Shown here piece after piece: positions 1 through 64,000 of a DNA stretch of 64,000 bases. Source of the stretch: Ruminococcus sp. (GTDB lineage: Bacteria > Bacillota > Clostridia > Oscillospirales > Ruminococcaceae). The notes under the pieces were generated by a model. The model searched no databases and was not told the DNA's origin. It worked only from the letters and a program-made list of their open reading frames with translations. Location: assembly GCA_021770655.1 (NCBI GenBank), contig JAETQO010000004.1, forward strand, positions 1-64,000, written 5' to 3'. Numbering within the stretch: position 1 is the stretch's first letter; every line of letters starts with the position of its first letter. A program made the translations under genes and the position numbers.

Positions 1-6
1 CTTGTT

Positions 7-48
7 TCTGTATATCTTCCCCGCCGTACGGCGGGGAAGATATACAGA
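7..48. repeat. 42-bp perfect palindrome
   Basis: The two 21-base arms (7-27 and 28-48) are exact reverse complements with no spacer. The centre reads CCGCCGTACGGCGG and the outer parts are A/T-rich. As RNA it would form a very stable hairpin with a TACG-type tip. It is not followed by a clear T run on either strand, so it is not a textbook terminator. It may end a gene lying left of the window, or it may be a recognition site. Confidence 0.8.
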
Positions 49-204
49 TAATTATTGTAATTTAAACATAATATCGTCTTTTCCCGATTTAATATTTTGA
101 AAATTGATTTCCCTGTCAGACTTTTTGTTAAATATTCTCTACTCTATATTTTTATGTACAATCAATGAATCAAACGTCAGAAAAAATATGTATTAGCATA
201 AATT

Positions 205-246
205 AAAAAGGCTGCGAGCATTTCACATTAGCTCACAGCCTTTTTT
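205..246 (-). terminator. Terminator of the coupling-ATPase operon
   Basis: A 15-base stem (one G/U-type mismatch) built on AAAAAGGCTGCGAGC pairs with GCTCACAGCC plus a T run. It lies 13 bases past the stop of the leftward coupling-ATPase gene and is A/T-flanked on both sides, so it can work in either direction. Confidence 0.8.
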
Positions 247-258
247 CTTGCAGTAACG

Positions 259-1563
259 TTAAAAGAACGGAACCTTATTATAATCTAAATCCAATTCCTC
301 AATGTCGGAGCCGTCAACATCATCTTTCCCTTGCGCAGTTTCGGAAATGTTCATGGAGTAAGGTTTAATCTTGTCCACAAGCTCGCCCTTTTTACCTCTG
401 CAAAGCAGATATGCCTTGTTAAGCTCCATACATAAAATACTCTCAACAGACTTGCATGACTTTTCCGCTATATATTCGGCAGTTTTTATATCGCTTCCAC
501 CCAAATAGAGAACATGATCGCAGTTATTTACAATCGTAGCTGCGGCGGAGGGACTGTACATAGTTTCAAGCTGAGTCATGCTTTGGAGTATAATACTTAC
601 CGAGATTTCTCTGGAACGAATGACCGATATGATTTTGTCAAAGTTTTCAACATAAGCATTGGTAGCAAAGTCGTCCATAATTATCCTAACAGGTACTTTA
701 AGTTTGCTGTTATGATTCTTATCCGCTTCACGACAGAGCGTCTGAAGAGCCTGTGTGTAGAAGATATTTATAAGACTGTCAAGAGAACGATCTGTGTCGC
801 TGATATTCAGAAATACAACTGATTTTCGCCTTCCAAGATCTTCAATTCTAAAATCAGACTGTCCGCAGAATATGCTTCTGGCTTCACGGAAATCAAACGG
901 ATCAAGAGCTGCGGACACAAACTGCAGTATGCAGGGCCAAGTTTTGTCTGTCGTGATGATTCCTTTAAACATCTTGTATTTCTTTGCCGCAAAACTGTCC
1001 GGGCGCTTAAGCGCCCATTCTTCAAGAAACGTTATTCCCGCTTCTATGTTCTGTTCAACCGGAATGCACATTATTGCTTTAAACACCTCAAGCACTGTGC
1101 ATAGATTACGGTCCTCATAATCAAACGCTTCAAGCACATAAGCAATAAGACAAGCGACTACCGTTCTTGCCGCATTCTCCCAGAACGGATCTTTTGAATC
1201 AAGCATAGGCACCAGCGTATGTGCAATTGACACAATATCCTGTTCGCAGAAACTATTTGTTTCCATATCATAGGGAATATAATCCAAAGGATTGTATGAG
1301 TCGGAATTTTTAGAATCAACGAAATTTACAATATGTACGTCGTAACCGTTCATGCGCAGAGCGGGTGAAAGCTTTTTGTAAAGATTGCATTTTATATCCG
1401 CAACTATCATGCTCGAATTGAACTGCAGTATGTTTGGTATAACGTAGCCGCCTGTCTTACCGGCGCCTGAGGGGCCGATAATAAGGTCGTTGTTGTTAAG
1501 TCCTGTTTTGAATGTGTTATTTGATATAGATTTTCCCTCGGCTAAAATTCTGTAGTTATTCAT
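259..1563 (-). CDS. VirD4/TraG-like type IV coupling ATPase, soluble form
   Basis: This 434-residue protein resembles the ATPase core of conjugative coupling proteins, which hand the relaxase-DNA complex to the type IV secretion channel. The Walker A motif GPSGAGKT is at residues 30-37 and is followed by YVIPNILQ, as in this family. A Walker B-like IIMDDFATN lies in the second half, and the QSMTQLE stretch fits the conserved Q motif region. I chose the ATG at 1563 because AAGGAAG lies just upstream; the reading frame extends further but without a better site. Most relatives are longer (about 600 residues) and start with two membrane helices, which are absent here. It starts 5 bases after the ClpP-like stop, so the two are cotranscribed. 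The ATPase role is well supported; conjugative function is inferred. Confidence 0.8.
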   Translation of the reverse strand: MNNYRILAEGKSISNNTFKTGLNNNDLIIGPSGAGKTGGYVIPNILQFNSSMIVADIKCNLYKKLSPALRMNGYDVHIVNFVDSKNSDSYNPLDYIPYDMETNSFCEQDIVSIAHTLVPMLDSKDPFWENAARTVVACLIAYVLEAFDYEDRNLCTVLEVFKAIMCIPVEQNIEAGITFLEEWALKRPDSFAAKKYKMFKGIITTDKTWPCILQFVSAALDPFDFREARSIFCGQSDFRIEDLGRRKSVVFLNISDTDRSLDSLINIFYTQALQTLCREADKNHNSKLKVPVRIIMDDFATNAYVENFDKIISVIRSREISVSIILQSMTQLETMYSPSAAATIVNNCDHVLYLGGSDIKTAEYIAEKSCKSVESILCMELNKAYLLCRGKKGELVDKIKPYSMNISETAQGKDDVDGSDIEELDLDYNKVPFF

Positions 1564-1568
1564 ATTGA

Positions 1569-2165
1569 TTAATCTTCCTTTCGTGTTAATTCTGTAATAA
1601 TTGATGTTGCAATTCCAAAGGCTAAAGCCTCTTCTGCATTGAAATACGTATCGCATTTGGTCTTGCGGTGCACCTCTTTGATCGATTTACCAGTACGTTC
1701 GGCAATTATAGAACACAACTCTTTGCGTATTTCCATAAGATTGTTTACCTTTTCCTGTATCTCAAGAGGTTTCATGCCTCCGTAGTCACCGTTTGAATAG
1801 CTGGGATCATGGATCATTATTTTTGCATGAGTAAGCATTTCACGTTTATCTCCTGCAAGAAACAGTATCGAACCCATGCTTGCGGCAGTGCCTATACAAA
1901 CTGTTTTTACGGGCGAAGACATAAGGCGTATAAAATCATAAACGGCAAGACCGCTTGAAACGTCGCCGCCCGGACTGTTTATGTACAGCGTAATTTCCTC
2001 TCCCGGAGCCTCGCATTCCAGATACATAAGCTGTTCAAGAAGATCGTTACAGCTATCGGGATTTACATCGTGTGTAAAAAATATTTTTCTCTCCTGTAAA
2101 AGAGTGTCATTAATGCTAAGGGACTGATATCCCTTGGCGCTTTCTTTGATAATATTTGGTATCAT
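1569..2165 (-). CDS. ClpP-like serine peptidase (second copy, element-linked)
   Basis: This 198-residue protein has the ClpP fold. The catalytic triad is visible at the usual spacing: Ser96 in GTAASMGS, His119 in IMIHDPS, and Asp172 in KCDTYFNAEEA. The oxyanion region INSPGGDVSSG is also intact. It differs clearly from the housekeeping ClpP encoded at 31179-31769, and no ClpX/ClpA-type ATPase gene lies beside it. Instead it sits between unknown proteins and the VirD4-like ATPase in one tight leftward operon. ClpP-family proteases in mobile elements can act as maturation proteases or pair with the host Clp ATPases; which applies here cannot be told from sequence. The start has an AAGGAA-type site upstream. 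Confidence 0.85.
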   Translation of the reverse strand: MIPNIIKESAKGYQSLSINDTLLQERKIFFTHDVNPDSCNDLLEQLMYLECEAPGEEITLYINSPGGDVSSGLAVYDFIRLMSSPVKTVCIGTAASMGSILFLAGDKREMLTHAKIMIHDPSYSNGDYGGMKPLEIQEKVNNLMEIRKELCSIIAERTGKSIKEVHRKTKCDTYFNAEEALAFGIATSIITELTRKED

Positions 2166-2191
2166 ATTTTTATTCCTTTCTGTGTATACAA

Positions 2192-2575
2192 TTATTTTTT
2201 GCTTTCTTTTAGCCTGTGAATGGATATAAAAGGGTGAATCATTATGTAACTTATAATTTTTTGCCCTGTATATTCTGCCTGCGTTCTTAGTTCCTTGGGA
2301 TAGTACTTATTTGAATTAAGCATTTTTCCGCCGGCAACCAACATTTCACCTAAAGTAATATCACCATTCAAAATATAGTCCTGCATTTCAAAATCAAACA
2401 TATATTTATCATCTATATCGGTATAATCCAGAAGCTCATGATACATATGAATAAATCTGCTTTCTCCTGTTAGTTCAGTCAAATATTCAAAATAACTTTT
2501 CATTTTAATACGGCAGAACATTTTTTGAATGCTTTGATAATTATCGTTTTCACTAAACGATCTTAAATCAATCAT
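2192..2575 (-). CDS. Hypothetical protein of the element operon
   Basis: This 127-residue soluble protein is not recognised. It is predicted mostly helical, with many Tyr, Met and Ile residues, no signal peptide, no membrane segment and no cysteine cluster. It lies 7 bases after the preceding gene and 26 bases before the ClpP-like gene, so it belongs to the same leftward operon and probably to the same mobile-element module. No function is proposed. Confidence 0.65.
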   Translation of the reverse strand: MIDLRSFSENDNYQSIQKMFCRIKMKSYFEYLTELTGESRFIHMYHELLDYTDIDDKYMFDFEMQDYILNGDITLGEMLVAGGKMLNSNKYYPKELRTQAEYTGQKIISYIMIHPFISIHRLKESKK

Positions 2576-2582
2576 AAATCAG

Positions 2583-2951
2583 TCACCTCCTTTTTGACTT
2601 TTGAAACGGAACGAAACATGCCATCATTTGAGAAAAGTAAAACAATGCTGTATAGTAATTATCTTTAATTGTTTTGTCTTCTGTGTCATCTAATTGTAAT
2701 TGTGCCTGTTGCTTACGAACAATTTCTGCTATATTATAATACTTGAATTTAGAAAGCCTTTCTTTTGATATATCTATATCAACGGCTGGGAGCAGATAAT
2801 CCGACAGTGGATCACAGGTGCTCCACCGTCTTTTAACGTAAAGCTTTTCTATAGACATACTATAGATTTTATCCAATAAAATGCCGATACATTCCTTGTC
2901 CGTGACTGTCTGCGAATTTGCAGAGTTCTTAAACTCTTCGATATTCATCAT
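2583..2951 (-). CDS. Hypothetical protein of the element operon
   Basis: This 122-residue protein is not recognised. It starts at an ATGATG with GGAGATG upstream, has no signal peptide or membrane segment, and is helical and charged. Its C terminus is basic (KSKRR). It lies directly upstream of the 127-residue unknown gene with only 7 bases between them, which suggests translational coupling and possibly a physical complex. The hairpin GCGGCGCT-gta-AGCGCCGC at 3013-3031 separates it from the next upstream gene. Confidence 0.6.
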   Translation of the reverse strand: MMNIEEFKNSANSQTVTDKECIGILLDKIYSMSIEKLYVKRRWSTCDPLSDYLLPAVDIDISKERLSKFKYYNIAEIVRKQQAQLQLDDTEDKTIKDNYYTALFYFSQMMACFVPFQKSKRR

Positions 2952-3012
2952 ATAATTTCATCTCCTGTATATTTTTTGCAATAAACTCAAAAATCGCTTT
3001 CTTATTCACTCG

Positions 3013-3031
3013 GCGGCGCTGTAAGCGCCGC
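3013..3031. repeat. Short GC-rich hairpin between element genes
   Basis: An 8-bp stem GCGGCGCT/AGCGCCGC has a GTA loop and is preceded by ACTCG. A sister copy with the same flank (CTCGGCGGC...GCCGCTTT) lies at 3797-3814, upstream of the next gene. Both belong to the hairpin family that fills 3786-4345. Its position between two genes of one operon suggests an RNA processing or attenuation site. Confidence 0.6.
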
Positions 3032-3036
3032 TTTGA

Positions 3037-3756
3037 CTATGAATTTTTCAGTGTAAGACCCGAAGCAATACTGAAAGGTATAAGAATTAAATTTTCGATC
3101 ATTGAAATTCTGCTGTTTAAACCCTCATATGAAAAATGTGAAAAATCACCAAGGGTTACGATTACATCGCCTACCATAATTTCCTTGATATCCTTGCAGT
3201 CTTTTTGCTCTACCTCTGCTCTGATTTTTAGGTAGCATTCCGCAAGCTGAATTATATTTTTACTATTGCTGCCGGCACATAATGAACCTATTTCCCCAAG
3301 AAAATCTATAACTTTCATTTTCATCAGTTCTTTGACAGCATAGCTTAAATGAGGATCAACGCTTCCTGTATTTCTTTTCAAATATTGTCTGCCTATAATG
3401 TTTGCTGTTTTGTCGTCTACTATATACAGATTTTTACCTGTCGGCGATACAAAAACTTTCCGCAAAACATAAAAGTATACCATACGTTTAAAGTCAAAAA
3501 TTCTGTGTAGATTTACTCTTGTCTTAAAGTTCTCCTCTCCCGGCAGTTTCTTATCAATTTCTTCTTTCGTCGGAGCAATTTTTGAGTATATTTCAATAAA
3601 ATCTCTGAATGTATAATTCAGAATTTCGGGATTATCCTCCTGCAACGAAAATAAGTCACCCGGTGTTAAAGTTTGATAAGTATCCTCGCCGCAAAAATCA
3701 GTGAGTTTTGCGGTGAGAATGGTGTTTACAAATTCCTTGAATTCTTTTGATTTCAT
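3037..3756 (-). CDS. Hypothetical protein, first gene of the element operon
   Basis: This 239-residue protein is not recognised. I chose the ATG at 3756 because AAGGAG lies 9 bases upstream; an in-frame start 18 bases further out lacks such a site. The protein is soluble, Lys/Glu-rich and predicted mostly helical, with no visible catalytic motif. It is the promoter-proximal gene of the leftward operon that ends with the ClpP-like and VirD4-like genes. It is preceded by the long hairpin-rich leader. Confidence 0.65.
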   Translation of the reverse strand: MKSKEFKEFVNTILTAKLTDFCGEDTYQTLTPGDLFSLQEDNPEILNYTFRDFIEIYSKIAPTKEEIDKKLPGEENFKTRVNLHRIFDFKRMVYFYVLRKVFVSPTGKNLYIVDDKTANIIGRQYLKRNTGSVDPHLSYAVKELMKMKVIDFLGEIGSLCAGSNSKNIIQLAECYLKIRAEVEQKDCKDIKEIMVGDVIVTLGDFSHFSYEGLNSRISMIENLILIPFSIASGLTLKNS

Positions 3757-3785
3757 AGTGAAATCTCCTTTCATTATTTGATTTA

Positions 3786-4345
3786 TTATTACCTCGGCGG
3801 CACAGCAGTGCCGCTTTTCTGGTTTTTAAATACACTCGAAATGCGTATACGCATTTCTTATCCAAAAAAATCCGTTATACCATAAAGCATAACGGATAAT
3901 ATAAAAGTAAGAAAAAAAGAATTAATGACAATACGATTGAATTATTAAACAATCGTTTAAAATACACTCGTAATGCGCTCGCGCATTTTTTATTAACCTA
4001 AATAGTTAGAACTGCCTTTGGCAGTTCGAGAGTAATATAAAATAATAAATCAATTAAACTTGTGAAGCTGAGATTGACATATCCATATTGCATAAGCAAA
4101 GTCCATAAATAATAGGGCTTTAAAACGTTTTTTTGCAAAAACGCTCATTTAAGTAAAGAAACCATAAATGGTTTCGAGGGTAAATTAAATGACGGTTTAC
4201 TGTTCCGTCATTAGCCGAGTTCTGAGATACGCTCGGTAGCCATTGTAAATGGTTCCTTTCTCGAGCACCATTACAAGTTTGTTCGGGCAGTGTCATTGTG
4301 CTGCCCGACAAATGCTCGAAAAAACGACTATCGTCGTTCGAGGAA
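3786..4345. repeat. Array of about ten short hairpins with CTCG/TCGAG flanks
   Basis: This stretch has no credible gene but holds many inverted repeats: 3797-3814 (GCGGCAC stem), 3838-3857 (20-bp palindrome GAAATGCGTATACGCATTTC), 3870-3897 (ATCCGTTAT stem), 3972-3987 (AATGCGC), 4009-4027 (GAACTGCC), 4158-4175 (GAAACCAT), 4191-4209 (GACGG), 4239-4253 (CCATT), 4283-4308 (TCGGGCAG) inside an outer CGAGCA/TGCTCG pair, and 4323-4338 (AACGAC). Most begin after CTCG or end in TCGAG. The stem sequences differ while the flank stays the same, so this is not a simple tandem repeat. It could be a folded regulatory RNA, a set of protein sites, or a single-strand origin. Confidence 0.75.
4081..4162. repeat. 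Imperfect direct repeat, copy A (left of ssb-like gene)
   Basis: This block begins ATCCATATTG and ends AGAAAC. It matches 4911-4990 over about 80 bases with scattered substitutions. Similar but weaker agreement continues about 15 bases further upstream. The two copies enclose the SSB-like gene. Confidence 0.75.
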
Positions 4346-4433
4346 AATCCAAATTTCATAATAATTATCGGCAATAAATTGCTGATAAAATAAAAAAAAC
4401 AAATTTATAAACTATTGAAAGAGAGGTCATTTT

Positions 4434-4805
4434 ATGTCAAACATTAACAACTACGGTGTAGTAACCGGTAGGCTTTTGAAGGATGTTGCTGTTTTTAAAA
4501 ACGAGGACGGCAGTTACAGATCGGAGGTGAACATTAACGTCGACATTGATGGTAATTATGCAGATAAAAACAAAGCAAAACAATCTGAAACTGTTTTGCT
4601 TGAAGGGCTTATCGAAGCAGGACAAAAAGATAACAGTGTTTACAACAAAATGCACAAAGGCAATATCGTAAGCATTGGTTACACTGTCCGTAATGATAAT
4701 TACATTGATAAAAACGGAAACGAAACTTACCGTCAATTTCTTTTCATTGAAGAGGTCGATCTGATGGAAGATTTAAATGAAAACTCTGAAGTTCAATCTT
4801 CCTGA
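4434..4805 (+). CDS. SSB-like single-stranded DNA-binding protein
   Basis: This 123-residue protein has the N-terminal pattern of single-stranded DNA-binding OB folds (NNYGVVTGRLLKDVAVF, then a beta-rich segment and RQFLFIEEVDLM). The N terminus is fairly clear, but the middle is shorter and more charged than housekeeping SSB and the usual acidic tail is reduced to EVQSS. It is therefore an element-type SSB paralogue. AGAGAGG precedes the ATG. It is alone on the plus strand, between the hairpin array and a strong terminator, and is enclosed by an 80-bp direct repeat. Confidence 0.7.
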   Translation: MSNINNYGVVTGRLLKDVAVFKNEDGSYRSEVNINVDIDGNYADKNKAKQSETVLLEGLIEAGQKDNSVYNKMHKGNIVSIGYTVRNDNYIDKNGNETYRQFLFIEEVDLMEDLNENSEVQSS

Positions 4806-4817
4806 TTTTATCAAAGC

Positions 4818-4861
4818 AAGAACTCCGCTATGTATTTTTTCGCATAGCGGAGTTCTTTTTT
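4818..4861 (+). terminator. Terminator of the ssb-like gene
   Basis: A 15-bp perfect stem (AAGAACTCCGCTATG and its complement) has a 10-base loop and is followed by TTTTTT. It starts 13 bases after the ssb-like stop codon. Confidence 0.9.
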
Positions 4862-4910
4862 AGTATATCTTTATAAACAGATATTTTTTGTCTGATAGTC
4901 GAGTTGAATT

Positions 4911-4990
4911 ATCCATATTGCGTAAGAAAAGCCAGTAAACAATAGGTTTTTAAAATTATTTTTTTCAAAAACTCTCATGTATACAGAAAC
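4911..4990. repeat. Imperfect direct repeat, copy B (right of ssb-like gene)
   Basis: This is the second copy of the block at 4081-4162. It has the same order of landmarks: ATCCATATTG, a TAAG purine stretch, AATAGG, a T run, then CAAAAAC.CTCAT and CAGAAAC. It lacks the hairpin that directly follows copy A. Confidence 0.75.
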
Positions 4991-5076
4991 TACAATTGGA
5001 AAGTTTCCCCCCAGTGCATTGTCTACAGTCCCCCAAAACGACAATTACATTGAAAAAAAGTGGATAAAGTTTTCCG

Positions 5077-7302
5077 TCAAGGTGTTTTAAACATAGGATA
5101 ATGAACTAAAACGCCGGTTTCCTTTCCCGTGATCTTTGTCTCGTTTTCTGCCAGTTTTCCGTTAACTTCAAAGACATACGAGCTTATTACTCCGATACTC
5201 ATATGGTAATCCAGTATCGTTTTTACCTTTTCATAAAGTGTGCTCTTTTTTCTTTTTTTCAGATACTTGTCCTCCGGAATATCTATATCAAGAATATCAA
5301 GCATATCGGCTCTCCGGGAATCATCATTTTCAAATTTGATCATTCTGCTCATTGAGGATCTGTTTTTACGGTAATATGTACGTTTGGGATCTGAAAGTAT
5401 GATATGCCATGCAAGGTAAAATTTCAGTTCCAAATTCTCGATCGAATCCGGCATGATTTTTTTAGGCTTCTGTACATCATTCTGGCTTTTTACGCATAGA
5501 CGTTTCAGGGGAATTGTAAAAAATTGACCGTTAGTAAGCTCTGCATAACGGTACAGCGGAGGCGTTTCGGAATATCTGTAGCCGTTTTTCCCCCACTTCA
5601 TGAGAGGAAGAAATGGTCCCTCAAATATGTTAATATCCTTTTCATCCTCAAAGGCAAATCCATACTTTCCATTTGACCTGTCAAGCCTGAAATATGTATT
5701 CATCATTTTTTCCAGACTGTCTTCTATCTCTTTTTTTCTGTCGGGCTTTAATGTTACATCGGGATCACCCGATAAAACCTCCATGATTTTCTTCGGATAA
5801 ATTGTCTGAAGTTTCATTGTTTCGAGAGTATATACAGCGTCTGCCACCATTAAGTCAAAATATGTGAGTTTTCTGTCAATTCTAAATTCCACAGTAAGCT
5901 CCCTGAATTTATTTTTTTCGACCTTAACTATTTGTGGAACACACGACTCATAATTACCTTTTCGTATTAAATTCGCTGCCTTTGTAGTGTTAATATAAAG
6001 AACATCGATTGCTTTGAGTCGTTCCTCGATTTTGATCTGTTCTGCCTGTATTTCCTTGTCGTGCGAACATAATGGTCTGTGGTTTTTAAAGTAGTCAATA
6101 GTAAATCGATTCAGTTCATCACTTGTGGATTCTTCTTCCATTTTGCCATATGATTTCATATATTCAAGACGCTCTAACCCTAATTTGTATCTGAAATCAG
6201 AAGTTTCTTCATCAAATTCACTGTTTAATGCGGCATTTTTTAAAAATGATAAACAGATTTTAATATCATCTTCCGAATAATAAAGAATACATTCCGCCTG
6301 TTTTCTGTCACGCCCTGCACGACCTGCCTCTTGATAATAATTTTCAAGATCCTTTGGCATATCGAAATGAATAACAAATCTTATATTGCTTATGTCTATT
6401 CCCATTCCGAAAGCGTTTGTGGCTACCATAATGTTGTTTTTCCCACTTTTGAAAAGGTCAAAATTTTCTTTCTTATCTTCCGGTTCCATATCGCCGTGGT
6501 ATTTTGATACATTATAGTTTTTCATTTTCAGATGTTTATAAACATTTTCCGTGTTTTCCACCGTAGAACAATAGATAATTCCGCATTGATCAAAGTGTTT
6601 TGTCATGTATGCATACAGTGTCATCATTTTAGCTTGAAAATTTTTCCGATGTTTAACGCTGAATGTAAGGTTTGTTCTTTCATATCCTCCTGATACGATA
6701 AACGGCTGATTTAATCTGAGAATACGTATTATGTCCTCCTTTATAAATTCTGTAGCTGTTGCGGTAAATGCCGTAATTATAGGACGTTTATCCAGCATTG
6801 TTATAAATCTCGCAATTTTAAGATAATCCGCTCTGAAATCGTATCCCCATAAGGAAACGCAATGTGCCTCGTCTACTGTAATCATGCTGATATCCAGCTT
6901 TTGTGCAAATCTGATAAACTTTGGTTTCATGAGTCTTTCAGGCGACACATACAAGAGCTTGTAATTTTTCTTTTTATCATTGCTTGTAGCATCACGCATA
7001 ATTTTATTGCGTGTTTTACCGTCAAGCTCGCTGTTTATATATGCCGTATGAATTCCAAGCTTATTGAGTTTATCCACTTGATCCTGCATAAGAGCTATGA
7101 GCGAAGACACAACTACAGTTACACCTTCAAGCATTACAGCAGGGAGCTGATAGCAAAGAGATTTTCCACTTCCGGTAGGCATAACAGCCATAACGTCTCT
7201 GCCTTCAAGGATTGCTGTGATAACCTCCTCTTGCTTATATATAAAGCTGTCATTTCTGAAATATTTTTTCAAACAGTCTAACGGATCTTCGAAATTCGGC
7301 AA
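5077..7302 (-). CDS. RecQ-family ATP-dependent DNA helicase
   Basis: This 741-residue superfamily 2 helicase has a clear RecQ core. Motif I is MPTGSGKSLCYQLPAVM, motif II is DEAH in VDEAHCVSLWGYDFR, and motif VI is QEAGRAGRDRK. The typical RecQ zinc cysteines after the helicase core are not visible, and the C-terminal 350 residues do not show a recognisable RQC or HRDC domain. I chose the TTG at 7302 because GGGAAG lies 7 bases upstream; the longer GTG start at 7341 falls almost at the predicted transcription start and has no binding site. The gene is monocistronic. It may serve the chromosome or the adjacent element. Confidence 0.85.
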   Translation of the reverse strand: MPNFEDPLDCLKKYFRNDSFIYKQEEVITAILEGRDVMAVMPTGSGKSLCYQLPAVMLEGVTVVVSSLIALMQDQVDKLNKLGIHTAYINSELDGKTRNKIMRDATSNDKKKNYKLLYVSPERLMKPKFIRFAQKLDISMITVDEAHCVSLWGYDFRADYLKIARFITMLDKRPIITAFTATATEFIKEDIIRILRLNQPFIVSGGYERTNLTFSVKHRKNFQAKMMTLYAYMTKHFDQCGIIYCSTVENTENVYKHLKMKNYNVSKYHGDMEPEDKKENFDLFKSGKNNIMVATNAFGMGIDISNIRFVIHFDMPKDLENYYQEAGRAGRDRKQAECILYYSEDDIKICLSFLKNAALNSEFDEETSDFRYKLGLERLEYMKSYGKMEEESTSDELNRFTIDYFKNHRPLCSHDKEIQAEQIKIEERLKAIDVLYINTTKAANLIRKGNYESCVPQIVKVEKNKFRELTVEFRIDRKLTYFDLMVADAVYTLETMKLQTIYPKKIMEVLSGDPDVTLKPDRKKEIEDSLEKMMNTYFRLDRSNGKYGFAFEDEKDINIFEGPFLPLMKWGKNGYRYSETPPLYRYAELTNGQFFTIPLKRLCVKSQNDVQKPKKIMPDSIENLELKFYLAWHIILSDPKRTYYRKNRSSMSRMIKFENDDSRRADMLDILDIDIPEDKYLKKRKKSTLYEKVKTILDYHMSIGVISSYVFEVNGKLAENETKITGKETGVLVHYPMFKTP

Positions 7303-7347
7303 TTTGTTTCTTCCCTTCTGTATAATAAAGTCATAATACACATTTCT

Positions 7348-7376
7348 ATTATACCACTCTCATTAAATTTCTTCAA
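7348..7376 (-). promoter_or_regulatory. Promoter of the RecQ-like gene
   Basis: Read on the minus strand: TTGAAG, 17-base spacer, TATAAT. The expected transcript start lies near 7341, which supports translation from the internal TTG at 7302. Confidence 0.7.
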
Positions 7377-7379
7377 TCC

Positions 7380-7493
7380 CTAAGCATATAAATTTGCATC
7401 TTGCCCGCCCATGTAATAGTACGGTTTGATTATCTCTACTCGCTCGTCAAATGGTATTATCCGCTGTATTTTTTCAAGGATAACACCGCACAA
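7380..7493 (-). pseudogene. Short C-terminal coding remnant (unrecognised)
   Basis: On the minus strand a 37-codon open frame ends at 7380 and reads like a real protein tail (IPFDERVEIIKPYYYMGGQ is internal to it). A stop codon lies directly upstream of the TTG at 7493 and no binding site is present. The stretch is bounded by an imperfect inverted repeat (7451-7465 and 7559-7573, ATGGTAWTA core) and holds a small hairpin at 7487-7508. It is probably what remains of a deleted gene. The parent family is not known to me. Confidence 0.3.
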
Positions 7494-7600
7494 CTATTGT
7501 GTGCGGATAACGCAGAAAATTTTTCGTTAGATTGTATAGAAACGAAGCAGATAGTTCGTGCGGTATTACCATGAAAATATCGTATCAAATGAATGTACAG

Positions 7601-7834
7601 TTAATCAAACAGGCTGTCTAATATCTCAATAAGCTTGAACGAAAATTCGATTTTCTCCTTGTCGCCGTCAAGAACGATTATTTGGTTCTCCTGCTCGGTT
7701 TCGCATTGCGAATAAACTGCACTTTGAAGAACAAAAAGTGCACCTGTATTCGGCGTAAGACTGCAAGCCTCTGCGCCGGAAGCGCCTACAGAAGCAATAA
7801 GTGCGGCAATAATAGAAATACTGAATTTTCTCAT
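7601..7834 (-). CDS. Small secreted or membrane-anchored protein, unknown
   Basis: This 77-residue protein begins with a signal-peptide-like segment (MRKFSISIIAALIASVGASG) and an AEA-type cleavage site near residue 23, followed by a short polar region with two cysteines. It is not recognised. A perfect GGGAGGA site lies 6 bases before the ATG, but that site is the 3' arm of the metH terminator hairpin. Expression would thus depend on read-through or on unfolding of that hairpin. It could also be a non-functional fragment. Confidence 0.5.
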   Translation of the reverse strand: MRKFSISIIAALIASVGASGAEACSLTPNTGALFVLQSAVYSQCETEQENQIIVLDGDKEKIEFSFKLIEILDSLFD

Positions 7835-7886
7835 AAAAAATCCTCCCTTGATTCAGAACATATCTTTATTCTGAATATGGGAGGAT
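7835..7886 (-). terminator. metH terminator whose 3' arm is a ribosome binding site
   Basis: On the minus strand, TCCTCCC and ATTCAGA pair with TCTGAAT and GGGAGGA around a 12-base loop, followed by TTTTTT. The hairpin follows the metH stop. The GGGAGGA arm plus the T run is also the ribosome binding site of the downstream small gene starting at 7834. Confidence 0.75.
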
Positions 7887-7900
7887 CTCTTTTACTTTAT

Positions 7901-10264
7901 TCAGTTTCCGAAAAATTTTCTTGCAATATCTACAGATTCCTTTGCATCCTTTGCATAGAAATCCGCTCCGATCTGTTCAGCGTATTCAGGAGTTACCACA
8001 GCGCCGCCCACAAATATCCTGCAATCCACATTATTCTCACGAAGAAGTTTAACCGTGTTTTCCATACTTACAAGCGTTGTTGTCATAAGTGCTGAAAGTC
8101 CCACAAGATGAACTTCGTTTTCGATCGCGCAGTCAACTACCGTCTGATAATCAACGTCCTTACCAAGGTCGATGACATCGTAGCCGTAGTTCTCAAGAAG
8201 GACCTTTACTATATTCTTTCCTATATCATGAATGTCCCCCTTTACGGTGGCAAGAATTATCTTTCCCTTTGAAACGGTTTTTTCGCCCGTGGAAAGAATG
8301 TAGTTCTTTATTACTTCAAAGCAGGTCTGTGCTACGCCTGCTGTCTGGATAAGCTGAGGAAGAAATATCTTTCCGGTTTCAAACTGATCTCCCGCCTTAT
8401 CAAGCGCAGGAATAAGCAATTCGTTTATAATATACATCGGCTCATGTTCTTTAAGAAGTTCGGCTGTAATATCTCTGCCTTCCTTTTTCAAACCGTTTTC
8501 TATAGCATACGGCAGGTCAATATCAGTCTTCTGATCTGCCTCGGCAGTAGCTTTATTATTTCCGCCGTAATGAGCGATATAATCTGCAGAGTTTTTGTCA
8601 ATGTTAGCCAAAAGCTTGTATGAACGTACCGCTCCTGTCATCGCGTCAACGTTAGGATTTATGATAGGAAGATCAAGACCCTTGGTGAGCGCCATCATAA
8701 GGAAGTTGTGACTTACAAGCTCACGGTTCGGGAGACCGAAACTTATATTGGATACTCCCAGCACGGTTTTTAAACCAAGTTCATTCTTAACACGCTCCAA
8801 CGCATTAACAGTCTCCATTACCCCTTCCTGCTCCGCCGACGCGGTCAAAGTAAGACAGTCTATATACACGTCCTCTTTTCTGATACCGTATTCAAGAGCC
8901 TTGTTAAGTATCTTCTCAGCAAGCTCAAAGCGCTTATCCGCAGTCTTTGGAATACCGTTTTCATCAAGAGTAAGCCCCACGACAGCCGCTCCGTACTTCT
9001 TTACCAAAGGCAGAACCTTTTCGATTGAACCGTTTTCCGCATTAACTGAATTGACTATAGGCTTTCCGTTATAAACTCTCAGAGCCGCCTCAAGAACTTC
9101 AGGGATAGTTGAATCTATCTGCAAAGGAACATCTACAACACCTTGAAGAGCTTTGACCGCTTTTACCATCATAGCTTTTTCGTCGATACCGGGAAGTCCT
9201 ACGTTTACGTCAAGAATATCCGCACCGGCGTGTACCTGCTCTATAGCCTGTCCGAGAATATAATCAATATCGTTGGAAAGAAGCGCCTCCTTGAAACGTT
9301 TTTTGCCCGTAGGATTTATTCTTTCGCCGATTATTCTCGGCTGATCTATTTCAACGGTATGCGTTGCAGAACAACAAGCGGCAGGAATGCTATGAATGAT
9401 GTTTACACGCTTTTTTCCTTTGAGCATCTCGCTCAGCTTTCTGATATAATCGGGATCAGTTCCACAGCACCCGCCCAGAATTCTTACTCCGAGAGGGATA
9501 AGCTTTTCCGCAAACTCCGTGAACTCCTCCGGTGTACAGTCATACTCATTTGTCACAGGATCAGGCAAGCCTGCATTTGGTTTTACGATAACGGGAAGAT
9601 TCGTCCATTTGCAAAGCTCCTCAACTACCGGATAAAGCTCTTTCGGCCCGAGGGAACAGTTTACACCGACAGCGTCTACGCCAAGACCTTCAAGAGTCAA
9701 AGCCATTGAGCTTATCGAAACACCGGTGAATGTCCTCATATTCTCTTCAAAAGTCATTGTACAGAGTATCGGCAGTGAGCTGTTTTCTCTCGCCGCAAGA
9801 ACGGCGGCTTTAAGCTCATAAAGATCAGTCATAGTTTCAAACACTATAAGATCTGCAGAACTTCCCGCAACGATCTGCTCCTTATAGACGTCGTAGGCTT
9901 CCTCAAATGTAAAAGTTCCGGTAGGCTCGAGAAGCTGTCCTATAGGACCTATATCAAGAGCAACAAGCGTATCCGTATCCTCGCAGGCTTTACGAGCGTT
10001 CTCGATCGCGGCAGGAATAACTTGCTGTACGGTGTAACCGCACTTTTTAAGCTTGAATCTGTTTGCGCCAAAGGTATTTGCATACACAATATCCGAACCT
10101 GCCTCGATATACTGTCTGTGTATATCCGTTAGCCAATCAGGTTTATCTATGTTCAGCGCTTCGGGAGTACCGCCCATTTCAAGCCCCTTTGCCTGAAGCA
10201 TAGTGCCCATTGCTCCGTCAAGCACCACAAATTCCTTACTGTTCAGCAGTCTTTTAAAATCCAC
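7901..10264 (-). CDS. metH: B12-dependent methionine synthase, without activation domain
   Basis: This 787-residue cobalamin enzyme methylates homocysteine using methyltetrahydrofolate. The domains run in order: homocysteine-binding barrel (LDGAMGTMLQ near residue 15, zinc ligands in VNCSLG and LGGCCGTDP), pterin-binding barrel (IIGERINPTGKKRF, DVNVGLPG), cap, and B12-binding domain (GDIHDIGKNIV with the cobalt-ligand His). The C-terminal S-adenosylmethionine activation domain of full-length MetH is absent and is supplied by the upstream gene. I chose the GTG at 10264 because AAGGGG lies 8 bases upstream; the ATG at 10297 has a weak site. It overlaps the end of the upstream gene by 11 bases, which suggests coupling. 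No cobalamin riboswitch was seen. Confidence 0.92.
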   Translation of the reverse strand: MDFKRLLNSKEFVVLDGAMGTMLQAKGLEMGGTPEALNIDKPDWLTDIHRQYIEAGSDIVYANTFGANRFKLKKCGYTVQQVIPAAIENARKACEDTDTLVALDIGPIGQLLEPTGTFTFEEAYDVYKEQIVAGSSADLIVFETMTDLYELKAAVLAARENSSLPILCTMTFEENMRTFTGVSISSMALTLEGLGVDAVGVNCSLGPKELYPVVEELCKWTNLPVIVKPNAGLPDPVTNEYDCTPEEFTEFAEKLIPLGVRILGGCCGTDPDYIRKLSEMLKGKKRVNIIHSIPAACCSATHTVEIDQPRIIGERINPTGKKRFKEALLSNDIDYILGQAIEQVHAGADILDVNVGLPGIDEKAMMVKAVKALQGVVDVPLQIDSTIPEVLEAALRVYNGKPIVNSVNAENGSIEKVLPLVKKYGAAVVGLTLDENGIPKTADKRFELAEKILNKALEYGIRKEDVYIDCLTLTASAEQEGVMETVNALERVKNELGLKTVLGVSNISFGLPNRELVSHNFLMMALTKGLDLPIINPNVDAMTGAVRSYKLLANIDKNSADYIAHYGGNNKATAEADQKTDIDLPYAIENGLKKEGRDITAELLKEHEPMYIINELLIPALDKAGDQFETGKIFLPQLIQTAGVAQTCFEVIKNYILSTGEKTVSKGKIILATVKGDIHDIGKNIVKVLLENYGYDVIDLGKDVDYQTVVDCAIENEVHLVGLSALMTTTLVSMENTVKLLRENNVDCRIFVGGAVVTPEYAEQIGADFYAKDAKESVDIARKFFGN

Positions 10265-10925
10265 AATGTTCGCCCCTTTTTCTGAATTGACAGACATTTC
10301 TCATATTACAGCTTGCACAGCCTCGTCTGCCTTTTGAAATTTCATGTTCCGATATTCCTATCACAGCGGTTACTGATTTTCTCGGAGTGAGAATATTATT
10401 TTCCGTTGCGTTAAGACCTATAAGCTTAGGCGCATTCAGCACGTCCAAAAAGGTTCTCTGAACACTTATCGGCAGATCTCCGTAGCCCGGAGAAAAACGC
10501 CAGGTCTGATAACAGCCCGTTAGTTTTTCTTTTACGATTTCGTCTACACCGTCGCAGACCTGCTCTATTGCCGCGCTGGCAAGACAATCACTGACAACCG
10601 CTTTCGTCATATCCTCAGCCTCATACGCGCGAAGGAGCTTATCGACACCCGCAGAAATGGTAGCCGCAAAAAGCACGCACCGGGAACAGCCTTTCAGATG
10701 TTCGCATATATCCTTTCCTCCCAAAAAAAGCGGCGTTCCTAAAATCTCAATTCCGTTATCCCTTGGGATTATTCCGAAAAGCCTATATACAAATTTGGGA
10801 TTTATCACGTCAAGCAGAGCCTTTTCACATTCGTCAATAACAGCCTGCGTTTTTTTGTCGGGTTTATTACCGCGAAAGCCCATATACCTTGCGGCTTCCT
10901 GCTGATTTATTCTTTCTAATTTCAA
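10254..10925 (-). CDS. Methionine synthase reactivation protein
   Basis: This 223-residue protein resembles the stand-alone B12-dependent methionine synthase activation domain. It would rescue oxidised cob(II)alamin in MetH by reductive methylation with S-adenosylmethionine. The RFSPGYGDLPIS stretch matches the SAM-binding R..PGY signature of the activation domain, and LTPRKSVTAVIGIS follows as in the family. A C-terminal cysteine group (CASCNMRNVC) is present. The start is a TTG with GAGGGTGG upstream. It overlaps metH and shares its promoter, so enzyme and repair factor are made together. Confidence 0.85.
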   Translation of the reverse strand: MKLERINQQEAARYMGFRGNKPDKKTQAVIDECEKALLDVINPKFVYRLFGIIPRDNGIEILGTPLFLGGKDICEHLKGCSRCVLFAATISAGVDKLLRAYEAEDMTKAVVSDCLASAAIEQVCDGVDEIVKEKLTGCYQTWRFSPGYGDLPISVQRTFLDVLNAPKLIGLNATENNILTPRKSVTAVIGISEHEISKGRRGCASCNMRNVCQFRKRGEHCGF

Positions 10926-10944
10926 ATTACCACCCTCTGAATAC

Positions 10945-10973
10945 AGTATATCACATTACTGTGAAATTTACAA
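10945..10973 (-). promoter_or_regulatory. Promoter of the methionine synthase operon
   Basis: Minus strand: TTGTAA, 17-base spacer, TATACT. The spacer contains the small dyad TCACAGTAATGTGA, which could be an operator. Confidence 0.6.
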
Positions 10974-11088
10974 CTACAAATAATATATCTATATTCATAG
11001 TTTAAAACTATACCTGCGTTTGGAATATTTATATTTTGCAGCGCAAAATTATTTTTTCATTTTGCACTAATATTATTCGTCCGTGGCT

Positions 11089-11128
11089 AAAAAAACAGCG
11101 CAAAAGCAATACTGCCTTTTACGCTGTA
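11089..11128 (-). terminator. Terminator of the XRE regulator gene
   Basis: On the minus strand ACAGCG-t-AAAAG pairs with CTTTT-g-CGCTGT and is followed by TTTTTTT, just past the stop at 11133. Confidence 0.85.
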
Positions 11129-11132
11129 AATT

Positions 11133-11669
11133 TCAAGTAAGACTTTTATAGTATTCACTCAGTCGCTCTGCTGTTTTTTTCAGAATATCTTCTGCGGCGG
11201 TTTCAACGCTTTCATTCGCAAAGATACCCTGCTTAGAAAGATCTTTTGCTTTTCCGGCATAATCTACTGCCGACTGTAGATCAGCTGTTTTTTCGGAAAC
11301 TGAAAGCTCCTGAGCAAGATAACAGCAGGCTTTTGCCTTTATCGCTGTCACTTCATCAGGAAAATCATCAGGCGTTTCTGAATCGGCAACCGCCCTGTAG
11401 TTCTTTTGAATGAAACAGTCCCGTATATTTATATAGTCCAGAGCGTTAAAAGCTGTATCGTTACCGTTTTCGTCGGGCATAAGCGTACCAAGCGGTATCT
11501 CAAGCACTCTGCACAGATATTCAAGAGTTTTTATCGACGGAGTTGCCGCTCCGCTTTCTATCTGGCTGAGCATATTACGAGTTATGAAATCTCCGACTAC
11601 CTCGCTCTGAGTCATTTTTTTTGCAAGACGGGCTTCTTTTATCCGCCTGCCAAGAGTTATTCCGTCCAT
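11133..11669 (-). CDS. XRE-family transcriptional regulator
   Basis: This 178-residue protein has an N-terminal helix-turn-helix of the Cro/C1 type (residues about 5-60: LGRRIKEARLAKKMTQSEVV, then FITRNMLSQIESG and PSIKTLEYLCRVLEIPLG). The C-terminal part is helical and tetratricopeptide-like, as in regulators that sense a peptide or small ligand. I chose the ATG at 11669 because AGGAGG lies 9 bases upstream; the GTG 21 bases further out overlaps that site. The gene is divergent from the NfeD/flotillin locus, and both promoters carry a matching dyad directly after the -10 box, so it probably represses itself and that locus. The target assignment is inferred. Confidence 0.85.
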   Translation of the reverse strand: MDGITLGRRIKEARLAKKMTQSEVVGDFITRNMLSQIESGAATPSIKTLEYLCRVLEIPLGTLMPDENGNDTAFNALDYINIRDCFIQKNYRAVADSETPDDFPDEVTAIKAKACCYLAQELSVSEKTADLQSAVDYAGKAKDLSKQGIFANESVETAAEDILKKTAERLSEYYKSLT

Positions 11670-11695
11670 GACAAATTGCCCTCCTCTCACAAATC

Positions 11696-11710
11696 GTAAA
11701 TGTCATTTAC
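11696..11710. promoter_or_regulatory. Putative XRE operator at the regulator's own promoter
   Basis: The perfect dyad GTAAATG-t-CATTTAC lies 4 bases after the regulator's -10 box (11715-11720 on the minus strand) and covers the expected transcript start. The same GTAAAT/ATTTAC half-sites recur at 11856-11872. Confidence 0.65.
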
Positions 11711-11714
11711 ATAT

Positions 11715-11743
11715 ATAATAGCAGATTTATATTCTCAATGCAA
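11715..11743 (-). promoter_or_regulatory. Promoter of the XRE regulator gene
   Basis: Minus strand: TTGCAT, 17-base spacer, TATTAT, immediately upstream of the dyad at 11696-11710. Confidence 0.65.
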
Positions 11744-11823
11744 GCGTTTCACAAAAAATTAACATTTGAAATTAAGGCAACGAAAAACGGTTGAAAAATA
11801 TTTTGAATTTTGTGAAAAACCTA

Positions 11824-11852
11824 TTGACAAAGAAAGAAATATGATATATAAT
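11824..11852 (+). promoter_or_regulatory. Promoter of the NfeD gene
   Basis: A consensus-like promoter: TTGACA, 17-base spacer, TATAAT. It is followed after 3 bases by the dyad at 11856-11872. Confidence 0.85.
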
Positions 11853-11855
11853 AGA

Positions 11856-11872
11856 CGTAAATAAAATTTACG
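11856..11872. promoter_or_regulatory. Putative XRE operator at the NfeD promoter
   Basis: The dyad CGTAAAT-aaa-ATTTACG covers the expected start of transcription. It shares CGTAAAT and ATTTAC half-sites with the dyad at 11696-11710, at the same position relative to the -10 box. Confidence 0.65.
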
Positions 11873-11898
11873 CAAATGTATATGGAGGTGCATTCAAT

Positions 11899-12579
11899 AT
11901 GAGCGAATGGTGGGAAGAATTGTCGCTTTTGTTAAAGGTGCTTTACTGTATAGCATTTCCGTCAACGCTGATACTGCTGATACAGACTGTGCTTTCAATG
12001 TTCGGTATGCACGACGGCGGCGGCGGTCACGATTTCAGCGATACATCAGGACTGGATCTTGACATTGACATCGATACCGACATAAGCGGTCACGGAAACT
12101 TTGATTTAAGTCACGGCGTTCATGATATGGGCGCTGATCACAATATTGACGGCGGTAATCCGGCAGATTTTACGTCAATGAGAATGTTCACTCTGCAAAC
12201 TGTCGTAACGTTCTTTACCGTGTTCAGCTGGTCGTCGATTGTGCTGGTAAGCTCAGGCGTTCTGCCCGTTCTTTCTACCGTGATAGGATTTGTCCTGGGA
12301 CTTGCTACAATGCTGTTAGTCGCAAAGATCGTTCAGCTCTCTTTAAGACTGGCGGAAAACGGTACGGCTGATTTAAAAAACGCTATTGGCGAAACAGCAA
12401 CTGTCTACATTCCCTGCCCTCCCCGAAATCAAGGGCTTGGAAAAGTCAACGTAACGATAAACGATCAGCTTATGGAGCTTACTGCCGCAAACAGCGGTGA
12501 CGAAGTTATCAGCACAGGCACTCAGGTACGCATTATCGATTTAAGGGGAGATACTGTAGTAGTTGAAAAGGAGCAGTAA
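11899..12579 (+). CDS. NfeD-family membrane protein (YuaF type)
   Basis: This 226-residue protein has a membrane helix near residues 10-35, a His/Asp/Gly-rich extracytoplasmic segment (HDGGGGHDFSD...), two further helices around 95-150, and a C-terminal OB-fold-like NfeD domain (IGETATVYIP...). It resembles B. subtilis YuaF, the partner of flotillin FloT/YuaG. The gene next downstream is a flotillin, which supports this. The GGAGGTG site before the ATG is strong. Such pairs organise membrane microdomains. The His-rich loop could bind metal, but this is only an impression. Confidence 0.8.
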   Translation: MSEWWEELSLLLKVLYCIAFPSTLILLIQTVLSMFGMHDGGGGHDFSDTSGLDLDIDIDTDISGHGNFDLSHGVHDMGADHNIDGGNPADFTSMRMFTLQTVVTFFTVFSWSSIVLVSSGVLPVLSTVIGFVLGLATMLLVAKIVQLSLRLAENGTADLKNAIGETATVYIPCPPRNQGLGKVNVTINDQLMELTAANSGDEVISTGTQVRIIDLRGDTVVVEKEQ

Positions 12580-12908
12580 CAGCTCGGTCAAAATGTGCGT
12601 AAAAGATAAAAAATATATCGGATCATTATATCCGAAAATAATTGTGAGAACAAATTGTCAAATAGATAATTATAACAGCAAGCGGATAATACACCATAAA
12701 ACGGCAGGGAATCATATTCTCATTGTTAATACAGCTTACAGATATTTTGCTGTTTTTTACAAAAACGACTTAAAATCGCTTGATTATTGTCGTAATTGCT
12801 GATATAATTAATTAGTGCATATAATTCCGTCTGATCAAGCGGAATTATATAATAAATCCGCCCGTGATATGCGGGCAAAAAAATAAATAATATATGGAGG
12901 AAAAAACT
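12580..12908 (+). promoter_or_regulatory. Flotillin leader: promoter 12780-12808 and two hairpins
   Basis: This 329-base gap has no credible gene. It contains a promoter TTGATT, 17-base spacer, TATAAT (12780-12808), then two hairpins in the leader: ATAATTCCG/CGGAATTAT (12821-12848) and GCCCG/CGGGC (12860-12876). The second is followed by A residues, so it is not a plus-strand terminator. Flotillin can thus be transcribed separately from the NfeD gene. Confidence 0.6.
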
Positions 12909-14372
12909 ATGGGTATGGGTCCGGTAATTATCGTATGCGTGATAGTAGTCGTGCTGTTTGCGGCAATAATGGCTATTTTGTCACGATACAGAAAATGCCC
13001 GTCAGACAAGGTTCTGGTTATTTACGGTAAAGTCGGTACGGACAAAAACGGTCAGGCACGAAGCGCTAGATGTATTCACGGAGGAGCGGCTTTCATCGTC
13101 CCTATTATTCAGTCTTATGAATATATGGATCTAACGCCGATTTCCATTAATGTGGATCTGAAAAACGCTCTGTCAAAACAGAACATCAGAATCGATGTTC
13201 CGTCAAGATTTACCGTTGGTATCTCGACAGAACCCGGTGTCATGCAGAATGCCGCCGAAAGACTTCTCGGCTTGAAGCTGATAGAAATTCAGGAGCTTGC
13301 CAAGGATATTATCTTCGGACAGCTGAGACTTATCATTGCGACTATGGACATTGAGGAGATAAACTCCGACAGAGATAAATTTCTTCTCGCCGTATCAAAC
13401 AACGTTGAGATAGAACTGAAAAAGATAGGTCTTAAACTTATCAACGTAAACGTTACGGATATTACCGACGAGTCGGGATACCTCGAGGCGCTCGGTAAAG
13501 AAGCTGCCGCTAAGGCTATCAACGACGCTAAGAAATCTGTTGCCGAAAAGCACAGAGACGGTGAGATCGGTCAAGCGAACGCTCAGAAGGATCAGCGTAT
13601 TCAGGTTGCCGCTGCAAACGCTTCGGCTATCGACGGTGAAAACCAGGCTAAGATCGAGGTCGCTCAGTCTGAGGCTCTCAGACGTGAGCGTGAAGCGGAA
13701 GCTCTCAGACAGGCAACAGCAGCCGAAGCTGTACAGGCGGCTAAGGCAAAGCAGGAAGCTTACATAGCTCAGCAGTCCGCCGAGCAGACAAGAGCAGAAC
13801 TTGAAAAGGCTACTCAGACTGCCGACGTTATCGTAAAAGCACAGATTTCCAAACAGCAGGCTGAGATCGAAGCCGAGGCTCAGGCTGAAGTCGTAAGACG
13901 CAAGGCAAAGGGTGAGGCGGACGCTATCTTCGCAAAAATGGAGGCTGAGGCTAAAGGTAATCAGGAGATACTCACCAAACAGGCCGAAGGTATGCGTAAA
14001 CTTGTTGAAGCTGCCGGCGGAGATGCAAATGCGGCTGTAAGACTTATCGTTGCCGACAAGCTTGAAGATCTTATCGCTATTCAGGTTGAAGCTATCAAGA
14101 ACATTAAGATAGATAAGATAACCGTTTGGGATTCAGGCAAAGGCGCAGACGGCAAAAACTCTACAGCAAACTTTTTAAGCGGACTTATGGAGTCTGTACC
14201 TCCGCTTAACGACTTGTTCAATCAGGCAGGTATGTCGCTCCCGGACTTCTTGGGAAAGGATATAAATGAAGCTATAAAAAAATCTCAGGAAGAGGCTGTA
14301 AAAATAGTTTCCGAAGAAGCTGAAACAGTTGACCCGAACGATGTTGAGGTAATAGAACCGGCTGACAAATAA
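12909..14372 (+). CDS. floT: Flotillin-like SPFH protein
   Basis: This 487-residue protein has one N-terminal membrane hairpin (residues 5-25), an SPFH/band 7 domain (about 30-210), and a long coiled coil rich in Ala/Glu/Gln/Lys (about 215-375, EAEA/AKAKQEAYIAQQ-type repeats), then a C-terminal helical tail. This is the flotillin layout, not the shorter stomatin layout. I chose the ATG at 12909 because GGAGG lies 8 bases upstream; the ATG at 12894 would place that site inside the gene. Flotillins scaffold membrane microdomains and partner with NfeD proteins, as encoded here. Confidence 0.9.
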   Translation: MGMGPVIIVCVIVVVLFAAIMAILSRYRKCPSDKVLVIYGKVGTDKNGQARSARCIHGGAAFIVPIIQSYEYMDLTPISINVDLKNALSKQNIRIDVPSRFTVGISTEPGVMQNAAERLLGLKLIEIQELAKDIIFGQLRLIIATMDIEEINSDRDKFLLAVSNNVEIELKKIGLKLINVNVTDITDESGYLEALGKEAAAKAINDAKKSVAEKHRDGEIGQANAQKDQRIQVAAANASAIDGENQAKIEVAQSEALRREREAEALRQATAAEAVQAAKAKQEAYIAQQSAEQTRAELEKATQTADVIVKAQISKQQAEIEAEAQAEVVRRKAKGEADAIFAKMEAEAKGNQEILTKQAEGMRKLVEAAGGDANAAVRLIVADKLEDLIAIQVEAIKNIKIDKITVWDSGKGADGKNSTANFLSGLMESVPPLNDLFNQAGMSLPDFLGKDINEAIKKSQEEAVKIVSEEAETVDPNDVEVIEPADK

Positions 14373-14378
14373 AATCGA

Positions 14379-14411
14379 CCTCCGCAGTTTAACTATTGCG
14401 GAGGATTTTTT
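14379..14411 (+). terminator. Flotillin terminator
   Basis: The stem CCTCCGCA/TGCGGAGG has a 10-base loop and is followed by ATTTTTTT. Confidence 0.85.
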
Positions 14412-14456
14412 ATGCAAAATGCTGTAAATATTGTTTTTAATTTGTTCGACTTGCTA

Positions 14457-14485
14457 TTGACAGAAAATTTCATTTACATTATAAT
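14457..14485 (+). promoter_or_regulatory. Promoter of the secreted protein gene at 14554
   Basis: TTGACA, 17-base spacer, TATAAT: a near-consensus sigma-A promoter about 60 bases before the start codon. Confidence 0.85.
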
Positions 14486-14553
14486 ATAATTAGTGGAAAA
14501 GTTTAGCTTATAGTAAAGAATAACGATATCCATGCCGAAAGGAGGCACTCATT

Positions 14554-15057
14554 ATGAAAAAAGAATGTACAAAATCAATAATCGGCACCGTAAAATACCT
14601 TGCTATCGCAACTGCTATTGTAAGTTGCTCTTCGCTTTCCGGTGTTGCCGCAGATGTTGAAGAAAATGACAACAATGTCAACAACGGCTATATTGAAATT
14701 GAACAAACATCAAAAGGAAGCACGCCCGAGGAGCGAGAGGCTATTCTTAACAAGTTCAACAAAGAACATGGAACAAATTATCAGATAGCCACAAAAGAAC
14801 AAGCCGAACGTATAGGTCAAGATGCGGAAGAACAAGAAAAAGAATTTAACAGTATGTCTTCTGAGAAATTTGAAGAGTATTTAACAGAAATATACGAAAA
14901 TGAACAAGGTATTTTGAATGATAAACAAAAATTCGAACTTGAAAATCCTGTATTTATGGAACCCTATAATGCCGATGAAACTATTACTAAAGAAGCTGAG
15001 CGTGTATACGGGGACGAGGAAGATGTGGAATTGTTAAATAAGCGTCAATGCAACTGA
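14554..15057 (+). CDS. Secreted acidic protein, unknown function
   Basis: This 167-residue protein starts with a basic-hydrophobic signal peptide (MKKECTKSIIG... up to about residue 32, likely cleavage after GVAA). The mature part is acidic and glutamate-rich, predicted helical, with motifs such as TPEEREAILNKFNKEHGTNY. The Cys-Ser-Ser stretch is inside the hydrophobic segment and does not form a convincing lipobox. The family is not recognised. The gene stands alone with its own strong promoter and a GGAGG site, and shares a terminator with the converging nrdG gene. Confidence 0.7.
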   Translation: MKKECTKSIIGTVKYLAIATAIVSCSSLSGVAADVEENDNNVNNGYIEIEQTSKGSTPEEREAILNKFNKEHGTNYQIATKEQAERIGQDAEEQEKEFNSMSSEKFEEYLTEIYENEQGILNDKQKFELENPVFMEPYNADETITKEAERVYGDEEDVELLNKRQCN

Positions 15058-15112
15058 TACAGTTGTTCGTATTGGCAGTATAACACCGATATAAAATATG
15101 TACTATTATACC

Positions 15113-15151
15113 AAAACAGCGAGTTTCGTAATACCGAAACCCGCTGTTTTT
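15113..15151. terminator. Bidirectional terminator between 14554 gene and nrdG
   Basis: AACAGCG-a-GTTTCG pairs with CGAAAC-c-CGCTGTT, with A runs on one side and T runs on the other, between convergent genes. Confidence 0.85.
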
Positions 15152-15158
15152 CATAAAC

Positions 15159-15674
15159 CTAAAAAGGACTAATAACGACAGCTCTTCCCTCTTTCAAAGA
15201 CTTCTGCACGTCAATGAACCGCTGATTTGAACTTCCCATAAATTTAAGCTCAAGACTGCGCTTTGAAAGCACAAAAGGACCGTCCACAAGATAATCCAGT
15301 CGTTTCAAAAGCTCCATATAGCCGTTATCCGCGTCTGCGTTAGACACAAGATACTCATAAGTATAGCCTGTGTAGGAAATAATGTTCAGCGGAAAACCGC
15401 CAAAACCTTTTATCTTATCCGCCAACTCTGTCAATGGTTTACATTGGCAGAACGGTTCTCCGCCGCTGTATGTAACGCCGTCTAAAAGAGGATCTTTTAT
15501 TATTTCCCGTAATATAAGATCCGTCTCCACAAGATGCCCGCCGTTAAAATCATGGGTCTGGGGATTATGACAACCCTCACAGTTATGAGGGCAACCCTGA
15601 GTGAATATCGTATACCTAAAGCCCGGTCCGTCTACTATGGACTCCCCGACCGTACCAGCAATCCTGATCTTCAT
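15159..15674 (-). CDS. nrdG: Anaerobic ribonucleotide reductase activase
   Basis: This 171-residue radical SAM enzyme would generate the glycyl radical on NrdD. The CX3CX2C cluster motif is CPHNCEGC (residues about 28-35), followed by the HNPQTHDF stretch and GEP-type GGEPFCQ typical of NrdG. I chose the ATG at 15674 with CGGAG upstream; the longer frame begins inside the preceding hairpin. It lies 56 bases after nrdD, with an ATGGACGA/TCGTCCAT hairpin between the two genes. Confidence 0.92.
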   Translation of the reverse strand: MKIRIAGTVGESIVDGPGFRYTIFTQGCPHNCEGCHNPQTHDFNGGHLVETDLILREIIKDPLLDGVTYSGGEPFCQCKPLTELADKIKGFGGFPLNIISYTGYTYEYLVSNADADNGYMELLKRLDYLVDGPFVLSKRSLELKFMGSSNQRFIDVQKSLKEGRAVVISPF

Positions 15675-15730
15675 ATTTTTTCTCCGTAAATAAGCAATGG
15701 ACGAGTTTGATTCGTCCATGCGTTTTTGTA

Positions 15731-17989
15731 TTATTTATCCCCTTCGCAGCATACCTTTGCACGTGGTATCCTTTCGTGAATAACCTTGCTGTGTTCAGCT
15801 TCGGAGCGTCCGCATTTCGGACACCTGTCGCCGATAATTCCGGTGTATCCGCAGACGGGATCGCGGTCAACCGGGTGATTTATAGAACCGTAGCCTATTC
15901 CCGCCTCCTTCATATATCTTACGACCTTCTCGAAAGCAGTAAGATTGTTCAGTGGATCGCCGTCAAGCTCAATATAGCTGATATGTCCGGCATTGGTAAG
16001 ATTATGATAGGGCGCTTCGATCTTGATTTTCTCAAAGGCATTTATCGAATAATATACGGGAACATGGAAAGAATTTGTATAATACTCCCTGTCCGTAACC
16101 CCTGCAATTTTACCGAAACGCTCTCTGTCCATTTTTACAAAACGTCCCGACAGGCCCTCAGCCGGAGTTGCAAGCAACGAGAAATTAAGTCCGGTACGCT
16201 TGGTCTCCTCGTCCATACGGTTTCTCATGCGGGTTATGATCTCAAGTCCAAGCTCTCTTGCCTCGTCTGATTCTCCTTGGTGTTTTCCGATAAGGACTTT
16301 CAGACACTCGGCAAGCCCGATAAAGCCTACGGACAGCGTACCGTGCTTGAGCACCTCCTCAAGCGTGTCGTCGGCGGTAAGCTTTTCAGAGTCAAGCCAA
16401 ACACCCTGCCCCATAAGGAATGGATAATTTCTTACTTTCTTGGAGCACTGGATTCTGAAACGATGCATAAGCTGATTTATACAAAGATCCATAAGCTCGT
16501 CAAGACTGTCAAAAAATGTACCGATATTGCCCTGAGCCTTTATACCAAGACGAGGCAGATTGATCGTAGTGAACGAAAGATTTCCTCTTCCCGTGACGAT
16601 TTCGCGGCTTGGATCATAAGCGTTTCCGATAACTCTTGTACGGCATCCCATGTACGCTATCTCCGTATCAGGATTGCCCGGCTTATAATACTGAAGATTG
16701 AACGGAGCGTCAATAAAAGAGAAGTTCGGGAACAATCTCTTAGCAGAAACACGGCAGGCAAGTTTGAACAGATCATAGTTCGGGTCGGTAGAATTAAAGT
16801 TAACGCCCTCTTTTACCTTGAATATGTGGATAGGGAATATCGGAGTTTCGCCGTTGCCAAGTCCTGCCTCCTCGGCCAGAAGAATATTCTTGATGACCAG
16901 TCTTCCCTCTATAGAAGTATCCGTACCGTAGTTAATGGAACTGAAAGGCGTTTGTGCGCCGGCTCTGGAATTCATAGTGTTAAGGTTATGGATAAGAGCC
17001 TCCATAGCCTGATATGTAGCACGGTCGGTCTCTTTGAGAGAATTTTTATATGCAAAATTCTGTATTTTCTTTACATCTCTTGCGTCCGCAAAATTAACAA
17101 GGAACTGAGCCTCTGCGTCCTGATAACCGTTATCATTTGACAAGGTCGGAACCAGTCCCTGTTCATCAAGCATTTCAGCGACCTTTTTTGCTACATTCTG
17201 AGCGTCCGGCACATCAGCGATCAGCGCAAGACCTCTGCCGATGTTGTCACGGTAACGGTGCTTAAAGGTTTTCTTTACGCCCTGAGCCATATCGTAATCA
17301 AATTTAGGGAGCGACTGTCCGCCGTGCTGATCGTTCTGATTGGACTGAATTGCAATGCAGGCAAGCGCGGCATAGCTTTGTATGTCGTTAGGCGTTCTGA
17401 GATAACCGTGACCGGTCGAAAAGCCCTTTTCAAAAAGCTTTGTTAAATCGATCTGGGTGCAGGTAGTGGTAAGGGTATAAAAATCAAGATCGTGGATATG
17501 AATATCGCCCTCGCAATGAGCTCTGGAATGCTCAGGAGCAAGAACATACATTTCATTAAACTCCTTAGCGCCTACAGAACCGTATTTAAGCATTGTGCCC
17601 ATAGCGGTATCACCGTCAATATTGGCATTCTCACGCTTAAGATCATTGTCCTTGGCAGACTGGAAAGTCAAATCCTCGTAAACCTTCATAAGCTTGGTAT
17701 TCATTTCCCTTGCTCTGGTGCGGTTAGAACGATAAAGGATATAGCTTTTTGCGGTATCAGCCATTCCCTCTTCAATAAGAACACGCTCAACGCAGTCCTG
17801 TATCTCCTCAACAGTAGGCATAGAAAGACTCTTTGACATAAGCATATCAACGACTTTACCGGAAAGCTCAAGAGCCTCTTCATAATTTTCCTTTCCTACC
17901 GATTCGGCAGCTTTATATATCGCATTGGCAATTTTCTCTATATTAAAAGTAACAGTACGACCATCACGCTTTTTAATTTTGATTATCAC
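15731..17989 (-). CDS. nrdD: Class III ribonucleotide reductase, C terminus atypical
   Basis: This 752-residue enzyme makes deoxyribonucleotides without oxygen. It begins with an ATP cone (residues about 1-90) and continues with a full-length catalytic barrel. The tail holds Cys713 (DPVCGYTG), Cys723 and Cys726 (CPKC), then ends HERIPRAKVCCEGDK. In the relatives I know, this zinc segment is followed by a conserved RxxGY glycyl-radical motif and about 25 more residues. No such motif is seen here in any frame before nrdG. Either the end is truncated or the radical site is arranged differently. It is cotranscribed with nrdG behind NrdR boxes. Confidence 0.88.
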   Translation of the reverse strand: MIIKIKKRDGRTVTFNIEKIANAIYKAAESVGKENYEEALELSGKVVDMLMSKSLSMPTVEEIQDCVERVLIEEGMADTAKSYILYRSNRTRAREMNTKLMKVYEDLTFQSAKDNDLKRENANIDGDTAMGTMLKYGSVGAKEFNEMYVLAPEHSRAHCEGDIHIHDLDFYTLTTTCTQIDLTKLFEKGFSTGHGYLRTPNDIQSYAALACIAIQSNQNDQHGGQSLPKFDYDMAQGVKKTFKHRYRDNIGRGLALIADVPDAQNVAKKVAEMLDEQGLVPTLSNDNGYQDAEAQFLVNFADARDVKKIQNFAYKNSLKETDRATYQAMEALIHNLNTMNSRAGAQTPFSSINYGTDTSIEGRLVIKNILLAEEAGLGNGETPIFPIHIFKVKEGVNFNSTDPNYDLFKLACRVSAKRLFPNFSFIDAPFNLQYYKPGNPDTEIAYMGCRTRVIGNAYDPSREIVTGRGNLSFTTINLPRLGIKAQGNIGTFFDSLDELMDLCINQLMHRFRIQCSKKVRNYPFLMGQGVWLDSEKLTADDTLEEVLKHGTLSVGFIGLAECLKVLIGKHQGESDEARELGLEIITRMRNRMDEETKRTGLNFSLLATPAEGLSGRFVKMDRERFGKIAGVTDREYYTNSFHVPVYYSINAFEKIKIEAPYHNLTNAGHISYIELDGDPLNNLTAFEKVVRYMKEAGIGYGSINHPVDRDPVCGYTGIIGDRCPKCGRSEAEHSKVIHERIPRAKVCCEGDK

Positions 17990-18050
17990 TGAAACCGCCT
18001 CCGTTAAATATTAATTTTTCCTTAGATATATAAAATCAGTATTCACACAA

Positions 18051-18066
18051 TCACAATATCTAGTGT
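18051..18066. promoter_or_regulatory. NrdR box 1
   Basis: The 16-mer TCACAATATCTAGTGT matches the NrdR consensus acaCwAtATaTwGwgt at nearly every position. It lies between the nrdD promoter and the start codon. Confidence 0.75.
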
Positions 18067-18082
18067 TATGCAAATCGCTATG

Positions 18083-18098
18083 TACAAGTATATAGTAT
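18083..18098. promoter_or_regulatory. NrdR box 2
   Basis: A weaker match (8 of 10 core positions) lies exactly 32 bases from box 1, about three helical turns, which is the usual spacing of paired NrdR boxes. It overlaps the -10 element. Confidence 0.65.
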
Positions 18099-18115
18099 AT
18101 CATTTGCAAAGTCAA
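18087..18115 (-). promoter_or_regulatory. nrdDG promoter
   Basis: Minus strand: TTGACT, 17-base spacer, TATACT. NrdR box 2 covers the -10 region. Confidence 0.75.
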
Positions 18116-18483
18116 GTGGATTTGTGACAAATTACGAGCTGATATTTTGTGTTATATGCACAAACAAACATATCAGACATATTTTCATTATATTTGACAT
18201 ATTCATATCAGATTAAAATAAAGTTTTACTGCTTTACATTATAAATTAAAAAGCAGAAGCAAGAAGAATCATGTAAAGTTATATTGCTTTATGCGCAAAC
18301 GCGCAATTTATTGGCATTTATAATATCACAAATGAATTGCCGATAGCACAAAAGCTGTTGCCTATTCAATTATCAGTTAATAATCAATTAAATAAATGCT
18401 GTCTGATCATAATGACAAGTTGATAAGCTTGTCATTATGATCAGACATAAAATATGCCGCATTTTTTATATGCGGCAAAAAAA
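18116..18483. other. Gene-free AT-rich gap with a 20-bp inverted repeat
   Basis: I see no gene in this stretch between the nrdDG promoter and the small membrane protein gene. It is AT-rich. Its notable content is the long inverted repeat at 18400-18447 and a second hairpin GCCGCAT/ATGCGGC at 18455-18475, which may end the small gene at 18484. Confidence 0.6.
18400..18447. repeat. 20-bp perfect inverted repeat with 8-base loop
   Basis: The arm TGTCTGATCATAATGACAAG (18400-18419) is exactly repeated in reverse complement at 18428-18447. No T run follows on either strand, so this is not a standard terminator. Confidence 0.8.
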
Positions 18484-18675
18484 TTATTCTGTTTCAGAGA
18501 CGCTCTCATAAGTATAATCATGAGTGACTATCGAACTGCCGTATTCATCTTTCAACACATCTTCCAGCGTTGTATTCATCATATAAGCACAAAATGATAT
18601 AAGCAAAACAAACAGACCGGCAATTAAAACTATATCGATTCTGAAACCTTTTTTCTTTTTTTGCTTTTCTTCCAT
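18484..18675 (-). CDS. Small single-pass membrane protein
   Basis: This 63-residue protein has a Lys-rich N terminus (MEEKQKKKKGF), one membrane helix (about residues 15-35, IDIVLIAGLFVLLISFCAYM) and a short acidic outer tail. The topology is therefore N-in. The family is not recognised. I chose the ATG at 18675 because GGAG lies 9 bases upstream. It has its own promoter and a leader of about 95 bases. Confidence 0.6.
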   Translation of the reverse strand: MEEKQKKKKGFRIDIVLIAGLFVLLISFCAYMMNTTLEDVLKDEYGSSIVTHDYTYESVSETE

Positions 18676-19038
18676 AGAACATTTCTCCAAAATTAAATCT
18701 GAAAATTAAACACAAACGTCAACCTCCATTAAAATTGGCTGTTGAATGTATTTTACTTCTATTGTCTTAGTTTATTATACTATATATTTTTGCTTTTTTC
18801 AACAGTTTTCGCAAAATTAAATTTCATATATAAGACTAAGGCACTCTTAAGTAAAAATAAAAGTCAATAAATACGGTATATATGCACAAATCAGAAGTAA
18901 TTATTTTGTGTATTTTTTGCTTTTACCCCTTGCAAAAATCCATTGTATAGTGTATAATATTTTATGTATTACTTTTTTGCTTTCCGTGATTTTATCGGTG
19001 CGGCAAACTAACACTTATATCTGAAATGAGGCTTTTTT
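18676..19038. promoter_or_regulatory. Divergent promoter region (small gene and asnB)
   Basis: No gene is seen here. On the minus strand TTGAAA, 17-base spacer, TATAAT (18774-18802) drives the small membrane protein. On the plus strand TTGCAA, 17-base spacer, TATAAT (18930-18958) drives asnB. No T-box or other riboswitch was recognised before asnB. Confidence 0.7.
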
Positions 19039-20871
19039 ATGTGCGGTTTTGTTGGATTTACAAATAAAATTAACGACGCTTCCATCGTTCTGGGAAAGAT
19101 GATGGACAGAATCAAGCATCGCGGACCCGATTCCGACGGTAAGTACGTTGATGAACAGATTGCTATGGGCTTTCGCAGACTTTCTATCATAGACCTTTCC
19201 GAACAAGGCAGTCAACCTATTTTCAACGAGGACAGATCCCTTGTCCTTACGTTCAACGGAGAAATATACAACTATAAAGAACTCAGAGAACAGCTTCTGG
19301 CTGAAGGTCATACTTTCTATACTCAGACCGATTCTGAAGTGCTTATCCACGGTTATGAGCAATGGGGAGAGGATATGCTCGATAAGCTCAGAGGAATGTT
19401 CGCTTTTGTGATTTTTGACAAAAATAAAAACGAGGTGTTCGGAGCCAGAGATTTCTTCGGAATCAAGCCTCTCTATTATGCAACTATGGGCGAAACACTT
19501 ATGTGGGGTTCTGAGATCAAAAGCTTTCTGGATCACCCGCACTTTAAGAAAGAACTCAATACCGACGTACTTGAAACTTATCTTACTTTCCAGTATTCAC
19601 CTTCCACAGAGACATTTTTTAAGAATGTTCACAAACTGCCCGCCGCCCATTGCTTTACCTATAAAAACGGTAAGCTTGACGTAAGGAGATACTGGGAGGT
19701 CAAATTCAATCCCGACAACGTTCCTGAGCTTGAAGAGTGGGTCAACAGAATAAGCGACACCTTTAAGGATTCGGTGAACGTACATAAATTTGCCGACGTC
19801 GAGGTAGGCTCTTTCCTTTCAAGCGGTGTTGATTCAAGCTACGTTGCCGCCGTTGCCGATGTTGACAAGACGTTTACTGTTGGATTCGGCGAGGACGAAA
19901 AATATAACGAGATCGGTTATGCAAAGGAATTTTCAAAATATATCCACAAAGAGAATTTCTCTAAGGTCATTACTCCGGACGAATACTGGGGAAATCTTGC
20001 TAAAATACAGTATCATATGGATGAACCGCTTGCCGATCCTGCGGCGGTTGCACTGTTCTTTGTTTGCCAGATAGCTTCCGAAAAGGTGAAAGCTGTACTT
20101 TCCGGCGAAGGCGCAGACGAAATTTTCGGCGGATACAATATTTATCACAATCCGGCTGATATGGCAGGCTACTTCAAGATTCCAAGACCAATCAGAAAAG
20201 CTATAGGCGCAATTGCCGATAAGCTTCCTCATAAGCATGGCATAAACTATCTTATCAGAGGCTCTAAGGATCTTGACGAAAGATTTATCGGTAACGCATA
20301 CATCTTTTCGGAAAAGGAGCGTAAGGAACTGCTCAGCATAAAAACCAATGCGCCCGACGCTATGGCTATTACAAAACCTTTCTATGACAAGGTGAGAGAT
20401 CAGGATCAGGTCACGCAGATGCAGTATATAGACCTGCACCTTTGGATGACCGGAGATATTCTTCTGAAGGCAGATAAAATGAGTATGGCTCATTCTCTGG
20501 AGCTTAGAGTGCCTTTCCTTGACAGAAAGGTTATGGAGCTTGCTGAACGGATCCCCGTAAAACACAGAGTAACGGAAACCGAGACCAAGTACGCTATGAG
20601 ACTTGCCGCCCTACAGGCTTGCCCTCCGCAGACCGCAAACAAGAAAAAGCTAGGCTTCCCTGTTCCTATCAGGGTCTGGCTCAAGGAAGACAAATACTAC
20701 AACATTGTCAAGGAAAAATTTACTTCTCCTGAGTCTGCTCAGTTCTTCCATACAGATAAGCTTGTGGCGCTGCTTGACGATCATCGTGCAGGAAAATATG
20801 ACTATTCCAGAAAGATATGGACAGTGTTCTCATTTCTTGTATGGTATGACGTTTATTTTAAAGAAAACTAA
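19039..20871 (+). CDS. asnB: Asparagine synthetase, glutamine-hydrolysing
   Basis: This 610-residue two-domain enzyme makes asparagine from aspartate, ATP and glutamine. The N-terminal amidohydrolase nucleophile is Cys2 (MCGFVGF), with RHRGPDS-type and NGEIYNY motifs. The C-terminal synthetase domain carries the ATP loop (SFLSSGVDSSYVAA) and SGEGADEIFGGY. Length is normal for the bacterial family. GAGG precedes the ATG and the gene has its own promoter and terminator. Confidence 0.95.
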   Translation: MCGFVGFTNKINDASIVLGKMMDRIKHRGPDSDGKYVDEQIAMGFRRLSIIDLSEQGSQPIFNEDRSLVLTFNGEIYNYKELREQLLAEGHTFYTQTDSEVLIHGYEQWGEDMLDKLRGMFAFVIFDKNKNEVFGARDFFGIKPLYYATMGETLMWGSEIKSFLDHPHFKKELNTDVLETYLTFQYSPSTETFFKNVHKLPAAHCFTYKNGKLDVRRYWEVKFNPDNVPELEEWVNRISDTFKDSVNVHKFADVEVGSFLSSGVDSSYVAAVADVDKTFTVGFGEDEKYNEIGYAKEFSKYIHKENFSKVITPDEYWGNLAKIQYHMDEPLADPAAVALFFVCQIASEKVKAVLSGEGADEIFGGYNIYHNPADMAGYFKIPRPIRKAIGAIADKLPHKHGINYLIRGSKDLDERFIGNAYIFSEKERKELLSIKTNAPDAMAITKPFYDKVRDQDQVTQMQYIDLHLWMTGDILLKADKMSMAHSLELRVPFLDRKVMELAERIPVKHRVTETETKYAMRLAALQACPPQTANKKKLGFPVPIRVWLKEDKYYNIVKEKFTSPESAQFFHTDKLVALLDDHRAGKYDYSRKIWTVFSFLVWYDVYFKEN

Positions 20872-20874
20872 CGC

Positions 20875-20913
20875 AAACACTTCCGACACATCATTGTGGC
20901 GGAAGTGTTTTTT
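20875..20913 (+). terminator. asnB terminator
   Basis: AAACACTTCCG pairs with CGGAAGTGTTT, followed by TTT, just after the stop codon. Confidence 0.9.
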
Positions 20914-21127
20914 GTAAGATCATAATCGTTTTTCCGTTTGCGAATGACGCATTTAAGAGTTGGGACAGCAGCCGCAGGAGTTTTTTCCTCTTTTTTATCA
21001 ACAAACATCTTATGTATAATCAAACCTACTATTGCAGTCAAAAGTAAAATAACTATTATTAGCGACAGAGATACATCCTGAATTTCGGAAAAACGAGCTG
21101 CGATAAGCGCAATGCGATTTATAAGCT
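20876..21127 (-). pseudogene. Decayed small membrane protein frame
   Basis: On the minus strand an open frame encodes one hydrophobic helix (SLSLIIVILLLTAIVGLII) followed by a Lys-rich tail, as in short FeoB-associated or similar membrane proteins. There is no ATG, GTG or TTG between the upstream stop and the helix, and the frame runs through the asnB terminator. I read it as a remnant. The parent family is uncertain. Confidence 0.25.
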
Positions 21128-21261
21128 TCGTATAGTTACACTAAGCTAACTGGCTGTAATAACAAAAATTTGCGTATTTAGTTAGCTGTAAATAACCGAT
21201 AGAATAACACATTGCATAGCAATTTAATTGATCAGTCAAAACGCCTTACAATACTAAGGAA

Positions 21262-21342
21262 GCACTGATTAAATCAAATTCGCCCCGTTCAAACAATGAA
21301 ACTCACGCGGCTGAATTTGATACGCTTCGCTTTAATCAGTGC
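21262..21342. repeat. Dispersed inverted-repeat element, copy 1
   Basis: GCACTGATTAAA and TCAAATTC (21262-21281) are answered by GAATTTGA (21313-21320) and TTTAATCAGTGC (21331-21342). The reverse complement of 21262-21283 matches 58254-58275 at 20 of 22 positions. It is therefore a member of a dispersed palindromic family. It lies in a gene-free gap downstream of the MerR gene. Confidence 0.7.
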
Positions 21343-21390
21343 ACCCCTAAACAGATAAAATGAAATCACACAATTACTATATTTTCATTG

Positions 21391-21822
21391 TCAGCTATCC
21401 GGTATCTCATCAGGCTCTAAAGTAGGATTACACATATGTTCACTATGTATTTTCTCCGTACCGGCCTCTATTGCCTTTTGGTAATACCATATCTTATAAT
21501 CAAGCTCTTTCATATTGAGTTTCAAAAGTTCTATTTTCTCCTCTATTGCCGCTTTCTGATTCAGCATTATCTGTAAACGTTCTTCAAGAGTATCATCACC
21601 TTTGGCACAAAGCTCCTGATACCTCCTAATTTCTTTTAAAGGCATACCTGTTTTTTTCAGACAATTCAGCACCCTTAACCAAGCAAAATCCTCATCCTTG
21701 AACACGCGCCTGCCGTTGACCTTTTCAACAAATGGAAGCAGCCCCTCTTTATCGTAGTATCTCAAGGTGTGAGCCGATACTCCCATTTTTTCTGCAACCT
21801 CTGATATAGTATACTTTCCCAT
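21391..21822 (-). CDS. MerR-family transcriptional regulator
   Basis: This 143-residue protein has the MerR N-terminal winged helix (YTISEVAEKMGVSAHTLRYY...GLLPFVEKVNGRR) followed by a long coiled-coil dimerisation helix. No metal-binding cysteine pattern is present, so it resembles the AdhR/NmlR-like or ligand-sensing branch. I chose the ATG at 21822, preceded by AAGGAG. It is divergent from the DXS-like gene, whose promoter holds a matching dyad in a 19-base spacer. Its own promoter (21851-21881, TTGACT/TATAAT) also has a 19-base spacer and one related half-site (ACTTTGAG). Confidence 0.88.
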   Translation of the reverse strand: MGKYTISEVAEKMGVSAHTLRYYDKEGLLPFVEKVNGRRVFKDEDFAWLRVLNCLKKTGMPLKEIRRYQELCAKGDDTLEERLQIMLNQKAAIEEKIELLKLNMKELDYKIWYYQKAIEAGTEKIHSEHMCNPTLEPDEIPDS

Positions 21823-21958
21823 TAAGAACACTCCTTTACCGTTTTTTATTATTATAAAACATAATGCATACTCAAAGTCAATATCATTGAGAATTATTAA
21901 CAAAACATTTACAAGAAAGCCCCAAATATGAATATAAACTTAATTTTTCAGAAGGCAC

Positions 21959-21989
21959 TTGACTTAGAGTTACCTCTAAGTTGTATACT
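21959..21989 (+). promoter_or_regulatory. MerR-type promoter and operator of the DXS-like gene
   Basis: TTGACT and TATACT are separated by 19 bases instead of 17, and the dyad CTTAGAG-ttac-CTCTAAG sits in the spacer (21963-21980). Both are hallmarks of promoters that MerR-family activators untwist. Confidence 0.85.
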
Positions 21990-22021
21990 TATACTATAAT
22001 AAAAATTATGGAGGTAATAAT

Positions 22022-23773
22022 ATGTATCTTGAAAATATTAACTCGCCCGCTGATGTAAAAAAGCTTGACTCTAATGAAAGAAAAGTCCTTGCACAGGAAA
22101 TGAGGGACGCGCTCCTAAAAAGATTAAGCATACACGGCGGTCACTTCGGTCCGAATTTCGGTATGGTCGAAGCAACGATCGCTCTGCACTATGTATTCGA
22201 CTCGCCAAAGGATAAAATCGTTTTTGACGTTTCTCATCAAAGCTATCCTCACAAAATGCTTACCGGAAGAAAAGACGCTTATTTATATCCGGAAAAGTAC
22301 GATGACGTTTCGGGTTACAGCTGTCCGGAAGAAAGCGAACACGACTTCTTCGAGATCGGACATACGTCAACTTCCATAAGCCTTGCCTGCGGACTGGCAA
22401 AGGGCAGAGATCTGAACGGCGGCACAGGCAATATAATCGCTGTTATCGGCGACGGCTCACTCAGCGGCGGCGAAGCGCTCGAGGGACTGGATCTTGCCGG
22501 AGAACTTGACACCAACCTTATAATAGTAATCAACGACAACGATATGTCTATTGCCGAAAACCACGGCGGTATGTATAAAAACCTAAAGGAACTTCGTAAT
22601 ACGAACGGAAATGCAAAAACAAATCTTTTTACTGCAATGGGACTTGATTATGTTTTTGTTAAGAACGGAAACGACATTGACGAGCTTATCACGGCGTTTG
22701 AAAATGTTAAAGATTCCAAAAAGCCTGTTGCCGTGCACATCGTTACGGAAAAAGGAAGGGGATATAAAATAGCGGAAGAAAACAAGGAAGACTGGCATTG
22801 GTGTATGCCTTTTGACATAGAAACAGGAAAATCCGGATTTACCCCAAACGGTGAAGATTACGGTGCAATGACAGCCGAATATCTGCTTAAGAAAATGCAG
22901 GGCGATCCTTCCGTTATAGGTATAACGTCTGCAACGCCGGCAGTATTTGGCTTTGTTAAAGAGAACCGTATAAAAGCAGATAAACAGTTTATTGACGTGG
23001 GCATCGCTGAAGAAACAGCTGTTGCACTGGCTTCAGGAATTGCCAAAAACGGCGGTAAACCTGTTTACGGCGTATACAGCACGTTTATACAGAGAACCTA
23101 CGATCAACTTTCACAGGACATTTGCATTAACCGAAACCCTGTTACGATACTTGTTTATTCGGCTTCAGTGTGGGGAATGAACGATGTTACTCACCTTGGC
23201 TTATATGATATTCCGATGATGTCAAATATACCGAACCTTGTTTATCTTGCCCCTACCTGCAAGGAAGAATATTTTGCTATGACGGAATGGGCTATCGAAC
23301 AGAACAGACATCCGATTGCGATCCGTGTTCCCTGCAACGGCGTGATCTCCCGCGGCAAAGCCGTTCAGACAGATTACAGCGAGCTGAACAAATATGAAGT
23401 CACAAAGCACGGCGAAAATGTGGCAGTTATTGCTCTTGGCGATTTCTATCAGCTCGGAGAGGAGATCGTTGAAAAACTCGCCGGAAACAACATAAACGCT
23501 ACGCTGATAAATCCCAGATTCATAACCGGGCTGGATACTGAGCTTTTAGATAAGCTGAAAGAAGATCACCGCCTTGCCGTCACCCTTGAAGACGGTATTC
23601 TGGAGGGCGGTTTTGGCGAAAAAATCGCGGCGTACTATGGTGATACAGAAATGAAGGTAAAATGCTTTGGTCTGAAAAAAAGTTTTTACGACAGATATGA
23701 TCCCGCCGAGTTATTGAAAGAACAAGGTATCACAACGGAAAACATAACAGAATACATCTTATCAAATTTATAA
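22022..23773 (+). CDS. DXS-like thiamine diphosphate enzyme, divergent
   Basis: This 583-residue protein is homologous to 1-deoxy-D-xylulose-5-phosphate synthase. The thiamine diphosphate motif GDG is at residues 143-145 with NDND at 171-174. HxxGPNFG and the VSHQSYPHKMLTGR stretch follow the DXS pattern. It is about 40 residues shorter than usual DXS, and the normally conserved DRAG-containing substrate loop reads SASVWGMNDVTHLG. Its expression under a MerR regulator is also unusual for a housekeeping DXS. It may make deoxyxylulose phosphate under stress, or use another acceptor. The gene is preceded by GGAGG and ends at its own terminator. Confidence 0.8.
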   Translation: MYLENINSPADVKKLDSNERKVLAQEMRDALLKRLSIHGGHFGPNFGMVEATIALHYVFDSPKDKIVFDVSHQSYPHKMLTGRKDAYLYPEKYDDVSGYSCPEESEHDFFEIGHTSTSISLACGLAKGRDLNGGTGNIIAVIGDGSLSGGEALEGLDLAGELDTNLIIVINDNDMSIAENHGGMYKNLKELRNTNGNAKTNLFTAMGLDYVFVKNGNDIDELITAFENVKDSKKPVAVHIVTEKGRGYKIAEENKEDWHWCMPFDIETGKSGFTPNGEDYGAMTAEYLLKKMQGDPSVIGITSATPAVFGFVKENRIKADKQFIDVGIAEETAVALASGIAKNGGKPVYGVYSTFIQRTYDQLSQDICINRNPVTILVYSASVWGMNDVTHLGLYDIPMMSNIPNLVYLAPTCKEEYFAMTEWAIEQNRHPIAIRVPCNGVISRGKAVQTDYSELNKYEVTKHGENVAVIALGDFYQLGEEIVEKLAGNNINATLINPRFITGLDTELLDKLKEDHRLAVTLEDGILEGGFGEKIAAYYGDTEMKVKCFGLKKSFYDRYDPAELLKEQGITTENITEYILSNL

Positions 23774-23780
23774 AAAGACC

Positions 23781-23816
23781 TACGCCCGTTTCTATTAATC
23801 GATAGGAACGGGCGTA
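23781..23816 (+). terminator. Terminator of the DXS-like gene
   Basis: TACGCCCGTTTCTAT pairs with ATAGGAACGGGCGTA (one mismatch), followed by a T-rich stretch. Confidence 0.8.
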
Positions 23817-23982
23817 TATATTTATGTACACAAAAACATAATCTGTTATTATATTTACCCGAATAACATAAAAACTACCTTACGAAAATGTCACATAGAT
23901 TATAAAAATGTAACATAAATAGATGTCAATAATTCAGCATTTAAGTTATACTGAAACTATAAAAAACATCAGGAGGCTTAAA

Positions 23983-24147
23983 ATGCAAACAATGAAAAAA
24001 ATACTACATAATGCAGTTTCAACTTTGGGCGGCATTTTAATATTGCTCCTATTCATACCCTTTGGCATTTGTACATTCATAATTTCATTAACCCTAGAAA
24101 TTACAAATACTCTTTTGAACAGGCTAAAAACAACACCGCCGGGCTGA
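23983..24147 (+). CDS. Small hydrophobic membrane peptide
   Basis: This 54-residue protein contains a nearly continuous hydrophobic segment (residues about 15-42) with a basic start (MQTMKKILHN) and short polar tail. CAGGAGG precedes the ATG at 23983. The family is not recognised. The promoter area (23885-23965) contains two tandem AAAATGTnACATA repeats 18 bases apart and a third TGTCAATA, which suggests a regulator. Confidence 0.5.
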   Translation: MQTMKKILHNAVSTLGGILILLLFIPFGICTFIISLTLEITNTLLNRLKTTPPG

Positions 24148-24155
24148 AACTAAAA

Positions 24156-24189
24156 AACACTTCCAATACAAAAGCGCATTGGAAGTGTT
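24156..24189. terminator. Bidirectional terminator between 23983 gene and qmcA-like gene
   Basis: AACACTTCCAAT pairs with ATTGGAAGTGTT between two convergent genes, with A residues on one side and T residues on the other. Confidence 0.8.
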
Positions 24190-24204
24190 CTGAAATTCAT
24201 ATAA

Positions 24205-25170
24205 TTACTGCGGTTTTTTATCTGTAATAACTTCTTTAAGACCTGTTGCCAGACCGGCAAGACCCTGTATCTCACTTGGAATAATGATCTTAGTAGCTTT
24301 ACCGTCTGCGGCCTTGGAGAATGCCTCAAGACTCTTGAGCTGGATAACCTGCTCGTTAGGATTGGCAGAATTCAATTTTACGATACTGTCGGCAACAGCC
24401 TTCTGTACCATATCGATAGCCTGCGCTTCACCTTCGGCCTCAAGTATTTTCTGAGCCTTAACAGCGTCCGCGCGAAGGATCATTGACTGCTTCTCAGCCT
24501 CAGCCGCAAGGATCTGAGATTCCTTATCAGCCTGCGCCCTGAGTATCTTAGACTCCTTTTCACCTTCCGCAACAAGAACCTGAGATTTCTTTTCAGCCTC
24601 TGCCTGAATAACCTTCTCACGTCTCTCACGATCAGCCTTCATCTGTTTCTCCATCGCATCCTGAATCTCTCTGGGCGGGAGAATATTTTTAAGCTCTACA
24701 CGCTGTACCTTTATGCCCCATCTGTCGGTAGCCTCGTCAAGGATAGCTGTAATTCTTGTGTTGATTATGTCCCTTGAGGTAAGCGTTGCCTCAAGGTCAA
24801 GATCGCCTACGATATTACGGAGAGTAGTTGCTGTAAGATTCTCAATAGCGGAAATAGGACGCTCAACTCCGTAAGTAAACTGCATAGCGTTTGTGATCTG
24901 GAAAAATACAACCGTATCGATCTGCATTGTAACGTTATCCTTTGTAATAACGGACTGCGGCTTAAAGTCTACAACCTGCTCCTTAATGGAAACTCTTTTT
25001 GCAACACGATCGATAAAAGGTACTTTAACATGAAGTCCTGTACCCCAAGCGGCGTGGAATGCGCCAAGCCTTTCTACAACAAAGACATATGCCTGCGGAA
25101 CGATCTTGATGTTACTGATTACGACTATGATCAGAAACACGATCACCGCTAAAGCAATATAAATACCCAT
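24205..25170 (-). CDS. Stomatin-like SPFH protein (QmcA type)
   Basis: This 321-residue protein has one N-terminal membrane helix (residues 3-22), an SPFH domain (about 23-190, RVSIKEQVVDF, TKDNVTMQIDTVVFFQI) and a C-terminal coiled coil (about 190-270, EKESQILAAEAEKQS repeats). Size and layout match stomatin/prohibitin-like QmcA rather than flotillin. The gene upstream encodes its NfeD partner 36 bases away. Such pairs act in membrane protein quality control. This is the second SPFH gene in the window. Confidence 0.88.
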   Translation of the reverse strand: MGIYIALAVIVFLIIVVISNIKIVPQAYVFVVERLGAFHAAWGTGLHVKVPFIDRVAKRVSIKEQVVDFKPQSVITKDNVTMQIDTVVFFQITNAMQFTYGVERPISAIENLTATTLRNIVGDLDLEATLTSRDIINTRITAILDEATDRWGIKVQRVELKNILPPREIQDAMEKQMKADRERREKVIQAEAEKKSQVLVAEGEKESKILRAQADKESQILAAEAEKQSMILRADAVKAQKILEAEGEAQAIDMVQKAVADSIVKLNSANPNEQVIQLKSLEAFSKAADGKATKIIIPSEIQGLAGLATGLKEVITDKKPQ

Positions 25171-25206
25171 TATAATCCTCCTAAATTAATAATATTATGT
25201 AAGCCG

Positions 25207-25647
25207 TCATTTCGCAGAGGAAACAATCAGCTTTGCACCGTCAACCTGCTCGACAGTAACGGGTGTTCCCGCCGAAATAACAGAGTTATCCAAAGACCTT
25301 GCCGCCCAATTAGTACCGTCAAGCGTTACTCTTCCCTGATTTACCGAATTATCGATCGACTCGGTGACAATAGCAGTTTTTCCTACGTCAAGCTCATAGT
25401 TGGTCGCCACAGTTTTATTCTGAAGCTTCCGGACAGCCGGTCTTGTAAGAATAAGCAAAACGATCGAACCGGCAACAAACACAATGCACTGAACAAGGAA
25501 AGAAACCTTCCCGATAGCGCAGAACATTGAAGCAAGTGCGGCAATCGCAAGCCACACCGACACTAATGCGGTACCTGTTGCAACTTCGCAGATTACGAAA
25601 AATACAAAAGCTATCGCCCAAAAGACGATCATAATAGTTGCGCTCAT
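25207..25647 (-). CDS. NfeD-family membrane protein (YbbJ type)
   Basis: This 146-residue protein has membrane helices around residues 4-25, 30-50 and 52-70, then an OB-fold-like NfeD domain (VGKTAIVTESIDN...GRVTLDGTNWAARS). The short form without protease domain is the usual partner of QmcA-like stomatins, encoded directly downstream. I chose the ATG at 25647 because GGGGG lies just upstream and the longer GTG start overlaps that site. Confidence 0.85.
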   Translation of the reverse strand: MSATIMIVFWAIAFVFFVICEVATGTALVSVWLAIAALASMFCAIGKVSFLVQCIVFVAGSIVLLILTRPAVRKLQNKTVATNYELDVGKTAIVTESIDNSVNQGRVTLDGTNWAARSLDNSVISAGTPVTVEQVDGAKLIVSSAK

Positions 25648-25836
25648 AATAAACCCCCGTTTCCGCACAATTATTTATGATGATATTATAGCATATTATT
25701 TTTAATTTTTCAATAGGCTAATCAAAAAATTTTCACATTTCCAAGAATTTTAGAGAAAAATAATTTTGTGGTAAATTACTGTTTTAGTGCGATTTTTTAT
25801 ACTATATAACATTTTCATCACTGAACATCAATAGCT

Positions 25837-28800
25837 TTACTTTTCATACTGTGAAAATTCAGATTCTGTAATACTAACCATTTCCTCATGAGCTAAAATC
25901 AAATTGGCATTTGAAGATGCAATAAAAAGAGAGCCCTTGCATTTGCCGATCGCGATTTCAGCGTCCTTATCTCGGCTTCCTATTACATAGGCATTGTCGC
26001 CCTCAATTCTGATATTGCAGATACTGTTTTCAGCCGAGATCTTTCCAAAGCCGTATTCAAAGCCTATAGCATGGATAAATTCTCCGTTGTAGGTCATATT
26101 GACATTACTGTTTGATAACAAAACGTTTCCGTCACCGGCATCTACCGAATAAATGCCGGAAATATTTTTACCGTCTGCTTTTATATCAAAACTAGAATTG
26201 TTGACTGAAACATTCATTCCAATTCCATAGCCGCCCATAGCTATTCCCTTTTCACATTGCATACGAAAAGCGACAGCCGAGTCGTTTATCCTTACCTTGG
26301 TGTCGGAAAAGAAACTTCCTATTCCCAAGACGTGTTTTCCGCTGATGTCTACGGACATATCCTTTGTTCTAACGTCTATGATCGAACCGCCGCCGTTAGT
26401 TCCTCCGCCAATTGCAACGCACTTCTCTGCTCCTACCTTTATGTCAATACGATTATCAAGGTTAATTGCAATGTTTCCGTATGAATGGTTCAGATCATTT
26501 CCGATTGCAAATTGACAGTCCGATTTCTGAATTACCGAAAGAGTTCCGCCGCCTATAATATTCAGAGCGGCAGTTTCAGGAACAAGAATAGCTCCGAAAA
26601 CAGTAACGTCACCAATAATATTAAGCGTTAGCTTTGAACCGTTTCCCAGCTTGATACACGGTTCTCCGCATTCGTTTCTTATATTGGTATCCACAAGGTT
26701 TAAAACACACTCTATACCGTCTTTTACAGTTACTGCAATCTCAGACGTATAATCGCCTTTGCCGTATAAAGTATATTCATTACTGCTTATAAAAATATGC
26801 GTATAGCTTTCAAGGTCAAGAGATTTAATATCTCTGCTCTTTTCATCTCCGGTAAAATATGTTTTCTGATAAACAATATTCCGACTGCGCCCGTAAGCGC
26901 TTATAATTTCCGAAGATACCTCCGGTGCAACGGACTCTATAAGCTCATACGAAGGCTTGGCGGCATAATAACCCTGAATGAGATCTACGCCCATAGAAAT
27001 CACGGCGGCAAGCTCCTCTGAAGTCTCAACGCCCTCTGCAAGAGCCTTAAAATTATTATCGTGAGCATACTCAATGATGTTGCGGGTAAAATATTGTTTG
27101 CGCTTATCCGACTGTATATTCATTATAAGACTTCTGTCGATTTTCACACAATGAGGCATAAATGTGAGCAGATTGCTTATATTGGAATACCCGGTGCCGT
27201 AATCGTCAATAGCGATCTTGCAATTAACCCTTTGACTTCTTGCCACGATCATTCTAAGCTGTTCTGAGCTTGCTTCTGTCTGCTCAGTGAACTCGAGGAC
27301 TATCTTATCCATTATATTGCTGTATTTTGAATAGAGCTCGTCAAAATCTTCATCTGAAAGAACGCAGGAAGGAATACAGTTAACAAAGAGAAGCTTACTT
27401 TCAAATTTGTCCCTGTTTTTACTTAAGAACTCGAAGGTGTTCATAAGCGTTAGACGCTCCACATCCGATAACCTGCCCAAAGCGGAAGCATGATTCAGAA
27501 TTGAAACAGGCGAGATCTTCATGTCGCCGACTGAACGCATTAATGCCTCATATGCAAACACCTCTCCCGTATGAGCGTCCACAATAGGCTGAAATTGATA
27601 ACTGAGCAGATTGTCGTTGAGCATTTTTCCGACATACATACGCTCCTCAGGATCAAAATCATCTTCATTATACTCAGCCAAGCGAAGAATTCTCTTTTTA
27701 TTTCTGTTATCCTTTACCATGTTCCGCTGATAAGACGCATCATACGGAAGCTTATCCAAAAGATCAAGAGAATCAAATACAGCTGTTACTCTTGATGAGA
27801 AGATATTTATTCCATATTCATTTGAACTTGAACTGTTATAGGCTTCAAGATTTCTTTCAAGCTTCAACGGCACTTCATCTACTGAATTTTCGTGATCCAG
27901 AATACCGGCAATAATAAATTCATCGCCGCTTACTCTTACGCATATGTCACTGTCACCCGCACTGTTATTAAGTATTACGCCGATCTTTTGAAGTACCTTG
28001 TCTCCCTCTTTGTAGCCGTAGGCTTTATTTATTCCATTAAGATTGTCAACATCGACAGAAATTATCCTCAGAAGCTGATCTCTGTTTCTGCTGAACTCTT
28101 CGGTCATTATCCTCTTGAAGCCGCGCATATTAAGAAGACCCGTCAATGTGTCGCGTATCTGAGCGTTCACAGTATCATCGCAGTAGATCGTATGTCTGCG
28201 CTGCTTTTCAAGACCACAGGTAACGTATCGTATCCATTTGTAGTAAATGCGATCAAAAACCGCTCCGCTGTCGCCGTAAGAAAGGACGATATATCCGAAA
28301 TTAACATTATCAAAATGAAGCGGCGTAAAAATGAAAGCGGACGGTTTTTCCCTGTTCTCAAATATGTAAGGCAGCATTTCACTTCGGCTGAACTTATGCT
28401 GTTCGTCCACAGAACCATGACCGTTCATACGAAAATAAGGCAAATTGATATTATCAGTATAATCAACAACTGCGTCGCCGGTGTGCATGATATTATCGTT
28501 CAAGCACATCCAAAAGCCCTTGAGATCACCGAGAAAAAATGTATACCAATCCAATTTCCAAAGAAAATCAGTAAATGAAGGTGCGCTTATAAGCTCCTCC
28601 CGCATATAATTATAGCATGAATCAAAACCGTTGGAGCTATGGGGCGTCATTTCATTCATTACCGTTTTTGAAAGGCTTTGCAAATCTATATGACTGCATC
28701 CACAGCTGAATCCGCTTTCAAATCTGCACGAAACACCGTCATAGGGAACAAACTGTGTGCCGTTTATCGCAGAAATTATTTTCCTCGCGGCATTCGCTGC

Positions 28801-29541
28801 TATTTTAGTTGGATCTCTTCTTACAGAAGAGATATTCAAGTTTGTATCATATGGTTCACCGCTGCAGCTGCCCACAACAATAACATCTTCCGGAACTCTG
28901 ATATTTCTGCGGGAAAACTCACCGATAAGAGCGGCCGCCGAATAATTGCTGCAACATAATACTGCATTAGGCAGACCTCTGTCAATTATTTTATCGGCAA
29001 TTCCCGAAAAATCTCCTTTTAGGTCCTTTCCGAAAAAGTCCAGCCCTTCAGGAACCGATATACCGTTTTGACCCATAGCATCTAAAAAATTTTTTCTCAG
29101 GCATTCAAAATATTCAGAAGGGTCGTGTCCGTCTACATATGCCGCAGTTTTAACTCCGTGAACGTACGCAAGATGTTCCGCAGTTTCATTAGCAAGCTCT
29201 GTATAATCAAAAACCGTATTGTTTTCACCATAGATAAATTCATCCATATACACAACCGGCTTGCCGAAATTTTTAAGCTTTTCAGCGACTGTGTTTTGAA
29301 TTTCATCACCTTTCAAGCCCTTCAAAAATACAATAGCTCCGTCAATAAGGTCAAAATTTACAATATCAAACAGCTTGTTTTCTATAGAAATCTCCTCATG
29401 TCTTGTGAGAAGCGTAGAAAAAATCACAACATCCATATTCGCATCAAAAAGCTCTCTTTGAATAACATTCAAAGCACCGCATATAAAGTTTTTATCAGCC
29501 TCGTCAACAAGAACAGCAATTAAAGGTCTGCACTTACTCAA
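25837..29541 (-). CDS. LacI-type sensor, GGDEF, EAL and beta-helix fusion protein
   Basis: This 1234-residue protein has four parts. Residues about 5-285 form a periplasmic-binding/LacI-type sensor without helix-turn-helix, as in substrate-binding GGDEF proteins. About 310-460 resembles a GAF-like linker. A GGDEF domain carries SGDEF at 538-542. An EAL domain has EAL at 665-667 and the conserved ETE, DDYGTGYS, KIDRS, AEGVET and QGYY residues, so it should be an active c-di-GMP phosphodiesterase. About 905-1215 is Gly/Asn/Ile-rich and repetitive (AIGGGTNGGGS, MGGYGIGMN), like a beta-helix or carbohydrate-binding fold. No signal peptide or membrane helix is seen. I chose the TTG at 29541 because GGAGAG lies 6 bases upstream. 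Confidence 0.85.
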   Translation of the reverse strand: MSKCRPLIAVLVDEADKNFICGALNVIQRELFDANMDVVIFSTLLTRHEEISIENKLFDIVNFDLIDGAIVFLKGLKGDEIQNTVAEKLKNFGKPVVYMDEFIYGENNTVFDYTELANETAEHLAYVHGVKTAAYVDGHDPSEYFECLRKNFLDAMGQNGISVPEGLDFFGKDLKGDFSGIADKIIDRGLPNAVLCCSNYSAAALIGEFSRRNIRVPEDVIVVGSCSGEPYDTNLNISSVRRDPTKIAANAARKIISAINGTQFVPYDGVSCRFESGFSCGCSHIDLQSLSKTVMNEMTPHSSNGFDSCYNYMREELISAPSFTDFLWKLDWYTFFLGDLKGFWMCLNDNIMHTGDAVVDYTDNINLPYFRMNGHGSVDEQHKFSRSEMLPYIFENREKPSAFIFTPLHFDNVNFGYIVLSYGDSGAVFDRIYYKWIRYVTCGLEKQRRHTIYCDDTVNAQIRDTLTGLLNMRGFKRIMTEEFSRNRDQLLRIISVDVDNLNGINKAYGYKEGDKVLQKIGVILNNSAGDSDICVRVSGDEFIIAGILDHENSVDEVPLKLERNLEAYNSSSSNEYGINIFSSRVTAVFDSLDLLDKLPYDASYQRNMVKDNRNKKRILRLAEYNEDDFDPEERMYVGKMLNDNLLSYQFQPIVDAHTGEVFAYEALMRSVGDMKISPVSILNHASALGRLSDVERLTLMNTFEFLSKNRDKFESKLLFVNCIPSCVLSDEDFDELYSKYSNIMDKIVLEFTEQTEASSEQLRMIVARSQRVNCKIAIDDYGTGYSNISNLLTFMPHCVKIDRSLIMNIQSDKRKQYFTRNIIEYAHDNNFKALAEGVETSEELAAVISMGVDLIQGYYAAKPSYELIESVAPEVSSEIISAYGRSRNIVYQKTYFTGDEKSRDIKSLDLESYTHIFISSNEYTLYGKGDYTSEIAVTVKDGIECVLNLVDTNIRNECGEPCIKLGNGSKLTLNIIGDVTVFGAILVPETAALNIIGGGTLSVIQKSDCQFAIGNDLNHSYGNIAINLDNRIDIKVGAEKCVAIGGGTNGGGSIIDVRTKDMSVDISGKHVLGIGSFFSDTKVRINDSAVAFRMQCEKGIAMGGYGIGMNVSVNNSSFDIKADGKNISGIYSVDAGDGNVLLSNSNVNMTYNGEFIHAIGFEYGFGKISAENSICNIRIEGDNAYVIGSRDKDAEIAIGKCKGSLFIASSNANLILAHEEMVSITESEFSQYEK

Positions 29542-29893
29542 GAAAATCTCTCCACTCATAATTTTAATGAATAAAATGACATTACAAACTGTTACCATAT
29601 CATGGAGTAAATTACACTCGCTTCTAAAACAGTAACCGCATAATTCGCCAATTTACATTATTGTATCACATTTTAACAAAAATGTCAATATGCTTAAAAC
29701 ATCAATTAAAAACATTTAAATCATTTGTGCAGAATGTACATAAATGCAATTGTAAATTTACCAAATAAAAAGTCATTTATGTTTCTCATAGATATTGATC
29801 TGAAAATGAAAAACCACCTTCGACATAACATCAAAAGTGGTTTTTATACGATATTTAAGATGTATCACTATTTACACTGCATTACACCTTTTA
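29542..29893. other. Gene-free gap with terminator
   Basis: I see no gene in this AT-rich stretch. It holds the upstream region of the fusion-protein gene and the clpX terminator at 29809-29845. GTAAATTTAC occurs at 29749 but with a different dyad spacing from the XRE operators. Confidence 0.6.
29809..29845. terminator. Terminator of the tig-clpP-clpX operon
   Basis: AAAAACCAC pairs with GTGGTTTTT around a partly paired loop. It is A/T-flanked on both sides and lies 49 bases beyond the clpX stop. Confidence 0.75.
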
Positions 29894-31162
29894 TCATTCT
29901 TTTCTTGGCGAACTTACCGCCCGTGTGATTTCAGGCTCAGCTTCGCCTCTTACACATTCGGCAGTTATTTTTATACCAACGATCTCGTCATCGGAAGGCG
30001 CTTCAAACATAAGCTTTGTAAGAATTTTTTCAACAATAGCCCTGAGTCCTCTTGCGCCGGTTTTCTGAGAAATAGTTTTCTTCGCTATCTCTCTCTTTGC
30101 ATCTTCTGTAACTTCAAAATCGATATTATCAAGTTTGAACAGCTTTGTATATTGCTTGATAAGAGAATTCTTAGGCTCGGTAAGGATCCTGCACAATGCG
30201 TCCTCGTCAAGCTCGTCCAAAACAGTTATTACCGGAAGCCTGCCCACAAGCTCTGGAACTATTCCGAACTTGACCAGATCGTGAGGAACGACCTTTTTGA
30301 GAACGTTCTTTTCCTCAGTTTTGCCCTTGACTGATCCTCCAAAACCTAATGACGAAGATTCAGTTCTCTTCTTGATCACAGAATCAAGTCCCTCAAACGC
30401 ACCGCCGCAGATAAAGAGAATATTTTTAGTGTCGATCTGAATAAATTCCTGATGAGGATGCTTTCTTCCACCCTGAGGAGGAACATTAGAAACACAGCCT
30501 TCAACAATTTTCAGAAGAGCCTGCTGAACGCCCTCTCCGCTTACATCTCGTGTTATCGACACATTTTCGGATTTTCTTGATATTTTATCGATCTCGTCGA
30601 TATAGATGATACCGTTCTGAGCCGCTTCAACATTATAATCAGCGGCCTGAATAAGTCTGGTCAACACGTTTTCAACGTCGTCGCCGACATATCCAGCCTC
30701 GGTCAGCGTAGTCGCGTCTGCTATAGCAAAAGGCACATTCAGAAGTTTAGCAAGCGTCTGTGCCAACAGCGTCTTACCTGTACCCGTAGGTCCAAGAAGC
30801 AAAACGTTACTTTTCTGTATCTCAACGTCATCATCATCGTCAAGAGATAAGATTCTCTTGTAATGATTGTAAACTGCAACGGAAAGCGCGATCTTAGCGT
30901 CCTCCTGTCCTATAACATACTCGTCAAGCACTTTTTTTATCTCAGCCGGTTTTTTCAGAGTTATGCCCTCAGATGCGGACTTAGAGCTTTTTCCGGATCT
31001 CTGCTGTTTTGACGTAGGAAGTCCCGCCTGTTCTGCCAGAATATCATAACAGAACAGCACACACTCGTCGCATATATGATCGTTGCCGGCCGAAAACATA
31101 TTTTTGACCTTGCTTTCGGGCTTTCCGCAGAATGAGCATTTTTTTATCGTCTCATTAGCCAT
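29894..31162 (-). CDS. clpX: ClpX ATPase of the ClpXP protease
   Basis: This 422-residue AAA+ unfoldase recognises tagged proteins and feeds them to ClpP. The N-terminal zinc domain (CSFCGK...CDECVLFC) is intact, Walker A is GPTGTGKT, Walker B is [10 protein letters not shown], and the sensor 2 region ([11 protein letters not shown]) is present. It follows clpP by 16 bases, in the usual tig-clpP-clpX order. Confidence 0.97.
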
Positions 31163-31178
31163 TATTATTTCACCGAAC

Positions 31179-31769
31179 CTATCTGTTAGTAATTACCTTA
31201 TCAATAAGACCATATTCCATAGCCTCCTGAGCAGTCATATAGTTATCACGCTCAGTATCTATATTGATCTGCTCAATAGGCTTGCCGGTATTCTGTGACA
31301 AAATGCTGTTGAGCTTTTCTCTTGTCTTTACCATGTGGTCTGAATGGATCTTAATGTCGGTACATTGACCTGAAAGTCCGCCGCCTGAGATAAGCGGCTG
31401 GTGGATAAGGATCTCGCTGTTTGGCAGTGCAAATCTCTTGCCCTTGGCACCGCTGGAAAGCAGGAATGAGCCCATGGAAGCCGCCATACCCATACAAATA
31501 GTGGATACGTCGCACTTGATATACTGCATTGTATCATAAATAGCCATACCGGCAGTAATTACGCCTCCGGGACTATTGATATATAGGTCAATATCCTTTT
31601 CGGGGTCTTGACCCTCAAGATAAAGAAGCTGAGCCACTACAACGCTTGCCACTGCATCGTCTATCTGGTCGCAGAGCATAATTATTCTGTCGTTGAGCAG
31701 TCGGGAATAAATATCATAACTGCGTTCTCCCCTGCTGGTCTGTTCAACTACATAAGGTACCAATGCCAT
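31179..31769 (-). CDS. clpP: ClpP peptidase, housekeeping copy
   Basis: This 196-residue serine peptidase has the triad Ser98 (GMAASMGS), His123 (ILIHQP) and Asp171 ([10 protein letters not shown]), with the [11 protein letters not shown] strand. Length matches ordinary ClpP. It sits between tig and clpX. It is the presumed partner of ClpX, in contrast to the element-linked copy at 1569-2165. Confidence 0.97.
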
Positions 31770-31832
31770 AAAAAATGCCTCCTTAATCTAATTTCGCCCG
31801 CATAGCTTTTATGCGGGCGAAAGCAAAAAATA

Positions 31833-33113
31833 TTACTTAATTACTGCCGCGTCCTTAATAAGGTCAACAGCCTTGCCTACGGCGATATCCTTTGAGAGAT
31901 CCTCGTCGCGGATAAACTGCTTAATCTGGTCAACGTCAAGCTTATATGTGTCTGAAAGCTTAGCAAACTCAGCATTAAGCTCGTCTTCGGTAACCTCGAT
32001 ATTTTCAAGAGCTACGATCTTTTCGAGGGCAAGACGAAGTTTGACCTGCTTTTCTGCCTGCTCAGCATACGCCTTCTTTACAGAATCGATTGTCTGACCT
32101 GTGTACTGAAGGTAAAGGTCGAGAGTGATACCCTGAGGAGAAAGCCTCTGCTCAAGCTCCTGAACCATTTCGTTTACTCTGTTATCAAACATGACCTGTG
32201 GAATCTCAGCTGTCATATTCTCAATAACCTTATCGAATATCTTAGCCTCAACCTCAGCATCAGCATGCTTCTCAGAGGCTTCCTCAAGCTTCTTCTTAAC
32301 GTCCGCCTTATACTCGTCAACTGTCTCGAACTCGGTGGAATCCTTGACCATATCGTCGTCCAGCTCCGGCATAACCTTCTTGGAAATGCTCTTCAGCTTG
32401 ATCTTGAATACCGCAGGAGCGCCTGCAAGCTCTTTTACCTGATACTCTTCAGGGAAGGTTACGTTGATGTCAAATTCCTCGCCTGCATTATGACCAACGA
32501 TCTGATCCTCAAAGCCTGGGATAAACTGTCCGCTTCCAAGGGAAAGTGTGAAGTCCTCAGCCTTTCCGCCCTCAAAAGCAACATCGTCCTTGAAGCCCTC
32601 GAAGTCGATTACTACGTCATCGCCGTTTTCAGCGGCTCTGTCATCAACGGTTTCAACCGTTACGTTCTTCTCTCTGAGAGCGTCGAGCTGTTTGCTGATA
32701 TCCTCATCAGTTACAGGATTGACAACTTTTTCAACTTCTATACCCTTGTAATCCTTAATTTCAACTTCAGGCTTAGTTGTGCATACAGCCTTCAGCTTTA
32801 CGCCGTTTTCCTTGCTGATCTCGGTAACCTCGACCTCGGGGCGGGTAACAAGCTCAAGTCCGGACTCGTCGATAGCGCCGTTTACTTCCGGAGCATAGAG
32901 AATGTTTACTGCGTCCTCAAAGAATACCTGATCGCCGTACTCTTTTTCAATAAGCTTTCTTGGAGCTTTTCCCTTACGGAAACCGGGAATAGAAATGTTC
33001 TTCTTAGCCTTAAGATAAGCCTTCTGTATAGCAGCCTCAAAATCTTCGGCAGAAATCTCAATTTCCAATTCATACTTATTGGTTTCAACGTTGTTTGTAG
33101 CTTTTAAACTCAT
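31833..33113 (-). CDS. tig: Trigger factor
   Basis: This 426-residue ribosome-bound chaperone and prolyl isomerase has the ribosome-binding signature GFRKGKAPRKLIE near residue 45, an FKBP-like PPIase domain in the middle (about 150-240), and a helical C-terminal arm. Length is standard. It is the first gene of the operon. A GGAGG site precedes its ATG, and a TATAAT lies about 45 bases upstream. Confidence 0.96.
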   Translation of the reverse strand: MSLKATNNVETNKYELEIEISAEDFEAAIQKAYLKAKKNISIPGFRKGKAPRKLIEKEYGDQVFFEDAVNILYAPEVNGAIDESGLELVTRPEVEVTEISKENGVKLKAVCTTKPEVEIKDYKGIEVEKVVNPVTDEDISKQLDALREKNVTVETVDDRAAENGDDVVIDFEGFKDDVAFEGGKAEDFTLSLGSGQFIPGFEDQIVGHNAGEEFDINVTFPEEYQVKELAGAPAVFKIKLKSISKKVMPELDDDMVKDSTEFETVDEYKADVKKKLEEASEKHADAEVEAKIFDKVIENMTAEIPQVMFDNRVNEMVQELEQRLSPQGITLDLYLQYTGQTIDSVKKAYAEQAEKQVKLRLALEKIVALENIEVTEDELNAEFAKLSDTYKLDVDQIKQFIRDEDLSKDIAVGKAVDLIKDAAVIK

Positions 33114-33185
33114 TTATTATTCCTCCATTATATAAATGTATCTTATACATTATAGCACAAAAAAAATGTCATTTCCAGCATTTTT

Positions 33186-33896
33186 TTATAAATTGTCACT
33201 TTGCACAATTTTAGTTATATCCATTGGGTCAAATTGCAAGAAATCGCTTGAAATAAGGCGGTAATCAATACCGTCCCGAACTCCGTTTATCGCTAAAGAC
33301 TTAGCTTTCCCGTGAATGTGACCATAAAAGCACTGCTTAATATCATACTTATGCAGAACTTCAAGAATATCATAATTACAGCTATTGGCAAAAACAGGCG
33401 GATAATGCAGAAACACAACAGGTCTGAGTCCTTCTTTAAGTGCAGACTCGATAGACACGGACAGCCTTCCCGCCTCCCTGGCAAGAACCTTTTGGTCGGC
33501 AGGCTCACCGTTATCATTTATCCAGCCTCTCGTGCCGCATATTCCTATATTACCGTACTTGTAGTGATTATTATGCAGAATTTTGATAGTATCAAATCCA
33601 TTTTCCGATAAAAACTTATCCATTTTATTCTTGGTATTCCACCAGTAGTCGTGATTTCCTTTGGAAATTATTTTTATGCCGTTAAGACTGTTCACAAACT
33701 CAAAATCCTTGAAGGACTGAGAAAAATTCATTCCCCACGACAGATCTCCGGGCATTACAACAGTGTCCTCAGGCTTGACCTTGCTCTGCCAGTTTTCCTC
33801 CAGTCTGGAAACATAGTCGTCCCAGCCGCCGAATATATCCATTGGCTTATCAACGCCCAAAGACAAATGAAGATCCGCAATAACGAACAGACTCAA
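33186..33896 (-). CDS. Metallophosphoesterase
   Basis: This 236-residue calcineurin-like phosphoesterase has the metal ligands DLH (IADLHLSLG), GDLSWG, GNHDYWW and the C-terminal GHIHG. The substrate is not evident. I chose the TTG at 33896 because AGGAGG lies 7 bases upstream; a longer frame has no site. It is divergent from the DUF1540 gene. Confidence 0.88.
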   Translation of the reverse strand: MSLFVIADLHLSLGVDKPMDIFGGWDDYVSRLEENWQSKVKPEDTVVMPGDLSWGMNFSQSFKDFEFVNSLNGIKIISKGNHDYWWNTKNKMDKFLSENGFDTIKILHNNHYKYGNIGICGTRGWINDNGEPADQKVLAREAGRLSVSIESALKEGLRPVVFLHYPPVFANSCNYDILEVLHKYDIKQCFYGHIHGKAKSLAINGVRDGIDYRLISSDFLQFDPMDITKIVQSDNL

Positions 33897-33993
33897 ATAA
33901 TTTCCTCCTAAACTTTTTGAAAATCGTAATAATCCGACTGCCACTGCACATAATAAGCTTGCAACCGAGAGTTGCGAAAGGAGTGAATGAACA

Positions 33994-34158
33994 ATGGAGA
34001 AGGATAGAATTTACGGTATCCACTGCAACGTTGACAACTGCGTTTACAACAAGAATGCAAGCGAATGTACAGCCGGTAAGATCGATGTAAGCTGCACTTG
34101 TTCAGACCCAAACTGCTGCGACGAAACTGAGTGCAAGACCTTTAAGGCAAGAAGCTAA
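33994..34158 (+). CDS. DUF1540 cysteine-rich small protein
   Basis: This 54-residue protein contains eight or more cysteines in the DUF1540 pattern (GIHCNVDNCVYN...CTCSDPNCCDETECKTF). It probably binds a metal. GGAG precedes the ATG. The role of this family in clostridia, often linked to sporulation or stress, is not established. Confidence 0.8.
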   Translation: MEKDRIYGIHCNVDNCVYNKNASECTAGKIDVSCTCSDPNCCDETECKTFKARS

Positions 34159-34235
34159 TTTCGATTCGCAGCGTCAATAGATCTGTGAGAATTTATTGAC
34201 ATCCGTCCGACAAAAGCCGGGCGGGTACATATATA

Positions 34236-35726
34236 TTAGATCCCAAGCGCTTCGAAAACATAATTCTTCATTGCCGTCTTTTCGATAACCTTCGAGAAAC
34301 GTATCTCCTTATCCTTGAGAGCCGCCAGTGAAGCAGGAACAGGGATATTGGAGACCTCTGCAAGTTCGTCCACAAGACCGAATTCATCACAATCTGTGTC
34401 CTTGCCGACAGCGCTGAGAACAGAGCCTGAAAACTTATAAGGACTTGCGGTAGAAGCAATAACTGTTTTGGTTTTATCTCCCGTTGCGCTTACATAATCC
34501 TTATAAACCTTAACAGCGACTGCTGTATGAGTATCGCAGGTATAGGAATACTCGTCATAGATCTCCTTTATGCAAGCCTTTGTCTGGTCGTCGTTACAGC
34601 ATCCTGCGTAAAACTCATCGGCAAGGGCTTTCTTTACGTCATCGGTAACCTCGTATCTTCCTGTTTCAGCAAGCTTTCCGAACCATTCTCTGATCTGAGC
34701 GTCATCAGAACCGCAAAGATGATAAAGAAGTCTTTCCAGATTGGAAGAAATAAGAATATCCATAGACGGTGAGATAGTCGTATGGAACGGACGATTTCTG
34801 TCGTAAATTCCTGTTTTTATGAAATCGGTAAGAACATTGTTGGCGTTTGAAGCGCAGATAAGCTTATTTACAGGAACGCCCATATGCTTTGCATAATAAC
34901 CGGCAAGAATATTTCCGAAGTTTCCTGTAGGAACTACAATATTTATCTTGTCGCCAAGTTCTATCTCTCCGTCTGCAACAAGCTGAGCATAAGAAGAAAC
35001 GTAGTATATGATCTGCGGCGCAAGACGTCCCCAGTTAATGGAGTTTGCAGAAGAGAACATCATTCCGTTGTCTGCAAGCTTACCGGCAATTTCCGGATTA
35101 GTGAAAATAGCCTTTACACCGTTCTGAGCGTCGTCAAAGTTACCCTTTATAGCGCACACTCCAACGTTTTCACCCTCCTGTGTGGTCATCTGCTTTTTCT
35201 GCATTGCAGAAACGCCGTCCTCCGGATAGAATACGAGGATCTCAGTACCCTCGACGTCCTTGAATCCTTCAAGCGCCGCCTTACCGGTATCGCCGGAGGT
35301 TGCTACAAGAATAACAACCTTTTTATTAAGGTTGATCTTCTTTGTAGCTGTAGTAAGAAGATAGGGAAGTATCTGGAGCGCCATATCCTTGAATGCGCAG
35401 GTAGGACCGTGCCACAGTTCAAGCATATAAGTACCGTCGAAAAGGTGAGCAAGCTCAGCAATATTATCGGTATCAAAATTCTTTGTGTTATAAGCTCCGT
35501 CCACGCAGTAGCGGATCTCAGCTTCGGTATAGTCCGTAAGGAACTTAGAGAAAACGAACAAAGCTCTCTCCGCATAAGTTTTTTCACCCAAGGCTTTTAT
35601 CTCATCGAGAGAAACCGACGGGATTTCAGACGGAACAAACAGACCGCCGTCCTGAGAAATACCCTGTGCGATTGCCTGTGCAGACGTAACGTTTACACCG
35701 CTGTTTCTTGTACTTCTGTAAAACAT
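34236..35726 (-). CDS. thrC: Threonine synthase
   Basis: This 496-residue pyridoxal phosphate enzyme converts phosphohomoserine to threonine. The PLP lysine is in TCAFKDMALQ, and the GDTGKAALEGF phosphate loop and NSINWGRL stretch are typical. Length fits the longer bacterial class. It lies 45 bases after yraN in the same direction, with a small GGCAAAAGCC hairpin between. Confidence 0.95.
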   Translation of the reverse strand: MFYRSTRNSGVNVTSAQAIAQGISQDGGLFVPSEIPSVSLDEIKALGEKTYAERALFVFSKFLTDYTEAEIRYCVDGAYNTKNFDTDNIAELAHLFDGTYMLELWHGPTCAFKDMALQILPYLLTTATKKINLNKKVVILVATSGDTGKAALEGFKDVEGTEILVFYPEDGVSAMQKKQMTTQEGENVGVCAIKGNFDDAQNGVKAIFTNPEIAGKLADNGMMFSSANSINWGRLAPQIIYYVSSYAQLVADGEIELGDKINIVVPTGNFGNILAGYYAKHMGVPVNKLICASNANNVLTDFIKTGIYDRNRPFHTTISPSMDILISSNLERLLYHLCGSDDAQIREWFGKLAETGRYEVTDDVKKALADEFYAGCCNDDQTKACIKEIYDEYSYTCDTHTAVAVKVYKDYVSATGDKTKTVIASTASPYKFSGSVLSAVGKDTDCDEFGLVDELAEVSNIPVPASLAALKDKEIRFSKVIEKTAMKNYVFEALGI

Positions 35727-35771
35727 AAACCAACAACCCTTCTTTAATTATCCGGCTTTTGCCGAAAATTT

Positions 35772-36167
35772 TTACTTTTGACTAGCGTCGAAAGCGCTTA
35801 CATAATACTTCAGACGCGTTACTCTTCCGCCGTCCAGTTCCACGACTGCAACGTCGAAACGACAGTCGCACGGAGTTTCCAGCATCAGAAAATAGCTTTC
35901 AGCGGTTTTTATTATATGCCTTTTCTTTGATTCGGTAATAGCTTCCTCTCCCGAAGTCAATGAATTTTTCTTTCGGGTCTTGACCTCCACAAAGGCAATA
36001 ACATCCGCTTTTTTAGCTATAATATCTATTTCACCGCCTCTTACGGTAAAATTTCTCTTTAAGATCTCATATCCGTGACGCAGGAGAAAAGCGCATACGG
36101 CGTCTTCGCCGATATTGCCCGTTTTCCTAAGCGTACTGTGATCAACTCTGTTTTTCTTTGGCTGCAT
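35772..36167 (-). CDS. YraN/UPF0102 family protein
   Basis: This 131-residue protein has the endonuclease-like core of the UPF0102 family (GEDAVCAFLLRHGYEILKRN, GEIDIIAKKADVIAFVEVKTR), with the Asp/Glu/Lys pattern of PD-(D/E)XK nucleases. Its biological role is unclear. The start overlaps the end of rnhB by 26 bases, and this is the usual neighbourhood. Confidence 0.88.
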   Translation of the reverse strand: MQPKKNRVDHSTLRKTGNIGEDAVCAFLLRHGYEILKRNFTVRGGEIDIIAKKADVIAFVEVKTRKKNSLTSGEEAITESKKRHIIKTAESYFLMLETPCDCRFDVAVVELDGGRVTRLKYYVSAFDASQK

Positions 36168-36759
36168 AATATTTTTTGAGAAAACTCATTCTATGTATTT
36201 CACAAGGACCGAATTCGTCAAGCATCTGATAATGAAGTTTAGTACCGTAGCCCTTGTGTTTTTCAAACTGATAATGCGGATATTTTTCCGACATTTGTTC
36301 CATATATCTGTCCCTTGCAACTTTCGCAAGTATTGACGCGGCGGCTACCGCCTGGCTTTTTCCGTCGCCCTTTACGACCGCTTTTGCCGGACATAAAAGT
36401 ACGTCCGGGGTCTTGTTACCGTCAATAATACAAATATCAGGCTTTATCTCAAGATCTTCAACTGCTCTCCTCATAGCAAGCATAGCGCAGTTTAAGATAT
36501 TGAACTCTTCGATTTCTCCGACCGTTGCAGTTTGAATGGAAAAATCAAGAGCCTTTTCCATGATCTCATCAAAGAGAATATCACGCTTTTTAGGCGTAAG
36601 CTTTTTACTGTCGTTAATACTCTCTATAACGGTATCCTTATCAAAAATCACTGCGGCGGCGAAAACATCTCCAGCAAGAGGTCCTCTTCCCGCTTCGTCA
36701 CAGCCGCAGACTATATTATAGTCTTTTCTGATTTGATTGTCAAATTCAAACAGAGTCAT
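36142..36759 (-). CDS. rnhB: Ribonuclease HII
   Basis: This 205-residue enzyme removes ribonucleotides from DNA. The first metal ligands are in CDEAGRGPLAG, with the further aspartate in IIDGNK and KVARD. I chose the ATG at 36759 because AAGGGG lies 7 bases upstream; the longer TTG start overlaps that site. It starts within a base or two of the rbgA stop, so translation is probably coupled. Confidence 0.94.
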   Translation of the reverse strand: MTLFEFDNQIRKDYNIVCGCDEAGRGPLAGDVFAAAVIFDKDTVIESINDSKKLTPKKRDILFDEIMEKALDFSIQTATVGEIEEFNILNCAMLAMRRAVEDLEIKPDICIIDGNKTPDVLLCPAKAVVKGDGKSQAVAAASILAKVARDRYMEQMSEKYPHYQFEKHKGYGTKLHYQMLDEFGPCEIHRMSFLKKYYAAKEKQS

Positions 36760-36760
36760 A

Positions 36761-37657
36761 TCAATACCCCTTTGGTTTTTCAAGAGTTAGTCTGCCGACA
36801 GTTCCGTTTCTGAACTCGTCCATAACGGTAATCGCCGCTCTTTCCGTATTGATCTCCCCGCCTGAAACAAGAAATCCTCTTTTTCTGCCGATACGTTCGA
36901 GAATTTCAAACCCGACTACGCAGCCTACAGTTTCTTCATCCGCAGGCTCAATATCATCAGTTTTAACGCCGTAGCGCTTTTCAATAAGTTCGGGATAATT
37001 ATCATTCAGAAATTCCAGCAGACGGCAGGCAAGATATTCAATATCCATTATCTCGTCCTTGACTGCGCCCGTAAACGCAAGTCTTTCGCCCACAAGCTTA
37101 TCCTCAAACTTCGGCCAAAGCACACCGGGCATATCCAGCAGTTCAAAGCCGTCCTCCAGCTTTGCCCACTGTTTTCCTCTTGTAACTCCCGGTCTGTCTT
37201 CGACTTTCGCAAGCTTTGCGCCTGCCAGCCGATTGATAAAGGAAGACTTACCCACGTTAGGGATTCCGACTATCATTATTCTTATAGGTCTACCCGTCAT
37301 ACCTCTGGAGTTCCATTTTTCAATATCGTCCGCCAACAATTCTTTCAGCTTGGCATAAAACTTATTCACGTTTTTACCGCTTCGGCAGTCGGTCGCAAGG
37401 GCTGATATACCCTGCTTGGCATAATAGTCAAGCCACATTGCCGTGACCTCCGGATCGGCAGAATCCGCTTTATTAAGGAGAAGAAGTCTTGGCTTTGAAC
37501 CAACAATCTTCTTCATTTCAGGATTTCTGCTCGAATAAGGAATACGAGCGTCGGTGATCTCGACCACTGCGTCTACAAGCTTCAGATTAGAAGCCATAAT
37601 ACGTCTGGTCTTTGCCATATGTCCCGGAAACCACTGAACGTGCGACGCTTCGCTCAT
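36761..37657 (-). CDS. rbgA: Ribosome biogenesis GTPase RbgA (YlqF)
   Basis: This 298-residue circularly permuted GTPase acts late in 50S subunit assembly. The G4 motif (LLNKADSAD) precedes G1 (GIPNVGKSSF) and G3 (DMPG), as expected. The N-terminal QWFPGHMAKT is diagnostic. I chose the ATG at 37657 with AAGGAGG 7 bases upstream. Confidence 0.95.
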   Translation of the reverse strand: MSEASHVQWFPGHMAKTRRIMASNLKLVDAVVEITDARIPYSSRNPEMKKIVGSKPRLLLLNKADSADPEVTAMWLDYYAKQGISALATDCRSGKNVNKFYAKLKELLADDIEKWNSRGMTGRPIRIMIVGIPNVGKSSFINRLAGAKLAKVEDRPGVTRGKQWAKLEDGFELLDMPGVLWPKFEDKLVGERLAFTGAVKDEIMDIEYLACRLLEFLNDNYPELIEKRYGVKTDDIEPADEETVGCVVGFEILERIGRKRGFLVSGGEINTERAAITVMDEFRNGTVGRLTLEKPKGY

Positions 37658-37680
37658 AAACATTCCTCCTTACGATCTGA

Positions 37681-38271
37681 TCAATCTATCCTGCCGAGCT
37701 TTCCGCCGTTTCCCGAATAAAATCTGAACAGCGCTCTGCCCACAATCTCGTCCTGCGAAACACAGCCGATGACACGGCTGTCGGTAGAATGGTTTCGGTT
37801 GTCGCCCATTACAAGCACATAACCGAAGGGTACTGTATATTCATATGTATCGCTTTCACTGTTGTAATATTTTCCCGAAAAGTAATTCTGCTCAAAGGAG
37901 TCCTTTTCCTTAACATAAGGCTCATCAATAACCTTTCCGTCAACCTTAACGGTTCCGGTTTTATAGTCCACCGAAACAGTCTGATTCGATGTTGCGATAA
38001 TTCTTTTGATTATGGTCTCGTTAAGCGCAGACGAATCGATAACAACAATATCCCCTTGTTCAGGCGTATAAAACAAGTGAGATATAACCAATCTGTCGCC
38101 CTGATAAAGAGTGTCCTGCATTGACTGCCCCTTGACGTTGGCTATCCTGAAAATAAAAGTGAAAATAAATATCACAAGAAAAACAGAAAACGCAATGGTT
38201 TCAAGCCAATCAAAAATATTATCCGCCGCCGAACTCTTTTTGTCCGCTCTCATACTTCTCTTATCGCTCAT
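37681..38271 (-). CDS. lepB: Type I signal peptidase
   Basis: This 196-residue membrane protease removes signal peptides. One N-terminal helix (about 20-42), the catalytic Ser in VKGQSMQDTL, the Lys in ETIIKRIIA, and the MGDNRNHSTDSR box are present. Its start overlaps the stop of the upstream signal peptidase gene by 4 bases (ATGA). Confidence 0.93.
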   Translation of the reverse strand: MSDKRSMRADKKSSAADNIFDWLETIAFSVFLVIFIFTFIFRIANVKGQSMQDTLYQGDRLVISHLFYTPEQGDIVVIDSSALNETIIKRIIATSNQTVSVDYKTGTVKVDGKVIDEPYVKEKDSFEQNYFSGKYYNSESDTYEYTVPFGYVLVMGDNRNHSTDSRVIGCVSQDEIVGRALFRFYSGNGGKLGRID

Positions 38272-38903
38272 TTTACTTTGCCTATTGAATTAAATGGGAA
38301 AAGTCTGAATATCGCCTTTCCAAGCACATCATCAGTGCTGACAAAGCCTATGCTTCTTCCGTCCGTAGAATTGTTTCTGTTATCGCCCATTACAAAAATG
38401 CTTCCGTCCGGCACGTTATATTCGTAAACGCTGCTCTCAACCAGATATTCATCGGAGAAGTAACCGGTATTATACATAGGCTCCTTTATATTCTCGTTTG
38501 AGATGACCTTTCCGTTTACGGTAACAGTATTATTGTCATAATTTACCCTAACTGTATCTCCGGCTGTACCTATAACGCGTTTGATAATAGTCTTGTTCAG
38601 TTTTGAACTGTTTATAACTACAATGTCTCCCTTTGAAGGAGTATAGTTGATATGCGAAATAATAAGTCTGTCGCCGTTCTGAAGGGTGTTGCACATAGAC
38701 TGGCCCTGAACCAAAACGATCCGGAACAGAAATGTAAAAATAAGAATAACAACGAACATTGCAAAAACAAAGGATTCAATCCACTCAAACACTTCGTCTT
38801 TAACGTCTATAGGAGGCTTTTCCCTTAAATCATCGAGAGCGGCTTTTTTCACGCGCTCTATATCCTCGCTGTTTACCTCTCCGAATTTCTTATTGTCATC
38901 CAT
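38268..38903 (-). CDS. lepB: Type I signal peptidase, tandem copy
   Basis: This 211-residue copy is the closest neighbour of the 196-residue one. The Ser (VQGQSMCNTL), Lys (KTIIKRVIG) and MGDNRNNSTDGRS boxes are intact. Compared with the downstream copy it has a longer charged N terminus (MDDNKKFGEVNSEDIERVKK). Tandem signal peptidases in one operon suggest duplication with possible division of substrates. Confidence 0.93.
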   Translation of the reverse strand: MDDNKKFGEVNSEDIERVKKAALDDLREKPPIDVKDEVFEWIESFVFAMFVVILIFTFLFRIVLVQGQSMCNTLQNGDRLIISHINYTPSKGDIVVINSSKLNKTIIKRVIGTAGDTVRVNYDNNTVTVNGKVISNENIKEPMYNTGYFSDEYLVESSVYEYNVPDGSIFVMGDNRNNSTDGRSIGFVSTDDVLGKAIFRLFPFNSIGKVK

Positions 38904-39010
38904 ACAATAGCCTCAATTCTGTAATTACTGCATCAGTCAAATAATCATATAGATTTATTATAACAAATTTATTCTGAAATTACAAGGGTTTTAAGAAATT
39001 TTTTAAACTT

Positions 39011-39044
39011 ACAAAAAAAGAGCCGGATAACCGACTCTTTTCTT
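39011..39044 (-). terminator. rplS terminator
   Basis: On the minus strand AAAGAGTCGG pairs with CCGGCTCTTT around a TTAT loop and is followed by TTTT. It separates rplS from the signal peptidase group. Confidence 0.85.
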
Positions 39045-39053
39045 ATGAAAGAA

Positions 39054-39398
39054 TTATCTGATTGCTTCCTTGACCTTAGCCGCCTTACCAACTCTGTCAC
39101 GGAGATAATAGAGCTTAGCGCGGCGAACCTTACCGGAACGAACAACCTCAACCTTTTCAACAACAGGTGAGTGAACCGGGAATACTCTCTCGATTCCGCA
39201 TCCGTGCGCTACTCTGCGGACTGTGAAAGTCTCGTTGATACCGCCGTGTTTCTTAGCGATAACAGTACCCTCGAATACCTGGATTCTTGACTTGTCTCCC
39301 TCTGTAATTCTTACGTGTACCTTAACTGTATCACCGATGTTGATAACAGGCGCCTCGGATTTAAGGCTTGACTCTGAAATAAGCTTTAAAGCGTCCAC
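39054..39398 (-). CDS. rplS: Ribosomal protein L19
   Basis: This 114-residue large-subunit protein has the typical start ([20 protein letters not shown]), the [12 protein letters not shown] stretch and a basic C terminus ([19 protein letters not shown]). It is preceded by a structured leader of about 146 bases and ended by its own terminator. Confidence 0.97.
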
Positions 39399-39545
39399 TT
39401 TAAATTCCTCCTTATATTTTCAGACATTCATACGCTTTATAGCAGCGATGCACACTGCAAAGCCAGAGGACTGTCCGCTTTAATGTCATGTCCTTCGGAC
39501 AAGGCATTAACTCTCGTCGGAAGAACCGACGGTAATTCAAATGCT
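39399..39545 (-). promoter_or_regulatory. Structured rplS leader, candidate ribosomal protein leader RNA
   Basis: The predicted transcript starts near 39545 and holds hairpins GTCGG-ttctt-CCGAC and GTCC-gaa-GGAC plus longer GC-rich segments before the AAGGAGG of rplS. Ribosomal protein genes often carry such leaders for autogenous control, and an L19 leader family is known in Firmicutes. I cannot confirm membership without a covariance search. Confidence 0.5.
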
Positions 39546-39550
39546 TTAAT

Positions 39551-39579
39551 ATTATATCACACTTTGCGTATTAATGCAA
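39551..39579 (-). promoter_or_regulatory. rplS promoter
   Basis: Minus strand: TTGCAT, 17-base spacer, TATAAT. Confidence 0.75.
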
Positions 39580-39585
39580 GAAAAA

Positions 39586-40290
39586 TCATGTAAAATTTTC
39601 GCCGTCGGCAGTCATGATTTTTGTGCATTCTGTATAAATATCTTCAACGCTAAGTCCGCTTATACCGCAAAACGCGTCTATTACCACATTCACATTGATG
39701 TTGAAGCCTCCTCCGCACGGAAGTACAAGACAAACATCAAGGCCACCGCCGTCAACATTATATTTTTTTACGTTTATATGCGGTCTGATATCGACAAGGT
39801 TGACGGTTTTCTTTTTGGTTCTTTTTTCTATCTCGATTTTATCCCGTGACAGAAAATGTTCAAAGCATTCATGCGTTTCCTCCGCACTTTTATTTGTACG
39901 AAGTTTTATTTCATACTCAGCAAATGCTATATCGGTATGCTTATGCACCGGCTTAGATACAGAAACAATTTCAAGTCCCTCAGGAGTCTGTTTACTCAGT
40001 CTGTTCAAAATCTCATCAAAATCCAGTTCTTCCGTAAGAGCAAAATCCATTATTTCCACTTTACTGTCGGTTCCGAGCGGAAGAGCGAGCGGAAACATTA
40101 TGTAAACGTGAGGATTAAATCCCTGAGTATACCATATCGGCAGGTGAGCGCGCTTAAAAGCACGCTGAAACGCTCTCATAAGATCAAGATGAGAGATATA
40201 CTTGGCTCTTCCCGTCTTTGAAAATACGGCTCTGTATTCATATCTGTCAACAATAAGATTGACATTTTTAGGTTCCGGAACTCTTGCCAC
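39586..40290 (-). CDS. TIGR03936 (DUF2344) radical SAM-associated protein
   Basis: This 234-residue protein belongs to the family that always follows the TIGR03960 radical SAM gene. The YISHLDLMRAFQRAFKRAHLPIWYTQGFNPHVY stretch region (only part quoted as HLDLMRAFQRAF) is characteristic. I chose the GTG at 40290 because GGAGG lies 8 bases upstream. It overlaps the end of the radical SAM gene by 23 bases. It probably assists that enzyme in modifying rRNA, tRNA or a ribosomal protein; the substrate is not known to me. Confidence 0.85.
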   Translation of the reverse strand: MARVPEPKNVNLIVDRYEYRAVFSKTGRAKYISHLDLMRAFQRAFKRAHLPIWYTQGFNPHVYIMFPLALPLGTDSKVEIMDFALTEELDFDEILNRLSKQTPEGLEIVSVSKPVHKHTDIAFAEYEIKLRTNKSAEETHECFEHFLSRDKIEIEKRTKKKTVNLVDIRPHINVKKYNVDGGGLDVCLVLPCGGGFNINVNVVIDAFCGISGLSVEDIYTECTKIMTADGENFT

Positions 40291-42133
40291 AGTAAACACC
40301 TCCGTATTCACATTTTATTCCACAGCCGGAACATCCTTCTTTACAGTTGCGGGTCGTCTGCGCCGTATGAGCCTTTTTGTTTTCCCTGATAAAAAATTCA
40401 TGCGATACGAGATAGTCAAGATGCGACCAAGGAGCAACTTCCTCATATGAACGGCGGCGGTTTGCATAAAACTTCATATCCGCCCCGCATTCGTCAAAGG
40501 CTTCGGTCCATTTGTCGAATTTGAAATGCTCGTCCCAGCCGTCAAGATAACAGCCCTTCTTCCACGCCGTATAAACGACCTTGCAGAGCCGTCTGTCGCC
40601 TCTGGCAAGAACGGCTTCAAGCACGGAGGTATTGGATTGATGGGTGCTTAAACGAATCTTCTTGCTGGTAAGGCTCTTAAACAAATGCTCCTGCTTTTCA
40701 GCAATCTGTTCGGGCGTATCCTGCGGTTCAAACTCAAACGGGGTAAAGGGTTTTGGTACAAATGTGGCGGTAGATACCGATACCCGCACGCCTCCCTTAC
40801 CTCTCAGCTCCTTAGGCGTTTCATAATACAAATCCACTACCTTCTGAGCAAGTTTTGCGATCCCTGCAACATCGTCAAGCGTTTCATCCGGCAGACCAAG
40901 CATGAAGTAAAGCTTTACCGTAGAATATCCGCCCTCAAATGCGGTTTTACAGCTTCGCATTATTTCCTCTTCAGTGACGTTTTTGTTTATCACATCACGG
41001 AGTCTTTGTGTTCCCGCTTCAGGTGCAAAGGTAAGCCCGCTTTTTCTTACGGACTTTATTTTCTCCAGCAATTCCTCACTGAAGTTATCCACTCTCAGCG
41101 ACGGCAGAGCAAGATTGACCTGTTCCTTATCGGTATACTCCACAAGATTTTCAAGAAGCTCGTTGATCTTAGTATAGTCGCTGGTAGACAGTGATGACAA
41201 AGATACCTCCTCATATCCTGTCTGTTCGCAGAGACACTTGGTTTCATGCTTTATCGTATCAATGCTCTTTTCTCTGAACGGGCGGTAAATAAAACCAGCC
41301 TGGCAGAACCGACAGCCTCTTATACATCCTCTCAGCACCTCGACCACCGCTCTGTCGTGAACTATCTGGGTGAAAGGTACAACAAAGCCCTCGGGATAAT
41401 AAACCTTATCAAAATCACTTATAACACGCTTTCTCACCTTTGCAGGCGCTTCCGGAACATTCGGAGTTATAGCTTTGATTGTGCCGTCCTCGTTATATGC
41501 AACGTCATAAAAGCTCGGAACATAAACGCCTTCGATCTTTGCGGCTTCACGCAGGAACTGCTCTTTGGTAGGTTTCATGGGCTTCATTTCCTCGTACAGC
41601 TCCAACAGCTCGATATTTACCTCCTCGCCCTCACCGAGAATAAACAAGTCAAAGAAATCCGCCAGAGGCTCAGGATTGCAGACGCACGGTCCGCCCCCCA
41701 CCACAATTGGCGTAAGCTCCTTTCTGTCCTTCGCATACACCGGCAAGCCTGCAAGGTCAAGCATTTCCAGCACGTTGTTATATGACAGCTCATATTGCAA
41801 AGTAAATCCTATAAAATCAAATTCGGTCAATGGGTCAAGGCTTTCAAGAGCGTAAAGCGGTATACCGTTTTCACGCATAAGCTTGTTGTAATCGTCCTCC
41901 GGCATGAAAACCCTTTCACACCACCAGTTTTCCCGCGCGTTTTTCAGACCGTAAAGTATTTTCATACCCAAATGGGACATTCCCACGTCATAGGTATCTG
42001 GAAAGCAGAACGCAAAGCGCACGTCGACTTTGGACTTATCCTTGACAACGCTTCCGATCTCTCCGCCTATATATCTTGCAGGCTTCTGGGTTTTCAGCAG
42101 AAGCTTTTCGATTTTATGCTTTAATTCTTCCAA
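40268..42133 (-). CDS. TIGR03960 B12-binding radical SAM protein
   Basis: This 621-residue enzyme has an N-terminal B12-binding-like domain (FCFPDTYDVGMSHLG near residue 45) and a radical SAM core with the cluster motif CIRGCRFC in VLRGCIRGC. A C-terminal cysteine group (CKEGCSGCGIKCEYGGVYC) may bind a second cluster. It is translated together with the TIGR03936 protein. In other clostridia this pair lies near ribosomal protein or RNase E/G genes, as here near rplS. Confidence 0.88.
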   Translation of the reverse strand: MEELKHKIEKLLLKTQKPARYIGGEIGSVVKDKSKVDVRFAFCFPDTYDVGMSHLGMKILYGLKNARENWWCERVFMPEDDYNKLMRENGIPLYALESLDPLTEFDFIGFTLQYELSYNNVLEMLDLAGLPVYAKDRKELTPIVVGGGPCVCNPEPLADFFDLFILGEGEEVNIELLELYEEMKPMKPTKEQFLREAAKIEGVYVPSFYDVAYNEDGTIKAITPNVPEAPAKVRKRVISDFDKVYYPEGFVVPFTQIVHDRAVVEVLRGCIRGCRFCQAGFIYRPFREKSIDTIKHETKCLCEQTGYEEVSLSSLSTSDYTKINELLENLVEYTDKEQVNLALPSLRVDNFSEELLEKIKSVRKSGLTFAPEAGTQRLRDVINKNVTEEEIMRSCKTAFEGGYSTVKLYFMLGLPDETLDDVAGIAKLAQKVVDLYYETPKELRGKGGVRVSVSTATFVPKPFTPFEFEPQDTPEQIAEKQEHLFKSLTSKKIRLSTHQSNTSVLEAVLARGDRRLCKVVYTAWKKGCYLDGWDEHFKFDKWTEAFDECGADMKFYANRRRSYEEVAPWSHLDYLVSHEFFIRENKKAHTAQTTRNCKEGCSGCGIKCEYGGVYCGKSSGT

Positions 42134-42260
42134 AATTCAACCTCCTGATACCGGACACAGCAAAATCCAAATGAGAACCATAATATTTACTCACAGAGTG
42201 CCGCTCCGTAGTACGTTTTATTTTCAATTATATCATACCGAATCAAAAAATTCAACCGCG

Positions 42261-42827
42261 TTAATACAAAATTTCGGATATTGCCACAAAGCAAAATGTC
42301 GCAATGAAAGATACGCTCACCATTCCGTTCAAATTCATCTGTATAATTACGGCGGCTGTAAGAAAAATAAACGCCGCTCTCAACAGATCATAGGCTCTTC
42401 CGTTTTTCATTATTGCTTCAAGCACTCTTCCTCCGTCAAAATACTTAAACGGGAGCATATTCAGCGTTCCCAGCATAATATTGACTTCACAGAAAAAACT
42501 CATTCCGTACGCACAGTATGATATTGCCGCAAGTAAAAAGTTCATTGCACAGCCTGCCAACAGAACAGCAAGATCCTTGCCGGTACTTAAGAGCCTGCCT
42601 CCGTCGGGTGTAATGCGTATCCCGCCGCCGTATAGCACGATCTCCTTAACTTTTTTACCAAAGACAGACATCAGAGCAAGATGACCTATCTCGTGAAAAG
42701 CACAGCACATAAGAGCGGTCAAAATTTTATCCGTCTGTGAGGGAGTGCATATAAACGTCAATGCGAGAATCAGAAAAAAGCTGAATGACACTCCATAATA
42801 TGTATTCTTAAATTTTATCTTAAACAA
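42261..42827 (-). CDS. M50 site-2 protease, SpoIVFB-like
   Basis: This 188-residue membrane metalloprotease has HEIGH (zinc ligands) in CAFHEIGHLALM and the second-ligand motif FDGG in FKYFDGGRVLEA. Five to six membrane helices are predicted. It resembles the sporulation protease SpoIVFB, but no SpoIVFA gene lies beside it. It is separated from uvrA by 53 bases containing a hairpin. Confidence 0.85.
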   Translation of the reverse strand: MFKIKFKNTYYGVSFSFFLILALTFICTPSQTDKILTALMCCAFHEIGHLALMSVFGKKVKEIVLYGGGIRITPDGGRLLSTGKDLAVLLAGCAMNFLLAAISYCAYGMSFFCEVNIMLGTLNMLPFKYFDGGRVLEAIMKNGRAYDLLRAAFIFLTAAVIIQMNLNGMVSVSFIATFCFVAISEILY

Positions 42828-42832
42828 AAAAT

Positions 42833-42864
42833 ATCACCGATTAAGCATATTCTTAATCGGCGAT
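42833..42864 (-). terminator. Hairpin after uvrA
   Basis: CGCCGATTAAG pairs with CTTAATCGGTG (one G/U), followed by a T-rich stretch on the minus strand. It may terminate uvrA transcripts or attenuate read-through into the protease gene. Confidence 0.7.
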
Positions 42865-42880
42865 AAAAATTACTTTGAGA

Positions 42881-45703
42881 TCAAAGCATCTTTTTCAGAT
42901 ATTGTCCGGTATAGGACTTTTCACAAGCCGCTATCTCTTCGGGTGTTCCGGTACAAACTATAGTTCCGCCGCCGTCGCCGCCCTCAGGCCCGAGATCGAT
43001 GATATGATCTGCGGTTTTGATAACGTCAAGATTATGCTCGATAACAAGCACGGTGTTTCCCGTATCGACGAGCTTTTGCAGTACGTCGATAAGCTTATGA
43101 ACATCTGCAGTATGAAGTCCCGTAGTAGGCTCGTCAAGAATATATATCGTTTTGCCCGTAGCGCGTTTTGAAAGCTCAGTCGCAAGCTTGACTCTCTGCG
43201 CCTCGCCTCCGGAAAGCGTTGTAGCCGCCTGCCCTATTTTGACGTAGCCGAGACCGACCTCGTAAAGAGTTTCAAGCTTTCTGCTGATTTTAGGGATACT
43301 GCTGAAAAACTCAACGCCCTCCTCAACGGTCATTTCAAGTACGTCGTAAATGTTTTTACCCTTATAGCGTACCTCCAGCGTTTCACGGTTGTATCTCATT
43401 CCGCCGCAGACTTCGCAGGGAACGTAAACGTCCGGCAGAAAATGCATTTCGATCTTGATTATTCCGTCGCCCTCGCAGGCCTCGCACCTTCCTCCCTTAA
43501 CGTTAAATGAGAATCTTCCTGAATTATATCCTTTCATTTTAGCGTCGGCTGTCTGTGCGTAAAGATTTCTGATGTCGGTAAAAACTCCGGTATATGTGGC
43601 GGGATTGGATCTTGGCGTTCTGCCGATTGGCGACTGATCTATGTCGATAACTTTATCGAGATATTCAAGACCTTTCATCTCTTTGAACTCGCCGGGACGT
43701 ATCCTGGCTCTGTTAAGCTTTCCTGCAAGCTCCTTATAGATTATCTCGTTTACAAGCGATGACTTTCCCGAACCTGAAACGCCTGTCACGCAGGTGAACG
43801 TACCAAGCGGTATCTGCACGTCAATATTTTTCAGATTGTTCTGAGTTGCGCCTAAAACGGTAAGAAAATTGCCGTTGCCTTTTCTTCTCTCCTGCGGAAC
43901 GGGTATCTTCTTTGCCCCGCTGAGATACTGTCCCGTAATTGACTTTTTGCATTTCATAATATCACGGACAGTTCCCGCCGCAACGATCTCGCCGCCGTGT
44001 ATTCCTGCGCCGGGTCCTACGTCTACAATATAATCTGCGGCTCTCATAGTATCTTCGTCGTGTTCAACGACTATAAGCGTATTCCCCAGATCTCTGAGTC
44101 TTTGCAGAGTTGCAATAAGCTTGTCGTTATCTCTCTGGTGCAGACCGATAGACGGTTCGTCAAGGATATACAGCACCCCCACGAGCGACGAACCTATCTG
44201 GGTAGCAAGACGTATGCGCTGGCTTTCGCCGCCCGAAAGCGTTCCGGCAGAACGTGACAGCGTAAGATACTCCAGACCGACGCTTTTTAAAAATCCAAGT
44301 CTGTCCTTTATCTCTTTGATTATTCTTTCGCCGATAAGCTTATCTCTGTCGCTTATCTCAAGGTTTTCAAAAAAATCAAGAGCTTTTGAAACCGAAAGGT
44401 GACAAAGCTGAGCTATATTAAGTCCGCCGACGGTCACGCTGAGACTTTCTTTTTTCAGTCTTTCTCCGTGACATGAGGGGCATTTTTCATCGCTCATACA
44501 AACTTCAATATCAGCTTTGGACCAATCGCTTCCCGACTCTTTGTATCTTCTTTCAAGATTCGGGATAATACCCTCGAATTCAGAGCTGTACTCCGCCTTA
44601 TAGAACTTTGAATTGCGGCTCAGCTTCAGTTTCTGTCCCTGCGTTCCGTAGAGAAAAATATCTATAGCGTCGGGATCAAGGTTTTTCACAGGCTCGTCCA
44701 GCGATATTCCGTAGGTTTCTGAGATCGCCCTGAAATACATCATTGCAATTGACGAATCGTCAAGAGTATTCCAGCCGCTCGCCTTGATCGCTCCCTGCCT
44801 TATAGACAGATCTTTGTTCGGAATAATCATATCGGGATCTATTTTCTTGAACACGCCAAGTCCGGTACACTTTTCGCATGCGCCGTAAGGATTGTTGAAA
44901 GAGAACATTCTCGGTGAAAGCTCGTCGATAGACACCCCATGCTCCGGGCAGGCATAATTCTGCGAGAACATCAGCTCCTCGCCGTCAATCACGTCAACGA
45001 CTACCAGACCTCCGGTCAAACCGGAAACAGTTTCTATACTGTCGGTAAGGCGCGATTTTATACCGTCCTTGATTACAAGTCTGTCAACAATTATCTCGAC
45101 AGTATGCTTTTTGTTCTTTTCAATTTTTATCTCTTCCGAAAGATCATAGATGATACCGTCAACACGGACTCTTACATAGCCTGATTTTCTTGCCTGATCG
45201 AGTTCCTTGACATGTTCGCCTTTTCTGCCTTTTACGATCGGAGCAAGCAACTGTATCTTTGTGCCTTCCGGCAGCTCCATAACTCTGTCGACTATCTGAT
45301 CGACAGTCTGCTGTTTGATCTCCCTGCCGCAGACCGGGCAATGAGGCACGCCGATCCTTGCGTAAAGCAAACGCAGATAGTCGTATATCTCCGTTACAGT
45401 ACCTACAGTAGAACGCGGATTTTTTGACGTTGTTTTCTGATCGATAGAGATCGCCGGAGACAAGCCCTCAATGCTGTCCACGTCCGGCTTGTCCATTTGT
45501 CCCAAAAACATTCTGGCATATGAAGACAAGGACTCGACATACCTTCTTTGTCCGTCGGCATAAATCGTATCAAAAGCAAGAGATGATTTTCCTGAACCGG
45601 ATAATCCCGTCATGACAATAAGCTTGTCACGTGGAATAGTAAGGTCTACATTTTTCAGATTATGCTCTCTTGCGCCTTTTATCACTATTTCATTAATAGG
45701 CAT
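42881..45703 (-). CDS. uvrA: Excinuclease ABC subunit A
   Basis: This 940-residue damage-recognition ATPase has two ABC modules: Walker [10 protein letters not shown] near residue 35 and GVSGSGKSS in the second half, two LSGGE signature motifs, and two zinc CxxC pairs. Length is standard. It is the last large gene of the uvrB operon, with NUDIX and DUF3795 genes in between. Confidence 0.97.
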
Positions 45704-45709
45704 TTTACT

Positions 45710-46150
45710 TTACCCTCCTGTATTACCGTATTCCAACAGTAAGATCACTTCATCGACCGTATTATAGCCGTCGTAATCTCCTGTATAACTTATCGGGTCT
45801 TTATGATAAATTATCCCCTTTTTCTCGTTTTCCATAAGCCGCTCAGCCAGAGCCTTACAGCTGTTACGTTTTACATACTCGGCAAAAGCAAGCAGTCTTA
45901 CGCCGTGCTTTGAAATGTCGTGCATATCTTTTCCGCAGGGAAAATCTTCACATTTCCAACAGCCCTCGATTTCCTTTTCGTCACAGCATCGGCGCTGAAA
46001 GCAACAGCACGGAATTTCTTCTTGACTGCTGAAATTACAGCCCCTGCAATGCGTTCTCTCGCTGCAAAGCTCACAGACAAGTCCGCAGGGAGCAATGCTG
46101 TTTTCAATCCTTTCAGTCCTGCCGAGGGTTATGTATTGCTCATATTTCAT
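45710..46150 (-). CDS. DUF3795 cysteine-rich protein
   Basis: This 146-residue protein has the DUF3795 pattern with many cysteines in its first half ([39 protein letters not shown]), probably binding zinc or an iron-sulfur cluster. Its function is unknown. It lies 6 bases before uvrA and 32 bases after the NUDIX gene. Confidence 0.82.
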
Positions 46151-46182
46151 ATTATCACCCTAATTTTAATTATTCATCAACA

Positions 46183-46617
46183 TTATCTGAAAAATCCATT
46201 CAAAAATTTCTCAGCACGCTTCAAAAGCATGGGCTGAATTTCCGGATAAGTCCAATTTTCAGGACAGCTTTCCAACAGCCTCACTTCGGCTATCTCAGAA
46301 TCGGGTTTGTCCGCAAACTCCTCAACATCGGCATAAAACAGCATGCCGAAGGTTTCTTCGTTAGGTTCGGAATTATCCCCGCTTACCGAATAAACGCAGA
46401 TTTTTTCCAATGTGAACTTCTCCGCTCCCGTTTCCTCGAAAAGCTCCCGCTTTGCGGTCTGCTCTATAGTTTCGCCGCGCTCCCAATGTCCGCCGGGAAT
46501 TTCAAGAGTATCGCGCTCCCTGTGCCTTACAAAAACATATTTATCCTTATAAAAAGCGGCGATAACTGCATATTTCAGCTTGCAGGAGTGATTTTCGTTA
46601 TAAAATTTTACTGTCAT
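46183..46617 (-). CDS. NUDIX hydrolase
   Basis: This 144-residue pyrophosphohydrolase has the full NUDIX box GGHWERGETIEQTAKRELFE followed by ETGA, with the metal-binding REXXEE residues. The substrate is unknown; in this operon a nucleotide-sanitising role would fit. Its ATG overlaps the stop of the 43-codon frame upstream (ATGA), so translation is probably coupled. Confidence 0.9.
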   Translation of the reverse strand: MTVKFYNENHSCKLKYAVIAAFYKDKYVFVRHRERDTLEIPGGHWERGETIEQTAKRELFEETGAEKFTLEKICVYSVSGDNSEPNEETFGMLFYADVEEFADKPDSEIAEVRLLESCPENWTYPEIQPMLLKRAEKFLNGFFR

Positions 46618-46745
46618 ACAATACCTGCCTTACCTGAAATATCAAACCCGAAATACCTTTCAACATCTGGATCAGTCTGTTCGATACTTGTGTTATCATA
46701 TACGTTTTTAAGCGCATTTTTGATTATATTGTCTGCAATGTACAT
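46614..46745 (-). pseudogene. 43-codon remnant of a clostridial ATP-binding kinase-like gene
   Basis: This small frame starts in the uvrB stop (TAATG) and ends in the NUDIX start (ATGA). Its first residues ([16 protein letters not shown]) resemble the N terminus of AAA/kinase-like proteins that I recall from clostridia, where a P-loop follows directly. Here that P-loop is missing and the frame jumps to EQTDPDVERYFGFDI, which looks like a C-terminal end. An in-frame deletion would explain this and would keep the operon coupled. The parent family is recalled, not checked. Confidence 0.5.
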
Positions 46746-48712
46746 TACTTCTCTCCCTTAAGTTCTGCGATCTTGTCACGCAGGAACGCAGCGTGTTCAA
46801 ATTCGAGCAGCTTTGCCGCCTCTTTCATTTCCTTGGTGAGCTTGTCTATAAGCTGTGCCGTTTCAGCCTTTGTGAGCTTGGATTTCTGTCTTGCGGAATA
46901 CTCAACCTCTTCTTTAGTGGAGATCTCTATTACATCTCGTATATCCTTGACTATTGTTTTAGGAACAATGCCGTGTTCTTCATTGAATTTCATCTGAATG
47001 GAACGGCGGCGTTCTGTTTCGGATATAGCGTTTTCCATTGAACGGGTAACGGTATCGGCATACATGATGACCTTACCTTCGGCATTTCTCGCCGCCCTTC
47101 CTATGGTCTGAATAAGCGCGCTTTCAGAACGCAGGAAACCTTCCTTGTCGGCGTCGAGTATCGCAACAAGCGTGACCTCCGGCAGATCAAGTCCTTCACG
47201 GAGCAGGTTGATTCCCACAAGAACGTCAAATTCGCCCAAACGGAGATCCCGTATTATCTCCATACGCTCAATGGTATCAATATCGTGATGCATATATCTT
47301 ACTTTGACGTCAAAGTTTTTAAGATAAGCCGTAAGATCCTCCGCCATTTTCTTGGTCAAAGTTGTAACCAGTACCCTCTGATTTTTTGCCGTACGCATAT
47401 TTATCTCGGACAGCAGATCTTCTATCTGTCCCTCGGTGAGTTTTACGATGATCTCAGGATCAAGAAGACCCGTCGGTCTGATGACCTGCTCTACTATCTG
47501 CTTTGATTTTTCTTTTTCTATAGGCCCCGGAGTTGCAGAAACGAAAACCGCCTGATTGATATGCGAATAAAACTCATCAAATGTCAAAGGACGGTTATCC
47601 AATGCCGAGGGCAGACGAAAACCGTAATCCACAAGGGTCTGCTTTCTTGCCCTGTCGCCTGCATACATTCCCCTTACCTGCGGCAGAGAAACGTGAGATT
47701 CGTCAACGAAAAGGACAAAATCCTCCGGCAAAAAGTCCAGCAGGGTGAAAGGCGTTGAACCCGCCGGCCGCCTTGCAAGCACTCTGGAATAGTTCTCAAT
47801 GCCGCTGCAAAAACCGATTTCCTCCATCATTTCAATATCGTAATTGGTACGCTGGGCAATTCTCTGCGCTTCTATAAGCATATCGTTATCCTTAAAGTAT
47901 TTGATACGCTCATCAAGCTCCTGCTTTATCTCTTCGATAGCGTCTCTCATTTTATCCCTGCTTACGATATAATGAGAGGCGGGGAAAATCGCAATATGAG
48001 CAAGAGAACAAAGCATCTCTCCCGTTACCACGTTGATCTCGGATATCCTGTCTATCTCGTCCCCGAAGAACTCAACTCTTATTGCGGTGTCGGTAGAGTT
48101 CGCAGGGAATATCTCCACAACGTCTCCCCTAACTCTGAATTTATTTCTTACAAAATTTATGTCGTTTCTTTCATACTGTATTCCTACAAGCTCAGCTATA
48201 AGCCTGTCACGGGATTTCTCCATACCTTTTCTTATAGATACTACCATGGATTTATACTCCTCAGGGTCGCCCAGAGAGTAAATGCAGGAAACGCTGGCAA
48301 CGATAATAACATCGCGTCTTTCGGCAATAGCGGAAGTCGCCGAGTGACGGAGCTTGTCTATCTCGTCGTTTACCGAGCTGTCCTTTTCAATATATACGTC
48401 CTTGCTCGGAACATACGCCTCAGGCTGATAGTAGTCATAATATGATACAAAGTATTCTACCGCATTGTTCGGAAAAAACTCCTTGAACTCGGAACAAAGC
48501 TGAGCTGCAAGTATCTTATTGTGAGCCAGAACCAATGTGGGCCTGTTTATCCTCGCAATAACGTTAGCCATCGTGAATGTTTTTCCCGAACCGGTAACGC
48601 CCATAAGCGTCTGCTCACGCATACCGCTTTCTATTCCCTTTACAAGAGCGTCCACTGCCTCCGGCTGGTCGCCGGAAAGCTTATAGTCTGAAACCAACTG
48701 AAATTTATCCAT
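46745..48712 (-). CDS. uvrB: Excinuclease ABC subunit B
   Basis: This 655-residue helicase-like protein has Walker [11 protein letters not shown], the beta-hairpin region [12 protein letters not shown], motif II DESH, motif [11 protein letters not shown], and the C-terminal UVR domain ([21 protein letters not shown]). Length is standard. It is the first gene of the repair operon and is preceded by a LexA-type box. Confidence 0.97.
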
Positions 48713-48737
48713 AAAAAAGTACTCCTCAGAAAATTAT

Positions 48738-48751
48738 CGAACGATTGTTTA
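48738..48751. promoter_or_regulatory. LexA/DinR-type operator at uvrB
   Basis: CGAACGATTGTTTA matches the Gram-positive LexA box (CGAACNNNNGTTYG) at all but the last positions. It lies directly after the -10 element on the minus strand and covers the transcript start. Confidence 0.65.
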
Positions 48752-48755
48752 CTTT

Positions 48756-48784
48756 ATTATACTACAAAAATTTATTTATGTAAA
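48756..48784 (-). promoter_or_regulatory. uvrB promoter
   Basis: Minus strand: TTTACA, 17-base spacer, TATAAT. Confidence 0.75.
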
Positions 48785-48935
48785 GGGGTTTTGACAGCAT
48801 TTTTATAAATCTCAGACAAATTTGCAAATCAGCTTGCAAAACGGCAGTTTATAAAGTATAATTAAATAAAACGGCAAGGACAATAAATTGAACGTACCGA
48901 TATCCGAAATGCTGAATAATAAAGGAGCTGTCAAT

Positions 48936-49436
48936 ATGCGCAAGCACTGCGAAATGATAAAAAAACAAGTAGATTCAAATTTTATAAATCTTGAAACTGC
49001 TATAAAGACCTATGACAGAAACGCCCTTGTGTGCGGCTCTCCCGCCTGGAGATATGTATATCATACAATTCACTCGGCGGACAAATGGTTTTTCAATCCA
49101 TTTGTTTACGACGAGCCTGAATTTCACACAGAAGGTATGGATAATCCCGACAATCCCTGCAACATAACCCTCAGCGACGAACAGCTTTTAAACTATCTGC
49201 ATAAGGTGAGAAACAAGACCTTCGCCTATATGGACACTCTTACGGACGATATGCTGTACGAATACCCGCAGAACTGTAAATTTACACGGCTTGAGCTTGT
49301 ATTAAAGCAGTTCAGACATATTTCAACGCACATAGGAATGATAAACGGACAAACTATAGAACGCACGGGGAAATTTCCGGTGTTTGTAGGTCCGGATACT
49401 GTTTACAGGCTTGAAAACGGCCTGTTTGAAGAATAA
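48936..49436 (+). CDS. DinB/YfiT-like putative metal enzyme
   Basis: This 166-residue protein has the four-helix DinB pattern with possible metal ligands in YHTIHSADKW and FRHISTHIGMINGQ. Members use bacillithiol, mycothiol or other thiols, or are of unknown role. I chose the ATG at 48936 because AAGGAG lies 9 bases upstream. It precedes the RluA gene by 12 bases. Confidence 0.75.
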   Translation: MRKHCEMIKKQVDSNFINLETAIKTYDRNALVCGSPAWRYVYHTIHSADKWFFNPFVYDEPEFHTEGMDNPDNPCNITLSDEQLLNYLHKVRNKTFAYMDTLTDDMLYEYPQNCKFTRLELVLKQFRHISTHIGMINGQTIERTGKFPVFVGPDTVYRLENGLFEE

Positions 49437-49448
49437 GGTATATCAGCA

Positions 49449-50420
49449 ATGAAAGAATTTACTATAAACAAAAACGACAGCGGCCAGCGTATTGACAAGT
49501 TTCTGGCAAAGGCTGTGCCAAGACTTCCGAAAAATCTGCTTTACAAATATATTCGGCTAAAGCGCATAAAGTTAAACGGCAAACGCTGTGAAATTTCCAC
49601 AAGACTTTCCGAGGGAGATGTAATACAGCTTTATATAAACGACGAATTTTTTGGCGATAAGCAGACAAACAAACCCGCATTTCTAAGCGCTCCCACTGCT
49701 CTCAATATTGTTTACGAGGATGAAAATATTATCCTCTGCGACAAAAAGTGCGGACTTGTGGTACACGAGGACGAAAGCGGCACGGCTGATACGCTGATAA
49801 ACCGAATTCAGCACTATCTGTACGACAAAGGAGAATATAACCCTAACGAAGAATTATCTTTTGCTCCTGCGCTTTGCAACAGAATAGACCGCAATACAGG
49901 CGGAATAGTTATCTGCGCCAAAAATGCCGAAAGCCTCAGAATACTTAATCAGAAAGTCAAGAATCGAGAGCTTGAAAAGCTTTACCTCTGTGTTACCGTA
50001 GGTATTCCTCCCCAAAAAGAAGATACTCTTACCGCTTATCACGAGCGCAATGAGCAGACAAAAACCGCAAAAATCTCCGACAGAAAAACGCCGTATAATA
50101 AAACCATGATAACGAAATACAAAGTACTTGACCAAAACAAAGAACTGGGTCTGGCGCTTCTGGAGGTAGACTTGGTCACCGGCAGGACTCATCAGATAAG
50201 GGCGCATATGTCGCACATCGGTTATCCTTTGCTGGGAGACGGAAAATACGGTATAAATAAGATCAATCGGGAATATAATGTAAAAACGCAGGCGCTGTAT
50301 TCGTACAAGCTCACTTTTAAATTTACTACCGACGCAGGTATTCTGGAATATCTGAACGGGAAAACATTCCAAGCTGATGATATTTGGTTTTGCGGTAAGT
50401 TTTTCAACTGCAGCGTCTGA
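49449..50420 (+). CDS. RluA-family pseudouridine synthase
   Basis: This 323-residue enzyme has an S4 RNA-binding domain (residues about 10-60, GQRIDKFLAKAVPRLPKN) and a catalytic domain with the aspartate in NRIDRNTGGIVI. The RTHQIRAHMSHIG motif is also present. The target RNA site cannot be read from sequence. Confidence 0.92.
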   Translation: MKEFTINKNDSGQRIDKFLAKAVPRLPKNLLYKYIRLKRIKLNGKRCEISTRLSEGDVIQLYINDEFFGDKQTNKPAFLSAPTALNIVYEDENIILCDKKCGLVVHEDESGTADTLINRIQHYLYDKGEYNPNEELSFAPALCNRIDRNTGGIVICAKNAESLRILNQKVKNRELEKLYLCVTVGIPPQKEDTLTAYHERNEQTKTAKISDRKTPYNKTMITKYKVLDQNKELGLALLEVDLVTGRTHQIRAHMSHIGYPLLGDGKYGINKINREYNVKTQALYSYKLTFKFTTDAGILEYLNGKTFQADDIWFCGKFFNCSV

Positions 50421-50521
50421 GACTTGTAGTGATAATGCACTATTTTTCGCCCTGTTTTTTGTTTTATACGACAAATGACGCTTGCCGATCGGCTGAAATT
50501 GTGTAAATCATTCAAAAAAGC

Positions 50522-50550
50522 TTGCAAATGTATATAAAATATGTTATAAT
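50522..50550 (+). promoter_or_regulatory. Promoter of the PHP gene
   Basis: TTGCAA, 17-base spacer, TATAAT, about 60 bases before the start codon. Confidence 0.8.
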
Positions 50551-50611
50551 TATTTAGTCCAATTTATATGCGGCTGAAAAATATACTTTTATAGATTTGG
50601 AGGACAAAGAT

Positions 50612-51475
50612 ATGACCGGAGATTTACATTGTCATACAACACTTTCGGACGGTTCTCTCGGAATTGAGGAGGTCATCGTTCAGGCTAAAAGAATGGGACT
50701 GGATTTTCTCGCAATAACCGACCATGACACGCTTTCGTCGTCAAGCAGGGCTCAGGTTCTCGGCGACAGATACGGCGTTAAGGTAATACCTGCGGTAGAG
50801 CTTTCCGCTTGGGACAAAGCCAGAAATTCAAAGGTGCATATTTTGTGCTATGCTCCTCAGAAACCAGACAGACTTGAAGGCCTTTGCCTAAAGTCCTGTC
50901 AAATAAGGAAAGACTGCGCTAAGGATATGATCGAGAAAGTAACGGAAAGGTATCCTATTCCTGCCGACGCTGTTCTTCATTATACAAAAGGCTCTAAAAG
51001 TATTTTCAAACAGCACATTATGAGGGCGCTTGTAAACTACGGATATGCTACAGAGCTTTACGGCTCTGTAAACGACAAGCTGTTTTCTTACCCCAACGGC
51101 GAATGCCTTGTCACCAGAGAATATCCGGACGTTAATTTTGTGCTTGACCTTATCCACTCCTCTAAGGGTGTTGCAGTGATGGCTCATCCCTATATGTTTA
51201 ATAATACTGAGCTGTTAAAAGAGCTTATTGAGGCCGGTAAGATCGACGGAATAGAGGCTTATCACTATTCCGCTACGCCGATACAGCAGAAGAAACTTGT
51301 TGACATTGCTAAAGAACATGATCTGATCGTTACCGGCGGTTCGGATTTTCACGGACTTTACAACGAAACAATGACGCATATAGGAAGTATGACTACAGAT
51401 AAGGAAAATCTTGACAAGCTGTTCAAGCTTATCCATGTCAATTCGCAAAAAGCTAGCAAAGCGGCTGTGAAATAA
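50612..51475 (+). CDS. PHP-domain phosphoesterase
   Basis: This 287-residue protein has the PHP metal motifs: DLHCHTTLSDG (HxH), TDHDT, and later AHPYMF and GSDFHG. It resembles the TrpH/RNase AM group, which degrades nucleotides or RNA ends. I chose the ATG at 50612 because GGAGG lies 8 bases upstream; the TTG 15 bases before it overlaps that site. Confidence 0.88.
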   Translation: MTGDLHCHTTLSDGSLGIEEVIVQAKRMGLDFLAITDHDTLSSSSRAQVLGDRYGVKVIPAVELSAWDKARNSKVHILCYAPQKPDRLEGLCLKSCQIRKDCAKDMIEKVTERYPIPADAVLHYTKGSKSIFKQHIMRALVNYGYATELYGSVNDKLFSYPNGECLVTREYPDVNFVLDLIHSSKGVAVMAHPYMFNNTELLKELIEAGKIDGIEAYHYSATPIQQKKLVDIAKEHDLIVTGGSDFHGLYNETMTHIGSMTTDKENLDKLFKLIHVNSQKASKAAVK

Positions 51476-51478
51476 TAA

Positions 51479-51661
51479 CTGTTTACCCGTGAAAGCTGGA
51501 ATGGCAGAATTAGGGCTTGCAGAGGCGTCGGAGCGTCACTGTCCGAGAACGATATAAACTCATTTGAAAAAGAACATCTTGATATGCCAGACAGCTTCGG
51601 CGCCGATAAATTTGATGTTCTGCATTACGGCGCACTTGCCGATTTAAAATTAAGACGGTAA
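51479..51661 (+). pseudogene. C-terminal remnant of a SAM-dependent methyltransferase
   Basis: The frame has no start, but its residues (FTRESWNGRIRACRGVGAS, EKEHLDMPDSF, FDVLHYGALADLKL) match the tail of class I methyltransferases common in clostridia. The N-terminal SAM-binding domain is gone. A terminator-like hairpin (51667-51695) follows. Confidence 0.65.
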
Positions 51662-51666
51662 AAACT

Positions 51667-51695
51667 AAGAGACTTCCGCTTATGCGGGGTTTCTT
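51667..51695 (+). terminator. Terminator after the methyltransferase remnant
   Basis: AAGAGACTTCCGC pairs with GCGGGGTTTCTT (G/U pairs and one bulge) and runs into a T/A-rich stretch. Confidence 0.6.
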
Positions 51696-51715
51696 AAATT
51701 ATTTAAATAATTTAA
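51694..51715. repeat. 22-bp AT palindrome before the malic enzyme gene
   Basis: A perfect palindrome whose left half is TTAAATTATTT. It lies 48 bases before the malic enzyme start and could be a regulator site or part of the promoter. Confidence 0.5.
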
Positions 51716-51762
51716 ATACTTTGAGCCGGCAACAGGCTCAGACAGAGAGGATTGTAAAAAAT

Positions 51763-52935
51763 ATGAACGTGATGGAAGAATCGCTTCAAAAGCATAAGGA
51801 ATGGAAGGGTAAGATCGAAGTCTGCTCCCGTCCCAAAATCAATAACGCAAAGGATCTGACTCTGGCTTACACGCCGGGCGTTGCTCAGCCTTGCCTTGAG
51901 ATACAGAAGGATCCCGATTTGTCTTATGAACTTACAAGACGTGCAAACCTTGTTGCTGTTATAACCGACGGTTCAGCTGTACTTGGTCTTGGAAATATCG
52001 GCGGACTTGCGGGTATGCCCGTTATGGAGGGCAAATGCGCTCTGTTCAAGGAATTTGCAGACGTGGACGCTTTTCCGCTCTGCATTAAATCAAACGACGT
52101 TGACGAAATCGTAAACACTATCGCTATGATCTCCGACAGCTTCGGCGGAATCAATCTTGAGGATATTTCAGCACCGAGGTGCTTTGAAATTGAGGAAAAG
52201 CTTAAAAAGAAAGTTGACATTCCCGTATTTCACGACGATCAGCACGGTACTGCTATTGTAGTCGGCGCAGCGTTGATGAACGCCTGCAAAGTCGCAGGAA
52301 AGAAAATCGAAGATATCACCCTTGTCATAAACGGCGCCGGAGCGGCAGGCTGTGCTATCGGAAAACTTCTTTTGTCACTGAAAATCGGTAATCTCATAAT
52401 GGTCGACAAAGAGGGTATCATATGCGAGGGAGATAATTATCTCAATGAGGCGCACGCTGAAATGGCAAAGGTCACAAACAAAAACAAACTTCACGGCTCG
52501 CTGGCTGATGCGCTTAAGTGTGCAGACGCGTTTGTGGGAGTTTCAAGACCGGGGCTGGTTACGCCTGAAATGGTAAGGTCAATGAACGACAAGCCTATTC
52601 TTTTTGCTATGGCTAATCCTACTCCTGAGATAATGCCCGACGAGGCAAAAGCGGCAGGAGCATTTATCGTAGGAACAGGACGTTCAGACTTCCCTAACCA
52701 GATAAACAACGTTGTAGCTTTTCCCGGAATTTTCAAGGGAGCATTGGCTGTAAGAGCCTCCGACATAAACGAAGAAATGAAGATGGCCGCGGCAAGGGCT
52801 ATCGCAGGCTGTGTTCCCGAGAACAAGCTTTGCGCAGACTTCATTCTTCCGAACGCATTTGACAGAGCAGTTCCCGTAGCCGTTGCCGAAGCAGTGGCGC
52901 AGGCTGCAAGAGAAACAGGCGCAGCAAGAATATAA
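51763..52935 (+). CDS. Malic enzyme, NAD(P)-dependent
   Basis: This 390-residue enzyme decarboxylates malate to pyruvate. The AYTPGVAQPCLEI start, the FHDDQHGTAIV metal/substrate motif, and the GAGAAGCAIGKLL dinucleotide-binding loop are clear. I chose the ATG at 51763; GAGAGG lies 12 bases upstream, and the second ATG three codons later is also possible. It supplies pyruvate and reducing power. Confidence 0.92.
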   Translation: MNVMEESLQKHKEWKGKIEVCSRPKINNAKDLTLAYTPGVAQPCLEIQKDPDLSYELTRRANLVAVITDGSAVLGLGNIGGLAGMPVMEGKCALFKEFADVDAFPLCIKSNDVDEIVNTIAMISDSFGGINLEDISAPRCFEIEEKLKKKVDIPVFHDDQHGTAIVVGAALMNACKVAGKKIEDITLVINGAGAAGCAIGKLLLSLKIGNLIMVDKEGIICEGDNYLNEAHAEMAKVTNKNKLHGSLADALKCADAFVGVSRPGLVTPEMVRSMNDKPILFAMANPTPEIMPDEAKAAGAFIVGTGRSDFPNQINNVVAFPGIFKGALAVRASDINEEMKMAAARAIAGCVPENKLCADFILPNAFDRAVPVAVAEAVAQAARETGAARI

Positions 52936-52950
52936 CCGGAGGTCAAAACA

Positions 52951-53196
52951 ATGAAAACAATATCTTATGCTCCAAAAGGAGTATGTTCAAGAAAAATTGA
53001 CATCGAATTGGACGGCGACGTTATTAAGAGCGTTCGTTTCACAGGCGGCTGCAACGGTAATACTCAGGGTATTTCCAAGCTTGTAGTCGGAATGAAGGTT
53101 CGAGACGTTATTGACAAGCTTGACGGTATAGACTGCAACGGCAGAGGAACTTCATGTCCGGCACAGTTGGCTAAGGCATTGAAAGAGAATTCCTGA
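52951..53196 (+). CDS. TIGR03905 TSCPD-domain protein
   Basis: This 81-residue protein has the TSCPD pattern found at the C terminus of class II ribonucleotide reductases (GVCSRKIDIELDGDVIKSV, FTGGCNGNTQGI, RGTSCPAQLAKAL). As a separate protein its role is not established. It lies 15 bases after the malic enzyme gene. Confidence 0.85.
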   Translation: MKTISYAPKGVCSRKIDIELDGDVIKSVRFTGGCNGNTQGISKLVVGMKVRDVIDKLDGIDCNGRGTSCPAQLAKALKENS

Positions 53197-53224
53197 TTTG
53201 TATCAGTAAGGATTGAAGACAGAT

Positions 53225-53791
53225 ATGACTTTTAATAAAGCTTTTTCAATATCATTTATCATAAAGCTATTATCAGTTATTATAATACAGGACACCATCT
53301 TTATTATATCTCTGTGGTATCTGGAAATTGACATTGAACATACTGCATATATATGGCTGACAGTTTATCCTATAATTCTTTTTTCATTTTTTTCAATCCT
53401 CTTTTTATGGCTTAATACCGGATCTATATCAAAAGCAAGACGATCCAAAGCACGATTAAAAAACATTGATGAATTTTCATTCTTTAAAAAATTCACTGTC
53501 ATTTATATTATAATTAATATTGTAAATGATCTGTTTTTATACGGTAAATTAAAAAGCTTTTTGCAAGGAGCTTTAGCCGAAACCGAAAAAAAGATAAGTA
53601 TTCTTAACAGCGGCAGAATCGCTTACCGTGACCAACTGTCTGCTCAGACTAAAGAACTTTTCAATAAATATGAAACGATTTCTTTAATAGTTTTGATTTT
53701 TGTGATATTTCTGCATCTGGCGTTCAGTATTTTTTCTGCAAGACGATTTGTAAAAATATACGGTTCATCATTCAATGGAGGTAAAAAATGA
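53225..53791 (+). CDS. Four-helix membrane protein, partner of the MutS-like ATPase
   Basis: This 188-residue protein has predicted membrane helices around residues 6-30, 38-62, 85-105 and 145-165. The family is not recognised. I chose the ATG at 53225; an AAGGA site lies 12 bases upstream. Its stop overlaps the start of the MutS-like gene (ATGA), so the two are probably translated together and may work as a unit. Confidence 0.65.
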   Translation: MTFNKAFSISFIIKLLSVIIIQDTIFIISLWYLEIDIEHTAYIWLTVYPIILFSFFSILFLWLNTGSISKARRSKARLKNIDEFSFFKKFTVIYIIINIVNDLFLYGKLKSFLQGALAETEKKISILNSGRIAYRDQLSAQTKELFNKYETISLIVLIFVIFLHLAFSIFSARRFVKIYGSSFNGGKK

Positions 53792-55491
53792 AACACGACG
53801 AAATTGACTCCGGCGACTTTGCAGTCGACCTGCTTTACCCCAGCCAGCAAAAAAGAATTGAACTGAAGAAGAGGAGAAACCAGCTTGCTGAGTATCCTCA
53901 AAGCTATCTTAAAAGCCTTGAACTTGAAACGGTCGCCAAAATAATAAGCTCGTATAATGTGCATTATACGATGAATATTTTTTCAGAAATGTGTATGGAT
54001 ACTGACGTTATATCATACAGACTCGACATTCTGGAGGATTTTCTTAACGTTCCTACTTTGAGTACGACAATAAAGAGAATAATCAATGTAATGATTGAGA
54101 ACGATAGAAAGAATATCTATAAGCTTTCGGAACCGGATTCTTTTGACGTTTTAAACGACGCTATAACTGCGTTTGACGGATATATTGAATGTATGGACAT
54201 AATGCACGGATTCATCGAAAAGCACAGCAAAGAAATAAAATCCGTCGGCGTTCGCAAAATGTTTGACTTTTTTGAGGAGAATTACCGCAACAAACATTTC
54301 AATTCTCTCAGGACGGAATTGGGTGAATTAAAAGAATCTATCCGCAACAATATCAGAAGCGTTACCGTCGCAATTAATCTTGATGAAAGAATGGTACCGG
54401 TTTCTGCCGGAATTATTAACTATTCAAAAGATCCTTATATTTTAAAGCCTTCTCTTTTTGACAAAATATTGTATCACGGTGCAAATTTTTCAAAAGATAA
54501 GATCGTCAAAAATATGAGAAACAAATACATCAACAGCGAAGCAACCAACGAAAGAATAGTCAATACCGCCGATGAAAATTTGTTTAAAGAATTAAGTTTC
54601 ATAACCGATAAATATATTCAGATGATAGATGATGTGCTTGCGGAATATCAGAAAATCGGGTTTAAAGATATGCAGCATATTAATTATCAGCTTGAATATT
54701 ATATGGGTGCTGTAAATCTTATTAAGCTTTGTGAAAATACCGGACTAAAAATGTGCAGGCCAAAATTGCTTGAGCCTAAACTGAGAACAGCTAAGATCAA
54801 GGGGATTTTTGACTTGGTTTATATGTCCGAAAGCAAAGTATGGAATTTGAACCACAATGATAAAAGAAGTGTAATAACCAATGATATTGAATTTGATAAT
54901 AATTCAAGAATGTATATTCTTACAGGTGCTAACAACGGCGGTAAAACTACCTTTGTAAGAGCTATTGGCATATGCCAGGTTCTGGCGCAGGCAGGATTAT
55001 ATGTTCCTGCGGAAACCTGTGAAATATCGATCGCAGATTTTATTTATACGCATTTTCCTAAAGAAGAACAGATAGGGATTGATGCAAGCAAATTCACAAG
55101 CGAAATAAAAGAATTCAAGATCATAAGCAACACGATCACTCCTGAAAGCCTTCTTCTGATGAATGAATCAATTCAAAGCACAACGCCGAACGAATGTATA
55201 GAAATTTCCAAAGAACTACTTAAAATTTTCTGCACGATCGGTGTAAGGGGAATTTTAGCTACTCATTTGATAGATCTGGTATCTGTTATCGATGAAATTA
55301 ACGATGACAGCGATATTCGTTCAAAAGTATGCAGTATCGTAATGACAGTAGATAAAAAAACAGGCGAAAGACTTTATAAGATCAAAAAGGATTATCCGAC
55401 CAAGACAAGCTATTCAGGTACTATACTAAGTAAATTCGGAATTGATATGTCCGAAATAAACAACCGATTAAGCAAATCACATTATGTATAA
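53788..55491 (+). CDS. MutS-related ATPase
   Basis: This 567-residue protein has the MutS ATPase domain in its C-terminal third: Walker A in TGANNGGKTTFVRAIG, then MNESIQSTTPNE where the Walker B aspartate is Asn, and ILATHL. The N-terminal 350 residues are helical and lack mismatch-binding motifs. The length and the missing mismatch domain show it is not mutS itself. The coupled membrane protein suggests a membrane-linked role. The Asn may be a family trait. Confidence 0.82.
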   Translation: MKHDEIDSGDFAVDLLYPSQQKRIELKKRRNQLAEYPQSYLKSLELETVAKIISSYNVHYTMNIFSEMCMDTDVISYRLDILEDFLNVPTLSTTIKRIINVMIENDRKNIYKLSEPDSFDVLNDAITAFDGYIECMDIMHGFIEKHSKEIKSVGVRKMFDFFEENYRNKHFNSLRTELGELKESIRNNIRSVTVAINLDERMVPVSAGIINYSKDPYILKPSLFDKILYHGANFSKDKIVKNMRNKYINSEATNERIVNTADENLFKELSFITDKYIQMIDDVLAEYQKIGFKDMQHINYQLEYYMGAVNLIKLCENTGLKMCRPKLLEPKLRTAKIKGIFDLVYMSESKVWNLNHNDKRSVITNDIEFDNNSRMYILTGANNGGKTTFVRAIGICQVLAQAGLYVPAETCEISIADFIYTHFPKEEQIGIDASKFTSEIKEFKIISNTITPESLLLMNESIQSTTPNECIEISKELLKIFCTIGVRGILATHLIDLVSVIDEINDDSDIRSKVCSIVMTVDKKTGERLYKIKKDYPTKTSYSGTILSKFGIDMSEINNRLSKSHYV

Positions 55492-55496
55492 ACAAA

Positions 55497-55532
55497 GCGA
55501 GCAATCTTCATAAAAGACTGCTCGCATATTTT
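55497..55532. terminator. Bidirectional terminator between MutS-like and scfB genes
   Basis: GCGAGCA-a-TCTT pairs with AAGA-c-TGCTCGC around a short loop between two convergent genes, followed by ATATTTTATT. Confidence 0.8.
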
Positions 55533-55533
55533 A

Positions 55534-56904
55534 TTATTCCGCAGATTCAAGCATTTTTACCGCTTTCATCATTATTGCACACTCAAGGCGCTTTTTCTGA
55601 ATCTGGCATGAGAGCTTGTGAGCGTTGTGAATGTCTCCTGCATAGATATAATTATTTGCGTTACATCCGCCGCTGCAATAGAACTTCGCCCAGCATTTCT
55701 TACACTCCGGCTTAGTGTATACATGAGCCTGTGCAAACATTTTCTTCATTTCCTCGTCAAATGTTCCCGCATAAAGGTTTCCCATTTTGAATTTCTCTAT
55801 GCCGACAAACTGATGACACGGATAAATGTCGCCGTCGGGAGTTACGGAAACATACTCATTGCCGCTTCCGCATCCTCTAAGACGTTTGATAGCGCAAGGT
55901 CCCTGATCCAGATCGATCATGAAGTGGAAGAAGTTAATAAACTTGCCCTCGTCTCTGATTTTCTGTATCTTCTCGGAAAGAACCTCATACTCCTTAAAAA
56001 TTTTCGGCAGGTCGGCCTCTGTGATCGCATAAGGCTCGGAGGGATCAGCCATAACAGGCTCAACAGAGATCTGATCAAAACCAAGCTCATACAGGTGCAT
56101 TACGTCATTCGAGAAATCAAGATTGTACTTTGTATAGGTTCCTCTTACATACCAGTCCCTGTCCTTCGGACGCTTTTCTACAAGGCGCTTGAAGTTCGGA
56201 ATTATCCGGTCATAACTTCCCGTTCCGTCAACACGAACCCTCATTCTGTCATTAACTTCTTTTCTTCCGTCTATCGAAAGAACAACATTGTACATCTCTT
56301 TATTTATGAAATCTATCATATCGTCCGTAAGATGCACACCGTTAGTTGTAACCGTAAATCTAAACTTCTTGCCGAATTCCTCTTCCTTTGAACGGGCGTA
56401 CTCAACAAGCTGTTTAACCACATCAAAGTTCATTGAAGGCTCGCCGCCGAAGAAGTCCACCTCTAGAAACTTTCTGTCGCCTGATCTTTCAAGAAGAAAA
56501 TCTATAGCTCTCTTACCTGTCTCGAAATCCATAAGCATTCTTCCGCCGCCGAAGTCTCCGGTAGATGCAAAGCAATATTTACATCTCAGATTGCAGTCGT
56601 GAGCAATATGCAGGCACATAGCCTTGATCGGAGACGCTACAGCAGAAAGAGCATACTTCTCATAATCGTCTTCGCTGAATAGTATCTTATCGTTATAAAG
56701 AGAAACTATCTCCTGATAGCAGTCCTCTATATCCTGCCGTGAATATGTCTTGGATAACTTATTTACAGCCGCCTCGGGACATTTATCACCAAATGGAAGC
56801 TCAACATTATCCAGCAGATCATAGGTAAGATCGTCTATGATATGCACTCCTCCGCTGTTTACATCCAGAAGAATGTTAAAACCGCCAAGTTTAAACTTAT
56901 GTAT
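55534..56904 (-). CDS. scfB: SCIFF peptide maturase (radical SAM, SPASM)
   Basis: This 456-residue enzyme forms thioether crosslinks in the SCIFF peptide. The radical SAM motif is CNLRCKYC (in HDCNLRCKYCFAST, about residue 100), and the C-terminal SPASM cysteines are visible (CGSGNEYVSVTPDGDIYPC, CKKCWAKFYCSGGCNAN). I chose the ATG at 56904 with AAGGG upstream; the longer GTG start overlaps that site. It lies 87 bases after scfA with a hairpin between. Confidence 0.95.
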   Translation of the reverse strand: MHKFKLGGFNILLDVNSGGVHIIDDLTYDLLDNVELPFGDKCPEAAVNKLSKTYSRQDIEDCYQEIVSLYNDKILFSEDDYEKYALSAVASPIKAMCLHIAHDCNLRCKYCFASTGDFGGGRMLMDFETGKRAIDFLLERSGDRKFLEVDFFGGEPSMNFDVVKQLVEYARSKEEEFGKKFRFTVTTNGVHLTDDMIDFINKEMYNVVLSIDGRKEVNDRMRVRVDGTGSYDRIIPNFKRLVEKRPKDRDWYVRGTYTKYNLDFSNDVMHLYELGFDQISVEPVMADPSEPYAITEADLPKIFKEYEVLSEKIQKIRDEGKFINFFHFMIDLDQGPCAIKRLRGCGSGNEYVSVTPDGDIYPCHQFVGIEKFKMGNLYAGTFDEEMKKMFAQAHVYTKPECKKCWAKFYCSGGCNANNYIYAGDIHNAHKLSCQIQKKRLECAIMMKAVKMLESAE

Positions 56905-56949
56905 CATTAAAATCACCCTTCACATTTTATTGCGTCCTATAACAAAAAT

Positions 56950-56973
56950 AAAGGGACATAAAAATGCCCCTTT
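56950..56973 (-). terminator. Hairpin between scfA and scfB
   Basis: On the minus strand AAAGGGGCAT pairs with ATGTCCCTTT (two internal mismatches), followed by ATTTTT. It could let the peptide gene be expressed more strongly than the maturase gene. Confidence 0.65.
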
Positions 56974-56990
56974 ATAAAAAAGCAGAAAAA

Positions 56991-57134
56991 TTAAGCTTCT
57001 CTTTCACACTTCTGATTAGCTACTGTGCAGGATGTCTTGCAGGCAGACTGGCATGAAGCCTGGCACTTACCGCATCCGCCCTTAGCAGCGGTTTTCTTGA
57101 GATTAGCCTTATTGATCGTCTTAATATGTTTCAT
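56991..57134 (-). CDS. scfA: SCIFF precursor peptide (six cysteines in forty-five)
   Basis: This 47-residue precursor begins MKHIKTINKANLKKTA and has six cysteines at residues 21, 24, 28, 32, 36 and 43, the diagnostic spacing of SCIFF. GGAGG lies upstream. It is the substrate of the adjacent radical SAM maturase, which crosslinks cysteines to neighbouring residues. SCIFF peptides are a marker of class Clostridia. The biological role is unsettled. Confidence 0.95.
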   Translation of the reverse strand: MKHIKTINKANLKKTAAKGGCGKCQASCQSACKTSCTVANQKCEREA

Positions 57135-57242
57135 CAGATATTCCTCCAATAATTAAGTTAAGAATATTATACCACATATTACGCCCACATTTATGAATAA
57201 ATGATTAATGCAGTATAAATATTTATTTTTAAAGATCAGCGC

Positions 57243-57647
57243 CTAATATCTGCCGCTTTTGGAGTTTACTCCCACAACTCCGCCTATTCCGGCGCAGGCC
57301 AAGGTAAGGATCAGCTTTGTAGGCACAGAGAAGCTTTCGACAGTTTTAGAAAAAACAGCGCTGAGAGCAACAATTGCCAGAAAAATAAAAACTCCACACA
57401 GAACTCCGGAAAGCAAACCGTTTCTGCGCTGTCTTTTACCGCTAACATAGCCTCCTACATAGCCGCCAACGCACAACGCTACTGTAGACATTACAGAAAG
57501 CATGAAATCCGTAGCGTCAATTTTGGTAACCACAAAGGCAAAAATCAGAATCATAAGGAATACAACACCGAAGCCTAAACACGCCGAAAGCGCGGGAGAC
57601 GACAGCGCAGACAGTTTTTTTCCGCTAAAAAACCTGTTGTTTTTCAT
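57243..57647 (-). CDS. TIGR04086-family membrane protein
   Basis: This 134-residue protein has four predicted membrane helices (about residues 20-45, 50-75, 80-105, 110-130). It is the small membrane protein that in many clostridia lies between yajC and the SCIFF genes, as here. I chose the ATG at 57647 because GGAGG lies 6 bases upstream. Its function is unknown. Confidence 0.82.
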   Translation of the reverse strand: MKNNRFFSGKKLSALSSPALSACLGFGVVFLMILIFAFVVTKIDATDFMLSVMSTVALCVGGYVGGYVSGKRQRRNGLLSGVLCGVFIFLAIVALSAVFSKTVESFSVPTKLILTLACAGIGGVVGVNSKSGRY

Positions 57648-57803
57648 AAAAAGTTCCTCCGCAAAATTGATTAGGGCAATACCGTTCAATTAATTTATAT
57701 TCCGATTAATACTATTTAAGAACTTTTACAAAAAGAAACGGGCGGAATAAATCCGCCCGAAACGATCTGAAATTTTATCTGAGCCTCTGCTCTTTTATTT
57801 CAA

Positions 57804-58133
57804 TTACGCATTGTCATCATGAACAGTTTCGTTCTTAGCTATAGCCCACTTTTTAACGCGTATCTTACTTCTGTCTCCTCCTGTTTCAATTACGACCGTG
57901 TCGTCCTTGATAGAGAAAACTATTCCTACGATTCCGCCGTTTGTAACGACCTCATCACCGATCTCAAGACTATCTCTCATTTCAGCGTCTTTCTTATCCT
58001 GCTTTTTCTGAGGACGGATAATAAAGAAATAGAAAAATACGATAATCAATATCAGCGGAATAAATGTCATCGCAAGCGAAGCGGCTGAATTCTGTTCATT
58101 GGCAAATACTGAGATTATTGCTGTTAAATTCAT
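57804..58133 (-). CDS. yajC: YajC preprotein translocase subunit
   Basis: This 109-residue protein has one membrane helix (residues about 20-40, FIPLILIIVFFYFFIIRPQKK) and the conserved C-terminal EIGDEVVTNGGIVGIV domain. It is an accessory subunit of the SecDF complex. GGAGG lies upstream of the ATG. Confidence 0.93.
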   Translation of the reverse strand: MNLTAIISVFANEQNSAASLAMTFIPLILIIVFFYFFIIRPQKKQDKKDAEMRDSLEIGDEVVTNGGIVGIVFSIKDDTVVIETGGDRSKIRVKKWAIAKNETVHDDNA

Positions 58134-58242
58134 CAAAAGACCTCCAAATCAGTAATACTATATTAGTATAACAGATAATGCGCTAAACTTCAAGTCTTTT
58201 AACAATTTATTTTCAACTTAAATGAAATTATTTCTTGGAATA

Positions 58243-58275
58243 CGCTGATTAAAGCGAATTTGATTGAATCAGCGC
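58243..58275. repeat. Dispersed inverted-repeat element, copy 2
   Basis: CGCTGATT and AATCAGCG form a stem-loop, and 58254-58275 matches the reverse complement of 21262-21283 at 20 of 22 positions. The repeat abuts the stop of the oxidoreductase gene at 58277. Confidence 0.65.
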
Positions 58276-58276
58276 T

Positions 58277-59656
58277 TTACTTGTTCTTTATATACTCATC
58301 GATAGCGGCGGCAGCCTTTTTACCTGCACCCATTGCAAGAATAACCGTAGCGGCGCCTGTAACGGCGTCTCCGCCTGCATAAACGCCTTCCTTAGTTGTA
58401 GACTCATTCTCGTCAACAATAAGGCAGCCGTGATTGTTTGCCTCAAGACCCGGGGTTGTGCTTCTGATGAGCGGGTTAGGAGATGTACCTATAGACATAA
58501 TAGCAGTATCAACATCAAGAACAAAATTTGAACCCTCGATAACAACAGGACGTCTTCTTCCGCTCTCGTCCGGCTCGCCAAGCTCCATCTTTACGCACTC
58601 CATACCGGAAACATGACCGTTCTCGTCGCCGAGAATCTTAACAGGATTGTTGAGTACGAGGAACTCGATACCCTCTTCCTGAGCATGATGAACCTCTTCC
58701 TTTCTTGCAGGAAGCTCGTCCATTGAACGACGGTATACGATATAAACATGCTCTGCACCCAGTCTCATAGCTGAACGTGCAGCGTCCATAGCAACGTTTC
58801 CGCCGCCCACTACAGCAACATTCCTGGACTTCATTATAGGCGTATCATATTCGTCCTTATAAGCTTTCATAAGGTTGATTCTTGTAAGATACTCATTAGC
58901 GGAGTAAACGCCTACAAGACCTTCACCCTCGATACCCATAAATCTCGGAAGACCTGCGCCTGAACCAACGAATACTGCCTCATAGCCCATACCCATAAGC
59001 TCGTCAATAGAAAGAACCTTTCCGATTACCATATTGGTCATAATATGTACGCCCATATTGGTAAGATTGTCGATCTCATGCTGAACAATGGTCTTAGGAA
59101 GTCTGAACTCAGGAATACCGTACATCAGAACGCCGCCTGCCGTATGGAAGGCCTCGTAAATAGTTACGTCATAACCAAGCTTAGCAAGGTCGCCTGCAAC
59201 CGTAAGGCTTGAAGGGCCGCCGCCGACAACGGCAACCTTGTGACCGTTAGGCTCTGCCTTTTCAACTGCAACGGTCTTGTCCATCATATAGTCTGCACAA
59301 AATCTCTCAAGTCTGCCGATCGCAACAGGCTCGCCCTTGATTCCTCTTACGCACTTGCCCTCGCACTGGTTTTCCTGAGGACATACTCTTCCGCAAACTG
59401 CCGGCAAGGCGTTTGTTGACTTGATGATAGAATATGCTTCCTCAAACTTGCCCTCTGCTACCTTAGCGACAAACTCAGGTATCCTTACGCTTACCGGACA
59501 ACCTGTCATACACGGCTTATTCTTACAATTAAGGCATCTCTTTGCCTCTTCCATAGCCTCCTCAGGGGTATAGCCCAGAGTTACTTCTTTAAAGTTTCTT
59601 GCTCTGATCTTCGGATCCTGTTCTGCGATCGGAGTCTTTGTCAAACTCATATTAGC
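58277..59656 (-). CDS. NfnB/GltD-like flavin oxidoreductase subunit
   Basis: This 459-residue protein has an N-terminal iron-sulfur domain (AKRCLNCKNKPCMTGCPV), an FAD motif (VVGGGPSSLTVA) and an NAD(P) motif (VVGGGNVAMDAARSA). It is homologous to the small subunit of glutamate synthase. Because the NfnA-like gene lies directly upstream, it is more likely NfnB of the electron-bifurcating complex that moves electrons between NADH, ferredoxin and NADPH. I chose the ATG at 59656 with GGGAGG upstream. Confidence 0.9.
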   Translation of the reverse strand, partial: ANMSLTKTPIAEQDPKIRARNFKEVTLGYTPEEAMEEAKRCLNCKNKPCMTGCPVSVRIPEFVAKVAEGKFEEAYSIIKSTNALPAVCGRVCPQENQCEGKCVRGIKGEPVAIGRLERFCADYMMDKTVAVEKAEPNGHKVAVVGGGPSSLTVAGDLAKLGYDVTIYEAFHTAGGVLMYGIPEFRLPKTIVQHEIDNLTNMGVHIMTNMVIGKVLSIDELMGMGYEAVFVGSGAGLPRFMGIEGEGLVGVYSANEYLTRINLMKAYKDEYDTPIMKSRNVAVVGGGNVAMDAARSAMRLGAEHVYIVYRRSMDELPARKEEVHHAQEEGIEFLVLNNPVKILGDENGHVSGMECVKMELGEPDESGRRRPVVIEGSNFVLDVDTAIMSIGTSPNPLIRSTTPGLEANNHGCLIVDENESTTKEGVYAGGDAVTGAATVILAMGAGKKAAAAIDEYIKNK

Positions 59657-59658
59657 CA

Positions 59659-60492
59659 TTATCTGATACCTCCCGTAAGTCTGCAAACGTGAGCCTTTTC
59701 CTGCTCCTTATAAGTAGAATTTCTCCTCATAAGCTCGTCAAAATCGACCTTGTGTCCGTCAAAATCCGGACCGTCTACGCAAGCGTATCTGATCTTTCCG
59801 TCAACGGTTACACGACAGCCGCCGCACATTCCGGTACCGTCGATCATGATCGGGTTAAGCGAAACAAGCGTCTTGATACCATAAGGCTCGGTTACCTTAC
59901 ATACAAACTTCATCATCGGAACAGGTCCGATAGCGATAACTTCGTCAAACTTTACGCCGCTGTCGATAAGCTCCTGAAGCTTGTTGGTAACAAAACCGTG
60001 ATAACCATAGGAACCGTCGTCCGTACAAATATGAAGATGAGAAGAAGCCTTACCCATCTCGTCCTCAAGAATAACAATATCCTTACTTCTGAAACCGGCG
60101 ATAAGATCAACCTCAACGCCCATATTGTGAAGCTTCTTGGCCTGAGGATATGCAATAGCACAGCCAACGCCGCCGCCTACTACGGCAACTCTCTTGATTC
60201 CCTCATCATACTCGGTAGCCACGCCGAGAGGACCCACAACGTCGTGAATAAAATCGCCCTCGTTCAGCTTTGCAAGCTCCATGGTAGAACCGCCGATAAC
60301 CTGGAATATAATTGTGATTGTACCCTTTTCTCTGTCATAATCGGCAATGGTGAGCGGAATACGCTCTCCCTTTTCATCGACTCTGTAAATGATAAACTGA
60401 CCTGCTTCAGCCTTCGCTGCAATAAAAGGCGCGTCAATTTCCATAAGAACAACAGAATCATTGAGCTGTTTTCTTGTAACTATTTTATACAC
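59659..60492 (-). CDS. NfnA-like ferredoxin-NADP reductase subunit
   Basis: This 277-residue protein has FAD-binding, NAD-binding (VAVVGGGVGCAIA) and C-terminal [2Fe-2S] parts (GTGMCGGCRVTVDG...YACVDGP). Together with the downstream NfnB-like protein it forms the NfnAB type of bifurcating transhydrogenase. I chose the GTG at 60492 because GGAGGG lies 6 bases upstream. The stop lies 2 bases before the next start, so the genes are translationally coupled. Confidence 0.9.
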   Translation of the reverse strand: MYKIVTRKQLNDSVVLMEIDAPFIAAKAEAGQFIIYRVDEKGERIPLTIADYDREKGTITIIFQVIGGSTMELAKLNEGDFIHDVVGPLGVATEYDEGIKRVAVVGGGVGCAIAYPQAKKLHNMGVEVDLIAGFRSKDIVILEDEMGKASSHLHICTDDGSYGYHGFVTNKLQELIDSGVKFDEVIAIGPVPMMKFVCKVTEPYGIKTLVSLNPIMIDGTGMCGGCRVTVDGKIRYACVDGPDFDGHKVDFDELMRRNSTYKEQEKAHVCRLTGGIR

Positions 60493-60714
60493 CGAAATCC
60501 CTCCAAATAAATATTTCATAAAATAAAGCAATACATCTATGCAATGTGTACAAAACTACTATACATCATTGCCTTACAGCACATAACATTATACTATATT
60601 TCTACAGAAATTTCAATAGCTTTAGTTAAGTTACATAAATTTCTCAATAATTAATCACAATTTATTTACATTTTTTATTCATAATATTACATATCGCATA
60701 TATTTTTATAAATA

Positions 60715-61962
60715 CTAATATTTTTCAAGGGAACTTCTGATACATTGCAGCTCTTCGTCTATTCTTTCCTGAATCGTTTTCTCCGGTTCAAATAAACTTA
60801 AATAATTATACAACGCCGCACCGCTGTAATCATACCCCCCTACGGCGTCGTCTAACTGTTCAGCGATGATGCCTACCGTCTGAGAAAACTCGTTTTCTTC
60901 ACCGATTTTATAGACTGCAAGTCCGGCTATAAGATCAATATCGGCTGTACATATATCATGCCACGCCTCCAATGTTTCAATATACGGCTTAACGGAATTA
61001 TTGTATCCGAAATATATCTGCGGACAGATATAGTCAATGTAGCCGTTTTCTCCGCACCACTTTTTCACATCGGCATACATAAACTCATAATTGTTTTCTA
61101 TATTTCCCTGAGGCGAAACCCCGACCAGAATGCTGTTGTCCTCGGCTTTCACTGCGCTGTATATCTCTTCCACCATTTGAGAAATGTTGTTCAGTCTCCA
61201 CTCCTGCAGATCATCGCAGGAAGTCTGTGCGGCAAAGCATTCGGCGTCAAAGCTTTCGTCTGTAGTGGGATAAAAATAATCGTCATAATGTATACCGTCA
61301 ATATCGTATTTTTCCGCAAGCTCTGCCGCTCCGTCGGCAATAAGTCTGCGGACGTCTTCATATGCAGGATTAAGCCACAAATGCTCGTCACCCTCTACCT
61401 TTTCCACATAACCGTTATCATCGTCATACCACCGCTTGATAAGCCAGCTGTCGTCATATGCAGTAATATTCTGCTCGCTTTCACAGCGCAGAGGATTTAT
61501 CCAGGCATGAAAAGACAGCTTGTACCTATGAGCCGTATCTATCATGATTTTCAACGGGTCGAAATCTCCAGGCTCCCCTGCACTGCCCGTTATATAACGT
61601 GAAGGCGGATAAAGCGACGAATCATAAACGGCGTCTCCGAAAGGACGGACATGAACGTAAACGGTATTGCACCCCAGCTCAGAAATATTTTTACAGGCGG
61701 CAGAAAAGTTGTTTTCAAACTCGTCCTGAGTTTTTCCCGTAAGCATCGGCGCAAGATCTATATAAGAAATCCATATTGCTTTCTGAATATCGTAATTAAG
61801 CTTTTCGCCGTTGTCTGCCTTGCCGATATCTGCACCGACCGGAATGACCGACGCTCTTTCCATTGTAACCAGTCTCTCCCTCTGGCTGTCTTTTTCACCG
61901 TTATCGCTCACACAGGAACAAAGCATGAAGAAACACATAATAATCGGAATAATTCTTTTCAT
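60715..61962 (-). CDS. GHL10-family lipoprotein glycosidase
   Basis: This 415-residue protein starts with a lipoprotein signal peptide (MKRIIPIIMCFFMLCSC; the lipidated Cys is at 15 or 17). The mature part resembles the GHL10/DUF187 family (KAIWISYIDLA, HAWINPLRCES, WLNPAYEDVR, DGIHYDDYFYP), which is a TIM barrel acting on peptidoglycan or polysaccharide. I chose the ATG at 61962 with GGAGG upstream. It is probably tethered to the outer face of the membrane. Confidence 0.87.
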   Translation of the reverse strand: MKRIIPIIMCFFMLCSCVSDNGEKDSQRERLVTMERASVIPVGADIGKADNGEKLNYDIQKAIWISYIDLAPMLTGKTQDEFENNFSAACKNISELGCNTVYVHVRPFGDAVYDSSLYPPSRYITGSAGEPGDFDPLKIMIDTAHRYKLSFHAWINPLRCESEQNITAYDDSWLIKRWYDDDNGYVEKVEGDEHLWLNPAYEDVRRLIADGAAELAEKYDIDGIHYDDYFYPTTDESFDAECFAAQTSCDDLQEWRLNNISQMVEEIYSAVKAEDNSILVGVSPQGNIENNYEFMYADVKKWCGENGYIDYICPQIYFGYNNSVKPYIETLEAWHDICTADIDLIAGLAVYKIGEENEFSQTVGIIAEQLDDAVGGYDYSGAALYNYLSLFEPEKTIQERIDEELQCIRSSLEKY

Positions 61963-62099
61963 AATATCTATCCTCCAAAACAATTCCACAGTCTTTTCAG
62001 ACTATTTATATTATTTTTATTGGATAAATATTACCCGTTTATTCGCCGACATGAATATCCGTTATATCATTGCGCACTGATTTTTCCTAAATATTTAAG

Positions 62100-62136
62100 A
62101 GAAACCGTAATCAAATCGTAAGAAGAATACGTTATA
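62100..62136 (+). promoter_or_regulatory. Putative response-regulator sites at the ABC exporter promoter
   Basis: CGTAA half-sites occur at 62106 and 62117, 11 bases apart, and CGTTA follows at 62130 overlapping TATAAT (62132-62137). The -35 region is poor. Direct repeats at 11-base spacing ahead of a weak promoter are typical of OmpR-type response regulators, which often control such exporters. Confidence 0.45.
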
Positions 62137-62167
62137 ATAAGATCGGACAAGAAAGGAGACGATAAAA

Positions 62168-62830
62168 ATGAGTATTCTCACATCAGAAAGGCTTTGCAAG
62201 CGCTACGGTTCAGGAGAAAATGAAGTAAAGGCGCTGAACAACGTTTCAATATCGGTGGAGGACGGAGAATTTGTATCGATAATCGGTACTTCCGGCAGTG
62301 GAAAATCGACTCTGCTGAATATGCTGGGCGGACTTGACAGACCGACTTCGGGCGAGGTGACGGTTTCGGGTAATAAAATATTTAATATGAATGACGAAGA
62401 ACTAACTATATTCCGCAGAAGAAATATCGGATTTGTCTTTCAGAATTACAATCTCGTTCCCGTACTGAATGTTTATGAAAACATTGTACTTCCTATTGAG
62501 CTTGACGGTGCGGAAATCGACAAAAAATATGTAGACACCATAATAAACAAACTCGGACTTGATAAAAAGCTCAGCGCTATGCCCAACCAGCTTTCGGGCG
62601 GTCAACAGCAGAGAGTAGCTATTGCACGGGCGCTTTCCTCCAAGCCTGCTATTATACTGGCAGATGAACCAACGGGTAACCTGGACAGCAAAACGGGTAT
62701 GGACGTTATATCTCTGCTTAAAATTACCAGCCGCGAGTTCAATCAGACTATCGTAATGATAACTCATAACGAAGAGATCGCACTGATGGCGGACCGTATG
62801 ATACGCATAGAGGACGGAAAGGTTGTGTAA
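62168..62830 (+). CDS. ABC transporter ATP-binding protein, MacB/BceA type
   Basis: This 220-residue ATPase has Walker A GTSGSGKST, signature LSGGQQQRVAIARAL, Walker B ILADEPTGNLD and the H-loop ITHN. It belongs to the class that pairs with FtsX-like permeases for peptide resistance or lipoprotein export. AAGGAG precedes the ATG. The permease gene follows after 2 bases. Confidence 0.93.
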   Translation: MSILTSERLCKRYGSGENEVKALNNVSISVEDGEFVSIIGTSGSGKSTLLNMLGGLDRPTSGEVTVSGNKIFNMNDEELTIFRRRNIGFVFQNYNLVPVLNVYENIVLPIELDGAEIDKKYVDTIINKLGLDKKLSAMPNQLSGGQQQRVAIARALSSKPAIILADEPTGNLDSKTGMDVISLLKITSREFNQTIVMITHNEEIALMADRMIRIEDGKVV

Positions 62831-62832
62831 CA

Positions 62833-64000
62833 ATGCTGAAAAACAACAATCAAACCGCCGTAAAACGAATTTCCGTGCGTTCAATGAAAAGCAACCGCAT
62901 AAGAAACGCTGTTGCAGTGCTGGCGATAATACTTACCACCTTTATGTTTACTGCAGTATTCAGTATCGGGTTCAGCCTCGGAAAAAATATCAATATAATG
63001 ATGCTCCGTGAGCAAGGCACAAAATCAACAATATATCTTTACGAACCAACCGACGAGCAGACAGCGCAGGCAAAGAAATGCAGTCATCTGAACGCCGCCG
63101 GTATACAGATATCCACAAATACGGCACAAGGACAGGATAACGCCGAAACATCGATATATCTCGATTATTACGACAAAACGGAATTTGAAGAAAACTTTTC
63201 TCCGGCGGTAAGTGATATAACAGGCTCGTATCCGTCGCAGGAAAATGAAATAATGCTGTCAAAGGCGGCGCTTGACGCTTTGAACATCAAAGACCCGACT
63301 GTTTCTATGGAGATCGGGTTAAATGTTGACGGCGAGGCAAAAAACTTTATTCTTTCAGGCTGGTTTACCGATTACACCTCCGGCGCAGGCGGCTTTCAGG
63401 GCTTTGTATCCAAAGCTTATTCCGACTCGCTGGGAATGACCGTTGAAAAGAACGGCGTGCTTTCCATGTCCGCTAAGGCAGGCTCTCAGGCAGATCTGCT
63501 GTCCGAACTGAATGAAAGTGTAAGTCTTAAAAACGATGAGCAGTTAAAATCCTCCTACGACTCGCAGGAGGAAAACAGTTCAAACGTAATGGTGGTTGCG
63601 ACAGTAATAGGTCTGATAGGTCTTATCATAGTATTCAGCGGCTATCTGCTGATATATAATGTAATGTATATTTCCGTCACAAAGGATATACGCTTTTACG
63701 GAATGCTTAAAACTATCGGTACATCTCCCAAACAGATCAAAAGCATTGTTAAAATGCAGGCGTTCAGACTGTCGGTTATAGGTATTCCTATCGGAATTCT
63801 GCTCGGTACTGTAATATCGTTTGCCGCCGTACCGTATGCGCTCAATATGGTCGGCTCAGGCAGAGAGGGAGCAATGCCGACCGATATAAACTTTAACGTA
63901 TTTATTTATATCGGCACAATAATATTCGGCATATTGACAGTAGCAATAAGCTGTCGGAAGCCTGCGAAGCTGGCGGCAAAGGTTTCACCTGTCGAGGCGC
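62833..64000 (+). CDS. FtsX-like ABC permease, partial at window edge
   Basis: The frame is open from the ATG at 62833 to the end of the window (389 codons seen). One membrane helix lies near residues 30-55, a large extracytoplasmic domain follows, and FtsX-type helices with the loop SVTKDIRFYGMLKTIGTSPK appear near residues 260-320. It is the permease partner of the ATPase. The C terminus is outside the window, and no cognate two-component genes are inside it. Confidence 0.9.
   Translation, partial: MLKNNNQTAVKRISVRSMKSNRIRNAVAVLAIILTTFMFTAVFSIGFSLGKNINIMMLREQGTKSTIYLYEPTDEQTAQAKKCSHLNAAGIQISTNTAQGQDNAETSIYLDYYDKTEFEENFSPAVSDITGSYPSQENEIMLSKAALDALNIKDPTVSMEIGLNVDGEAKNFILSGWFTDYTSGAGGFQGFVSKAYSDSLGMTVEKNGVLSMSAKAGSQADLLSELNESVSLKNDEQLKSSYDSQEENSSNVMVVATVIGLIGLIIVFSGYLLIYNVMYISVTKDIRFYGMLKTIGTSPKQIKSIVKMQAFRLSVIGIPIGILLGTVISFAAVPYALNMVGSGREGAMPTDINFNVFIYIGTIIFGILTVAISCRKPAKLAAKVSPVEA

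Follow-up and report, generated by a model that had tools for sequence, protein, structure and literature searches.

Sense-strand hairpin–CG[A/G]G units upstream of genes in a clostridial integrative and conjugative element and in some of its relatives: a candidate leader RNA motif

The 64,000-nucleotide stretch of Ruminococcus sp. DNA analyzed here (the window) contains seven units, a to g, in which a short hairpin is followed by CGAG in the sense of the next gene. The same motif recurs with unrelated stems in some other integrative and conjugative elements (ICEs), again in gene sense and upstream of genes. We consider it probable that the units belong to a cis-acting leader RNA of one mechanism or another, antitermination and RNA processing included, and we put forward more tentatively a post-transcriptional version, in which the leader would act on translation or mRNA stability.

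The contig start falls inside a conjugative element, the first genes of which are on the minus strand. A VirD4/TraG-type coupling ATPase gene of the CD1115 family (259–1656, minus), identified by a profile match of 302 bits to NF045973 against a cut-off of 250, is adjoined by a ClpP-like gene (1569–2165, minus), as in most related elements compared (19 of 24 related loci, two of the 24 being the same place). Two genes of unknown family follow at higher coordinates, one of 122 aa (2583–2951, minus) and one of 245 aa, o245 (3037–3774, minus), the true start of which is probably at 3756, judging from an AAGGAG eight bases ahead. On the plus strand lies a 123-aa gene (4434–4805) that we call SSB-like. 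This label is a weak one, supported by one plasmid match annotated SSB (34.5% identity, E 6e-12): the protein scores 21.5 bits against Pfam SSB, under the gathering cut-off of 26, and far under cut-off against NCBIfam SSB models, it has no match among PDB sequences at E ≤ 0.1, and its single-sequence predicted structure (pLDDT 49) was too poor for use. Genes to the right of about 5000 look chromosomal, for example a DEAD-box/helicase-C protein that we take to be RecQ-like. On another contig of the same genome (C41, locus L196 of G000), a VirB4-type ATPase gene and a partial MobL relaxase gene form a cluster that may be another part of the window's element or a second element.

The original prediction described about ten hairpins in some 560 gene-free bases, and this count is borne out. 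The interval 3786–4345 holds 11 non-overlapping perfect stems (at least 6 bp, loop 3–10), the longest being 9 bp, far above the mean of 1.5 (SD 1.1, maximum 6) in 1000 dinucleotide-preserving shuffles of the interval; the other 560-nt windows examined (n = 111) have a mean of 1.4 perfect stems and a maximum of 4. The interval has a predicted single-stranded DNA fold of −98.1 kcal/mol (z −8.2), and predicted RNA folds give z −6.2 for the plus leader (3998–4433) and z −4.4 for the minus leader (3757–4000). The description of a CTCG or TCGAG flank as nearly always present was too strong: a CGAG 3′ foot or CTCG 5′ foot is found on 6 of the 11 hairpins (shuffle mean 0.019, maximum 2) and is missing from those at 3870–3897, 3933–3956, 4126–4143, 4188–4212 and 4283–4308. 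Of two additional hairpins that had been placed beside the array, the one at 3013–3031 does lie outside it and is the seventh with such a foot, whereas the one at 3797–3814 lies within 3786–4345.

A CTCG before a stem is a CGAG after the stem on the opposite strand, so the two feet are one motif in two readings, and in the next gene's sense all seven units read hairpin then CGAG. The split by position (minus at 3013, 3797, 3838 and 3972; plus at 4009, 4158 and 4323) matches the direction of the flanking genes, with a, b, c and d preceding the minus-strand genes 2583–2951 and 3037–3774 and e, f and g preceding the plus-strand gene 4434–4805. Taken alone, this strand order is weak evidence, as 8 of 128 arrangements have at most one minus-to-plus switch. 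Unit a (2998–3033, minus; GCGGCGCT-TAC-AGCGCCGC, then CGAGTGAATAAG; hairpin 3013–3031) lies 5 bases past the o245 stop, between two operon genes and upstream of gene 2583–2951. Upstream of o245 are units d (3956–3991, minus; AATGCG-CGAG-CGCATT, then ACGAGTGTATTTTAAA), c (3824–3859, minus; GAAATGCG-TATA-CGCATTTC, then GAGTGTATTTAAAA) and b (3782–3816, minus; GCGGCAC-TGCT-GTGCCGC, then CGAGGTAATAATAAA), and unit d is probably a copy of unit c, to judge from a 38-nt repeat of 82% identity. Between d and c, a hairpin with a T run that is not a CGAG unit (3870–3897, minus) reads from 3897 to 3870 as a predicted intrinsic terminator. Upstream of the SSB-like gene are units e (4007–4041, plus; GAACTGCC-TTT-GGCAGTTC, then GAGAGTAATATAAA), f (4156–4189, plus; GAAACCA-TAAA-TGGTTTC, then GAGGGTAAATTAAA) and g (4320–4353, plus; AACGAC-TATC-GTCGTT, then CGAGGAAAATCC), the last 81 nt ahead of the SSB-like ORF. 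The SSB-like gene is also flanked by diverged copies (78%) of a stretch of about 97 nt, at 4074–4171 and 4904–4999; the second copy has another hairpin, without a CGAG flank, in the place of unit f.

Because no relatives of o245 or of the SSB-like protein turned up in 197 genomes of the family other than their own (E ≤ 1e-5 and 1e-8), other elements were compared via VirD4. No SSB-like relatives were found in 394 genomes of the order (E ≤ 1e-12), no relatives of either protein in viral contigs, in a search sensitive to close relatives only, and none or one distant in plasmids. A profile scan of genome contigs with a five-sequence VirD4 alignment gave 198 loci, the best 80 of which were used, and the main search set comprised 89 loci (1.49 Mb; eight locus pairs share sequence). 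In one of these, L275, from an uncultured Clostridia MAG, hairpins with other stems are followed by CGAGTGTATATTTGA, CGAGTGAATGAGTGA and CGAGTTTTAATTTGA, and a fourth unit carries CGGG; the units sit in about 700 nt ahead of an operon with clpP and virD4 as its last genes. Chance alone often yields a cluster of three hairpins with some tetramer in common, so the relevant test is of the extended flank. A covariance model built from three L275 units only (R2), free of any window sequence, gave 19 matches at E ≤ 10 over the 89 loci, three of them in L275 itself; among the 16 outside L275, window unit c ranked first (E 0.043) and unit a second (E 0.061), and of the 13 outside both L275 and the window, 11 shared the strand of VirD4 and 2 had the opposite one. 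Run on the window alone with filters off, R2 placed units c, a, e and f as the best four of 22 matches. With a model from L275 plus unit e (R1), the eight best matches in 2900–5000 were all seven units and the opposite strand of unit a.

A wider model, R3, with 14 seed matches from the window, L275, L278, L230, L224 and L280, gave 21 matches at E ≤ 3 over the 89 loci. Its non-seed matches at E < 0.1 were window units g and b and places in L216, L226 and L272, the last probably a chance match, being inside an ORF. At E ≤ 0.1, R3 finds units in 8 of the 80 VirD4 loci (L272 counted), five of which gave seeds; all 12 matches are on the VirD4 strand, against 69% for permuted controls there. A regular expression for hairpin plus flank gave 10 matches in the 80 loci, all 10 on the VirD4 strand, compared with a mean of 1.47 (maximum 8) for 299 permuted cores, the expression having been written after most loci had been viewed. 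Searching 79 loci for the flank first and the hairpin second, with a pattern that is likewise post hoc, gave 6 of 61 against a background of 0.7%. A detectable unit is absent from most VirD4 relatives, and many of the loci are incomplete.

Seventeen loci outside all models served as a held-out set: L358 and L359, which are new VirD4 loci from 391 genomes of the class; L354, a viral-contig record and the one locus that a search of viral contigs for VirD4 relatives gave; and 14 VirD4 loci at 33–42% identity. L358 (46% VirD4 identity) was the only one with matches at E < 0.1, at 0.0035 and 0.052 and both on the VirD4 strand; a third match there (E 2) lies inside an ORF. A direct hairpin scan of L358 found three units, all in VirD4 sense: a tandem pair upstream of a gene of 97 aa, and a single unit upstream of the gene ahead of clpP and virD4; we take the 73-aa opposite ORF over this last unit to be spurious. 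R2 alone recovered one unit in L358, at E 0.0017 in 20 kb. The other 16 loci gave nothing under E 0.1, including L354, which at 47% VirD4 identity is as close as L358 and overlaps with L258 from the set of 80, as well as L359 and L373, at 37–39% VirD4 identity. In 333 kb of own-genome control DNA, the best E was 0.35. The original prediction would have counted absence of the segment beside the same genes elsewhere against a conserved role, and on this point the outcome is mixed: around the ClpP–VirD4 pair, units are present in 8 of 80 loci, one of them probably by chance, and in one held-out locus.

Single-unit E-values are modest and their calibration rough, and lone matches are not evidence. 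Searched against the 197 family genomes, R1 had a match at E ≤ 1 in 30 others (best 0.001), and R3 had a match at E ≤ 0.05 in 32 others of 394 genomes; inspection of 11 such places showed an ORF overlap in 8, and many of the other places are one MITE-like repeat. The family- and order-wide matches are thus largely chance, where inspected, plus this repeat, and none of 29 loci scanned from the R1 family-wide matches has three CGAG-footed hairpins together. The MITE-like repeat (L352, L323, L326, L332, L336) has a hairpin tip, GGAATCC or GGAATAC, with CGAGTATTTTTAACGC after it, and many copies are found in genome G295, often at contig ends. In another genome (G167), large dispersed intergenic repeats of many strong hairpins (L155 4900–5850, 7770–8390, 17320–17750 and 18740–19180) show GTAG over-represented at stem feet. 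The pattern GCGGC..GCCGCCGAG gave only noise among the matches listed in viral contigs. A flank-only pattern in the window's own genome was set aside: the flank without the hairpin is uninformative because a reversed control gives more matches (25 vs 18). Sampled own-genome DNA, taken partly around flank-pattern matches, holds 8 CGAG-footed hairpins in 317 kb.

The units collected form 27 rows, seven from the window, five from Scatolibacter, four from L275, three from L358, two each from L216 and L229, and one each from L224, L230, L280 and L226. Automatic parsing of 26 of these gave 16 CGAG and 10 CGGG, with loops of 3–5 nt and stems of 6–8 bp, and the unparsed L226 row has CGAG by eye. There are 23 different 5′ arms among the 26 parsed rows; rows were picked as perfect hairpins, and their stem pairing is therefore not independent covariation. 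A TGA lies about 5–18 nt past the motif in 20 of 27 rows and is missing in 7, and at least three A in the four bases before the hairpin are present in 12 rows and missing from 15, including all L275 and L216 units. Pairing of CTCG in the left arm with CGAG in the right is possible in the window only and hence is not general, and an outer stem around hairpin plus flank, which single-unit folds had hinted at, was rejected, the longest complementarity between own flanks being no better than between swapped ones in 21 units (p 0.46).

The next ORF is on the unit's strand in 18 of 21 matches examined, one of the 18 (L272) being 1184 nt distant, and we take the opposite ORF to be spurious in two of the three exceptions. 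Overlap with an ORF is at most 12% in 17 of the 21 and full in 4, three of which involve opposite-strand ORFs that we also take to be spurious. All units of L275, L216 and L358 share one orientation within their locus, and in L216 and L280 clpP is directly downstream of units. In Scatolibacter (L278, three units of which are R3 seeds), five units lie on the VirD4 strand across 14 kb; one has its next gene on the opposite strand, another is separated from its gene by a hairpin resembling a terminator and by what looks by eye like a promoter, and these two do not fit a simple leader. In L226 (7968–8475), a spoVG-like gene near virD4 has a unit upstream; SpoVG is a nucleic-acid-binding protein, and the L226 protein is a candidate binding factor. 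At 7425–8640 of L214, variable-stem hairpins share a flank that is constant but different, AATGAA or ATTGAA some 10 nt downstream, and precede genes upstream of clpP–virD4, perhaps the same principle with another tag. A related element, L287 (7925–8200), carries a hairpin array with a conserved stem, GGTCTT/AAGACC.

In our proposal, the seven units represent repeated copies of one leader motif that a clostridial ICE carries on the sense strand. In the mRNA this motif would consist of a 6–8 bp hairpin of free sequence, then CG[A/G]G, then an A/T-rich stretch, with a TGA usually, not always, about 10–15 nt further along. Acting as RNA, it would be bound by a trans-acting factor, of the element or of the host, for which the shape of the hairpin and the sequence of CG[A/G]G are the recognition features, and this recognition would set expression of the next gene. 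The suggestion in the original prediction of selection for structure with a constant flank gains support insofar as some further ICEs carry hairpin plus CG[A/G]G with stems of their own, and its proposal of a structured regulatory RNA is supported by units in gene sense, upstream of genes and mostly without a convincing ORF. Its other proposal, a transfer or replication origin, finds no support: orientation follows the genes, several different genes are preceded within one element, and L275, L216 and L358 each have one orientation only.

Within a leader RNA, the units could instead form part of a processive antitermination or attenuation system, in which they would modify RNA polymerase from the nascent RNA so that it passes terminators, as put, EAR and conAn2 do. 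The strong terminator-like hairpin between units d and c would suit such a system, and an automatic search marks terminator-like hairpins in the 260 nt that follow 8 of 22 units; by eye three are convincing (window d, Scatolibacter 4 and 5). None is marked downstream of the other 14 units, however, weak terminator-like sites on the strand of the visible left operon (1–2500) number only two (four on both strands, 1.6 expected), and units also occur within that operon (unit a) and close to start codons. We regard antitermination as unlikely. Post-transcriptional control seems to us somewhat likelier because single genes have repeated units ahead of them, because a unit can be internal to an operon, and because units are often close to start codons.

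A second possibility is that the array functions as single-stranded DNA after conjugative entry, as an Frpo-like promoter, a priming site or part of an origin. The strong predicted single-stranded fold and the adjacent SSB-like gene would suit such a role, and published Frpo sequences lie upstream of ssb genes, as described in PMC11541004. The 9-bp maximum stem is too short to hold both a −35 and a −10, though, orientation follows the genes on either side of the divergent region, and with a single orientation in L275, L216 and L358 arm-to-arm pairing is not general; this reading is accordingly quite improbable.

Slightly more doubtful still, in our view, is an origin of the units from a small palindromic repeat of the REP or MITE type, as relics or copies with no part in regulation. 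Some local copies do exist (c and d in the window, S1/S2 and S3–S5 in Scatolibacter), as do MITE-like repeats with a similar tip in other genomes. REP and MITE families have conserved stems between copies, in contrast to the diverse 5′ arms found here; unit orientation follows genes, and in an own-genome R3 search, in which 17 of 316 first-look candidates were scored, every match at E ≤ 0.05 was an array unit.

Equally doubtful is the version of a leader RNA in which each unit is an endoribonuclease processing site, where a cut at the hairpin foot would separate cistrons and leave a protective hairpin on the upstream RNA: unit a, just past a stop codon and between two operon genes, is placed as expected, whereas for several units the nearest upstream gene is tens to hundreds of bases away, and the stems are short. 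Last, and very improbable, the units might be antisense intrinsic terminators or insulators, sense A-tract, hairpin and CGAG being antisense CTCG, hairpin and T-run; a terminator-like score on the antisense strand is obtained for stems b, d and f (for c the flag falls on the sense strand), and 12 rows have the A-tract, but even three A of four are missing from the other 15 of 27 rows, and a terminator has no need of CG[A/G]G.

Returning to the post-transcriptional leader, it is conceivable, and we offer it as speculation, that the CG[A/G]G hairpin tag is an undescribed class of cis-acting RNA that places clostridial ICE genes in a single post-transcriptional regulon, with a dedicated RNA-binding factor as its reader; genes from different sources would then be brought under shared control by picking up a tag with a free stem. 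To our knowledge, little is known of gene control in conjugative elements of gut Clostridia, and a short tag with free stem sequence eludes sequence-similarity searches. An element-wide RNA signal, if true, would make this regulation testable with simple reporters, and a dedicated factor reading the tag would represent a new RNA–protein recognition system.

Several known systems share parts of this arrangement. In the lambda nut sites (boxA/boxB), a small hairpin and a conserved single-stranded box are recognized together; in the units the order is hairpin then box, and no boxA-like sequence was noticed by eye. REP/RAYT and IS200/IS605 end hairpins have a conserved tetranucleotide at the hairpin foot, unlike which the stem sequences here are mostly unrelated between units. 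Rfam (release 15) gave no match at gathering score in the window or in loci L291–L297 and L299, and none at the units of six related loci, where RNase P and FMN matched elsewhere only; a relaxed search of 2500–5300 gave matches below gathering score only. Among the open-licence PMC papers listed by literature searches, judged by titles and the starts of abstracts, we found no such motif described.

Among the published conjugative systems, the conAn antitermination RNA (PMC8955417), like put and EAR, acts in cis where conjugation or other operons begin, whereas the units here are repeated before individual genes with few terminators seen. Of the many intrinsic terminators within an operon that go with conAn, the contig, which ends at base 1, has two weak minus-strand sites in 1–2500 and one strong site in the leader. 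The Frpo/ssi single-stranded DNA promoters (PMC11541004) are likewise conjugative-element hairpins near an SSB-type gene. An Frpo, though, mimics a double-stranded promoter, with −35 and −10 in one long stem, and by this feature the array, with stems of 6–9 bp, is not one. EGeRS1 of pLS20 (PMC8708921) consists of several long copies of 420–750 bp, 62–95% alike, placed ahead of establishment operons; within its own genome the array segment has a single match besides itself, 96 nt long and at 78%, and it thus falls outside that family. As in EGeRS1, the units described here are structured non-coding sequence directly upstream of ribosome-binding sites at several operons of a Gram-positive conjugative element; they differ in being about 35 nt long, with only structure and a short flank in common.
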